A stretch of DNA of 64,000 nt, from contig OZ004590.1 in the NCBI GenBank assembly GCA_963924555.1, positions 6,626,001-6,690,000 of the forward strand. The letters are read 5' to 3'. The stretch comes from Crambe crambe (lineage: Eukaryota > Porifera > Demospongiae > Poecilosclerida > Crambeidae). Of the stretch, positions 1-64,000 are shown one piece after another; positions within the stretch are counted from its first letter, which is position 1, and each line of letters starts with the position of its first letter. The translations under genes were made by a program, and so were the position numbers. The notes below the pieces were generated by a model. That model did not search any database and was not told where the DNA came from. It saw only the letters and a list, made by a program, of their open reading frames with translations.

Positions 1-59
1 AATTCCTGAGTAACCATGGTGTGAATAAAAATGGCCACCATCAATAGGCTACTACTTAC

Positions 60-179
60 AACAAACCCAAATCCATTCTTCAAATTGATGTCCTTAATTC
101 GTCCAAACCCTCTGAAAAACCTCTCAACATCTTTTTCTCGAGCATTATAGCTCAGGCGCCCAATGTATATTCGACTCAT
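60..179 (-). CDS. SR-family splicing factor, first coding exon only (partial)
   Basis: Reading leftward from an ATG at 179, the exon encodes MSRIYIGRLSYNAREKDVER followed by a segment ending in GFGFV. This is the start of an RRM of the SRSF4/5/6 type, with the RNP2 motif IYIGRL and the beginning of RNP1 (GFGFV). A clear GTAAGT donor (54-59 on the complement) follows, so the rest of the gene lies to the left of the window. SR proteins of this class bind exonic enhancers in pre-mRNA and recruit the spliceosome. Only about 40 residues are visible, so the member (4, 5 or 6) cannot be decided and the RS domain is not seen. It is divergent from the gene starting at 628. Confidence 0.8.
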
Positions 180-627
180 TTTTTTTTGCTCCACAATTGC
201 TGATTTGGTGACTTCAAACTGATGAGCTCTTTTTTGTTGTCCTTTTTCTTTTGGGATGAGCAGTCTTCAAATTGCAAACAAAATCTCCCAGTCTACACCT
301 CTTAACCTTCCCAAATTTTCGCCCCCCAAAAAACTTGACTCACGTGTTCTACACGTTAACCTCTTTGCGCATGCGTATGCTTATGATCTTACGTCATAAA
401 CGTGACCTTTGACCTGACGAAGATTTTGCATGCATGCCTCTTGTCGTTATGTGTATGTGGGTGACTACTGCACACTCTTTTTGACTTATCAGTTAGTGTG
501 TTTATAAAAGAACAGGTGAGAAGTTCATATAGTCAATATTATCACCGTAACTGTAAGTACCTCGAATTTTAAGCATAATCTGTAACTGTCTTTTTTGTTT
601 AGAGTGTGTTTTATTTAGAATTCAGTC
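180..627. promoter_or_regulatory. Divergent intergenic region between SR factor and SYNJ2BP-like gene
   Basis: This 448-bp spacer separates two start codons that point away from each other, so it should hold both promoters and 5' UTRs. It contains a CACGTG E-box within TGACTCACGTGTTC near 340 and a stretch with ACGTCATAAACGTGACC near 390-405, which are typical bZIP/bHLH-like sites by sequence. A possible noncoding first exon of the right-hand gene may end near 550, where GTAAGTACC resembles a donor. No binding evidence is available. Confidence 0.4.
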
Positions 628-690
628 ATGAGCTCTTCGATTCCTACTATTGAGGAAGTAATATTAGAAAAAGGAGAAACTGGTGTGTGC

Positions 691-729
<39 letters not shown>

Positions 730-1391
730 CCCTCTGTATATGGCATTAGTTCATTGACTTCATGCACGTGTTGTAGGTCTTGGCTTCAATATCCGTGGAG
801 GAATTGATAACATCCACATTGGAAATGACCCAGGAATTTTTGTAACCACCATCAAAATGAATGGCGCTGCTGCTAAGGATGGAAGACTCAAATCTGGAGA
901 TAAACTATTAGAGGTACCTAGCAATTGAATTTTATACATGCAAGTCAGTGCATTAATACATTGCAGATCAATGGAAATGACTTAAGGGAGGTGCAACATC
1001 ACAAAGCTGTGGCTTATTTCCACAGTGCTGGTAACAGAGTTATCTTGCTTGTTGAGCGTGGAGCAGAACAGAGAATTACAGTGAGTGCAATACCACACTG
1101 GGATGAGTGGAATCACTGTTATTCAGAGCTTAAAAAATAATATTCTTATTAGAGCCAAATTCGACCTGATATAGTTATGGATGGCAATTTAATGCACAAC
1201 AATATGCAAAGAGTAAGTTGTGTGTGTATATGCTCTCAAATAGTTACAGTGCAATGATATTGCAGATGCAAGTGGTTTCTCAATCTACTGGTTGGTCAAG
1301 ATGGCGCATTGCAGGGACTGGTCTCCTGCTGATTGGAGGATCAGCTGCTGCAGTCTTATTATTTTGGTATCTAAGGAAACGAAGACAATAG
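628..1391 (+). CDS. SYNJ2BP: SYNJ2BP/OMP25-like PDZ protein, tail-anchored
   Basis: Five exons (628-682, 777-913, 967-1080, 1153-1212, 1266-1391) join in phase to give about 163 residues. Residues about 10-100 form one PDZ domain: the carboxylate-binding loop reads GLGFNIRGG, followed by [17 protein letters not shown], typical of the fold. The C-terminus has one hydrophobic segment ([20 protein letters not shown]) followed by the basic tail RKRRQ. A single PDZ plus a C-terminal anchor with a short basic end is the architecture of synaptojanin-2-binding protein, an outer mitochondrial membrane protein that tethers partners and binds mRNA. Length (human about 145) and domain order fit. Location is inferred from the family. 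Intron 1 holds an (AT)n microsatellite. Confidence 0.82.
697..725. repeat. (AT)n microsatellite
   Basis: About 14 AT units lie inside the first intron of the SYNJ2BP-like gene. The intron is otherwise ordinary. Confidence 0.9.
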
Positions 1392-1507
1392 CCAGAACCT
1401 TCAACTCTTAAAAATCCAGTTTATAGTGAAAATTTCATTTGTTATTGCTTTGCTCATTAATGTACCATGCATATCTTTTATGGGGTGGGTACGGTGTCTG
1501 GACTATA

Positions 1508-1525
1508 GGGGGCGTGGCTATAAAA
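1508..1525 (+). promoter_or_regulatory. Candidate core promoter of the C19orf47-like gene
   Basis: The sequence GGGGGCGTGGCTATAAAA combines a GC/CACC-type box with a TATA box, about 140 bp upstream of the ATG at 1664. It sits in the 272-bp spacer after the SYNJ2BP-like stop. The assignment is from sequence resemblance only. Confidence 0.45.
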
Positions 1526-1663
1526 TTTATGCCCGGTCGCCTCGCCTCACAGACGTCCGCGACTAATACATAAGCTTACTGTATCTCTCTTTCGATATTA
1601 TACAGCTGAGGTGTACTTCTTGTGAGACTTCAGGTAGCCCATTACCTTTTTAAAAATCAAACT

Positions 1664-3776
1664 ATGGCAGAAGGTAAGGATATCTCTAGCTATGTTTATA
1701 AGGTGTGCGTTAATTAAAATCTTTTAGTAAACTGGACACAGTTCTTCAAAGATGCAGGCATACCACTGTCCATTGCCAAAAGGTATGCTGTTTTAATCTG
1801 AGTAAGCTTATATGATTATTGGTCCCTTTCTGTAGTTATTCCGCAACATTTGAAGATAATCGAATGTCCAAAGACATGCTTCCAGATCTAAACAAGGTAT
1901 TGCCTTGGTCATAATATGCCACTATGACATTACACTAAGTCTTTTGTGTATTGGATTTCATTAGGATATTCTCACAGAAATGGGAATCAATGTGATGGGT
2001 GATATCATAAACATCTTGAAACATGCCAAGAAAATCCACTCTCAAGTAATATGAAATAGTAGTGGTGATCTTTAGGAACACTTTGCTATAAATTAGGATG
2101 CTAAGAAGATGCTAACCACAACACCCAAGACAGTGATTACTTCTAATAAACGCCCACCTCCTCCAGCTGCCCACTCAACGACTCCTGGTCAGGCTTCCAT
2201 GGTATCGACCACAAGCACTTCAGCTCAGAAAAAAATAGGTCAGTGGAATTACTGTAAATTATTACAGGACCTATGTTGTAAATATTAGCTGGAAAGTACA
2301 TGAAGAAGGCAATTCCAGACAGCATATCTGCCAATCATCGCGATTTATCTGCTAATGACTCAGAGATGACATACATTACTTACGTTGAACCAGGCAAAAA
2401 ATTGTTCCTCGAGTCACAGGTCAAACTGAGGTATGCTCAAGAACTTTTCATTCTACCGTAGTTATATTATTGATTACAGGCCTCACCAAATGTACTTAAT
2501 GGATGAACCGCAGGAAAATGATTATTATGTGGAGTCTACCACTCCAGTGGAAAGTAGTTCTGAAATGGTAAATGCAGTATGCATATCTGTGGGATAGTTT
2601 GTACTTTTTTCTTTTTTATTTTTATTTTTTAGATTGATGCTGGTGATTTACCAGTAAGCTATGAGACATCACATTATGAAGCTAAAAAATTAAAGGTATG
2701 CATAATGTATGACTTGTATGGAGTGATTGTTATTCCATGATAATATTATAGAGATCATCAATGTACTCAGATGACCCTGCAGAGTATTCACAACAGCCCA
2801 AACACCCTCGAGTGATCATCCTCCCAGGAGAAGGGCAGGACATTTTCACCACCACAGGCCTCCAGAAAGCAGCTAAAGTGTACGAATCTGGTGAGGAACA
2901 CGAAAGTGTCACTAAAGATAGAAGCAGGCGTCTTCTGGAATCTGCAGGTATGCTATTGATAAAGATAGTAACACTCTCTTTATGCTTATGACCATTTTTG
3001 TTCCAGGTCTCATTCCTGCGGGTTCCAAAGATAGAAGTTCCGGAGACTCTATCTTTTCTCGTCTGGATTACACACCCTCCTCAATCAGCTCCCCACCCAC
3101 AGCCGGCAACCCCATCCTCACCCAGTTTTCTGCAACTTCAACCCCAGCACCTCCAGTTTCCTCACCCTCTCCCAAAAGAGTCATAAAGCTCACCAGGACC
3201 TCCAATAACCTCCCTTCCTTGCAGTCAGATGTTGATAAGTCTACTTCCTCCTCTAAAAGAAAAATAGTTTCAATCAGCCCAAACTCTAAAATTGTGCGAT
3301 CTGGTTCTTCCGGGATACTAGTGAAGAGGCCGGCATCTACAGTGGCAGCACAGCCAGTGTCCAAAAGAGTGACCATCAGGGAAAGAGCCGTCTCTAATCC
3401 AGTTTCCGAGAGACTTGGGTCAAGGAGTAGAGAGTCATCTTCTGTCATCACATCCACTACTGGTGTTGGTGTTAGAACCAAGGCCGCTCAGAGGCTTGGG
3501 AAAAGTGCTCCAAGTAGTGGTACGATGAGAAGTGGATTATTTGGATATGGAGAGGCAGTGAAGAAAAGAAAACCTGCCACTGAGGTGAATAAGAGTGTCA
3601 AGGCAGCGACAGCGAGTACGACCAGTATGATTGCTGATGAGTATGAATATCAGACACAGCGTCATCGTGATATTAGGTCTCGATTGGAGATCAAAGAGTT
3701 TGAGAAGAGGGTGAGACGTGGAGGCCCTTTGGCAGGAAGGCTGGGAAGCCACAAGGTGTTTGGAAGACTGGAATAG
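1664..3776 (+). CDS. C19orf47-like SAM-domain protein
   Basis: Ten exons (1664-1673, 1728-1782, 1836-1896, 1965-2045, 2097-2238, 2289-2430, 2480-2567, 2633-2695, 2752-2947, 3007-3776) join in frame to about 535 residues. The N-terminus (VNWTQFFKDAGIPLSIAKSY, then LPDLNK and MGINVMGDIINILKHAKKIH) is a SAM-like domain matching the start of human C19orf47. The long middle is low-complexity, rich in Ser, Pro and basic residues, with RRL and KKRK patches that suggest nuclear location. The very C-terminus (RLGSHKVFGRLE) also resembles the conserved C-terminal motif of that family. Molecular function is not established; SAM domains mediate protein or RNA contacts. The coding first exon is only 10 nt. 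Confidence 0.75.
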
Positions 3777-4032
3777 TTATGAATGATTATAAATTATACT
3801 ATTTTGGATGAATTGCACACGTACTTAATTAACTGAACATCATGAACTTTGAACTTTTGTGGGACAGTGACTGATCAAGGCAAGGGTGGATCTGATTGTC
3901 GTGTCAACGTTGTAACGCAGCTAGCTGTTCATTTACTTGGCTGTGGATAAACTATAACATCAGCAAGTCAAAGGTAACTATTAGCTACTCCACACAGTAG
4001 TTTGTGGAATAGTTGTTTGAGTTTTTCCCATT

Positions 4033-7000
4033 ATGAGTGGAAGGAGGAGGCAAAGAAGGAGCCGCAGTCGAGGAGTACAAAGGTCTCGAGCTCTTTATGT
4101 GAGTGGGAAAGGTTTTAAGTTGCCACCTCACATTAATGGCTTTCATCTCAAACAACATTTCAGTGATTTTGATGATTACGTAGAAAAGGCCATAATCATG
4201 CGCGATGAAGACCAACAGTCAAAGGGGTTTGGTATGGTTTGTTTCTCTTCTGCAGAAGCTGCCAGTGATGCTATTGAAATGCTCGGTGATAGCAAACTGC
4301 AAGGCAAATATTCTCTCCTTATTTCACAATGGAAAGGAAAGTCTGGTGATTATGGTAGTAGCAGTGCTTCATTAGCTAGTGCTTATGACTTGGAGAGTGA
4401 GTCAGAAGAAGAAGAAGAAGAAGATCTAAGCATAGATGGCAGCAGTACTCTCTATGTCACTGGAAAATCTGGCAAATTTCCAAACCATATCACAAGCAAG
4501 CATTTAAATGAGCATTTTTCTGAGGTAGATCATGTGATAAAGAAAGCTATGATTATTCGTAATATGGCCACTAAAAAATCTTATGGGTATGGTTTAATAA
4601 CATTCACATCTGAGCTAGCTGCCTCTGCCGTGCTCCGTAGATACAGTGGTACCATGCTGAGAGGCAAGCATGAACTTTACATCTCTTACAAGTCAGATTC
4701 AAAGAGAGAAAGCATCTCATCTGTATCAAGTTCACTCAGGTCATCTCTAGCATCTTTTACTTTCAGTAGTGATGAAGATTCTGTGAGTGATATTGAAGAA
4801 AACGAAAGTTGTGATGATCGGACACTCTATATATCTGTTAAAAACTCTAAGCTTCCTGACAACATAAAAGCCAAACACTTAAGGAAGCATTTTTCAAAAA
4901 TGCAGCAAGAAATCGAGAAAGTAATAGTCCTTCGCAATCGCAAAACTCGCACATCTAAAGGTTATGGGTTTATAACATTTACGTCACATTCAGCAGCAAC
5001 TAGAGCAGAGAGGGAGTTCAAATATAGTAAGCTTCATGGCATGCATGAGCTTTATGTCTCGTTAAAGAAATCAAACTCAAAGAAAGTGGAAGTACCTCTG
5101 GAATGCTCAGAAGAAACGATGATCTATTTGGTCCATAACTTCTTTACTCTTGAGTTTGACACTCTCAAAAAATCTCTTCCTGCTGAACTGACAAAAAGAG
5201 GCAATAAAATATATCTTTCTGGGAGTAATGCACAAATCAAGTCTGCTAGTCAAAGGATACTGTCCAGTAATCTTGTTGCTGGATTAACATTGAAGGTTTT
5301 TAATCTCAGTGGTGAAGCAGATAAAGTCAAGCAAAAGTTTGAACTCCAGAAGTATTATCATACCAGATGTATTGTATATGATGAAGATGCATCCAGTTTT
5401 TCATTACTACTGTATGGGAGAAATTCAGTCGAGTATTGCAGTGCATTGAAATTGCTACAGGTAAGCATGCACACATGTAACTAGGTGTTGCATACATTGA
5501 CAGCCAGTGTACAAAAACATTCATCCATCTATATGCAATGTATATTCCCTACAGAAGTTGAAAACTGTACACCACAACAGCTACATACAGCATATTAACC
5601 ACCTATATAGGTACACTGCAAACAAATGCCTATCTTTAGGTTATCTGCATTGCTATGCCAGATGCCCCTATATATTTATATTTGTCATTGCAGATGCTGA
5701 AGCCCCAATCCAAAACATATCAAGTACGTCCAGAAGCCGTATCCCTTCCTGGTCTTTTACCATTTTTAGCCTCAAAGCAATCTGAACTCCCAGTCACATT
5801 TGATAAGCGTCCTGGTCAGACTGTTATAATCCATGGCTTGTGTATGGAAGATATTGAAGCAGCATGGAGTAAGGTTAAAGAATTCATTAATGCTAATATA
5901 ACTATTGAGAAGAAAGCTGATATGAAAGTATTTGAGTTAACATACTTCTTGAAAAAGTTTGAAGAAGAAGCTAAAAATCAGTGTTGTTCTTTAAGTGTAC
6001 CAAGCCAGCTAAAATTATTGCCACCTGGAAGAACAGTCAGCATTAGTGTGCGTGGAAAAGAGAAGGGGGTCAAGATCGTTATAGATAAAATCAAAACCTT
6101 AATTTTATCTACTGATGAAGTTTCAACCGTTTTAGCTATTAAAGATGATGTTGTTTGTATGATGCTTGCCAATGATGAGAAACGCTTCATTTCCTTGAAG
6201 TTATTGGCTAAATATCATGGAGTGGTGCTACAGGTGGTGTGTGAGCCTCATAACATAGGCTTGAAGATCATTGGAACATTGATGAAGCTAAATCCTGCTA
6301 AAGAAGCTATTTTGAGTTATATTAAGTCTATTGAACTGGATTCCACCCAGCTTATCTTCAGTGCATCCTACAAGCAAATTTGTGCCTCCAAAGAAGTTTC
6401 TATGTACAGTGATAATTTGAAAGAAAGTGAGAGTATTGTCATGAAATTTTCAACTGATGAAAGAATTCTCAGACAAGTCCATTTGCGCACTGAAAGTGGT
6501 CATGTGACCACTATTCAGATCGTCAAGGGTGTTTTATCAAAAGAGAAGGTTGATGGTATAGTTCTTCCCACGGGTACATCAACAGTACAGCATCAGTATC
6601 CCATTGAGCTAACTGGTTTGAAAGGGCAGTCTTTCCAAGATGGTTGCAGTCAGTATGTATATAATGATAGTTCTCAAATTGGAGTTGGACTGGCCGTTGC
6701 CATTGATGGCGGAGAGCTACCATGCAAGAAAATCATTCACACATTATTTCCACTGAGTGTCCAGAGAATGTCCCATACAAGTCAATACAATACAACCATG
6801 AGAAATATCTTGCTCCGAGCTTCTGTATTGAATCTGGACAGTATTGCTTTCCCTGCAATCAATGCTCAAATGATACAGGCAATAGCTGATAACTTACCAT
6901 CTCAGATGCATGTGAGTGAAATACGAATAGTTCTCGAAAGTAGTGCTGAAATTAAGGCATATGTTCAAGCAATGGATGCTTTATTTCCCGAAAGTTCCTT

Positions 7001-8516
7001 ACCCACTCAAGCTGCAATCTTTTCCTGGTCGTGGTATAATGATGAGAAATCATATACAGCGTACTCAAAAATACTTACTGATAAGCTGAATGATGCTTTC
7101 CGCACAGACCCAAGGGGTAAGTGCAGTTTTGTGATCAAAGGAGAATTGTATGAAGTTGATTTTCAAACTATGAAGCAAGTTAACAAACGCACTGGTTTTT
7201 CTCGTTCAGTTTCAAAGACTATTTCTTCCTCTGCAAAAAATGCAGTTATGTGGTATTACATGGCCGATACAGCTCAGTTCACAGCTTATGATCCAGCCAA
7301 TTCAGCCATTATTGAATCTTTCTATGCCCAAAACGATTGCTCCAAATGTTTAATTATAAATTCAAAAAGATATCGATTTGATTTTAAAGCAATGAAACAG
7401 ATTAATGATAGTACTGGATACAAACGGACTATAAAACGCGAAGCAAAAGGAGGAGCAGTTTCTAAATATCTTTCAAATAATGAAGTGGTGATCAACATCA
7501 GAGGACCAAAGGCTACTGTCACACAAGTTACAGCCAAAATTGAAGAGAAATTGTTGAGTCTTCTATATGTAAAGAGAATACCCCTACCAACTTCTTTAGC
7601 ACTTAGCAGTGCTCTGCTACACAAGTTTAGGACCACTGCCAAAAGGTATGCTGTTGGTTTTGATGAATCAATCCAAAGTGTGATCAAGCTGGAAGGATTA
7701 GAGCTTTCTGTGCAAGCAGCTGTAACTGAAATACAGGCAGATATCATCAACTTTCAGTCCATTTCGGGTAGCACAGCATCAAAAGTAGTTAAAGAGGACA
7801 GTGATTACCCTAGTGAATGGGAGCCACAGTCGGATGACTGCAAAATTGTCAAAGTATCGAGACACTGTATGGAATTTAGTAGTGTTGAAGCTAAGTTCAA
7901 AGAAACACTGCCCTATTACAGCATTATCGAGATAAAGCGAGTCCAAAACAAGTGGTTATGGGATCGCTATGCTCATGCTAAGCGAATGCTCCATAAAAAG
8001 AACGCTGGAAAGATCAATGAAAAGGAATTATTTCATGGTTCAGGGGCAACTCGCTCTGATGAGATTTGTGCATCTGATGAGGGATTTGACTCCCGATACT
8101 CTCGTGAAGGCTTGTGGGGACAGGCAAATTATTTTGCAGTGAATGCCAGTTATTCAGATGCATATGCACATCCTTTGAATGACCTGCAGTATGACAGTAG
8201 AGAAGTGATACTAGCCAAGGTATTGACTGGAGACAGTTGTGAGTGTAGCCAAGATAGAAAATTACGAATGCCCCCTCTGAAAACTAGCCATGATAAAGAA
8301 ACGAATCTAAAGCAAGTGAGATATGACACTGTCAGTGGAACAACACAGGGCTCACAAGTTTTCATGACGTATTCTAATGATAAGGCATATCCAGCTTACA
8401 TCATTGTGTATACTAGAAAGAGATCAACATCTCGGGAGCTATCAACTCTCCAATCAAGTGCACCACCGTTTTCAGTGTTGTACAGTGCGTTCAAGTCAAT
8501 GCTTAATAAAAGTTGA
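4033..8516 (+). CDS. PARP14/PARP10-like mono-ADP-ribosyltransferase: RRM x3, KH-like, macro, WWE x2, PARP
   Basis: Two exons (4033-5460 and 5694-8516) give about 1416 residues. Three RRM-like domains at roughly residues 20-100, 137-220 and 260-340 each carry an LYVSGK-type RNP2 and a KGYGFI-type RNP1, separated by acidic linkers. KH-like folds appear to fill about 345-730. A macro-domain-like region covers about 735-910 but lacks an obvious canonical ADP-ribose-binding Asn/Gly loop. Two WWE domains (about 917-990 and 993-1060, starting FSWSWYND and VMWYYM) bind ADP-ribose units in other proteins. The catalytic domain, about 1195-1400, has ELFHGSG (triad His), QANYFAV (triad Tyr) and YPAYIIVY, where the third triad position is Ile. 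H-Y-I predicts mono- rather than poly-ADP-ribosylation. PARP14 relatives act in antiviral and stress signalling. Confidence 0.88.
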
Positions 8517-8648
8517 AACTCGCAATCAAGCACTGCCATCAATAACATTTATTTTTATTTTTCATTCATTCAATTTGTTGTCATCAAAACAGCTATATTA
8601 TACTTGCACATGTAGTACCTCTTTATGATATATAGTGATAATGGTGAT

Positions 8649-10193
8649 TTAGAATCTGTGTATCTTTTTTTCTTTGGTCCTACTTTTGCCTTTCTGTTTG
8701 TTTCCATTAACTTTTGACTTGGATGCCACCAGAGGAATTTCATCACAGTCTTCAGCATCAGCGCTTGCATAAGCATTCATCATAACTAGACCTTTTGAAC
8801 TGAAACCACCTGGGAAACAAAAAAAAACAAAAAAAAATCCAGTCTCTCTATATAGCTATAACACAATTGTTGTTATAACTATACCTTCAGGATTCTTTTT
8901 GATTCTATCCGGACAGTTTGATTTCAAATGCTCCACTGAACCACAGAGCTTGCAACATCCACCTAAATTATACATCAGTTATTGGCTTACTACATGCACA
9001 ATGTTTATACTACCCACAAACCATTTGGATATAAGCCTTTAGGGTTGTCAGGACATGACCTTGAAAGGTGTCCTGTTTCTCCACATATGAAACACTTGGC
9101 ATAAGGGTAGTCACCTATATATTCACAACAGAGAATTGGTCAATCAGTGATAGCTGCCTGTAGTCTAACTATCGTGACCTTCTGTGGTGTCAACTTGACA
9201 AGATCTGGAAGTGTGCTCTGCCGATCCACATTTGAAACAAATTCCACAAGATTGAGGCAGAGGGCAGTTCTGCACCAGGTGGCCACTCTTCCTACAGTTG
9301 AAGCACACCTATAGCATTATAGTATATAAGTTTCATTCCAAAACAGCTATACACTACACATGAACCTAATAGGAGTACAATTGGTGGCAAAATATTAAAC
9401 AACCTTTCTTTTCTGTCTTCTTAATCTTCTTGCTTCATTTTGTTTCTTTCTCTTCTCGTCTGCTGACTTGTAATTCCCTGGCTTCAAAAGAGGTTTCTGT
9501 TCATTTCCAAGAACCTCAGAACTACTGCTACTAGTAGCACCTTCTTGTGCTGTCTCTTTGTCACGAGTGGAATGCTCAGAAACTGTTCCTCTTTGCTTCT
9601 TCTTTCTAAGTGATTTTTTTGTATTCTTAGATGTTTCATCAGAAGTTGTGTCAGAGGATGATACTAATGATAGTGTTTCAAAGTCACCGATTTTCTGTTT
9701 CAATTGCTTTGTGGTCAACTTATGTTTTAATTTTTTCGCCAATCTCTTTGACACCTTTTCCATCAATTTGGTTTTTCTTGTTTCCTTCAACTGTCCTTTC
9801 TTTACTCTCCCCAGTTTTGCAGTCCCAGGACTACGACTTGAACCAGTTTCTTCAAACTCTTCAGAAAGGAACGAAACAGATTCAGGATCCCTCAGGTCTC
9901 CCTTCTTGGTTGCTTTCTTTTTGTGCAGTGGTTTGCTTCGAGTAGAAATGGATTCATTAGTTGTAGCAGATGAATCGGAATTTGAGCTGTAATAAGATCT
10001 GTCTGAATCTGTGTACAGTAGTTAAAAAAAAAAATGTTTGGGGGTTTGGAACTGTTATCTCATGATGATGTCATATAGCTAGCCACGTCCACATACCTTC
10101 ATCCTCAAAGTTCTTGTATTTATTCTGCTTCAGAATCCCCCATGGTGTAGAAGGAAGTGCTGACTTCTTTTCCTTACGAGCAACTCTAGTCAT
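8649..10193 (-). CDS. ZCCHC9: ZCCHC9-like zinc-knuckle protein
   Basis: Six exons read leftward (10097-10193, 9404-10008, 9179-9308, 9022-9114, 8885-8962, 8649-8809) join in phase to about 387 residues. The start MTRVARKEKKSALPSTPWGI is like human ZCCHC9. A basic, Lys/Ser-rich region follows (about 33-230), then four CCHC knuckles with spacing CxxCxxxGHxxxxC: VCFNCRKSGH, ICFKCGSAEH, KCFICGETGHLSRSC and CKLCGSVEH. The segment DNPKGLYP between knuckles 3 and 4 is a family signature. The C-terminus is again basic. Members are nucleolar RNA-binding proteins linked to rRNA processing. The protein is longer than the human one (about 271) because of the basic insert. It converges on the PARP gene with 132 bp between stops. 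Confidence 0.9.
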
Positions 10194-10317
10194 TTTTCCC
10201 TCACAGCTGAGCAGTCCATTTTAAGTTCAAAGTTCATGGAAATAGTAATTTTGAAGTTTCCTTTCCTTTATTTAGAAAGGCATGCTCCAAAGGAGCACCC
10301 ACTAAGAAATGAGTTAT

Positions 10318-10669
10318 ATGGAAAACTGGGAAGAGTTTGCCAAAGCTGCTGAGAGATTATATCATGCTAATCCATGGAGAGTAAGTATAACAAGTTTATT
10401 CTTTGATTTTTGTGTCATTCTTCAATGAATCAGTTCAGATTTGTGGTGAAGTACAGGAACTGTGATGCATCTCTTATTCTCAAGGCAACAGATTGTTATG
10501 AGGCAAGTGTCTAAAGCATCTATGTAGATTGTCATATTGAAATGATGCAGTTTAAATGTGCATTACACAGTGTTTGAAATATCGTACTGATCAGTTACAA
10601 GATGTGAAGAAGTTGGAGAAACTAAATGGTGTGCTCATGCGTCAAATGGTTTCAAAAGAAAAACCTTAA
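10318..10669 (+). CDS. SRP9: SRP9, signal recognition particle 9 kDa subunit
   Basis: Three exons (10318-10380, 10434-10502, 10571-10669) give 76 residues, close to the family size. It starts MENWEEFAKAAERLYHANP, and the third exon reads CLKYRTDQLQDVKKLEKLN and ends VSKEKP, all matching the SRP9 alpha/beta fold. SRP9 pairs with SRP14 to bind the Alu domain of SRP RNA and slow translation elongation during ER targeting. The second intron begins GCAAGT after GAG, so it is a GC-AG intron. The nearest upstream ATG (10281) runs into a stop after seven codons, which supports 10318. The gene is divergent from ZCCHC9, with 124 bp between start codons. Confidence 0.92.
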
Positions 10670-10948
10670 AAAATCACAGGATTTACAGTAAATAGTGTAT
10701 GTATAATCATACCTATGCATTGCAACCTTTCCACTTTATTCCTCTCCTCTATTTTTAACCACTGTGGTTCACTTCATCATAGCTAGTATAATAATTACAT
10801 TAAATTTCTGGGAAGATGATGAGCAAAAAAAATATATGAAAAATATATAACTACTTCTGATTCAACACAAAGTGAAGGAAAAAGACACAACAGTTGGAAA
10901 ATTGACTAGGAAAAAAAAGGGAAATGGCGAAGAAAAATTTCATGAATC

Positions 10949-12258
10949 TCAAGAAACTGGGAGAGGTCTGGGGCCAATGATTGGAAGATGACGTTGCTTG
11001 AATTCAGCCAAGTTCTTATGGAAATCCATTATAAAGTTATATTGCTGAAATGAAAGACAATAATTGTGAAAGCACGTCAGCTGACATGATGGAAATGGTT
11101 ACCTTGACTGTTTGTATAGCTCTGGGTCCCTGTGACTGCCGGATGTACTCTATGGCCAGCAGTCCGGGGAGATCTGGATCCAGCATCATTGCTAGCAGGA
11201 CCAAAACAAGACATGATCTCCCCAGCCCATCTGTGCAGCTGGAATAGCAAAGAGATAAGGCACCAGGAATAATAATTGGTAAAGTAACTTGTGGGCTATT
11301 ATCAAAACAAAATTTACTCACTGGATAGCAACTTTTCTGCCCTTCTTGATGCTTGCATAGAGGCTCTCCAGGAGCTCGAGACAGTGTTCCATATCAGCGA
11401 TCTGGTCGTCATCCAGGGGGTAGTAATGAGCAGCAAATGCTCTCATTCGATACTCCTCCAGAAGATTGCACACTTTAGCTCTGTGATGGGGGGAAGACCT
11501 ATTAGATTTCTTATTATAGCTTGACCCAAGTAAACTTACCTTCGCAATTCAGCTTCCGTACAAATCACATAAACTTCTGTGACATTCTCTTCCTTGAGTG
11601 TTGCTACAGTACAATAGTCGGACAGTACAATGGTCAAGGGGGGAGGGAGGGAGAGAGAGAGAGAGAGAGAGAGAATCTATCCAAGCAGCCTACCCAAATC
11701 AGCCACTAAGCTTCTTCTGGCTCCACCCATTCGACTTCCCGGCAGTGGACAGATGGCAACTTCATAGTCATTCACTTGAATCCTATTGTGAACACAGATT
11801 TCATTATACACAGGAGGTTGTATTGTGAGATCAAGAGTGATCCAAATCAAGACATGGAGGCTAGGGCTAGGGCCCCCCACACCTCTGCTACTAGTCTCAC
11901 AAACCAGACATATATAGAGTAAGTACTGTGCCACTTCCACTTATTGAAATAGCTACTGTGTGACTAGGCCTCTTCCTTCTTTCTGGAAAGGGCCTGGCGA
12001 TGAGACTAACTAATGACTTGATCACCATTTTAGGTCCAATGGGCTCTGATCTGCTAGTCCATCCACTTCTTCATCTGAATCCCAAATGACATTTTCTGGA
12101 GAAGGAGGGGGCTGCAGGTACAAAAAGAGGAGGGGCTGGTAATATTTCTAGTCTGTCAGCTCAGCAGAATTGACCAAAGGTGTATTCTTGGTTTAATACA
12201 TAATCGATCAAGCAATCAGCAAGAGTATAATTAAGGGAGAACTTACGAAATTGACCAT
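10949..12258 (-). CDS. CDKN3: CDKN3/KAP-like dual-specificity phosphatase
   Basis: Seven exons read leftward (12247-12258, 12026-12111, 11694-11782, 11540-11603, 11322-11480, 11103-11238, 10949-11044) join in phase to 213 residues, nearly the human length (212). The P-loop reads HCTDGLGRS, placing the catalytic Cys and Arg of a CX5R phosphatase; the following GPRAIQTVKQYNFIMDF block is the CDKN3 signature seen as GAIQTIKQYN in vertebrates. The N-terminus (NVIWDSDEEVDG) matches the acidic CDKN3 start. The family dephosphorylates the T-loop threonine of CDK2 and related kinases. The first coding exon is only 12 nt (MVNF). Intron 3 contains a (GA)n microsatellite. It is divergent from ERH. Confidence 0.88.
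11650..11674. repeat. (GA)n microsatellite
   Basis: An uninterrupted GA run of about 12 units, preceded by GGGAGG purine repeats, lies in the third intron of the CDKN3-like gene. Confidence 0.85.
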
Positions 12259-12429
12259 GATTAAAACGCGATCGCCAGCTCCAGCTAGCTAACTGCCTTG
12301 TTGATCAGCAGCAGCAGCAGCAGAACATAATCTCTGTATTCACAGTTTGTATTTTAGCTTGTTACCACGCGGTCCTTGCAGTGCTGGTAAATCTGAAGTT
12401 CGATTGGTCGCCAAATCATTCAAAAATGT

Positions 12430-12510
12430 GTCGCGCGCGCCATATGCCATGTGCGGGATATCCGCGCGGGATCCGGGACCGCGTACCGGGCGCGGGATCG
12501 ATCTGGGAGG
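12430..12510. promoter_or_regulatory. CpG-rich patch between CDKN3 and ERH
   Basis: The 351-bp spacer between the two divergent start codons contains a short, very CpG-rich stretch (GTCGCGCGCGCC, CCGCGCGGGATCC, CCGGGCGCGGGATCG). Its surroundings are AT-rich. It is a likely shared promoter core; a CAG/GCT triplet run (12309-12322) lies nearby in the CDKN3 5' leader. Confidence 0.5.
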
Positions 12511-12609
12511 AGAGAATTTGAGCTTACGTCAACACTACAAGTGGTGCGCTCAATTTAGAGTAAATGTTTATGACGCTTCTCTTTAGCTCTCATTTTGGTC
12601 TGCGTAGAA

Positions 12610-13237
12610 ATGGTATCGGCAATGTGAACTGATTGCTTTTGGTCTATTGAATAGATCTTTTGTTTATCTTATTGCAGCCACACACAATTCTCCTTCTGCA
12701 ACCCACAAGGGGCCATGAGACCAGAACCTTCACAGACTATGAGACAGAACAAGAGTGCTTTGAAGGTATGTAGTAGATTACCATGCATTCTGGAAGTAAA
12801 GATAATGATTTCGCAGTAGTCATAGCAGAGCTCATTTTAATCTTTACAGGAGTGTGTAAAATTTTTGAAGAGTACCTGAGGCAGATGAACCCTCACACCC
12901 CCTCCATCACATACGACATAAGTGAACTCTTCAAGTTTGTGGACACTATTTATGACATGAGTTGCTTGGTGTAAGTCCAACAAAACTTGGGTATTTTATC
13001 AGTTCAGTAGACCATCAGTTTTGCCTACTGATTCATCCACCCCCCTTTCTCAACTTAACCAGAAGTAATCAGTCTTTAGAATCATGCTGTGATTATTCCT
13101 GTAAATGATTCTCCATTTTGATTTGATGCTACCAACTTTTCAGGCACCAGACTTCATCCAACACCTATGTCCCCCACAACAAGGAATGGCTGAAAGAAAA
13201 AATTTACGGAATGCTGAAGAAACAAGCAAATCGATAA
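12610..13237 (+). CDS. ERH: ERH, enhancer of rudimentary homolog
   Basis: Four exons (12610-12612, 12678-12765, 12850-12970, 13144-13237) give 101 residues against 104 in human. The order [39 protein letters not shown] and [20 protein letters not shown] is unmistakable for ERH, one of the most conserved small nuclear proteins. ERH is a homodimer that binds partners in splicing, mRNA decay and microRNA processing. The first coding exon holds only the ATG, directly followed by a GTATCG donor; this start is chosen because the next exon lacks a usable Met and the join gives the expected N-terminus. Confidence 0.93.
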
Positions 13238-13524
13238 CAAGAACCACAACACTTCCAATTCTCACAGAACACACTGCAACTCTTTAATTTTTTCACTATG
13301 TGTACTATTACCTGTGCAGATGATTATTGTGTTGTTTAAACTGAAGTGGGGGTCTAAATCAAGCCCTGTTTTGTGCAGTGTTCAACACAGGCTGTCTGCA
13401 CATCTTCTAAATGGTCATGGTGCATAACTGCATAATATAAATCATTGCCCTATGCTATGTACATAGTATCAAGCACTATGTACTAATCAAATACTCTTGT
13501 TGTTTTTTTTTTGTTTTTTTTTTG

Positions 13525-14904
13525 TCATCGTTTGGTTAAAGGTGAGCTACTGTAAAGGATGGGCATGTCATTTCTGCGTCGAGCAGCACTGGATGGATGT
13601 GAAGGACTGGAAACTGGACTAACCATAGGAGTAGAAGACGACTCCATTGCTTTCTTGATCTTCTGCTCCTTGCGTTTATAGCCAACAAACTTGGCGAAGC
13701 CATTGATTATAGATTTGAAACTGTTTATTATCAAGTTGAAGACCCAGCTTAGTCTCAAGCGCTGGAAGTCCATGGAAGCAACTGCTATTTGAGAATTTAG
13801 GATACTCTGCCATATAGATTTAACAGGACTGGCAATAGTCCGGAATAACGAAAAAGCGATATTGCCTACTGAGTTCCATAATGTGTAAAGCAAAGATGTA
13901 ACACTTTTTAGAGCTGTAATCAGTCCAGTATTGTTCACCAGGTGAGATATTGGTAGGTAAAGAATATACACCAGATGTTTTAAGTAAGAAAGGATTTGTA
14001 ACAGTGGTGTCAGCATCAGTCCACGTAGGATGTTAAGGGGGCTGAGAAACGTGTGCCACCATAGGGTGAAGAAAGAAAAGCTCCAGTCTAAGAAATCGAA
14101 CACTGGAAAGAAGTAAGTCTTCAAAGTGACTATGATGGGCTGTATGACTATTTGGATTAAATTGACATGGCGATATAGCTGCCACATAGCCCAGAGCACT
14201 GAGATGACAGAGTACAGAAATATGATGTATTGGATGAAATACCTTGTTCGCTTTGAATAGAACATCCAGGGTATATAGAGCACCCAGAAAGGTAAATCCT
14301 CCATAAATGTCAAATGTGGCTTCGAAACTTCTGCATTCTCCTCTTGTTTGTTACTGATAGATTGAGGAGGTAGAAATGGCGAGTTGATATTGATATCTGC
14401 TTGGAAATCACGATTCAGATGAAGTAATGTGTCCCTTAAATAACCTGTTTCGTGGACAGAAGCTGTCATACTCACCACCTTGACTTGGAGACTTGCATTA
14501 TCTTCAGGATTGTTTTCACCAGGTCGATTCTTTATAGGCTGGTAGGTAATCTTATTATCAGTTTCAAGAACCATTTTAGTAACCATGGTCTCTAGGGATC
14601 CCGGAATCACACTGAGTAGAGAAAGGTTAGCTGCAGATATGCTCCTGATGCGGTACGTAGCTGGTAAACCACCATTGCTCCCACTCACATCACTCCTGAT
14701 GAAAAGATCAGGGGAGTCTAGCTGGTAGAGTAGCTCAAGGTCTTCATACTGCTCTGAAATGTACTTCCATGGGCCTATCTGTAGAGTTTCCAACGGCACT
14801 CTCATGGGAAGAACCTCACCTGCCGTGGCAAACACGTCGTTTTCTGAGCTCACTGAGCTGTACCTGGCGCTCGAATAACGCCTGACCACAGGAGAAGTGG
14901 TCAT
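13525..14904 (-). CDS. Unrecognised multi-pass membrane protein
   Basis: One uninterrupted frame of 459 residues starting MTTSPVVRRYSSARYSS. The frame extends five codons further up, but only to a TTG, so the first ATG at 14904 is used. Residues about 1-215 are soluble, with Ser-rich and Asn-rich stretches. From about 220 on there are several hydrophobic segments (FWVLYIPWMFY, YFIQYIIFLYSVISVLWAMW, IVIQPIIVTL, FSFFTLWWHTFL, LLQILSYLKHLVYILYLPI, LLYTLWNSVGNIAFSLF). The tail is basic and Ser/Pro-rich with KRKEQKIKK. I do not recognise the family, and the number of true membrane spans is uncertain. It is divergent from CSTPP1 across 133 bp, and intronless, unlike most neighbours. Confidence 0.7.
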   Translation of the reverse strand: MTTSPVVRRYSSARYSSVSSENDVFATAGEVLPMRVPLETLQIGPWKYISEQYEDLELLYQLDSPDLFIRSDVSGSNGGLPATYRIRSISAANLSLLSVIPGSLETMVTKMVLETDNKITYQPIKNRPGENNPEDNASLQVKVVSMTASVHETGYLRDTLLHLNRDFQADININSPFLPPQSISNKQEENAEVSKPHLTFMEDLPFWVLYIPWMFYSKRTRYFIQYIIFLYSVISVLWAMWQLYRHVNLIQIVIQPIIVTLKTYFFPVFDFLDWSFSFFTLWWHTFLSPLNILRGLMLTPLLQILSYLKHLVYILYLPISHLVNNTGLITALKSVTSLLYTLWNSVGNIAFSLFRTIASPVKSIWQSILNSQIAVASMDFQRLRLSWVFNLIINSFKSIINGFAKFVGYKRKEQKIKKAMESSSTPMVSPVSSPSHPSSAARRRNDMPILYSSSPLTKR

Positions 14905-15037
14905 GATGCAGGATGACAAAATTTGTTTGGGTGCGCTTTAATAAGAGGATGTGATGCGCTTCAATTAGAAAATTGATGCAGCGCTACTACAATCTACAAT
15001 CTATGACACAGGCAAGTAGACAGGGAGCAGAGCAAAT

Positions 15038-15961
15038 ATGTCTGCTGAAACTACTGATATATCTGACCCCGAGCTATACTTGAAGAAGCATCATGTCATG
15101 GCTTACATCCAAGATGCTGTGACTTTCCTGTTGGAGAGGAAGGATCAAGACCCTAAGACCAAACCATATGAACTCTTGGCAGAGTATTTTGAAAGCATCA
15201 AGAAGGGTACACATGTCCTCTTTCGTGACTACACCTTCGTGTCCTTGACCCCGCACAACCGAGCATCATTCATCAGGCTCTTCTGGCACAGTTACTCAGA
15301 AGTAGCAGTACGGGGTGATAGTCTCAAAGTGGTAGAATACCTTTCGCTTTTAAGGCTCTTGTGTCATAACTTTCCCTCTGATGTGATCAATAAAATAGCC
15401 AGAGTGCTATTTAGTTACGATGCAATGGAAAATCTGGTGTCTTTCTCAGATTTCATCTACACATTTCAGACTCTCTTTTACTATGAGCTCTTCCTGAAAC
15501 GCTGTGAGGAGTTTTGCAGTGACATAGCCAGTGGCCAGACACCTCGAAACCTCCTTGGAGCTAGTACAGTGATTGTATCTGTACCAAGTAGTGGGATACA
15601 AAGTGTCTCCAGTAGACCTGAAACTGCTAATTCTCTACAAAGTGGAGTCAGTACAAGTGAAGCTCCCCACATGCTCAGTGCACCTTCTGGATTTGATGAA
15701 GTATTAGATGTTGAGGTGTTCATACAAGCTATCACAAATCTGTGCCAGAGATTTGAAAGGGAGCCCTGGGAGAGATGTCCTAATATCAAACTTTTGGTCG
15801 AAATTGTTACTCGATTGTCGTGTTTGACTTTTTATGACTTTGTCCTTGCTCTTGCAAGGAGCGAGAAGATTAATAGAGACATTGGTGTGTTGCCAGATCG
15901 AAATGCCTTATTAACTGCAGACAAACTGACTGTATTTAACAGTCCTGTCCAACAAAAATGA
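15038..15961 (+). CDS. CSTPP1: CSTPP1 (C11orf49)-like tubulin polyglutamylase complex regulator
   Basis: A single-exon frame of 307 residues. The N-terminal two thirds resembles human C11orf49: YLKKHHVMAYIQDAVTFLLE, GTHVLFRDYTFVSLTPHNR, and a downstream DAMENLVSFSDFIYTFQ all have close counterparts, and the C-terminal INRDIGVLPDRNAL resembles the human GINQALGALPD region. Family members associate with centriolar satellites and the tubulin polyglutamylase complex and regulate polyglutamylation of microtubules and cilia. The Ser-rich C-terminal tail of the vertebrate protein is missing. The stop is 37 bp from the stop of the convergent sialidase gene. Confidence 0.85.
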   Translation: MSAETTDISDPELYLKKHHVMAYIQDAVTFLLERKDQDPKTKPYELLAEYFESIKKGTHVLFRDYTFVSLTPHNRASFIRLFWHSYSEVAVRGDSLKVVEYLSLLRLLCHNFPSDVINKIARVLFSYDAMENLVSFSDFIYTFQTLFYYELFLKRCEEFCSDIASGQTPRNLLGASTVIVSVPSSGIQSVSSRPETANSLQSGVSTSEAPHMLSAPSGFDEVLDVEVFIQAITNLCQRFEREPWERCPNIKLLVEIVTRLSCLTFYDFVLALARSEKINRDIGVLPDRNALLTADKLTVFNSPVQQK

Positions 15962-15998
15962 TTACCTTGAATTCATATCAAAATGGAGGCCATAATAG

Positions 15999-17412
15999 TT
16001 AAATCAATGGTGAAAATATAGCTATTGTTAATTTTTCTGTGGCGTATAATGAGCCACACTCAAATAAGCATGCTATTTTGAATCGATTAGTGTCAAGGGC
16101 CATGCTTGAGTATGCAGAAGGTCCTTTCCATAGTTGAAAGTCTGCCTTCCATGATTCCCCTCCATCTACCGAGTGGAAGAAGGTAATGTTATGACGATCA
16201 ACAGAGAGTGGTTGGGTGATGTAGAGGTGTGTGTTCATGTACACCCCTTCATAGGGAATAGCCAGAATTGAGCTCTCGCAGTCAGCCTGAGGATTGAGGG
16301 TCTTGGGCATACTCGTGTTCACCCAAGTCTCGCCTGAATCATTACTGTAAGTAAAGACATGACCCAATGGGGTCCTTGCTGTCATCATCAGCTGTTGCAC
16401 GGCTTTATCTTCAAGGCCGAGGGGAACTATTTGACACTCTTCAGTTGAGGTGTCTCCAGTAGGTTTGGAACCTTTCCATGTCTTTCCATGGTCATCAGAA
16501 TAGATTGAAAAAGATCCTGGTCCACTTTCCCTCAAAGCATAAGCTCCTGAAACAAGTACATGACAAGGAATTGTATAGTGTGGACCAGATACTGGCTACT
16601 GGTGTACCCTATAATTATGACAGGGGCTCCCCTTTATATTTAACGTACCAACTATCAGTCTTCCACTAGGGAGCTGCACACCTCCAGGCATGCCTGGGGC
16701 AACATGGAACCAGATGGGTAACGCAACCATGGCAGTTATATCAACCACATTACTCCACGTGGACCCTTCATCTCTAGTCTCCATCATCAAGATTTGCTTC
16801 TTATTGCGGGAGAAGAGGAGCAAGAGTTTACCCTCCACTCTATCTTCAACAGGAGTTGGATTTCCTATTTGAAAACATGCAAGAAAAAATAGTCATTGAG
16901 TGGGGGCCTCAAGTTATCACCTATATTTAGGGGACTCAGACAGCGAGTAAGCAAGGAGAACAACTAGCTTGCACAAGAGTTATTGGTGGCGGTACAGAGA
17001 GCATTGGGAGCTATAAGTTAAGCTCTAGAGATGTACCTATTCTAGATTGTGGGTATTCAGAATAGACAACAGAGAGATGGGACCAAGTCATTCCAGAATC
17101 ATTACTCTTCTTCATCACAATCACTACATCATCACTGAAATCACTGCAGGTTCTGGTATGAAGACCTCTTCCCTCAGCAAAGGCTAGCATGGTTCCCTTT
17201 GAGGTGTAGAGCAGAGATGGGATCCTGAAACACTGATAACCCTCTTCTGAACTGGTGAAGACATCCCTTTGGATCATGTCTGGAGGAGGACCTAGCGAAA
17301 TGTCACCTGATGAAGATGGAGCAGCAGCTGGAGAGCCATTTCTGTTGGATTCGCTGACTGTCAATACAACAGCAGCTGCAGTGAGTGCTAGCAACCAGAA
17401 GCAGCTATTCAT
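15999..17412 (-). CDS. NEU1-like exo-alpha-sialidase with signal peptide
   Basis: Three exons read leftward (17037-17412, 16649-16864, 15999-16546) give 379 residues. The N-terminus NSCFWLLALTAAAVVLTV looks like a signal peptide. CFRIPSLL is the FRIP motif holding the first of the sialidase arginines, and AFAEGR follows. Five Asp-box motifs (SxDxGxTW type) occur: SNDSGMTW, TRDEGSTW, SDDHGKTW, SNDSGETW and SVDGGESW. The C-terminal LWKGPSAYSS matches LWPGPSGYSS of lysosomal NEU1. The enzyme should remove terminal sialic acids in lysosome or secreted space. The middle donor was chosen at GTACGT (complement of 16643-16648) because only this keeps phase and joins RLIVG to AYALRES. Confidence 0.85.
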
Positions 17413-17771
17413 ATCTTGTGCAAATTTATGGTGTGCTTTAAATACTGAGAGTGAAGATTTTGGATCATGATAACATTAGTGGATAAAAATGACAATGTGA
17501 GTGATACCTAATAAGCCTATTCGCTATACTCGTTTCTCTCTGTTCTTTCTCTGATTATCGTCATCCCACACTGAATTATAACCTGCTTCCAAGTTGGTTA
17601 CTTTTTCCCTCTCGTCTGATCTATCGCTCTATAGATAATATTTTGCTCTCAATCAACCTGCTCATAATCTTCATACTGATGCCAACCTACCATTGAGTCC
17701 TGAAAATTTGATACCAAACTCATCTTCACAGCTACCTGTGATGTGTTTATTAAAAGTACTGGAGGATAAAG
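17413..17771. other. Gene-free spacer upstream of the sialidase
   Basis: This 359-bp AT-rich stretch lies between the sialidase start codon and the OS-9 stop codon, both on the minus strand. I see no conserved frame or repeat in it; it should hold the sialidase promoter and the OS-9 3' UTR. Confidence 0.5.
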
Positions 17772-19822
17772 TCAGTTGTTTACCTTTCTATCAGATTTTT
17801 TTTCTTTGGTTGAGTCAGATAAGGATGAAAGTTCTGTGTCCTCTGAGCTGTCTAGTTCATAAGTGTCACCTGTCTCCTCTCTCATCTCATCCCATTCCTT
17901 CTTTGACATAGTGATAACTTTCAATTTCACATTAGTTCCTGCAACATAACATGAAATTTGAGGCTCACGACTGCTTGCTATAATATTATAGCTCCTACCA
18001 TCAGCAGGCAGGCCCAACTCTGATAACCTCTCCTTGAGTTCAGCTGTGACCTCTTCCTCCAGGTGAGCTAGAGATTCATCATCCATCTCCAACTGATCCA
18101 GGAGTTCTTGTTCTTCATTACTTAAGGTTTCTTCCATCTCTACCACTTCTCCACTTCCTTTCTCTTGCACTCCTTCTATTTCATCCACTAAATTCTGCAG
18201 CTCGTCCAAACTCAGATATTCAAATTTATCCTGCAGACTATCAACCTGCTTCTTCCTTTCCGCTTCATTAAGTTCAGGCTGGATCTTGTGGATTATTTTA
18301 TCAAGTAGAAATCTCCTCTCTTTGAACTCATTACGCTTCTTTACATTGGATACCAACTTTAATAACTTTCCCATAACTTCATGAGTGGTATCCAAGGTAG
18401 TATCTTGAGAATCCTTGTTATCATCTTCTTCGCTCTGGGAACTCTTGTCATTTTCAACAATGTCATCACCTGATGAAAATGAAGGTTCAGGTAGTTTTAA
18501 TGTCTTGGTACCTCCACCAAAAACTTCATCCTTTTCTTCTGAAATGAAATCCTTGTCCTCTTTTCTACAACTTCCCTCAATCTCAAATTTTCTCTCTTTC
18601 TCTATAAAAAAAAATACAACAGATCAGAAATTTAGACTAGTGGTACTCATCAGCTTGGAAGTCACTGCTTCACAAACCTTTCTTCCTGAGGAAATTCTGA
18701 TAGCCTTTCTGAGACACCAGAGGTGAACATTTTATAACCTTTTCCTTTCCTGACTGGGCCTTGTTGAAAAGTGGAAGGTTGCAGAGAAGAGGCGTGCGAA
18801 CATATAAATTATAAGTACATGTGTCTGTTTCCTGGACGTCAAACAGTCGACTCTCACCACTCAAACCACACATGATCTGCGAAGTGAGAAAATGACAGCC
18901 GATATAAATGTCACTACCTAATTGTAATGCAATGAATGTATCTATTATCAATTATTGGTTATGATCACCCATAACAGCATATAAGTGGCCTCCCTCATAC
19001 CTTCACAAGAGTTTTCCGAGGCTTTTTAGTTAAATCACATTCTGTTCCATTGGTGTACAAGAGAGAATGATAGGCTACTGAATGACTGTTGAAGGCAAGA
19101 TTGTTTTTCATGGAGTTAATCACCAGCTGAAAGTGAGAGAGAAGGGAAAAGAGGAAGAGAGGAAAAGTAAAGTGTACAATTGTACAGTAATAATTATTCC
19201 AAGCTACCTTGACTCTACCCACTTCTTCTTCATCCCAAATGGTTTCATTAGCATAGAAACCCATATACAGTGTCTCACCTACGATTCGTCCAGCTGTATT
19301 TGGGTGAATTCATGATGAAAAACTCTATTTGCATGTTTTTTTTATTACCTTCCACGTGATACTGACGTATGAACTTTCCATGGCAGTATTCATAAGTCCA
19401 CCATCCCATAGTCTACATAATGACATAGTAATTCTCCTCACGATACAATTTCCTCCCTCTCTCTCTCTCTCCCCTCCCTCCCTCCCCAGTTATACCTTTG
19501 AGAGACATGGTCCATCCTGTAAAGGTTTCAGAACTTTAGAAACATTTGGAAACACCACTGCTGCCTTGCCTAGAGCTGAAGGCGAGTCAAAATTAGGGAC
19601 ACTGCACGAATATTTCTGACCACGAATGGAAGTTAAAATCATGTCCACACTCTGTGGAATATTCACAATATCGTGTATAGCTAGATTATTCAATGGTATC
19701 ATCATCTCCTCGACTCTGGGAAGTTGGAAGGATTGCGAGCTTGGACTTAATAACCACATTGATAGTATAAAAACTGCTCTGGAGATACGGGGAAGGGTAT
19801 TCCAATTCAACCGTGAGGCCAT
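17772..19822 (-). CDS. OS9: OS-9-like ER lectin (ERAD)
   Basis: Six exons read leftward (19496-19822, 19349-19412, 19208-19278, 19001-19126, 18678-18876, 17772-18601) give about 538 residues. A hydrophobic N-terminus (AVFILSMWLL) fits a signal peptide. The MRH lectin domain shows GWWTYEYCHGKFIRQYH, the tandem-Trp mannose-binding signature of OS-9/Yos9, then MGFYANETIWDEEE, NGTECDL and CTYNLYVRTPLLC with paired Cys. The C-terminal half is acidic and coiled-coil-like. OS-9 recognises trimmed N-glycans on misfolded glycoproteins and hands them to the SEL1L-HRD1 ligase in the ER. An upstream TTG-initiated frame was ignored. An AAAG/GTAAAC just before the stop could be a donor, so the extreme C-terminus is not certain. 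Confidence 0.88.
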
Positions 19823-19982
19823 GATCGCCAACTAACTGTTGTTAGGCACTATAGGCGTTTTCAGGTCACCTGGTGGGCTTTATTTCGGATCGTAAACATT
19901 GTTTTGCGGTTGTTGTTGCTTTTTGTTTGTTTTTGATCATAATTATAACCATCTGTTGTAGTATAAAAATCAGTGAATGAAA

Positions 19983-21985
19983 CTATGTCAAAATAACGAT
20001 AAAAATCACAGCAAACACAATGACAACCATAAAAATCTTTATCATTAACCATCGGTTTGAAGTTATCCCTTTGAAATACTTGAGCAGTTCAGTGTGTGCT
20101 AACTCTACATTCGTCTGAGTCTCTGTTACATTGGAGTCAATTCTAAAAAAAATCCATAATAATAATAATACTATAACAGAAACAATACTAAAACTATAGC
20201 AAGCTATGGTTTCCTGTTACACCAGCCTCACCTCATAACTGTTTCCTCTTGTTCTTTGACCATCTCAGCCAGCTGCTTGAATATACCGCCCAGTTCGACT
20301 ATAGTGGAATGGATATTCTCCATGGCATCAGCTCTCTCTTGGATATATGCATCCTGCACATGCAACACAGTAGACAGAGGAAGAGATGACTGTCATGGCG
20401 TCTCAAATAATCATTCTCCTCACCTGTTGTTCAAGCAGCTGCATCTGGTTCCGCTGGTCATTCTGGACTGAGTCCATGTCGATGCTGACACTATCATCAC
20501 CACCACCAGTGTGAGCATTATGTTCACTTCTCATCAGCACAGAGTTATCTGCAATACAACATTGGAGGTCAAGGTCTGGATTTTGAAACATTGAGACGAT
20601 CAACTTACGTCTAAAGGAAGGGGTGGAGTGGACTGATGAAGTAATGGGAGAGGCTGAGAATTGTTCCCGTCGCTGTTTCTGCTGCTTTAAATTCTATATT
20701 TAGAAACCATCAAGCAAGTGACAAGTCACACAGTGGTGTGTCTAAAAATGTACCTCTGTTCTGAGTTCCAAAACACCTTTAAAATCTTTTGAAATGTCGA
20801 CTAACTTACTCTATAATAGCAATGAAGAAACATTACTTCAATATTTCATACCAACTTAATTGAGTGATCGACTCACTTGCAATGAAACTACAACAGTATT
20901 GGAATGAGACTTCATGTGTCTTGATTCCCTACCGGAATGACTCCGGACTTGTTGCTGGAGCTCAGCGATATCTGAGTTCAGCTTGGCTAGGTCTTGCTTG
21001 ATAACCTGTGTCAGATCTTGGATCTCAGCTGTAGGGTCCCCAAATAGACTTTGACCTCTAGCCACTGAAGGCAAGTGGATAATTGGAGAGGAGGATAGAG
21101 ATGTGTGATGAGGCACAAGATGAGGAAAAAGGAGAAGGAGAAAATGGGATAGGAAAAGACGGATAACAATAGTGGGCTTTATACAGGTCAATTTAAAGTG
21201 TAATGATGCTATAGTGTTAATCAGTATTGAGGAAAGAGGTAAAGGCATTGTCTAGCCGTACTACTAACTACTTTGCTTATTTTTCTCAGCTAACATGATA
21301 AAAATTCAATAGAATTAGTTTGTTTCATAAGCTAATTTTATGAGAACTAATTCTACTGAATTACTAACATAACTCACACTCTGTTAGTTTTTCTAATTTT
21401 GTGCATGTACAGCTGATGTCGTAACCAATTCGTCTGAAACAAGAGAAAATAATTCATTCATAGTGTTGTGTCTACCACACTATAACTATAGTAACTGCTC
21501 TGACAATAATGGGTATTTCAAAGTGGCGTCACTTTCGAAGTAACCCAAATGCCTAGAATGAGTTCTAGCATTGGAATTTAGATCTTGGTTCATATTAGCC
21601 TCGTGCCCAGGCCTTAGGTCCTGGTACAAGGCTAAGTTATGTCACCAATTGTGGTTAAGGTTAAGCATGGTCTCCTATAACATTAACAAGTCTCGTGGGC
21701 CAACCCTTTACCAACCCAAGGGAAGGGAAAGGGTTGGCCCACGAGACTATTCTAGCTATAACTGGCCTATGAGACTAGCTTGGATTGACGTACTTGGCCA
21801 CAGACATGACTTCTGAAGATCTTGGTGCTCTCTTCTTTATACTATTATTGGGTGACTGTGAGAAAGGGTGGGACACAAACACAATAAGATACATAGCCAA
21901 TACCCTGGGTTGTCTCACACACATGAAATGACTGTAGAGACAGTACCACTGATGAGAATTCTGCTGTCCTATCCTGGTAAGTCAT
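19983..21985 (-). CDS. STX5: Syntaxin 5 (Qa-SNARE)
   Basis: About nine exons on the minus strand. From the chosen ATG (21985) it begins MTYQDRTAEF, like the short human form MSCRDRTQEF, followed by SPNNSIKKRAPRSSEVMS, then RIGYDISCTCTKLEKLTE, then SLFGDPTAEIQDLTQVIKQD, and the Habc-region motif HSNTVVVSLQ. The SNARE motif runs through DAYIQERADAMENIHSTIVE, ELGGIFKQLAEMVKEQEETV and the exon beginning IDSNVTETQTNVELAHTELL. A single C-terminal anchor (WLMIKIFMVVIVFAVIFIVI) ends the protein. Syntaxin 5 drives ER-Golgi and intra-Golgi fusion. Small exons near 21250-21430 were placed by splice signals and are the least certain part. Confidence 0.88.
21689..21748. repeat. Perfect 21-bp inverted repeat (AGTCTCG-ended)
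   Basis: The left arm 21689-21709 (AGTCTCGTGGGCCAACCCTT plus T) is the exact reverse complement of 21728-21748, with an 18-bp spacer. It lies in an intron of syntaxin 5. It resembles a small palindromic or MITE-like element; a second AGTCTCG-ended inverted repeat lies at 38629-38672. Confidence 0.85.
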
Positions 21986-22311
21986 CACGTCCGAATCAGA
22001 AAGAGACGAGGTTGAGGAAGAAGCAGTTGATGGTGTTTCAAATAAGTTTGGTTTGGAACTCGAAACAGACGTAGATAGAGAGTTATTCGAAGGATATTGA
22101 CGCCTTCTAGCCCTTAAATTAGCCAGTTTGTTCTCTAAACACCTGTCTCTAGTTGAGTCCAGTTGATTTTGTCTAAGGAATCATGTCAAGATTGAGTTTC
22201 TAATTACGTCATGATTTATTTCATATAAAGCCCACCTAATATTCTATTTAATGCGCATTTTTCTAATAAAAGCCCAACTTGCACCCAATGGCCCAGAGCT
22301 AGCAGAAATGG
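21986..22311. other. Divergent spacer of STX5 and METTL21A-like gene
   Basis: This 326-bp spacer separates two divergent start codons. On the STX5 strand its proximal part (21986 to about 22190) stays open in the STX5 frame without an ATG, which suggests 5' UTR or an alternative longer N-terminus (see findings). The distal 120 bp shows no recognisable element. Confidence 0.45.
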
Positions 22312-23325
22312 ATGGATTCTGGTTTAACTCTCTCATTTTGCCTCATTGTGGCACTTCTTCTTTCACTATCTGAGGTTTTTTTGGCTGCCATGAACAATTC
22401 TTCAACAGCAAATGAGACATCTTGTTACCAGCTTGTGCCATATCACACAGCACATGACATAATTTTGCCCATATTCGGCCAAGAAACAAGAAATTTTGAA
22501 TTTGCAGGCAAAAAGTGGACCATCAAACAGCAGTGGGAGGAGATCGGAGTGGCATCTGTAGTATGGGAGTCGGTAAGTTCCACATAACGATAGCATCTCA
22601 CTTTTTTGATGATCCTCTAATATTTATTATAGGCTATATTGTTGTCTCAGTATCTCACTGAGCTTGACTCGTTGTTCTGGTGTGGGAAGAGAGTGATTGA
22701 ATTAGGTGCTGGTACTGGATTGGTGGGAATGGTGGCCAGTGCTCTAGGTAAGAAACTCGTCACCCAGCCTCTATGTATCATTACAGTAAGAGACACTTTA
22801 GAGTAATGACTCCATTGTACACTGAGCCCAAACCTGAGTTATGGAGAATTATTGTTTCATTTGCAGAAGTGTGGACAGTTTTATCATTTTAATTTTGTGT
22901 GATGTGGGATTTATGGACAATCTTTTCCATTGGCAGGTGCTTCTGATGTGGTGCTAACAGACAGAGACACAAGGCCGGCTGAGACTAATCTAGCACTAAA
23001 CCGTCAGAACCTGGTGGGAAAGATTGCCATTTCAAAACTTGAGTGGGGCAGTAATGTAACACATTCCAAACCTCCATTCGATATCATTCTGGCAGCTGAT
23101 GTTGTATACATTGAAGAGACCTTTTCAGAATTGATCAAAACACTAGAAGACCTCAGTGATTCACATTCTGTTATTTTACTATCCTGCAAGCGTCGCTATG
23201 AACGTCATGACCGGTTTTTCAAGAGGTTGTTGGACACCAGAAAGTTCACCAAAGAAGTGGTTAGGACTTGGCAGGAAAAGGAAGATGTAGCAGTTCACAA
23301 ATTGAGAAGAAATGCTGTAACTTAA
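22312..23325 (+). CDS. METTL21A: METTL21A-like protein-lysine methyltransferase
   Basis: Three exons (22312-22572, 22633-22747, 22937-23325) give 254 residues. SAM-binding motif I is VIELGAGTGLVG; the following VVLTDRD is motif II; the family (D/E)xxY motif is the DVVY within ILAADVVYIEETF. VWESAILLSQYL and SVILLSCKRRYERHD match human METTL21A, which trimethylates lysine in HSP70 chaperones in the cytosol. The predicted N-terminus has an extra hydrophobic stretch (LTLSFCLIVALLLSLSEVFL) not found in human METTL21A. Met27 (22390) is an alternative start that would remove it. An ATG at 22308 is in another frame and stops early. Confidence 0.85.
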
Positions 23326-23471
23326 AAGAAAGAACTAGTGGCAATAATCATTATTATGACAAAGATTGTTTGGTGAAGATTGAACATTAATATTGTGATA
23401 TAAAATGTAAATATGAACAAAAAAAATTGAGCTCTGAAGATGAAAGTATTTATGTATATGTACTCCATGGA

Positions 23472-25353
23472 TCAAAGTTTTGTTAATATCATGTCGCACA
23501 AATTACAAGTACAATCACTGCCTTGGCCATCCACAAATGTGCCACTCTCCGAATACCCTGCCTTGTCCTTGATCAGCTTCTCCAGAGCAAAGAGATGTCT
23601 GTCTTGAATAGACGGTGCAATGCTTCGCATTGCTTCAGCCAGATTCAACACATACTCTGTGTTGCAGCCACTAGCACCTCTGGATTTCACTACCTGTGTG
23701 GCTATTTCTTCCTCGGAAGCTGGCCCCAAAAACATGGGGTTGGAAATGGTGCCAATGTACACCAGAACAGTAAAGGGTTCTGCATGTGTTTCAGAGTTTG
23801 GATGGAAGAACACTTCTCTGGTTGAGTATCCACTTCCCTCGCGATGGTTCAGATAGGCCATGACTTCTGGCACATCTTTGGGGTTGACCCTATAGGCTAT
23901 TCCCCAAGTGCACTCCTGCAATGAGATGGAATAAGCAATTCACTATTGTTCCTGTGGGTGGCCTCACACATCAAAGCAATGAGTTCTAAGGTAGCAGGGG
24001 GGGAACGAGAAACATGTACATATGATTTCTTTTAATATTGCTTCATCTGACTTATTGCGATTATCTGCACTAGTATAAACTTATTTTAAACAATTTCTAT
24101 TGTTATTTACCTCTTCTTGTTCAACCAGTGTGACGACTCGACCAGGCTAAATAAAAAGTGTGTGTGTGTGTGTGTGTGTGTGTTTAGAATCACTGCATTA
24201 TTAGTATACACATGCACTAAATCATTTCCAGTACAAACACTATTAAGGATGTTGAGTCCTGGACACTTTCCTCTTTAGAGAGAGGGCCTAAGGGATGAAT
24301 TCCCCCACAAACGACTTTTCCATTATTCATATGCTTATAATATTACGTGTGATGGAATGAACACTGTTAACAGTAAATATCTGATGCAATAGTACACACA
24401 AGAAGGACTTCCTTGGAAATAACATGATACCATAAACATCACCAACATTCCCATTCATTCCCAAGATCTAGTGCTATTGAGTTGTGTATGTAAATCAACT
24501 AGTAGCACTGGCAGAGTGTAGCAAATGAACTAGTAGCACTGGCAGAGTGTAGCAAATGAACTAGTAGCACACAAATGAACAGTATTGCTGTAATTATTCA
24601 AGTTGGTGGCAAAGTGATTGATAATTATAAGGCCTTACAACTACTGGCACCTTTCAAAGGAATCTCAAGAGTCATTAGATCAAGTTTCTTTGCTATGGAG
24701 ACAAAAAATGTAACCAGGAATATAATTATGAATCTTTTGAAATCGAGTATTCATCATGCTTACTGGAAGTAATTTTAGCAGACTAGAAGGATCAAAGTTC
24801 ACTGCATGTATGGGTAAGTATAAAGTTCAAAAGTTCTTCGAATTCTCATAACAGTATTCATTCATCAGAGGCGTGAGAAAGCTAGGCCACATATGCCACC
24901 ACCAAACAAGTGGAACAGATGGAAACATCACAGGTTGTGGAACTTCAATGTTACTGTATGTTCACTTGTACGTCTAAACCACTATGTCCATTGCCTCTGT
25001 GGCTGTTCTTCTATTATGCTAAAGGGTTCTAAATCGACTGCTTTGAATAGAACAATACAAAGGTGTATACCTATGGGATAATATTCCTAGTAACAGATAG
25101 GACTTACAGCTCCTGGTATTCCTCTATGGACTTCACTCCCTTGCCAGAACTTTCTTGAGTAACCTTTCACATGGCCTACCACCTTGTCTTGATAAGGGAA
25201 GTTGACCTTCCACAGCAGTGATCCATAACCAAATACCCACACTGAAGATTCCACCACACTACTGCATCCTTCAGTGGCACTGCTCAGTTCCTTCACATCT
25301 TTAGGTGAAGTTCCAGCAAAAGAAGAAGCACTCTGCTGCTTACCTCCAGTCAT
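23472..25353 (-). CDS. CHAC2: ChaC-type glutathione gamma-glutamylcyclotransferase
   Basis: Three exons read leftward (25108-25353, 24111-24146, 23472-23915) give 241 residues. The second exon is only 36 nt ([12 protein letters not shown]). [11 protein letters not shown] carries the YGSL substrate-binding loop, and [10 protein letters not shown] contains the catalytic Glu position. [15 protein letters not shown] and [12 protein letters not shown] match CHAC2/CHAC1. The enzyme splits glutathione to 5-oxoproline and Cys-Gly in the cytosol. A C-terminal extension ends in [13 protein letters not shown], and the N-terminus has a Ser-rich leader of about 38 residues. Whether it is closer to CHAC1 or CHAC2 is unsettled. 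Two long introns contain a (GT)n run and a tandem repeat. Confidence 0.87.
24163..24183. repeat. (GT)n microsatellite
   Basis: About ten GT units in the first large intron of the ChaC gene. Confidence 0.85.
24497..24569. repeat. 31-bp tandem repeat, about 2.4 copies
   Basis: A 31-bp unit beginning AACTAGTAGCACTGGCAGAG and ending CAAATG is repeated directly twice and is followed by a partial third copy (AACTAGTAGCAC). It lies in the long first intron of the ChaC gene. Confidence 0.85.
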
Positions 25354-25527
25354 GGTAGGTACCTATAAACTGTCGCTCTTTGGACTCGAAATGCCGAAGT
25401 GGTCATCTTTTTATAAACAAAATTATAAAATACGGTAAGGGGTCGATCAGACATTGTCGACGACTATATAATAACCGAACACCTTTACCATGCAGCGATA
25501 CTGTACCATGCATGTGGGCAAAGGGAT
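25354..25527. promoter_or_regulatory. Divergent promoter region of ChaC and ARV1
   Basis: A 174-bp spacer separates opposite start codons and must hold both promoters. Short upstream ATGs at 25489 and 25507 run into a stop (GGATATGGTAG) in their own frame, so ARV1 may carry a small upstream ORF. No TATA box is convincing. Confidence 0.4.
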
Positions 25528-26627
25528 ATGGTAGTTTGCATTGAATGTGGCAGACAGAGCAACCAGCAGCTGTTCAAAAAATATACTGGAGGTGCAATAC
25601 AATTGATACAATGTGTGAGTACTTGATCTAAAGTGTTTTTTATTACTATTAGTCTTGGTGTCCTACTTGCAGGAAGCATGTCACAAAGTGATTGACAAGT
25701 ATGTGGAATTCGATGTGGTGATCTTGTTGCTGGATGTGCTGCTGCTTCGTATCCAATCTTATCGTCACCTCATCTTCAATTATAACATCTCTCCATCAGT
25801 AATTTAGTTCTATAAACAGGTCCACAATTATGAGGAGGGACCCTTTATTGAATTTTTCAGTTGCTATGGAAATTGAGCATAGTCCTGGTCCTGTGTGAGG
25901 CATACACCAAGCTGAGGAGACTAGGATTACAGAATCCTGACAGTGTTGTCCTACAGGTCAATTTCCACACCTTCTTCATTCAATCTGCCATAGGTCAGTA
26001 ATTATTATTAATCTCCTTAAAATCTAATGCATAATCTATGCTTATTTTATTTCAGAAACAATCATTCTGTTTCTAATCTTTTATGTTCTGTTCTGGAGCC
26101 TCTCATCACCCACTTTTATGTAAGTACTTCATTGTCCATCTTTCTGCGCATTTTCGGCCATGCCAAAAAAGGCAAGTGGTCTACAGTTATTTAAACTCTA
26201 ATTTGTTACAGAGATATTTTGCGAGTATTGGTGATTTCTAGTTATGGGAAGTTGAGTGCTATTGCAGCCATGGTGTGGACAGGTGATTTCTACCTCTGGT
26301 TACCGCTGGTCTTCTTGATACCCACTCAATTCCAGGCTTTGCGTGGTAAGAGATACATATTCACCTGATTCTTGAAGCAGCACAAGTTCAGTCCTCTATT
26401 GTATCTAGAGTTTATCAACTATTCCAAGTTGAAGATGTGTAAATTAATTCTTTTTTTGTTTGTTTTCTGCAGCTAGTCTGCCGAATGTTTCCATGGTAAG
26501 AGCTGCAGCAATGGTGCTGGTCCTGAATACAGTTCCCCATGGAGCAAGCTTTTTACTTGACAAGTTGAGAACAGCAGTAGTTGAATACATTTTAGGAGAA
26601 CAAACTTCTCAACCATTTCTCTCTTGA
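25528..26627 (+). CDS. ARV1: ARV1 sterol/GPI homeostasis protein
   Basis: Six exons (25528-25614, 25673-25798, 25861-25993, 26056-26119, 26212-26345, 26473-26627) join in phase to 232 residues. The N-terminal zinc-binding pair is CIECGRQ with CEACH, followed by KVIDKYVEFDVVILLLDVLL and SYRHLIFNYNIS, the ARV1 homology domain. Four or so hydrophobic segments follow (ETIILFLIFYVLFWSL, LWLPLVFLIPTQFQAL, AAAMVLVLNTV), with VISSYGKL conserved in between. ARV1 is an ER membrane protein that affects sterol trafficking and GPI-anchor synthesis. The start at 25528 is the only ATG in frame with the first zinc pair and gives a shorter N-terminus than in mammals. Confidence 0.88.
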
Positions 26628-27234
26628 TAATCAACGAGTATAACAATAATACATATTAATTTTGCCAAGGCCCTCCACCTATCTAAACAACTAACTGCAG
26701 AATGATATTGGTGTACTTTGAACAGAAGTGATATCTTGGAAATAGAAGAAGCTGATAGCTATCACATGCTACCTATGTCTGTCCCTCGTCCCTTGTGTTG
26801 CTGTTATTGTTGTTCTTTTCAGCTGCTTTTTATATTCTTCTCTTTTGACTTGTGCTTGCTTTGCAGCATTTGCCATGTAGGCCCGACAACAAATGATCTT
26901 ATTCCAGGAGCAGTCACACTGAATGCCCAGACCTTTCTGTCGCTGTTGCCTCTTCTTTTCCAACTTCTCCTTCTCCAAACACCACTCAATAGTGGGATAC
27001 AAGTGACAGTGGAGGGACTTGAACCTGTTGAATATGGTTTAAACTCCGATCCAAGAGAGGACTAACTTCTCAACAAAGGACAATCTAAAAGCACCTTTGA
27101 TGGACACACTTGGGACCCGGCCTTTTATCCTTTGTAGAGAGGTTGTCCTCTTTTGCAGGTTATTTTGTAAAGAGTGGTACTTTAGAGAGTCCTTTGTTGA
27201 GAGGTTTGTCCTCTAAGTGATGCACTGTGCATGC
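26628..27234. other. Spacer between convergent ARV1 and Fringe-like genes, with repeat
   Basis: A 607-bp spacer lies between two stop codons facing each other. Both strands have short open frames (77 and 115 residues) without recognisable domains. The right half (about 27060-27220) contains repeated CCTTTGT(A/T)GAGAGGTT-like blocks that resemble the MITE-like element at 53569-53745. Confidence 0.5.
27060..27220. mobile_element. Degenerate MITE-like repeat, copy 1
   Basis: Blocks such as ATCCTTTGTAGAGAGGTTGT and GTCCTTTGTTGAGAGGTTTG recur here. Similar blocks (GTCCTTTGTAAAGAGGTTTT, TCCTTTGTTGGAAGGCTGTC) lie in the element at 53569-53745. The ends are unclear in this copy. No transposase frame is present. 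Confidence 0.45.
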
Positions 27235-29278
27235 TTACTGTGTTATATCCTCATCAATATTGAATAAGCCCCCTGGGACATACACTGCATTAGGAACTGC
27301 AGACCTCACATCATCAGCTCCAAAACCATAAGAGAAAGCAATCTATATATAAAATAAAAAACGAAACATGTGATCCATAATAGGTTTGGTTTACTAGAAA
27401 AGTCTGTAATGATGTCAGCAGTAGCCAAAAACCAACAAACACCAACATACTGTCTGGAATAATCCTGATAACATGACCACCAAGATAGAGGGAGATCAAA
27501 AAGTATATACATGTACTGTACATGGTGGACTTGGCCTTAATGGAGAAGTAGATGGGTTCACTGATGTACTCACCTGATGTTTTAGGTAGAAAGTAGGTGC
27601 ATGAGATAATAAGTCTAGTCCATGAGTGTAAACCATCTCAGTCCTCTGTAGCCCCTTGTTCAGTACAGCTCCTATTGAAATCTTCCCTATTGCCTGTAAT
27701 GATACAATAAATGTGTTGAACTAACCTATTATTAGCCCAACAGTGACATCTTCAGGTTCTCTGGCCTTCTGACAAGAGTCTTGAAATGCTTTACAACCTC
27801 TAAATGTGGTGAATGGAGTTTATCAAGTATGTGGTCGTCGTGGGTAGGCAAGTAAAAACTTACACAAGGTAGGGTTGAGACTCTACCAATAAAGCTCGAC
27901 TCAAGCAGTAAAATCCCCCTACAGCGAAATGGAACCGTCTGCCTGGTGTCCCGATGAGGGAGCTGTTCTTCACTACCCGTGGTTTATCCCAGGGTGAGCC
28001 TGACCGACCGAAGTAGACCTTATCTTTCACAGGGTCAAAGTGGGAGAGTGCATTCACCAGAGGCATCAAGTTGACGTACATGTCATCATCCACATGACAC
28101 AGCCAGCTAATAAATTATGCAGTTGCTACTTAAGCTAACAGCCTAACAGCAAGAGATCCATTCACCTACTGTATGCACAATTACACGATATGCTCACTTG
28201 AATTTGGAGTTTTCAGGAGAGAAGAGTTGTTCCAATTCCATTCCAGCTTTGCAGCATAAATCACTTCTATTGTGAGATTTCCCAGCCTCTACATTCACAT
28301 AGTGCATCCCTACATGCAAATAAAATGCAATAAAAGTGTTGCAGTGCTGCTATATCATTAGCTATGTATTATAAGTGGTTTACCTAAATCATTCAATTTC
28401 CACTCTAAGTCTTCATCTCCTCCATCAGTCACAAGGAAGACATTCCCGGGTTCCATGTCCCCCAGCCATGTCTCTAGCAACACAGGTAGTCTGGTCTCAT
28501 GATAGGATACTGTAGTCCTCATGGTGAACATGATGTCCCCTCCAGACTCTTCAAAGGGAGACAGTTTTCTGGGCATAGTCTTATTGGAACACTCCACCAG
28601 TGGCTCAAGAGTTTTGTTGCATACTTCCCTGAAGTAAACAGCAGGGTATGCAAGAGACAGTGGTGCATGGGTGGACCGGACATTGTTCCTTTCTCCATGC
28701 TTTTGCTTCAAATCTGTAACACCTTGCGATCTAGTCCACAGTTTCCCAATAACTCCTCTCCTCTGGGATTTTTGAACGACTTCAGGCTCAGGTCTTCGTA
28801 TTATTATAGCAGGTTCTTTCTCCTGCTTGCTTTCGCTGATAGATACCTTTTGTTTGTCAACATCTCTTATAGAGTGTGGACTGTAAGTATTGTGTAGACT
28901 GGTGTTCTGCCAGTGTTCAGTCTGCAGCTTACTTTTAAACATTTTATCATAATGGCTTGGATCATTCTCTCTTTGCAAGCTAGGTTGAGCCCATTTCTCC
29001 ACTTTTGGCTCAAGATGTGATGTGGAGAGATCCGGAGTTGCTTGCAATTCTTGATCCTCCTGCAGTAGTTCATCTATAGTTTTTGTCATTCGTCTTCTCA
29101 GTACCCTTGGACGAGGGTCAGGGAGCTTAAATTTGTACTCTCCATCATCAGCAACTGTCAACCTTGGGAAATTTTCTTGAGGAGAGACTAGGTCGAGGTA
29201 GATAAGCATCAAAATCACTACCTGGAGACTCAAGATCAGCAGAATCAAGTACAGTAGCTTCAATTTTTTTCTACTCAT
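27235..29278 (-). CDS. Fringe-like beta-1,3-glycosyltransferase (GT31), type II membrane protein
   Basis: Six exons read leftward (28384-29278, 28198-28309, 27864-28106, 27726-27799, 27574-27686, 27235-27342) give 514 residues. A type II anchor lies at the N-terminus ([20 protein letters not shown]), then a long basic stem of about 190 residues. The catalytic part starts DIMFTMRTTVSYHETRLPVL with LLETWL and FLVTDGG, then WLCHVDDDMYVNL, whose DDD is the metal/UDP-sugar DxD site, and HFAVGGFYCLSR, close to Fringe FATGGAGFCISR. Fringe enzymes add GlcNAc to O-fucose on Notch EGF repeats in the Golgi. C1GALT-like GT31 members are the main alternative. An upstream in-frame GTG (29287) was not used. 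Confidence 0.8.
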
Positions 29279-29355
29279 GGTTCGCACTAGCTAGGTAGCC
29301 AGAATGCAGCTGCAGCTAGCTGCGCGTGCGCGTGCAACCCATTTGGGCAAAATGA

Positions 29356-29850
29356 TTATCTTATGACTAATTCTTTGAATCCAGTTTTTGTGTCCATTTC
29401 CCTAATGAATGATATCTCATTACAATCACCAATGACAATTTCAGCTGTGGTAAATACTATCATTTCATCCAGAACATGACCACCAATGACTTTTCCTTCA
29501 TTGTCGGACAGAGAAGCATGGAGGTGTCCACCATCAGAAAGAGTCCCTACCAGGGAGACTATTTCGTGTTTCTCCTTGACCTCCAATATCTGCAAAATGA
29601 GAGCTAGTACTAGTAGTGCAGTCACTAGAGACTCTACCTCATTTCTGTTCTCAGCAGTTGCATGGGCAAGTCTCAGCTTGGCCTTTGTAACACTCCCCAC
29701 GCAGCTAAGAATGAAGGATGCCTTCAGATCATGAGTTTCAACGAACTTTTGCAATGAAGTAACAATATTCACACCGGGCCCAAGCCTAAGAGCGTAACAA
29801 CAAAGACTACTAGGTGCTACTTTGCCCTCGGCGGACCATGAACCCGCCAT
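29356..29850 (-). CDS. PPC/DUF296-domain protein
   Basis: Two exons read leftward (29638-29850, 29356-29589) separated by a 48-nt in-frame intron give 148 residues. The sequence fits the compact PPC (plants and prokaryotes conserved, DUF296) domain: YALRLGPGVNIVTSLQKFVE, SFILSCVGSVTKAKLRL, EIVSLVGTLSDGGHLHASLS, then GKVIGGHVLDEMIVFTTAEI. The loop GTLSDGGHLHASL is the family hallmark. In plants the domain sits behind AT-hooks; here there is none. Function in animals is not established. Start chosen at MAGSWSAEG; an upstream in-frame ATG at 29865 (MRNRT) is possible. It lies 77 bp upstream of the Fringe-like gene on the same strand, and head-to-head with the first HAP2 gene. Confidence 0.82.
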   Translation of the reverse strand: MAGSWSAEGKVAPSSLCCYALRLGPGVNIVTSLQKFVETHDLKASFILSCVGSVTKAKLRLAHATAENRNEVESLVTALLVLALILQILEVKEKHEIVSLVGTLSDGGHLHASLSDNEGKVIGGHVLDEMIVFTTAEIVIGDCNEISFIREMDTKTGFKELVIR

Positions 29851-29887
29851 TGTTCTATTGCGCATGCTCGAAATGTACATAGCAACA
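29851..29887. promoter_or_regulatory. 37-bp divergent spacer between PPC gene and HAP2-A
   Basis: The two start codons (29850 minus, 29888 plus) are only 37 bp apart and the genes point away from each other. Either transcripts overlap or initiation is extremely close to both ATGs. Confidence 0.6.
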
Positions 29888-32800
29888 ATGAAGATATTAT
29901 TGAGCCTTTTATGCTTGAGAATCATTCAATGCAGCTTAATCAGTCGGAGCATTGTAAAGGGTTGTGATCTTTCCGACACTTCTGAGCCAACGAGAGGAGA
30001 TGGACAGATATGTAGGAAAAAATTTGTAGTATCAATGACTCTAAGGAGTGATCAGGTTATAAACAAAGATAATAGTTTTATACACAATAGTTAGGCCATT
30101 ATTTTATTGTAGGAAGAAACTGAAGCCCTCTATGCTAACATCAATACAGCATATGATGAAGGAAATCAAACTACAGGTACTCTTAAGAAGCCTTACCGGA
30201 TTGAGATTGCTAAATCTGAAGTACTTGCAAATTATAGAGTCTATTACCGTGGTGTAAGTTAAATGAATATTCTATCATCTACCTTCAAGTACTCATTTAC
30301 TGCAGTCTGTCAATGCTCTTCCAACTGAACATGTAATATTGAACTCCAATAAGTTTTGTGTAGATGGATTTTTCACCCAATCAAGCACATGTGGCACATA
30401 CTTTGACAGCAATGGACGTCCAGTGTGGGACAGCCAGGTATATACGAGCTTAGAATTTAATTGCAATGGTTCATTGCTATTGACATCTTAACAGGGATTC
30501 TGTTGCTATTGTGAAAGGCAGGAGCCTTATACAATACAAAGATCATATAATGCATCATGTGGGAGTTTAATTCAAAAGCCACATGTATACATAGATGGGT
30601 CTAAAAAGAAGTTTAGATCTTCTGCTCATTGCATGAATTTCTCTAAATTGTGGTAAGTAACATAATTAGCTAATCACGAAAGAACCAGTTATTTCTGGAT
30701 TTAGGTATGATGTTTATGAGATCGAGTCCCCCAATCTCCACTATAATATCACAGTATCGCTAAAAGGTCTCCAGGTTGCACGAGTTGACCAAAAGAATAA
30801 AAAAGCACATTATAATTGGACAGCTCTCTCTAACTTCACACTCACACCAGCAAACCCTGCTGGAAGATCTGCAAATGGAAAAGTGTGGAAAAAATAATAA
30901 AATTTCCTGTAGCTAGTTTGAATTCCATTAGGTTGTAGCAGAAATTCAGGGAGATTTATTAGGTGGTAGAGGGCTAATGGACTTGACTACAAAGAGACTT
31001 CTCATTCCTTCACTCAGAGCATGGCATGAGGATTACATTCCTGAAGAATATAGAGTAAGTTGCACATAGCTAGCTAGTGCTATTGAGCCTGTGAGTGATT
31101 TGAAATTCAGAATGGTCCACGTGATTGGTTGCTCGTAGATGAGCACTTGGTTGATTTGGATGGGAGAGAGTGTAATAAAATAGGACTTAGTTTTTCAGCC
31201 TTCAGACTTCAGCCTGGCAAATGCTTTCAGGCAATTGGCTCGTAAGTTGAGCAATTAAGTTCTGTGTGACACTATAGTTTTATTGTCCATCATACTGTTA
31301 GGTGTTTTACTAATCAACCTAGTCACCTTTGGAGGGCAGATAATGTAAGATGATTTATATAGCTAGCTAGAATTATAGTGAAATATCTTATGATTGTCTT
31401 CTCAGCTTCGTCGTGAATATGGAATAAAGGGATTTTATATGATGCATAATTATGGGAAAATTCATCCCTCCACTCACATAAACAACAGTAGTTTTATTAT
31501 GAGGCTTATATTCAAGAATTTCCACAATACCTTCATCACATTTCGTATTGATGCTGGTGACTTGGCTTTTATTGTAAATATTGGGAAAGGAAGAATCGTG
31601 AGAGCCGAATCTCGTGGATTCAACAAATCCACAGCTACATCTGGTGAAGTTTTAGTGGTTATCGAGAATCAAGGTGAAATAACACAGCAATTCAATGTAG
31701 TCTTACAAAAATGCTTTGGGAGGGATAATTTACCATCTTCAAAAGCAACAGTATTTCCTGGTCAGACTGCAACTCTCGTATTTCCTCTACTGGCTCAGAA
31801 TAAGAAAAAAATTACAGTTCACTGTGAAGGTAGCTAGCTAGCTAGATAACAATCTTTATAATGTCATTTTTATTCATTAACACAGTGCAACTATTTGATC
31901 AACAATTTACTCTACTTGGAACAGCAAGGCTTACTTTTCATGCTGAAGCTCCTTGCTTTTGTTTTGGAATCTGTGACTGCACGGTTAGCTGGCTAAACAT
32001 AGTTGGCAAATACTTATATCTTGGATTCTTACAGTGTGACGAAATAACTGGTAAAGTGACAGAGAAAGAATGTCCAACACCTCCACCCATTTATGTTGAC
32101 ACAGCAAGTCTTGCAACTAGAATTCTGCTCTATGTTCTTGATTTCTTAGGTCTGCATACTATTGTGGCATTTTTTGCTGCAACCCTCATTTGTTGTGGCT
32201 TGATAAGACTGATGTTTGGAGGAGTTATTGTATGCCGAAAAACTAAAGCACAGCAATATTATGACGAGCAAAGGGAAAAAGGAGCATTGCCAAAAGGTAA
32301 AATATGGCTAGAAACAGGGAGCTAGTGATTTTACTATGGTTTATCCAGGTCCTGCGCTGGTAAAGTGTTCTGGTGAGTGTAGAGGTGCCAAAGCAGCTAA
32401 GGCAAGGGTCAAACGAAGAGCAGAGCGAATGAGAAGGATGGGTAAAGACCCTCATTACCTTGATGATTGGGCAAATACTTCATTCGTTTGCAACTGCAAT
32501 GACGAGTGAATTTATAATACAAAATATATACGTACGATTTATTTTCCTTTTTTCTTATATTTTCAGACTCACCGATATTCGATGTGTGGGCATCATCAAG
32601 GCTTTGTGTTTCTTTTATTATCTACTCATCCTGCCATTCATCCTGCTGGGTAAGAAAATCTGGTGGTGTATATTTAAGGATACTGTGGACAAAAAGAAGA
32701 AGGCTGAGACGGCTGTAATCAAAAGTGCAAAACGAAAAGGTGCCAAAGAGTTGGAGAAATTAGGAGTGGTATCAATACGTGCAGATTTACAAGATTATGT

Positions 32801-33959
32801 AAAAGAGAATAAGGAACTTGAAAAGAGAAAAGAAGAAATTAGAAAGATTGAGGAAAGGAAGCAAAAGAAAAGAGAAATGAAAAAAGAGAAAGACAATTTA
32901 ACACTTAGTGGTACACAAAATACACCAGCACAGCATAGAACTAAAGACTCAGAAAAGACTGATCACTTGTTGGGAGACAGTTTATCCAAAGATGAAAGCA
33001 CTCAGGAAATATCTGCTAATAATCGTCATTCTTCTGTTGCTCCCTCCAAACAGAACTCCCAAAAAGCAAACAAAGTGATGAAACCTAGCAGTGACCAAAG
33101 TAATCAAAAACAGCGTAAAATAACAGAAGAGCCTGGTCACATATTAGGTGACAGTTTATCTGAAGATGAAGATGCCGCCATGGGAACCTCTCCAAAGCGT
33201 CCTTCTCCATCAATACAGAAGTCTCATAAAAAGAAGAAAGTACTGGGAAAGACTAATAACGGTACCAGTACCCTTAGTACTAATAACGGTACCAGTACCC
33301 TTAGTACTAAACAAAGTACAGCTGGATCCTCTACTGCTACACTTCCCTCAAAACAGAAGTCTCCCAAGAAAAGAAAAGATGTCATGAAAGCCTCTGAGTC
33401 TCTCGCAAAGAAGAAAGCTGGAGATACAACTAAGCAAAAAGCATCTGCATCTTCACCAAAACCTCATTCTTCTACTGCTGCTGAAGTTCCCTTAAAATCT
33501 CCTAAAAAGAAACAGACTAATAATAATGATAGAGAGATAGGTGGTACCAGTAGCCCAACTGCTAAATTTCTCTCTCCGAATACTAAGAAAGTCCAAGGTG
33601 AAAAGCATGAAGGTGAAAAACGCTTATCAGATGACAGTTTCTTTCAAGATGAAGAGGCACTAGATGTTGCCAAATCCTCTCAGAGCTTTACAGAGGACAG
33701 CATTGAAACATCGAAGACTACAGAGTTAAAAGAGCCCAATGAATCTAGTACACCATGTAAAAATCCAAGCCCTGTGGATGTATCATCTACAGCTTCACCT
33801 TTTACGGATGATAGCATTGAAGGACCCAAGACTAAAGATGTTAACCAAAAAGGGTCTATTGATAAGAATGAATCTAGCACAGCAGATGAAAAATCAAGTC
33901 CTGGGACCGGAGCAGCTCACACAGAGAAAATCATTAAAGATAGCAAAGAGACGATTTGA
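29888..33959 (+). CDS. HAP2: HAP2/GCS1 gamete fusogen, paralog A
   Basis: Thirteen exons (29888-30055, 30113-30253, 30306-30437, 30495-30652, 30705-30882, 30932-31054, 31111-31241, 31302-31344, 31406-31829, 31886-31983, 32035-32296, 32349-32505, 32567-33959) join in phase to about 1135 residues. A signal peptide (MKILLSLLCLRIIQC) is followed by the HAP2 ectodomain: CRKKFVVSMTL, GFCCYC, and the HAP2-GCS1 signature SSAHCMNFSKLWYDVYEI. After CFCFGICDCT comes a transmembrane region near residues 557-595 (IVAFFAATLICCGLIRLMF). An Arg-rich stretch, a FVCNCND motif and a second hydrophobic block (ALCFFYYLLILPFILLG) follow, then about 430 Lys/Ser-rich residues. HAP2 is a class II-like fusogen that merges gamete membranes. 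Confidence 0.9.
33252..33305 (+). repeat. In-frame 27-bp tandem duplication in HAP2-A tail
   Basis: Two identical 27-bp units (33252-33278 and 33279-33305) encode the nonapeptide TNNGTSTLS twice in the cytoplasmic tail. Identity at every base points to a recent duplication or an assembly artefact. Confidence 0.9.
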
Positions 33960-34124
33960 CAATAGATCCTAAAATTAAATATACCCATAATATTATAGTT
34001 AGTGCAATTGGTGCTACACAACTGCATTGTTACTGATTCCCATCCATGGAATGTCAATGAATCAATTCATAGTACATTGTAAAAAAGCAACAGAAAAATA
34101 GATAACTAGCAAGCTAGTTAGTGG

Positions 34125-36534
<2,410 letters not shown>

Positions 36535-36789
36535 TTCTCGATCTGTACTAAACTAGTGAGTACTTTGCTGTAACTTAATAACCCCCGCCAGCTACCATTC
36601 CATTGCAATTCCCTGTAGAGATGTAGAGCTAGTGCGAGTCCGGAACGAACGCTACTCTAATTAGAACACACCTAATGAACTTTGACCTTAAAATATGACG
36701 TCATGAAAATAATGCTGAAACAAAAATAAACAATACTGAAACACAAAAACAAACGATGCTGAAACATAAAAATGAAAGTGTTGACCGTT

Positions 36790-39176
36790 TTATGGGGGAG
36801 GATGGAGTGTTTGTCTTGCAGGACATTCGAAATGAACTATGTGAAATACCTACAGAAGAAAAATTAATGGTGTAAAAAGAAGTAAATCTTAACTTTCTGT
36901 ACCTCGTTAGCTGTATTATGTGTGCCAACGATCTTGATAAAAGTGACAGGGCGAGGAGAGAACTGAATTGACTGCCATGAATGACAGGCCTCCTTAGTTT
37001 TGTCCACCACTTTAGTCCAATTCCGCTGATCACAAGACACTTCAATATAATAACTATATGTACGGTCATCACAATCCCACAACAATAACCTTTAAAAAAA
37101 CACAAAAAATTAACAACAATAACACCTTACTCTTTGCATTACCTCATGGAAGATATAATATAGGGCTGGGCCAACTGGATTACTATGCTTCCGGAGCCCA
37201 GCTGATGACAGGTATAGCCAGAGTCCCAGTCATAATCTCGTGTGTTACCATTCAGCAAGGCATTACGACTTCTACTGACTCCATCCAGGACAGTAGCACT
37301 GGCTGAAATACTGGCCACATTTTCCGTGGTTACTGTTGAAATTGAATATAATTAAGACATGAAAAAAAAAAGGGGGTGGGAGGGAGGGGGGAGAGGGCTC
37401 ACTCTGAAGGCCATTTTCTCCCAATTGAAATGATTTGAAAGTGTAGAAACAAGCAAAGGAGACTAGATGGAAGCTGCGATTCATAGTATTGTTGACTCCT
37501 ATTACTCTAATGTAGCGGACCACTCTCTTTGGGAAGAAAAGCTCCTGCCAGGAGCGGCAAAGGTACTCGGAACGGTCTACCACAGTCACCCATTCTTTGT
37601 TATCCAGCGATACTTGGATCAAATAGGAGTAAGATCTGAGGTGAAGGAAGTATTATAGTAAGCCTTTGTAACAATTACTCTAATACCTGTTGTCTTTATC
37701 CCAAAGGAGCATGCTGATGCAATTGATGATGTATGGCTGGTTCAACTGAACAGTGATCCCCTTGCTTCTATCGCGAGTGATGGTGTGAGTGGTATAGCCA
37801 TTTTCCCCATTGTAATTCTCCGTATCTCCATTCAGTAAGACCTCCTTGACCTGCCCCTCAATGGTGCTCGCATCCCGATGAGGTGTGGCCACATTCTCCT
37901 CTGGAACTTAAACAGATAGAGATATAAAATATTGATAGAATAAAGAATGGAAACTGCTTACTTAAAAGTCCTCTGTGCTTGAGATCTAGTAATGATCGCT
38001 GGTCTACGAGGTAGAGGGCATCCAGGATCTTATCAGGTTTAAACATGCCACTTTTCCGAATCTCCTGAAGCAGGTCCGACTGAGAAATGAGCTGGAGTCT
38101 GATTCCATCGAGGAGGTCTTTGGCATCTTCACTCTGAACGTTATTATGCTTCATCCACTCTCTAATTCCATGGAATATCTCAATCTCCGGTGCAAAGAAA
38201 GAGTCTCGACTAATGAGCTCTGCAAGGGCCATTCGGGACAGAGAGAGAAAGCTATCAGCTTTCATCACCTCAGGGGCATGGATATCAACAAATGTAGTGC
38301 AAGCATCTGCCAGCTCCTTCAGTTGATAGTAGCTGGCTACATTGTAGATGATACAAACATTGCTGACACTGAGAGTGGCCTTCAGGTAGGTTGTGATCGC
38401 TTGCTGTAATGTGCCAAAGTCATACTTATTGGCCAATCCCAACATGTGGAGAAGTGTCTAGAATGTACAGATATTATAGTAAAGGTGAAATCTTGTTATA
38501 ATAAAGGACAAAAGAGAAGAGAACTGGTGCATGAACAAAGACAAAGAATAAGATACAAAAGAGAGTTCCCACAATAATTATAGCTACATAAATAGGATGT
38601 TAAGTTAAGTCATCTGGCTGCCGTAGCTCTAGTCTCGCTAGCCAGCCGCATACGTCTGGCACCCGAGACTACCCTAGCTCCTCCAGGGTGCCACAAATTG
38701 CAGTTGATCCTCTATTTTATGCTAGCTGGTGTGGTCCCTGTGTCATGTTTTCATGAGACCAAAGGTTTAAAAAAAAAAGAAAGAATTACTGAGTCAGTTT
38801 ATCCCATTATGCTTACATCCTCATTCAAGTCTCCCAAACACACTCTTCCCGAATAAATGTACTCTAGCAGTAACTCAAATGCTTCGGGAGTGGTGTCTGT
38901 AAAGGGGATTTCTCCATCAGGTCCCAAATGAGCTTCCTTCATGTCCCCAAATAGGAGAATTTTGAAATAAGTGCAGCGAGCAGCAAGGATAATCTTGTGG
39001 GCTGGGAAACGCTTTTCATTCACCAGAAATGTCACGTCTGTGTGTTCCTTGGATTTCAAGAGATCTAGCAGGTCACTAGATATGTGCTCAAAGTGTTCCA
39101 CATCCCCCAAGGCATCGAAGTTGATGCCCATAGTCGAGTCCCTCGAAGATCGACAGAACTCACGAGTATCACACAT
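36790..39176 (-). CDS. BTBD9: BTBD9-like BTB-BACK protein with two F5/8-type repeats
   Basis: Exons on the minus strand encode an N-terminal BTB domain (HTDVTFLVNEKRFPAHKIIL, then FELLLEYIYSGRV), a BACK domain (ASYYQLKELADACTTFVDIH, SFLSLSRMALAELISRDSFF) and two related discoidin-like repeats. Repeat 1 includes IINCISMLLWDKDNR and YLCRSWQELFFPKRVVRYIR; repeat 2 includes LLLWDCDDRTYSYYIEVSCD and FIKIVGTHNTANE. This is the BTBD9 architecture, and GTHNTANEVFHIVHFECP is nearly identical to the vertebrate C-terminal motif. BTBD9 is a CUL3 substrate adaptor candidate. The tail after ECP is very short (about 10 residues), whereas vertebrates have a long Ser-rich tail. An intron holds an AGTCTCG inverted repeat. 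Confidence 0.9.
38629..38672. repeat. Imperfect inverted repeat, AGTCTCG-ended
   Basis: CTAGTCTCGCTAGCCAG at 38629-38645 and CTGGCACCCGAGACTAC at 38656-38672 form inverted arms (14 of 17 complementary) in a BTBD9 intron. The AGTCTCG end matches the perfect inverted repeat at 21689-21748. Confidence 0.7.
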
Positions 39177-39407
39177 TGTGGTAGGTTCCTAGATCTAGTT
39201 ACTCACAGGGTGCATTAGTCGGGTGGTAGCTCGACCACAACAGAGCTCGGCTATTCATTGTGCAGGCGCTAGGCCCAGAGAAACGCTTTGGTGCTTGGTG
39301 TGTACATCACTTGCACTCGTACTCTGACCCTAACTTTGTCCCCTACGTCACAATTACCATGGAAATAAAAAAAACAACACCTTTACACGTGAACTACTAC
39401 TATACTC
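39177..39407. promoter_or_regulatory. Divergent promoter region of BTBD9 and PCNX4
   Basis: This 231-bp spacer separates opposite start codons. It contains TACGTCACAATTACC (CRE-like TACGTCA) at about 39342 and ACACGTGAAC near 39385. No TATA box is convincing. Confidence 0.4.
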
Positions 39408-43376
<3,969 letters not shown>

Positions 43377-43448
43377 CAACACAATAATAGACTAGGGTCT
43401 TCCAAAAATCAATTCTGAACATTATCATAGGTATTATATATTTAACTT

Positions 43449-45280
43449 TCATAATATTTCATCTCTATCAATGATTTGGAACTGTTCTTCTGCCTCAAGA
43501 CAGAGGGTAATGTGAGTGTTTATGATTGCAGAAGGGATGTTCCCCATACCGCAAACTGGGCATGTTCTATAGTCATCGATGTTTAGGAACCAATCGTCAG
43601 GAGGGGGTGTCCCCTTTACTGGATCAGTGTCTTCTTTTGTGTCATCATCAATGACTGAGGTTTGGGGGGGGGGGGGGGGGGGGGGGGGGACATCAAGATT
43701 AGGCTTATATTTCTATTAGTGCTCACCATAAGCAGTGTTGTCATGAGTGACAACTGATGAAGAAGAAGCTTGATCAGTAGAAATATTAATTGAAGGGTTT
43801 CTCTCATTGGTCTCATTGGTTAAATTAACCACATTTCCAATTCCTTCATCTCGATTCTCAATGATAATTGAAGGGGTTTTGCTAATTGAAGGGTTCTCCT
43901 CATCCTTTCTATCCACCTTCCCCTCTGGAGGTGAGTCAGCGATAACAATACAGTCATCAAGACGAGGTTTCTTTGGAATGGTGGAGGTATAGTCTTTGAG
44001 GTTCCGTTGAGTTGGACCTTTTACTTCACATGAGTTAGACAAACCATGAAAAGTGTCTTTTCCTTTCCTTTTTGCTCCTTGCTGTAGAGATGGCAGTCCT
44101 TTTAGCTCGTTCTTGGTCTTTCTCCTCTCAGCTGCTTCAAGAATCTTACTCCTGAGGTCGACCTTCTCTACTTTCTGCTGATTTCCACCTCCAAGAGTAA
44201 ACCCACAACCTTCAAAAGCCTTAAAAGGAGTCTCAAGTGCTGAACCTCTGGAGTGGTCAGCCTTACTCCCACCTGACATTTTCTTCTCGCCTCCAAGCAA
44301 TTCTCTAATGTCCTTGCTTCCACTAGCTTTATTTTTCCCTTTATCTCCTCCACCCTTTCTCCTCACTTTCTTTCCATATCCTTCGGGCTCCTTGATTTTG
44401 ATATAAGTACCACCACAAGTTCTCTGGTGTTCAGACCACCATGGATCCCTCTGTGAAGGAGGTCGATTCATGGCCCTCATCACGATACCATAGTAAGGGG
44501 GTCTCTTCTGACAGGGTCCATTACATTTCCACCAATGTTGCTGGTATTCCTTTACCTCATGATGGAAGCTATGATATACCTGTCGAAATGAACTAATTAT
44601 TATATGATCTTGGTAGATTACTGACTCACTGTTATCTTGGCTCCTGAAGCTTGATTAATTCGATGCATGTGATGGAGGAACTGCGGGCCATGGGCATCAT
44701 GATCCTATACAAATTCAATCTTTTCGATCGAACATTCACACACACACACACACACACAGCACCATTTACTAACCTTATAGTTATGAGTCACAAATAGGTA
44801 AGCATGGATCATCTCGTGCTATATAAGGTTAACAGCTCAGCAATTAGCTATAGCCATGAATTCAAGTACCAATAGAGTTTGAACTAGATCACGTCTTGGC
44901 CGCAGCTTCAACAGAGGCTGACTGAGCCTGATGGAACAGAATCCACTTCTATTCTGATAGGAACAAACACCAGCACACCTATGATAAATATATATCAAAG
45001 ATCAAATAGTATGTTATATAAATTAGATGTCATACAGAGTCATTTTGTTACTCCAGTCAACTGCCACGCCATTGGCAGCCAGTTTGCTCCAAAAGAAAGT
45101 AGAATCGTACTCGATAAATAATTGATGGATATTGGGATTGGGATCTGCTAATTCCCAATGTTCATCCACTATTCCCTTTGAAAGATTCGTCTTCTTTGTA
45201 TCCACAATTTCAATCTCTTTGTTGTCATATTCATTCTGGAGAGACAGAGCCAAAGCAAAATCCAGATCACTACTGCTCAT
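43449..45280 (-). CDS. SPRTN: SPRTN (Spartan/DVC1) DNA-protein crosslink protease
   Basis: Minus-strand exons beginning MSSSDLDFALALSLQNEYD; the frame runs upstream only to a TTG. The SprT metalloprotease core is LQTLHEMIHAYLFVTHN, giving the HExxH-type zinc site as HEMIH, followed by DHDAHGPQFLHHMHRINQAS. WKCNGPCQKRPPYYGIV and CGGTYIKIKEP are the zinc-ribbon region. A long Lys-rich region follows, and the C-terminus has a UBZ4 zinc finger, CPVCGMGNIPSAIINSHITL followed by C. SPRTN digests proteins crosslinked to DNA during replication and is recruited through ubiquitin, PCNA and p97. A 26-nt homopolymer lies in the last intron. It is head-to-head with HAP2-B, 89 bp apart. Confidence 0.9.
43664..43689. 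repeat. Poly-G run of 26 nt
   Basis: Twenty-six consecutive G on the plus strand; on the SPRTN coding strand this is poly-C forming the polypyrimidine tract just before the acceptor AAACCTCAG. Homopolymer length is likely polymorphic or uncertain in assembly. Confidence 0.9.
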
Positions 45281-45369
45281 CTTCACTGGGGTCAAAGGTC
45301 GTGTTTATGCGCGATTCGAGCGGGAAATATGAATTGTTGCCATGGGCGCCATAAGTAAAGAGAACCAAG
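45281..45369. promoter_or_regulatory. 89-bp divergent spacer between SPRTN and HAP2-B
   Basis: Start codons of SPRTN (45280, minus) and HAP2-B (45370, plus) are 89 bp apart in opposite directions. The spacer contains TTTATGCGCGATTCGAGCGG and a CCATGGGCGCCATAA stretch. It should contain both promoters unless transcripts overlap. Confidence 0.55.
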
Positions 45370-48300
45370 ATGTTTTTTATAATTCTGAAGCATGTTACAC
45401 TTATGTTGGCGTTATTAATATGTTGTCACTTCTACACCGTAAAAGCAACCATTATATCGAAATCTTCAAAAGATGAATGCATTGTGGAGGATGGAATAAA
45501 GAATCCAAATGATACATTTTGTAAGAGCAAACTTGTTGTTGGCATAACAGTTAGTGCCAATGAGGTAGGCCATTACATCTCCATTCAATTGATAGAGTAT
45601 TAGTTTTGTTACTGTGATAATTATAGGGGAAATCACAATTTATACAAGCAAATATATCAAGGATATTAGATTTAACAAAGAGGAAAACAAAAAATCTTGA
45701 ATTAAAAGAACCAATAAGAATCAAGGTTGTGAAGTCTCCAGTGCTCATCAACTATCGATTATATCAAGTTGGAGTAAGTATACACGCAGACAGCACTATT
45801 TATGGCTCAGAATACATGATTCTATGCAGTATGTTCCTAACTGGCCACGAGAGGAGATTAAAAAAAAGAACGGATATGGTTGTGACGATAAGTGGTACAG
45901 TAACAGCAATCATGTCAACTGTGGATTTGCTTATGATAATAAAGGACACAAAATTTTTGATAGTCAGGTGAAAAAGTAAAAGTAGCTCACTAATGAAAAT
46001 ATTTAACATTATAGTTCTTTCTGTACATGTACAGGGGTTTTGTTGCATGTGTGGGATACACTTTCTGGAGCAGCGCCTCACCAGGGGGAGTGCAGCACGT
46101 CATGCATGTTATAGTTTTAACGAGAACCCTACAAGAGAGGAGATGGAAAGAGATTTTGGCACAAAAGAAAGAGAAACAAGACGTTGGATAGGACACTGTT
46201 TGGTTATTGATGAATTAAGGTAAGCAACGAATGAAGTTCTTACTGTATTTTAATTTATTATCTATTATAGGTACTTTGTGATGGGTTTTTACCCACCTCA
46301 GTTCCTATTTTCAATCAATGTTACCCTTGAACAGCGCTCCAAGCTTACAAATAATGGTAGTGAGGTTTGGAAGACTGTATCTCAGCTTAGCATTGGCCCA
46401 AGTAAGACAACAGCTGTATCAGAAACTCATACAGTGAGGAAATAGCTAACAGGGTTGTTTGATTATTAATGAGCATAATAAATGCAGGTGAAGGTTAAAT
46501 ACGTGGCTGATTTTTATCCTTCCACTTTTATTCCAAGTGAAAAAATTTCCCAGAGGTATCTCCTCATCCCAGATATGAAGACACTGCAGCCGAATAAGAC
46601 GTATTCTGACATACCTGATGAGGAGTGGGAATTATTTAAAAAATCAGTTAAAAATGTCTCTGAATGGATGGCAATAAACAAACCATTCTTTGATATGACG
46701 GGCTATAGCTGTGATAAAATTGGAGTATCTTACACAGCATTTAGGCATCAGGGTACCAAGTGTAGAAGTCTTTATGGCAGGTTATTTATAACTAGTCGGT
46801 TTGTAGGCTATCATTAAGATATTCTTTATGCTTGTCACAGTTGCCTCCGTAATCAGCCATACCTGCTCTGGAAGGAAGAAAAGGTGCAGAAATTTCCTCT
46901 TCAAATAGCTAGCTAGTTAGTGTTAATTTTTTCTTTAGCGACTTCAAAAAGAGAGAAGAAAAGGACAGTTTATGCTCCACAATTTTGGGAAAGTGCATTC
47001 ATTGCCTCACACTAAAGGACTGACAGATTTTCAGGTCAACTTCATTGCAGACAGGCCCACTACAAGCATCATTATTGTCACCATGGCAGCTGACGATCTC
47101 AAAGTGGTCAATCGAGTGGCTCCAGGGAGAATCATTTCCGTCTTCATTGATACATTTGAAGCCCTTTCTTCTACTGGACTACTCCTTGCAGTCATTCAGA
47201 ACACAGGCACATTCACATCCACTTACAATGTAGCTATAATTATCCTTTAGGTACAGCAATATGCTAGCGTCACTAACATTGTATACTGAATTTAGGTGTA
47301 TATTCAGCACTGTTCAGCTGGAATTGACCTGATTCCTTCTAAAGTGGTCACCATGAAACCAAAAGAGATGAGTAACGTCTCCTTCGTCATACACTCTTTC
47401 CATGCCTTGGGGACAATTAACCACTGTCAACGTATGTAATTATAATTCTGAAAGCATGTCTATTATTTAGCTAAGAAATTTTATTTGGTAGTCAATCTGT
47501 ATGATGCCAACAGCAGGCTTATCGATAACATGACTGTAATATTTGAAACGTTGGATACTTGTTTCTGCTATGGCTTCTGTGGCTGTGCGGTAAAACTGTT
47601 ATTTTGTTTGTTTGTTTGTTTATTTATTTACATGTATTTAATGTAATATGCAGTGTGGGACTAATAAAACCATTTGCCCTGATGCCCCCAAACGTCCTGA
47701 CTCTGAAATTGAAGGATATGTTCCCACCTGGCTTGAGCGCCTTAAGGCAGCTTTTGAAAAATTTAAAGATTTCTTTGTGAGCCATGGGAGCAAATTTTTG
47801 ATCCTTTTCTGGGTCATTTTGATCGGGTACTGTTTAGGATGTCTCAAAGTGATACACATAATCATCACTCAAGAAATCAAAATGGACATGATCCTCCATC
47901 CTGCCCAATTAATCCTTCAAAAAGCAAAAGAGATAGCCAAGTACATCTACAAAGAACTCTGTCCAATGATCTGTGATAATTTCTGGACAAGTTGTGGGAA
48001 TTGTTGTGCATTTTGTGCAATGAAATGTATTTGTTGTATCACACTGGGGAAGTGTTGTCGAATTAAAAAGGTCACTGGGAGACGTCGTATTGAGAGGGGC
48101 TGGAGAGCCCCAACACACTGCAACGGGATGTGCGATGGGGCTAGATTCAGAAGGAGAGTGCACAGAAAATTGATGAGAGTGAATAAAAGGGCTGGCATGA
48201 TCAAAGACATCCCTTGGTTCTCCAAACCTTACAACTGTACCTGCAAGGTCAAAGATCAAATGCCATGTATAATGATCTGCAAAGGACTATTTTTCTTCTT

Positions 48301-49196
48301 CTATTGCCCTCTCCTCCCCATCTTTTGGACAGTAGAATTCATTTTCAAGTACATAAGAAGAAAATGGAGGAAGTTTAAAAGGATAAAAAAGTTCCGGACT
48401 GAGAGAGCAGAAAGAGAGAAAAAGAAACAGCAGGCTTATGTACACTTGGATAAATACAGTAGAGGTCAACTGGAATCTGATATAGTGAATTTGGATCGAG
48501 AAGTCAAAGAATTAAGACAACTGGAAAAGGAATATGGTAGGTGGGTGTTAAAGGTTAGAATTGAATATCATTACGCTCTAATTACAGAGGCAGATATGAC
48601 AGGGTTCAACCCAGACTTGGAAGATTTACAGTTGGATAAAGAATCAGAGAATGATGATAGAAATGCATCATCAGATGGATCAATTTTAGACACTAGTGAT
48701 CCTGATCATTCAAATGACATTGATGAATTGTTGAATCCAGGGTTTCCTGTCTACATGAATTTTGCCATACCCCAAAATAGTCATGCTCTGCAAGTGAGTA
48801 AGAAGATAATACAATGATGTAAAAGCCCACACTATTTGTCCTATCCAGAAACCAGGAGAAAGCTATAGCTTAAAGGGACGGTTGACTGAAGATAAAACAG
48901 AAGAAAGCACCACATACTTTTTTGACTTGCATATTTGGAAATGTCAGGTAACTATCATTATTATTATCTTGATATTAACCATTGTACCGATTATTAAACT
49001 CAAGATCAAACAGCAAATCAATGGCAAAGCAGTAAAACTCAAGCAACCCAAACAGCTCCTCAAGGAAGATTTTATCCATTCATTTGGAGACCAGTCTCAG
49101 CTTATGAGACTAGTGACTGTAGCTCCCTTATTCACCTGTTTGAATGGTGTGCGCAAGAAAAAGAAGCAAGTAGCTAATAATGAGAAGAAAACATGA
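45370..49196 (+). CDS. HAP2: HAP2/GCS1 gamete fusogen, paralog B
   Basis: Twelve exons (45370-45564, 45627-45773, 45830-45967, 46035-46219, 46271-46433, 46488-46780, 46841-46883, 46939-47229, 47296-47431, 47492-47589, 47654-48793, 48849-49196) join in phase to about 1058 residues. The N-terminal hydrophobic stretch VTLMLALLICCHFYTV looks like a signal peptide. Ectodomain landmarks parallel paralog A: CKSKLVVGITV, NYRLYQVG, KIFDSQGFCCMCG, GHCLVIDELRYFVMGFYPP and CFCYGFCGCACG. The transmembrane segment is FLILFWVILIGYCLGCLKVI, followed by a Cys-rich block, an Arg-rich stretch (RFRRRVHRKLMRVNKRAG), YNCTCK and a second hydrophobic block (GLFFFFYCPLLPIFW). The segment 48948-49013 may be an in-frame intron, which would shorten the protein by 22 residues. 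Confidence 0.87.
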
Positions 49197-49249
49197 CAAA
49201 ACTTAGCCACTTTTTTTTATAATATAAAGGCGAGGGGTATAATTGTTCC

Positions 49250-50663
49250 TCATTTGACTTCTCCTTTGAAGAAATAACTATTCACTTCCTGTGTATATTA
49301 AAAAAAAATTCTTCTGTGCTCCACAATAATACTAAATACTTACACTTCTCCCTTTCTTCATGGCTTGCAGTCGCTTGTTTCCAAAATGCTGCCCTAACCT
49401 ATTCATTATAACAGTGCAATACATTCAATAACTGCTACAGCCAGATTTCATTATCTCACCATTTTGAAAGATTGGGGAAGTATTGGAACATGTAGACAAA
49501 GAGTAATATGGGATGTTTCGAAATCCATATTTCCTTCAGATTGTTGGCCATGCCTACTACAATTAGTTCTGCACATCTTTCTGCAGTGACCCGGTCTGAT
49601 TTCCCAACTGTTGTCTCATCCAAACCAACAGACGTCAACTTTTCTGTGAATATATTCTTGAAGATAGGTGTGTCCACTGGCCCTGGGCACACAGACAGAA
49701 TCGAAATGCCTTTATCAGATAATTCCATCCTCAAAGTATCAAAGTAGCCCTGCACATTAGCCAAAACTAATGGACACTGACAAATTGTCTGCATGTACAT
49801 ACCTGTAACGCATGCTTGCTGGCACTGTAGGTGGCAGATCCTGGTGCACCTGAGCACAAAGATAAAAAATTTTTTGTGATTATTGAATTTTGAGTGGTGG
49901 TAAATTCTAGCTAGCTACTAACCCAATTTCCCAGCCACACTGCTAATGATCACGAGACTGCCTTCTCTGTTCTCTATCATCTTGGGCAGGACTGCTTTGG
50001 TAAGAGAAATAGTGCTGAAGACATTCAGGTCAAATAGAGCTCTGTCCACACTCAAGTCGGTGTGAATAGCTTCCGCACGCTGGGATCTTGCTGCATTGTT
50101 CACTAAAAAATCAATCTTAAAAAAAAAGTAATGATTTAGAGTACATAACTGGAGAGTAATGATGAAGATCAAAACTTACTTTCTTATAACAATTTAAGAC
50201 TTCTTCCACTAGAGCTGGGTGTTTGTCCGTGTCCATCAAGTCCATTGGGAGAATCATGTGTTTCTCCTTGGTAATTCTTGGAGACAGCTCTTTTGGATTA
50301 CACGAAATGAAAAAAAATAGTTTAAAGGACACACAATTCTGGCAACTCACCTTTGCATTGTTCCAACACACGTTCCAATTCCTTCTCCCTCCTTGCTGAC
50401 AAGATCAGCACAGCCCCACACTTGGCAAGAACGTAACTTAAATTCTCACCTATACCACTGGATGCACCAGTAATCCATACCACTTTACCACGAAGCACAC
50501 CATCGGCTCTTTTCCCCCATTTGCTGTACCAGCTCAAAATCAAGTCACAGTCTGACCTTGCCAGTGTAAATGCCCACACAACACACATCACAGTCAGAGA
50601 GCTCACCAGAAACCACCATACTAAAGAGAGTGACCCTGTTACTAATTGGATCAAGGCAAACAT
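49250..50663 (-). CDS. DHRS7: DHRS7-like short-chain dehydrogenase/reductase
   Basis: Minus-strand exons starting MFALIQLVTGSLSLVWWFLV, a signal-anchor-like segment; an upstream TTG in the same frame was not used. The Rossmann signature is VVWITGASSGIGENLSYVL (TGxxxGIG), followed by LILSARR. The catalytic Tyr and Lys are in SATYSASKHALQ (YxxxK), and NNAARSQR replaces the usual NNAG motif. CPGPVDTPIF and MANNLKEIWISKHP match DHRS7. The last exon (49250-49288) encodes EVNSYFFKGEVK and resembles the human SSYFKIF end; it was chosen because the preceding exon has a strong GTAAGT donor. Substrates may be steroids or retinoids by family. Stops of DHRS7 and HAP2-B are 53 bp apart. Confidence 0.88.
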
Positions 50664-50998
50664 ATTGGATCCCAACACTTCAGTGGAGTATCCAGGATTT
50701 TGTACAGAGCCTTAGGGAAAGTTGGCGTGACCACGCCCACTTTTCACCTCAGATAACATGTATGTGAGTCTTCGCATCAAACTCATAAATTATAATAAAA
50801 AAAATTTTGAGGTGCTTTAGCACCCCTGCCACCTTATCGGCGCCAGCACACCGATGTACGTGACACCACACCGATGTACGTGACACCACACCGATGTACG
50901 TGACACCAAGTGGTCTATGAATGTCATGTGGGCGGGCTCAGCCTAGAGCTTTAATAGTCTCGCGCAGCCGTCCGCAGAAAAGGTCTGGCTGCTACCAG
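50664..50998. other. Divergent spacer of DHRS7 and GST theta gene 1
   Basis: This 335-bp spacer between opposite start codons holds the 3 x 20-bp repeat array described separately and a TCGCGCAGCCGTCCGCAG stretch near the GST start. No gene is seen inside it. Confidence 0.5.
50849..50908. repeat. 20-bp direct repeat x3 containing TACGTGAC
   Basis: Three exact head-to-tail copies of the 20-bp unit CACCGATGTACGTGACACCA (in one rotation) lie between the divergent DHRS7 and GST theta starts. Each contains TACGTG, a core bound by bHLH-PAS/ARNT-type dimers in other animals. Confidence 0.85.
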
Positions 50999-51858
50999 AT
51001 GGCTGGTCTCAGGGTTTTCGTTGATATGTTCTCACAGCCTAGCAGAGCTGTTCTGATTCTTCTGGAAGCTAACAAGATTCCCTATGAGACCTGCCTCTTG
51101 AAAATAGGTAGAGGTTAGTGATACCGCAAAAGAAGGCGTTAGCTAACATAGGGCTTCATAGTGGTATTATATCATTCAGGGGAACATATGACAGATGAGT
51201 ATAAGAAAATAAACCCCACTCGAAAGGTTCCAGCGATCGACGATGGTGGATTTTGCCTATTTGAAAGGTATATCTATTAGTTCCAAGTTCCATTGTGTTG
51301 AATAAACTTGGCTGTGAATCATTCAGTGGGGCAATAATGCGATACCTTGTGCAGAAGTACCGACTACCTGACCACTGGTATCCCAGCGATCCACAACGGA
51401 GAGCAAAGATCGATGAATTCCTTGACTGGCATCACCAGAATCTGAGAGTGGGTGCTGCACATACACTCTTCCAAAAGGTATAGCTAGAACTGGTCCAAAT
51501 GATTCAACCATTTCAGTTCATTTCATAGCTGTTTGCTGCCAACTTGCTTGGGAAAGAACCTGATCAAGAGAGAATAGAGGAGACAACAATGATTCTCCAT
51601 AAGAGTGAGAAATTGCTGGAAAATTATTTCCTGAAGGAGACCAAGTTCATCAACAGCCAAGACATCTCCATTGCAGACCTCCAAGCCTTGTGTGAATTTA
51701 CACAGTTCTGGGTGGGAGGAGTTGATCCCTTTAAAGAGAAGCCACGTCTGGCCCAATGGATGGAAGATTGCAAGGAAGAGCTGCACCCTCACCTGGACAC
51801 AGCTCACAAGATGATCTATGTTGTGAAAGAAAGGGGGACATATGCAGGAAAACTATAA
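50999..51858 (+). CDS. Glutathione S-transferase, theta class (gene 1)
   Basis: Four exons (50999-51113, 51180-51267, 51327-51477, 51529-51858) give 227 residues. It begins MAGLRVFVDMFSQPSRAVLI, with the theta-class SQPxRA motif where Ser is the catalytic residue. KVPAIDDGGFCLFESGAIMR gives the conserved VPA cis-Pro and the ES glutathione-binding pair. RLPDHWYPSDPQRRAKIDEF is a theta-class signature. The C-terminal helical domain contains SIADLQALCE (the N-capping box). It should conjugate glutathione to small electrophiles in the cytosol. The first donor could alternatively lie 6 nt earlier, dropping two codons. A related gene starts at 53182. Confidence 0.9.
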
Positions 51859-51923
51859 TATTTTTTGATGATTAAAAATTATTTATAATGAACATTGGTG
51901 ATTTAAATTATTAATCATTGTGG

Positions 51924-53062
51924 TTAAATCTGTCCAGGAATTTTTGCACTGTTCTTCTGTAATTTAGGTTGTACATCAATGATCACTCCCTGTTGATGCA
52001 GAGCAATAAGAGGTTCCATAGTCATGAGAGGACAGCCCTCCACAAATAACTGCTTCATTCGCCCGCAATATTCCACCAAAACTTTGAGGGTTCTGTCATT
52101 GACAGTTTTCACAGCGCGTAGGTCAATCACCTCCAATAATGGACACCTTCTGAATATCTCTTCCAAGCAACCCCCAGAACTCACATTATAGCAGTATGCA
52201 ACCTGAAATAAGTAGTCATAGTAGTAACAATCATTCTATTTGTTTTTGGGTGCCTTCTCACAGCTAACAATTTTCAAAACCACCTCCAGAATACTCTAGC
52301 CTTCATCATGGTGATCACCCTAATTCTATTATTGAAGTCATTCTATTATTGTACTGCACTATCTATCACAATAAGGTAGATGGGACTGCCTTTCATCCTT
52401 TGTATAGAGCAGTTATTTGTATGGTTACTGTGTCCTATTTCAGAGTGTCCTGTTCTGGTGCATAGCTTAGACAAAGGACTTACACTGAAACGTATCAGGC
52501 CAGTAAGCATGTTGATAAGTGGAGGGTGGTCAGGAGTCAAGTTCAAGCAGTTCATGGAGAGTTCTTGCAAGGTACCATTGGTATGCTTCAGCATCTGGAA
52601 GAGAAAAAATTGCACTGGAGCTTCTGTGATCTCGGTTCTAAAAAGTTCCAAATGTGTCAGCTGATGGCATGTCTTAGATAAACCATCCAAAAGTGGGAAC
52701 ATGGTGGAGTCTATACATACACACTTAAAATGGAGTTTCCGCACCAGAGAATCACCTTCAATCAATGAAGATAGAAGTTTATGAAGCCATTTTTTATTTT
52801 CTTGGTTGTGCGATCCATTGATCTCCAGTTCTTCCAGTTTTGTGCACTTTCTAAGAATCACCACCCCTGCATCAGCTCCAAGGTGATTATCATTAAATGG
52901 AAAAGAGAGGGAGGAACAGACGTTGGTGAAGTAGTCCCAGCACAACTTATGAAGGTCTTTGCAAACTCTTCTCAGTTTCCAGATGTCCACAACCTCCAGG
53001 TGACTGAAAATGTGTGGGAATAAAACATCATAAGGTGGAAGGTCGAAGATGGTAGCGGCCAT
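51924..53062 (-). CDS. FBXL15-like F-box/LRR protein
   Basis: Two exons read leftward (52484-53062 and 51924-52202) give 285 residues. The N-terminus is an F-box (DLPPYDVLFPHIFSHLEVVD followed by IWKLRRVCKDLHKL). Irregular leucine-rich repeats follow (TKLEELEINGSHN, CHQLTHLELFRTEI, TLQELSMNCLNL, CPLLEVIDLRAVKTV, CGRMKQLFVEGCPL). The end LHQQGVIIDVQPKLQ resembles LRKRGVDIDVEPPL of human FBXL15, an SCF subunit that targets SMURF ligases. The middle repeats are divergent, so the assignment to FBXL15 is moderate, but the F-box/LRR class is firm. It sits between the two theta GST genes, on the opposite strand. Confidence 0.8.
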
Positions 53063-53092
53063 AAGAAGAATAGGTAAAGGGTGACAATGAAG

Positions 53093-53117
53093 CTAGCTAG
53101 CTAGCTATAGCTAGCTA
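53093..53117. repeat. (TAGC)n-like run
   Basis: Imperfect TAGC tetranucleotide repeats between the divergent starts of the F-box gene and GST theta gene 2. Similar runs occur at 31830-31846 and 60895-60912. Confidence 0.7.
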
Positions 53118-53181
53118 CGCCCCCCGCGCACTCTGTACGTACATATACATGTGACTTCACCTTCTTGCGACTTCTTTGAAA

Positions 53182-54392
53182 ATGAATGGGCTAAAGTTGT
53201 ATGCAGACAAAGTGTCTCCAGTATGCCGTTCAGTGATGCTGCTTCTAGCTGCAAATAACATTCCCCACCAATATGTCTATATCAGCTTGAAAACAGGTAA
53301 GTGTTCAACTTTAGTTTGGACACACCCACTTATTTAATAACTTGTTGCTGTGCTCAGGTGATACCAAAACTAACGAGGAGTTCATGTCTACAAATCCTAA
53401 TAAGTTGATCCCGTCAATCAACGATAATGGCTTCACTCTTTTTGAGAGGTAAGTACCGATACCATTGTGCAAATCCTAGCATGCATCAATCTTTCATGTA
53501 AGGAAGTGGTCTTCACATTTAATTGACGATTATAGCATAACTAGTTGTACATAGCAACCATGGTGCAGATACAATGGAACCTCTAAGGACTCTTTGGGAT
53601 CAGCCACTTTGTCCTTTGTAAAGAGGTTTTCCTTTTCTTGGAGGTTAAAAATATAGTAATGCTATGGGAAAGGGGCCCAAAAGAGCATCCTTTGTTGGAA
53701 GGCTGTCCTTTTTTGGAAGGTCCTTTATTGGAGGTTCTACTGTATTGCATCAAGTGTGCCATGGTTATGAGCCCTGTGACTCATTGTATTGGTTTGCCAG
53801 TCTTCTTTATACTTACTAGTGTTGCTATCCTTCGCTACCTCTGCCAAAAGCATAACCTCCCCGACCACTGGTACCCAAGTGACCTGCAAGTCAGGACTAG
53901 AGTGGAGGAAGCACTTGCCTGGTTCAATGGCAACCTTCGATGTAAATGCTTCTATCATAATGTGAGTACAAATTTGCATTACCTTCCTCCATAAAAGAGA
54001 GAGCAACTTTATTTATGTGTGTGTTCTAGGCTCTTTTTCCTGTCAAGTACAATCAACCACGAAATGAAGCTAAATGTACTGAAACAACGGCCATTTTGAA
54101 GAGCTCTTTGGATATCATTGAGACTTACTTCCTGAAGGACAAGAAGTTCATTGCCAGTGATGAGCTCTCCATCGCTGACTTGGAGTTCCTGTGTGAAGTG
54201 ACTCAGTACTGGGTGGCCAATTGTGACATCTACAAGGGACGACCCAACATGGAGCGTTGGGTCAACGAGTGTCAGAAGGCACTTGCCCCTCACTTTGATG
54301 AGATACACAGCACTGTGTACGACATCCGCAAGGCAGGCACCTACCACTACCCAATAGACGTGGGGCAAACGAAGGACGAACATGAGAACTAA
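53182..54392 (+). CDS. Glutathione S-transferase, theta class (gene 2)
   Basis: Four exons (53182-53296, 53358-53448, 53820-53961, 54030-54392) give 236 residues. It starts MNGLKLYADKVSPVCRSVML; the Ser in SPVCRS aligns with the catalytic Ser of theta GSTs. NKLIPSINDNGFTLFESVAI carries the ES glutathione-binding pair, but VPA is replaced by IPS. NLPDHWYPSDLQVRTRVEEA is the theta signature, shared almost word for word with gene 1. SIADLEFLCEVTQYW is the C-domain capping box. Intron positions are the same as in gene 1, which supports duplication. Intron 3 is enlarged by a MITE-like element. The C-terminus carries an extra DVGQTKDEHEN tail. Confidence 0.88.
53569..53745. mobile_element. MITE-like element, copy 2
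   Basis: A 177-bp block in the third intron of GST theta gene 2. The left end ATACAATGGAACCTC and the complement of the right end (ATACAGTAGAACCTC) match at 13 of 15 positions, giving terminal inverted repeats. No protein is encoded. Internal CCTTTGT...GAGG blocks resemble the degenerate copy at 27060-27220. Confidence 0.65.
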
Positions 54393-54751
54393 CTGTTGCA
54401 CAGGAATAAATTTTTTTTTTAAATTTGTGGTGACATTTCTGAGGGCAAAACCTGTGGGTTAGGGTGAAAAGGTCACCGCCATAGTTGTAGCAGTGATGAT
54501 ATCATGATACCAAAAACTCCACTTGTTTTTACTTCGATGAACCTTTCCTCTTCCTAGATAACAGCAGTGGTAAGCATATCATCTTCATCAGCCACACTAG
54601 TTCACAGTTCATGTCCTCGTCTTATGCTTATCAGTTCTGCTTCATGGAAAACACTCGAGATGCACCACATCATTGAGCTGTGGTCGTGTCAGGTAGCTAT
54701 ATAATGTGCCTTTCCAGTGTTCATTCTAGTCAGCATTTGGTAGAGGCAATC
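54393..54751. promoter_or_regulatory. Spacer and candidate promoter of the collagen gene
   Basis: This 359-bp spacer follows the GST stop. I see no gene in it. TATATAA at 54698-54704, about 50 bp upstream of the collagen ATG, is a candidate TATA box, and CTTTTACTTCG-like stretches elsewhere are unremarkable. Confidence 0.4.
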
Positions 54752-55784
54752 ATGCAGTGCAAGATCTTCATTTCTTTAATTTGGTGTACATTGGTGTTCT
54801 TTGACAGTGCTATTGCAGGTACAATGCTATGGCAGCTACATGCACTTGGACATTAATTACTATTATATTCAAGTGGGTAACAATACCCTGTGCAATTCTG
54901 GACAACATATCATCCAAATACAAGGCCGTCCGGGGAGAGATGGTAGAGATGGACTCCCTGGGACAACTGGTAGGGAGGGACAAAAAGGAGAAAAGGGATC
55001 AACCATAGGTATATAAAATTCCTCTTTGTATTATAGCCAGTCTAGCTATTTTGCAGGTCTTCCTGGACCTCGTGGACCAGCTGGTTTGCAAGGACCTAAA
55101 GGTGATTCTGGATTACGTGGACGCCAGGGCATTACTGGGCCTAGAGGTCCTCAGGGGTTCCCTGGAATTCATGGCCAGAAAGGAGATCGCGGAGTGCGTG
55201 GCTACACTGGACCACCTGGAGCAACAAGGGGGGGAATGACTTACACCAGATGGGGGAAGTCATCCTGTCCCCATGGGACTTCTCTCGTGTATGCTGGTAG
55301 GACTGCTGGAGCTGGTTATTCTTCAAAAGGCAGTGGTAGTAACTATATCTGTTTGTCAAATTCCCCTCAGTTCTTGAGGTACACTCCTGGGAGGCAAGGA
55401 GGTAGAGGTCATCTCTATGGAACTCAATATCAGACAGGAACACATAGTGCAGATACTGGTCCATTATCAGGTGTTAGCCAACACAATGCTCCATGTGCTG
55501 TATGCTACTCTGCCACAAAGGAAGTCTCCATCATGATACCTGGTCAAACCTCATGCCCATCTTCCTGGACTCGTGAATATTATGGGTATCTCATGTCTGA
55601 GCATCATAATCATCATGTTAGCACATATGAATGCATAGATTGGAATCCTGACACAGTACCAGGCGAAGGAGGTAACCAGGACGATGCTTATCTCTATCAT
55701 GTAGAAATTGAATGCCATAATGGTGTTGCCTGTCCTCCATATATTTCTGGAAGAGAAATCACCTGTGTTGTATGCTCAAAATAA
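54752..55784 (+). CDS. Short-chain (spongin-type) collagen with C4-like C-terminal domain
   Basis: Three exons (54752-54818, 54874-55008, 55057-55784) give 309 residues. The signal peptide is [21 protein letters not shown] short triple-helical region follows, about residues 40-107, of Gly-X-Y triplets ([37 protein letters not shown]) split by an intron within a glycine codon. The C-terminal domain starts [20 protein letters not shown] and contains GSGSNYICL and several Cys (ending ITCVVCSK), typical of the sponge and cnidarian short-chain collagen C4 family. Such collagens are thought to contribute to spongin and basement-like matrix. No von Willebrand or fibrillar C-propeptide is present. 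Confidence 0.88.
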
Positions 55785-55895
55785 AGTAACTGATCTGGAA
55801 CTAGATAAAAAATAATTATTGATGATTGAATAACATAACGCATGCGCATTTGGTAAGAAAACGCGGGCTTTGGGCGCGAACACCTTTTCGTTAAA

Positions 55896-56958
55896 ATGAT
55901 GGTATCAGAAGAAGAAGGGGGTCTCCAGATGGCCCCACTGGAGAGAAAGAGTTTGCTGACCTTGGATCAAAAGAACAGCAGCAGTGACCTCTTCATTTCC
56001 ATCAGTGGATTGATAGGAGCTGGGAAAACCACACTGGCTACCAAACTAGCCGAGAAAATGAACCTGCCGTGCTTCTATGAGCCAGTCATAGACAACACTT
56101 ACCTGGCAGACTTCTACAAGGATCCTGCACGGTTCTCCTTCCCTCTACAAGTGAGTGGGCGAGTGAGCTGCATCCTGATTGCAGGGTTATCCTCACAGTA
56201 GTATTAGAGGCCTTACCAGTACTCCTTTTCCAGGTCTATCTGTTGAATCGAAGGTTCCAGCAACATCAGCAGATCATCTGGCAGGGACAGGGAGGTGTGC
56301 AAGATCGGACCATCTATGAAGACTCTGTCTTTGCCAAAGTGAGACCAAAAGTTTGCATACCTCCAAGTGTTGTTCAGTATACTGAGAGATTACTGACATT
56401 GCATATCCTAAAGGTATTGAAGGACTCTCGGATGATGGAGGAGAGAGAATATGAAACTTACCGTTCGCTCTTTAGCAACATGTCAAACTTTATGTACGTT
56501 GTGTCATTAATTCAACTCAAGGTCAAAGGTCACTTCTAACAATGCATGTAGGAAGAAGCCAAACTTGATTGTCCATCTTGACGTGACTCCGGAGGAGAGC
56601 AAACGAAGGATAGAAATGAGGAAGAGGGAGTGCGAGTCCACCATATCCCTCGACTACCTCTCCAATCTCCACTCAGCCTACGAGGAATTCGTCCAGGACA
56701 TAGCAAGGATCATTCCCGTCATAAGAGTCAACTATGAAAAGTTTCGTACTGCGGATGAAATGGCTGACATGATAGTCAAGTGAGCAATATATTACTTATA
56801 CTTTTGCCATCTTGATGTGTCCGCATTAATTTTTTTCTAGGGAGTATGGGAAGATGACATCAGTGAGATATGTAGACTTTGATAGTCCAGATCCAGAGCA
56901 ACTAAACAAGAAGATGCCTCATACTGCCATCAGATCTAACCCAGAATTGATTCGCTAA
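55896..56958 (+). CDS. Deoxynucleoside kinase (dNK family)
   Basis: Four exons (55896-56150, 56234-56493, 56552-56779, 56841-56958) give 286 residues. The P-loop is SGLIGAGKTTLATKLAE (GxxGxGKT). CFYEPVIDN provides the EP substrate-binding Glu, QDRTIYEDSVFA holds the DR[ST] motif, and the LID region is ESKRRIEMRKRECE. These are the landmarks of the deoxynucleoside kinase family that salvages deoxynucleosides to monophosphates. The order and the QGGVQDRTIYED wording look closer to the deoxyadenosine/deoxyguanosine kinase branch than to DCK or TK2, but that is a judgement from memory. A 30-residue N-terminal leader is Glu- and Leu-rich without a clear targeting signal. Confidence 0.86.
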
Positions 56959-57066
56959 GCCATTTCCCTTCTCTTTCTTTTAAAAACCAACACTACAATA
57001 AATAATAATACAGCCTTTTAATTGCACTTTTTATAATTGAACATAGAACATCAGATCATTATTGTT

Positions 57067-61221
<4,155 letters not shown>

Positions 61222-63294
61222 ATGGCTGCTGAAAGTGGATCTCAGCACAGCAGAGGTCATCATGATGCAGCATCCAATGGTGGTAGTTTGCACTCAACTA
61301 ACAAAGCCAAGGTAGTATTGCATGAGGCTTACTTCTTGCCTCTGCGAAACCAGAGTAACATCTACGGCCTGCTCCACCTGTACATCAATGGAGCAAACAC
61401 ATTAGTAGTCACCACCTTACGGGGGGAAGTGTACAACCTAGAATTTCACGACCCCCTGAAACAACGGCCCCCTTCATTCAAGTCCATCACTTTTAGTTAC
61501 ATTCCAGGTACAGACACTTTGGTGCTATCCACTCTAAGAATCAAAGGGGAAATTCTGATGTGTAATTCCCTTTTTTGTTGCTCTTTAATATAGTTGGAGT
61601 TGAAGTGGTATCCATTGATGCTATAACTAAAGTACCCAATGGTATCATCATAGGAATAGCCTTGATCAAGGTACCCCACCCCCTCCTTCCTTCCCTTGAC
61701 TACTCAATGTTCATTATCAATTTTCTCTCAAGACTGAAACTGATACTGAACCCAATAAGGCATTCTTAAACCTGTATGGTATCCATAGTGACTCGCAATC
61801 CACTTTTCAGTGGGAAAACATTGCAGGTATGTAGTGACACATAGTCAGTAGTGTGGGGGGATGTCCCTGATAATTAATTCTGCTCCCTTTCAGATGATTG
61901 GCAGCCACTCAATCTGAAGTACACTCCCTTCCAGATCGCTAACACCAAGTAATACTTCTATCCTTTACCCTAAGGGTAGGTCTGCTCTCATTGGTTAACA
62001 ATTACAGGATCTTGGCTGGTGACCACTGGGAACCTGTTTTCCTGGTGTCAGGTGATGATCTCAAGATCCACCTCTATAGAGAGAGTTGCTTGTCATCTGC
62101 TTATGAAAATCAGTTGAACTACGAGAATCAGGTTGGTGTTTTGCATGGATAAAAGAAAATGTTTGGTAGTGGCAGATGTCCGAAAGAGATGCATTTCACT
62201 GTTGGAGTTCTAAGTTTGATCTTGTTTAGTTTAGCTTCCAAGAAGAGTCCTGTGAACAGTTCTTCCCGGAATTTCAAGATCTTCCCAGTAGCGTCACGTA
62301 CATGGATATCAAGTTAATTGGAACACACAGACTGACAGCTCTTGGCTGTCAAGCTGGATACTTGCGTTGTAGTCTTGTAGACCTCACATCCAATGGTAAG
62401 TGTGCATGTGCAGTACAGCAAAGCTGTGGCTGTATGATCCCCCCTCCATTTTGTGCAGTTCTTGTGAAAACATTCAATTCAAGTGCGATGGATGGTCCCA
62501 TCACATCAGTCAAACTTTTCACAGCAAAGACAACCTGCAGAAGTGAGCATCCCTTGCTGTGGTCCATGAGATCCTAATCCCTAAATATGTGTCCATCCTT
62601 CAGGTGGCAAGGATGAGCTCTCTGACTATCATCTTTTAGTCGGTTCTGCAGTTGAATTAGGAGTAGTGTTCCTGTAAGACTGATCGTTAAGTTCTATTGA
62701 AAAAAAATTATCACCTCCTTTTCGGTTTATCTCTTTGCAGGAATGTTCTGGAGTGTGGCTTTGGAAATTCCTTGGTTCTTCCTTCCTCACACATCCACGA
62801 TAGCGTTCTCTGCTCAACTGTGGCCGACTTGGATTGGGATGGCAGGAAGGAACTTGTCTTGGGGACATATGGAAAGGTAGTGGCATGAAATTTGTTTTGA
62901 GGGTGATGAGGATTTTTATTCTACACTGCGCACAGCAAATACTAGTCTATAGAGTGGATGAAGAAGGCAAGCACATAAGTTAGGCATAAGTACATAACTA
63001 ATACTAGTCTCTCTTTTCTTGTGTAGACGGTTCAGCTGAATTGGTATGGCGAAGAAGCTTTTCTCACCCAATCCATGGTCTGTGGTATGGGGACCTCACC
63101 AGAGATGGCCTCTCTGAGCTGGCTGTGCTTTCCATGGGAGGTATTCATATACTGCAGGTAAATGGATCATGTGGAAAAAAAATGGAGGGGTTTAGCATGT
63201 GATGATTCTCACTTCTCAGCATGATATGAAACAAGTTAGTGAACTTTGCATCAAAAGATCCGTGGACATGTTAAACCTTGAAGAACAGAGATAG
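61222..63294 (+). CDS. KPTN: Kaptin (KICSTOR subunit)
   Basis: A plus-strand gene of about nine exons. The N-terminus LRNQSNIYGL, TTLRGEVYNLEF and FSYIP match kaptin. Further landmarks are VEVVSIDAITKVPNGIIIGI, PFQIANTKILAGDHWEPVFL with VSGDDLKIHLYRE, LTALGCQAGYLRCSLVDL, and VLCSTVADLDWDGRKELVLG, an FG-GAP-like DxDxDG repeat. The end reads WRRSFSHPIHGLWYGDLTRD then LAVLSMGGIHILQHDMKQVS, nearly the human wording. Kaptin is a beta-propeller-like subunit of KICSTOR, which anchors GATOR1 on lysosomes to restrain mTORC1; it was first described as an actin-associated protein. It is divergent from SEC23. The C-terminus is about as in human, without the long Glu-rich tail. Confidence 0.88.
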
Positions 63295-63413
63295 CAGCAG
63301 TTCAAAGAATTTTTTAGTCCAACAATTTTTGATCTGAAATAAAATTAATGTTTTGATCTGGTTATTCAACAATGAGCAGAGTGATTTGAAAGAGAAAAAA
63401 GAACTATGGTGTC

Positions 63414-63709
63414 TTAGTATTCTTCATATTCGTCGTCACAGTCACTATGAATAAGAAGAGGGTCATCCTCATATACAAGTTTTTCTATTTCCTCATCATT
63501 CAGACCATCCTCCTCCTCCTCCCCTCCTTCTTCATCAGCTTCAACGTACTGCACAGGACCACTCTCTTCCACGATGTCACCCGATCCTTCACCTCCATTG
63601 CCACTTTCAAGTCTTTCCAAGTCCTTCAGTTTATTATCCACCACATCTTCCATCAGGAAATCCCTATTCCAATCCAACAACTTCTTCCTTTTTGATGACA
63701 AATCTGCCG
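63414..63709 (-). CDS. Unrecognised acidic protein, last exon (partial)
   Basis: An acceptor (CTCCACAG on the complement) at 63710-63717 opens an exon of 296 nt that encodes ADLSSKRKKLLDWNRDFLME, then DVVDNKLKDLERLESG, and a very acidic tail (EADEEGGEEEEDGLNDEEIE ... DEYEEY) before the stop. The upstream part of the gene is beyond the window or in exons I could not identify. An acidic C-terminus after a basic KRKK patch suggests a nuclear protein, but I do not recognise the family. Confidence 0.6.
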
Positions 63710-64000
63710 CTGTGGAGGGGGTTAAAAAACAATAGATTATAAGGGGTCAGTACCTCTTGACCACTTTATAAGAGCCCACATAATGTGAAATGGTATTCCA
63801 GCCATGAAAAGGTAAGTTTTCTTGGTCTTTACAAATGTTCTCTATTTAGTATGACATACACAACTTATTTCATCTTCTATTCCTTTCACAAGTAGCTACT
63901 AAAATGCTGGTCAGATTAGTTTAAAACTATTGCCAGATTACTAATTATGGTCAGATTAGTTTACTAACTATAGTGGTATTGATGGAGAGATGAGAAGTTC

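Follow-up and report, generated by a model that had tools for sequence, protein, structure and literature searches.

The window analysed here, a 64,000-nucleotide stretch of the genome of the sponge Crambe crambe, carries two genes on its forward strand, A (29888..33959) and B (45370..49196), which as modelled from the DNA are intact HAP2/GCS1 genes composed of multiple exons. HAP2, generally viewed as the ancestral gamete fusogen of eukaryotes, fuses sperm and egg in many organisms. The limits given in the initial annotation were exact, the ATG of A lying at 29888 and the stop codon of B ending at 49196, and both peptides quoted in it were located in the genes. Gene A was spliced by hand into 13 exons encoding 1135 amino acids and gene B into 12 exons encoding 1058, neither model containing an internal stop; the splice sites were picked as GT-AG and hence do not constitute independent evidence, and the 3' end of B past 48793 is less certain, as unspliced read-through would stop at 48817.

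Taken separately, A and B match the family profile PF10699 with 327.7 bits (amino acids 42-521, 1.5e-97) and 296.6 bits (amino acids 51-691, 4.2e-88), against a curated cut-off of 27.4 bits, and both match six HAP2 sequences in the PDB (5mf1, 6e18, 6dbs, 5ow4, 5ow3 and 7s0k), with 5ow4 the best for each (3.5e-47 for A, 4.3e-34 for B). These matches bear out the earlier claim that both are real HAP2 paralogs and exclude B as a non-HAP2 gene; when the suggested check of whether B falls outside the family was run, B stayed inside by PF10699, the PDB and the tree described below. A third copy, gene C, starts at C13:6966055 on the same contig, 291 kb downstream of A and B. Its model comprises 1234 amino acids with at least 14 hand-placed GT-AG introns in frame and scores 258 bits against PF10699; alone, it matches 5ow4 at 4.8e-30 as two stretches that omit the insertion tip, and a profile of all three proteins matches the PDB HAP2 sequences at 4.9e-70. 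From sequence, we conclude that A, B and C are paralogs within the HAP2/GCS1 family of class II gamete fusogens and have diverged from one another. A search of the sponge's own genome with PF10699 and protein A returned only A, B and C among the best candidates scored, and no further HAP2 gene emerged when the window and L008-L030, which together do not span C13:6890001-6952500, were scanned in six frames with an HMM. In prokaryote contigs, pattern matches to the three-protein alignment (21) or to A (32) were confirmed by tblastn in no case, nor were 14 matches to the alignment in viral contigs, although these collections are not where animal relatives would be expected.

The copies share an intron frame. 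Nine of the 10 ectodomain introns of A coincide with those of B in alignment column and phase, a number reached by none of 20,000 uniform random placements, and the coincidence of C with either gene is complete (10/10 with A, 10/10 with B), C containing all 11 intron positions found across the copies. The intron following EYR is common to A and C and absent from B, and that between STYN and V (or SDYS and V) is common to B and C and absent from A, whose exon 9 (31406..31829), encoding most of domain III, runs through it. The nearly complete sharing of exon boundaries and phases noted earlier thus stands, with the sets differing at one place each way. The exon junction DSQ/GFCC was confirmed in both genes at phase 0, and a 43-nucleotide exon (31302..31344 in A, 46841..46883 in B) has identical length in all three. 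The intron frame and family profile common to A, B and C imply at least two DNA-level duplications starting from a single intron-rich HAP2 gene. The single duplication proposed in the initial annotation is therefore too few, because of the third paralog. The shared introns may predate animals, so the copies cannot be dated from them. The description of A and B as tandem copies needs a similar adjustment: they do lie within 20 kb, but 11.4 kb containing TPR, BTB/BACK and SPRTN-like genes, as well as frames without a Pfam match, separates them, which excludes a strictly adjacent pair.

Strong divergence of the ectodomains within the ancestral exon frame was likewise borne out, pairwise identity among A, B and C being only 27-28%, so that the copies resemble one another no more than A resembles Chlamydomonas HAP2. 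Copies this distant from one another point either to old duplications or to fast-evolving genes. Haplotype duplicates are excluded by an identity of only 28%, and divergence confined to the tip is excluded by the A/B identities of 29% at A residues 109-193 and 17% at 194-305. In the tree, the three proteins split from the HAP2 of an alga, a plant, a red alga and a kinetoplastid (SH-aLRT 97.4, UFBoot 95). An AU test of 11 trees, a set that does not hold the exact maximum-likelihood tree, gave p values of 0.84 for A-B as sisters, 0.16 for A-C and 0.08 for B-C (0.52 with another outgroup order), and so the branching order is not settled by this test; two of the seven trees that break the monophyly of A+B+C were not rejected (p 0.099 and 0.147), both moving only C out. 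It is possible, if tentative, that these are recent, lineage-specific copies that evolve very fast and serve mostly as redundant sperm fusogens: low identity by itself cannot separate age from rate, two copies are still just 11.4 kb apart, and gamete and other reproductive proteins are often fast-evolving. However, the branches of A and B are alike (1.16 and 1.17) and that of C is little longer (1.44), so that no single copy stands out as accelerated; the tree distance between A and B (2.35) exceeds that between Chlamydomonas and the kinetoplastid (2.21); and one ancestral intron is missing from A and another from B, which points to elapsed time. Branch lengths and intron losses nonetheless leave room for a general speed-up of A, B and C together.

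The predicted domain II tip distinguishes C from the other two. Exon 3 of A (30306..30437) encodes strand b and the bc connection, with two tip cysteines and a glutamate that align with Chlamydomonas, and exon 4 (30495..30652) encodes GFCC and the cd connection, the predicted membrane-insertion loop; in B the bc part of the tip falls in exon 3 (45830..45967) and GFCC with the cd connection in exon 4 (46035..46219). Fedry (2018; PMC6089408) gives nine invariant HAP2 tip residues, namely seven cysteines, a glutamate and an arginine. All seven cysteines and the glutamate are present in the alignment of A and B. Candidates for the arginine lie six residues before the last tip cysteine in A and eight or three before it in B, compared with five in Chlamydomonas, and were matched by eye, the alignment column differing from that expected. 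The tip of C, which is rich in aromatic residues, lacks at least three of the seven cysteines and keeps the glutamate, the GFCC pair, HC and perhaps one further cysteine. The lack of several tip cysteines in C could speak for a reading in which B or C is a decaying, non-functional copy, but this is very improbable, considering that each has more than 1000 open codons, that hand-placed GT-AG introns keep the frame (11 in B, at least 14 in C) and that the ectodomain Pfam scores are far over the cut-off.

The tails share a further feature. All three proteins are hydrophobic at the N-terminus, and hydropathy places a second hydrophobic segment downstream of the expected transmembrane one. In A, the first segment (amino acids 575-601, peak 2.33, 32161..32241 as derived from the exon table) sits inside a hydrophobic stretch at 560-601, and the second (675-709, 32574..32678) peaks at 2.39, equalled in one of 5000 shuffles. 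In B, the first (602-636, 47768..47872) peaks at 2.44; the second (766-794, 48260..48346) peaks at 1.95, a value that 188 of 5000 shuffles also reach and that is thus statistically weak and unexceptional given composition; and a third (966-1000, 48915..49019, peak 2.63) exists only with the last intron as modelled. The linker between the first two measures 73 residues in A, 129 in B and 27 in C, and the tails resemble one another by BLASTP (A/B 3e-7, A/C 1e-4, B/C 0.003). A review describes HAP2 as single-pass. Behind its basic linker, the proline-containing second segment is perhaps a re-entrant hairpin, and A, B and C would then be anchored by both segments. Near C, a single splice (donor L008 8086, acceptor before 8395) would add an open frame of 1893 amino acids with 12-residue repeats and RGG and acidic stretches, beyond the end of the 1234-residue model; a giant repetitive tail is a possibility.

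Compared with known HAP2/GCS1 proteins (PF10699 and the PDB entries), A, B and C are alike in ectodomain profile, GFCC core, cysteine-rich block and transmembrane segment, and A and B also in the tip cysteines and glutamate; they differ in the presence of three copies in one genome, the second hydrophobic segment and the altered tip of C. EFF-1/AFF-1 and archaeal Fsx1, placed in the same class II fold superfamily in the literature, are absent from the PDB sequence matches, and A, B and C are far nearer HAP2. The animal HAP2 reports considered here speak of a single gene, including that of the sponge Amphimedon queenslandica, where one gene, its introns conserved with Nematostella, was reported from trace reads (Steele and Dana, 2009; PMC2766252), a comparison made here by description and not by sequence.

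We give a probability of about 0.55 to the reading in which A acts as the standard gamete fusogen and B as another, likewise complete one, C being a modified relative, with A and B serving gamete fusion. The products of the duplicated gene have drifted to about 28% identity. Like A, B would adopt a prefusion state on one gamete, insert its own domain II loop into the membrane of the other, form trimers and fold back. C, which would keep the class II body but not the disulfide-clamped tip, might insert through its aromatic-rich loop or act as an accessory protein or regulator. Known postfusion forms of HAP2 are trimers of one protein, which argues against a second arrangement, in which the paralogs would belong to a single fusion machine, heteromeric or acting in sequence, with C as a non-inserting or differently inserting partner. 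Such a machine is unlikely here, although C retains the body and not the canonical tip and Dictyostelium requires both HgrA and HgrB, for which sequential or multi-component action was proposed: knockout of either abolishes mating of types I and II, not III (PMC4910948). Those proteins, likewise strongly diverged homologs within a species, are a functional precedent for multiple HAP2 copies, and by analogy A and B most likely both act in gamete fusion, either sharing out the task or working one after the other; HgrB, however, resembles HAP2 in the motif region only, whereas B and C match across most of the ectodomain. A somatic role for one copy, such as syncytium or graft fusion, could be imagined from the related fusexins EFF-1/AFF-1, which fuse nematode somatic cells according to PMC9259645, and is quite unlikely, given that Hydra HAP2 was seen in spermatogenic cells only and that PMC7579821 reports coral HAP2 raised in mature testes and cites Nematostella HAP2 for male germ cells.

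A single animal genome with three divergent and apparently intact copies would offer a natural experiment on which regions of HAP2 determine the partner and which the fusion step. The copies also bear on why one animal needs several and whether animal fusion once used more than one machine. A broader version, in which early animals had several HAP2 fusogens and this lineage retains a set of three, acting on different partner membranes or in a mixed machine, is doubtful. In that version two members of the set would have insertion tips that are canonical yet unlike each other, and the third would combine a new aromatic tip, poor in disulfides, with a giant repetitive tail. The membrane-inserting loop occupies its own exons, 3 and 4, and swaps between copies should therefore be straightforward.

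The initial annotation described two HAP2/GCS1 fusogen paralogs in the window, A (29888-33959, plus strand) and B (45370-49196, plus strand). Both are real and were well described, with the start of A and the end of B placed exactly, but a search of the sponge's own genome (143.1 Mb, 119 contigs) with the Pfam HAP2-GCS1 family (PF10699) brings the count to three. The seven exon-level matches fall at three sites, all on the plus strand of the same contig (OZ004590.1, here C13), and these are A, B and a third gene, C, with its ATG at C13:6966055, which places it 291 kb past the end of B. All 14 matches of protein A to the genome (E up to 1) likewise lie within A, B or C. Neither search yielded a fourth HAP2 copy among the best candidates, which were the only ones scored, and a very diverged one is therefore still possible.

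Hand splicing at GT-AG sites gave 13 exons and 1135 amino acids for A and 12 exons and 1058 amino acids for B, both open throughout. The peptides cited in the initial annotation occur in these models, as does the exon junction at DSQ|GFCC; the splice sites of C were also placed by hand. Scanned without the last 397 residues of A and the last exons of B and C, the proteins scored 327.7, 296.6 and 258 bits, respectively, against PF10699 (cut-off 27.4). With E limited to 0.1, a joint profile of the three retrieved six different PDB sequences, of which five bear the name HAP2 and the sixth, 5ow4 (T. cruzi HAP2), is listed as uncharacterized. Each protein singly retrieved the same six; when the limit was relaxed to E 10, the additional matches outside HAP2 were a weak one with A (0.63) and four with C (1.1-1.4). 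B, with its Pfam score and its PDB matches, thus lies inside the HAP2 family. That family is already known and the trio represents variation within it; what is surprising is the depth of divergence within a single genome, the altered membrane-inserting tip of C and a second hydrophobic segment.

The ectodomains of A and B had been thought to differ strongly, and they are only 28% identical, compared with 28% for A and C, 27% for B and C, and also 28% for A and Chlamydomonas; in trimmed columns, A is 28% identical to B and 29% to T. cruzi. In a maximum-likelihood tree of seven taxa and 480 columns (A, B, C and four non-animal HAP2s, Arabidopsis being partial), the three copies were set apart from the other four taxa with support of 97.4/95, and A and B grouped at 86.4/83. 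Among 11 tested topologies, a set that excludes the exact maximum-likelihood tree, all four that hold the copies together were kept and five of the seven that split them were rejected at 5%, the remaining two being those that relocate C alone. The maximum-likelihood distance between A and B is 2.35, against which Chlamydomonas HAP2 is 2.21 from that of T. cruzi and 2.16 from that of Arabidopsis. Because saturation is a concern at such distances, and A, B and C are the sole animal sequences in the tree, age cannot be separated from speed: the duplications may be old or the copies fast-evolving, and we choose neither.

The intron positions are largely held in common. The ectodomains of A, B and C carry 10, 10 and 11 introns, of which 9 (A/B), 10 (A/C) and 10 (B/C) share alignment column and phase, bearing out the common exon boundaries first noticed for A and B; none of 20,000 uniform random placements reached the observed sharing for any pair. 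Since every intron position of A or B is also present in C, the ancestor probably had 11 ectodomain introns, the one missing from A lying in domain III and the one missing from B ahead of the GPRDW/AGEDYY block. All three retain an exon of 43 nt. Three introns are common to the Amphimedon HAP2 gene and Nematostella (PMC2766252), so that part of this frame may predate the copies, and the shared introns therefore give no date for them.

According to PMC6089408, nine tip residues (seven Cys, one Glu and one Arg) are invariant across 38 aligned HAP2s, and an intron between the tip strands is found in intron-rich genomes. Here the predicted tip is encoded by exons 3 and 4. The seven cysteines and the glutamate are present in both A and B; an arginine, which the alignment does not place in one column and which was matched by eye, lies 6 residues before the last tip cysteine in A, 8 and 3 in B (two arginines) and 5 in Chlamydomonas. 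C retains the glutamate, the GFCC pair, the HC cysteine and perhaps one further cysteine, and is without the first tip cysteine, the third cysteine of GFCCxC and any cysteine between GFCC and HC. In its cd part, which is short and carries positive charge, 6 of 33 residues are aromatic (4/38 in A and 5/47 in B), so the tip of C could either have lost its function or have acquired a new mode of insertion.

As described in a review, HAP2 crosses the membrane once and frequently has a basic, Cys-rich stretch behind it (PMC8777248), whereas in A, B and C alike the first hydrophobic segment is followed by another, with hydropathy peaks of 2.39, 1.95 and 2.62. When the 200 residues following the first segment were shuffled 5000 times, these peaks were reached in 1, 188 and 1 cases, respectively, so that the segment of B is weak taken alone; similarity around the segment is 3e-7 for A/B, 1e-4 for A/C and weak for B/C (0.003). 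A phase-2 intron, matched by place rather than by alignment, immediately precedes it in A and C. The linkers ahead of it (73, 129 and 27 residues, with 4, 15 and 0 cysteines) are all net positive; within the segment there are one to three prolines, and positive charge comes after it. On the basis of hydropathy and charge alone, we infer that a hairpin with both ends inside would fit better than a plain second crossing.

C may also be far larger than its HAP2 part. Directly behind it lies an 1893-aa open frame (C13:6970894-6976577; L008 8395-9901 plus L030 1-4177, two stretches of the contig) containing, in order, 12-aa repeats, RGG-rich, E-rich and D-rich blocks and a GY-rich end. A single in-frame splice would join the two, and the frame may belong to C as its tail or be a gene of its own.

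A single HAP2 was reported in Amphimedon, in contrast to the three found here, and Hydra HAP2 was detected in spermatogenic cells only (PMC2766252). Dictyostelium has two, both essential in two of three mating types (PMC4910948). Among the literature titles and abstract openings listed, drawn from a library with few subscription papers, none reported multiple HAP2s in one animal, which is a weak indication. We hypothesize that functions may be divided among the copies.

The 11.4 kb between A and B holds frames matching TPR, BTB, BACK and the SPRTN zinc-binding domain. On the plus strand there are also three frames (39393-42838) that have numerous hydrophobic stretches and match nothing in Pfam; they may be exons of a single gene. 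A long G run (43660-43690) adjoins the SPRTN-like gene. Elsewhere in the window are an open frame of 958 aa that encodes WWE, macro and PARP catalytic domains (5640-8516), a neighboring RRM-repeat frame (4021-5484), a minus-strand frame with BNR/sialidase-like repeats (15999-16595) and a short collagen-like frame (Pfam Collagen) with a Cys-containing end (55017-55784).
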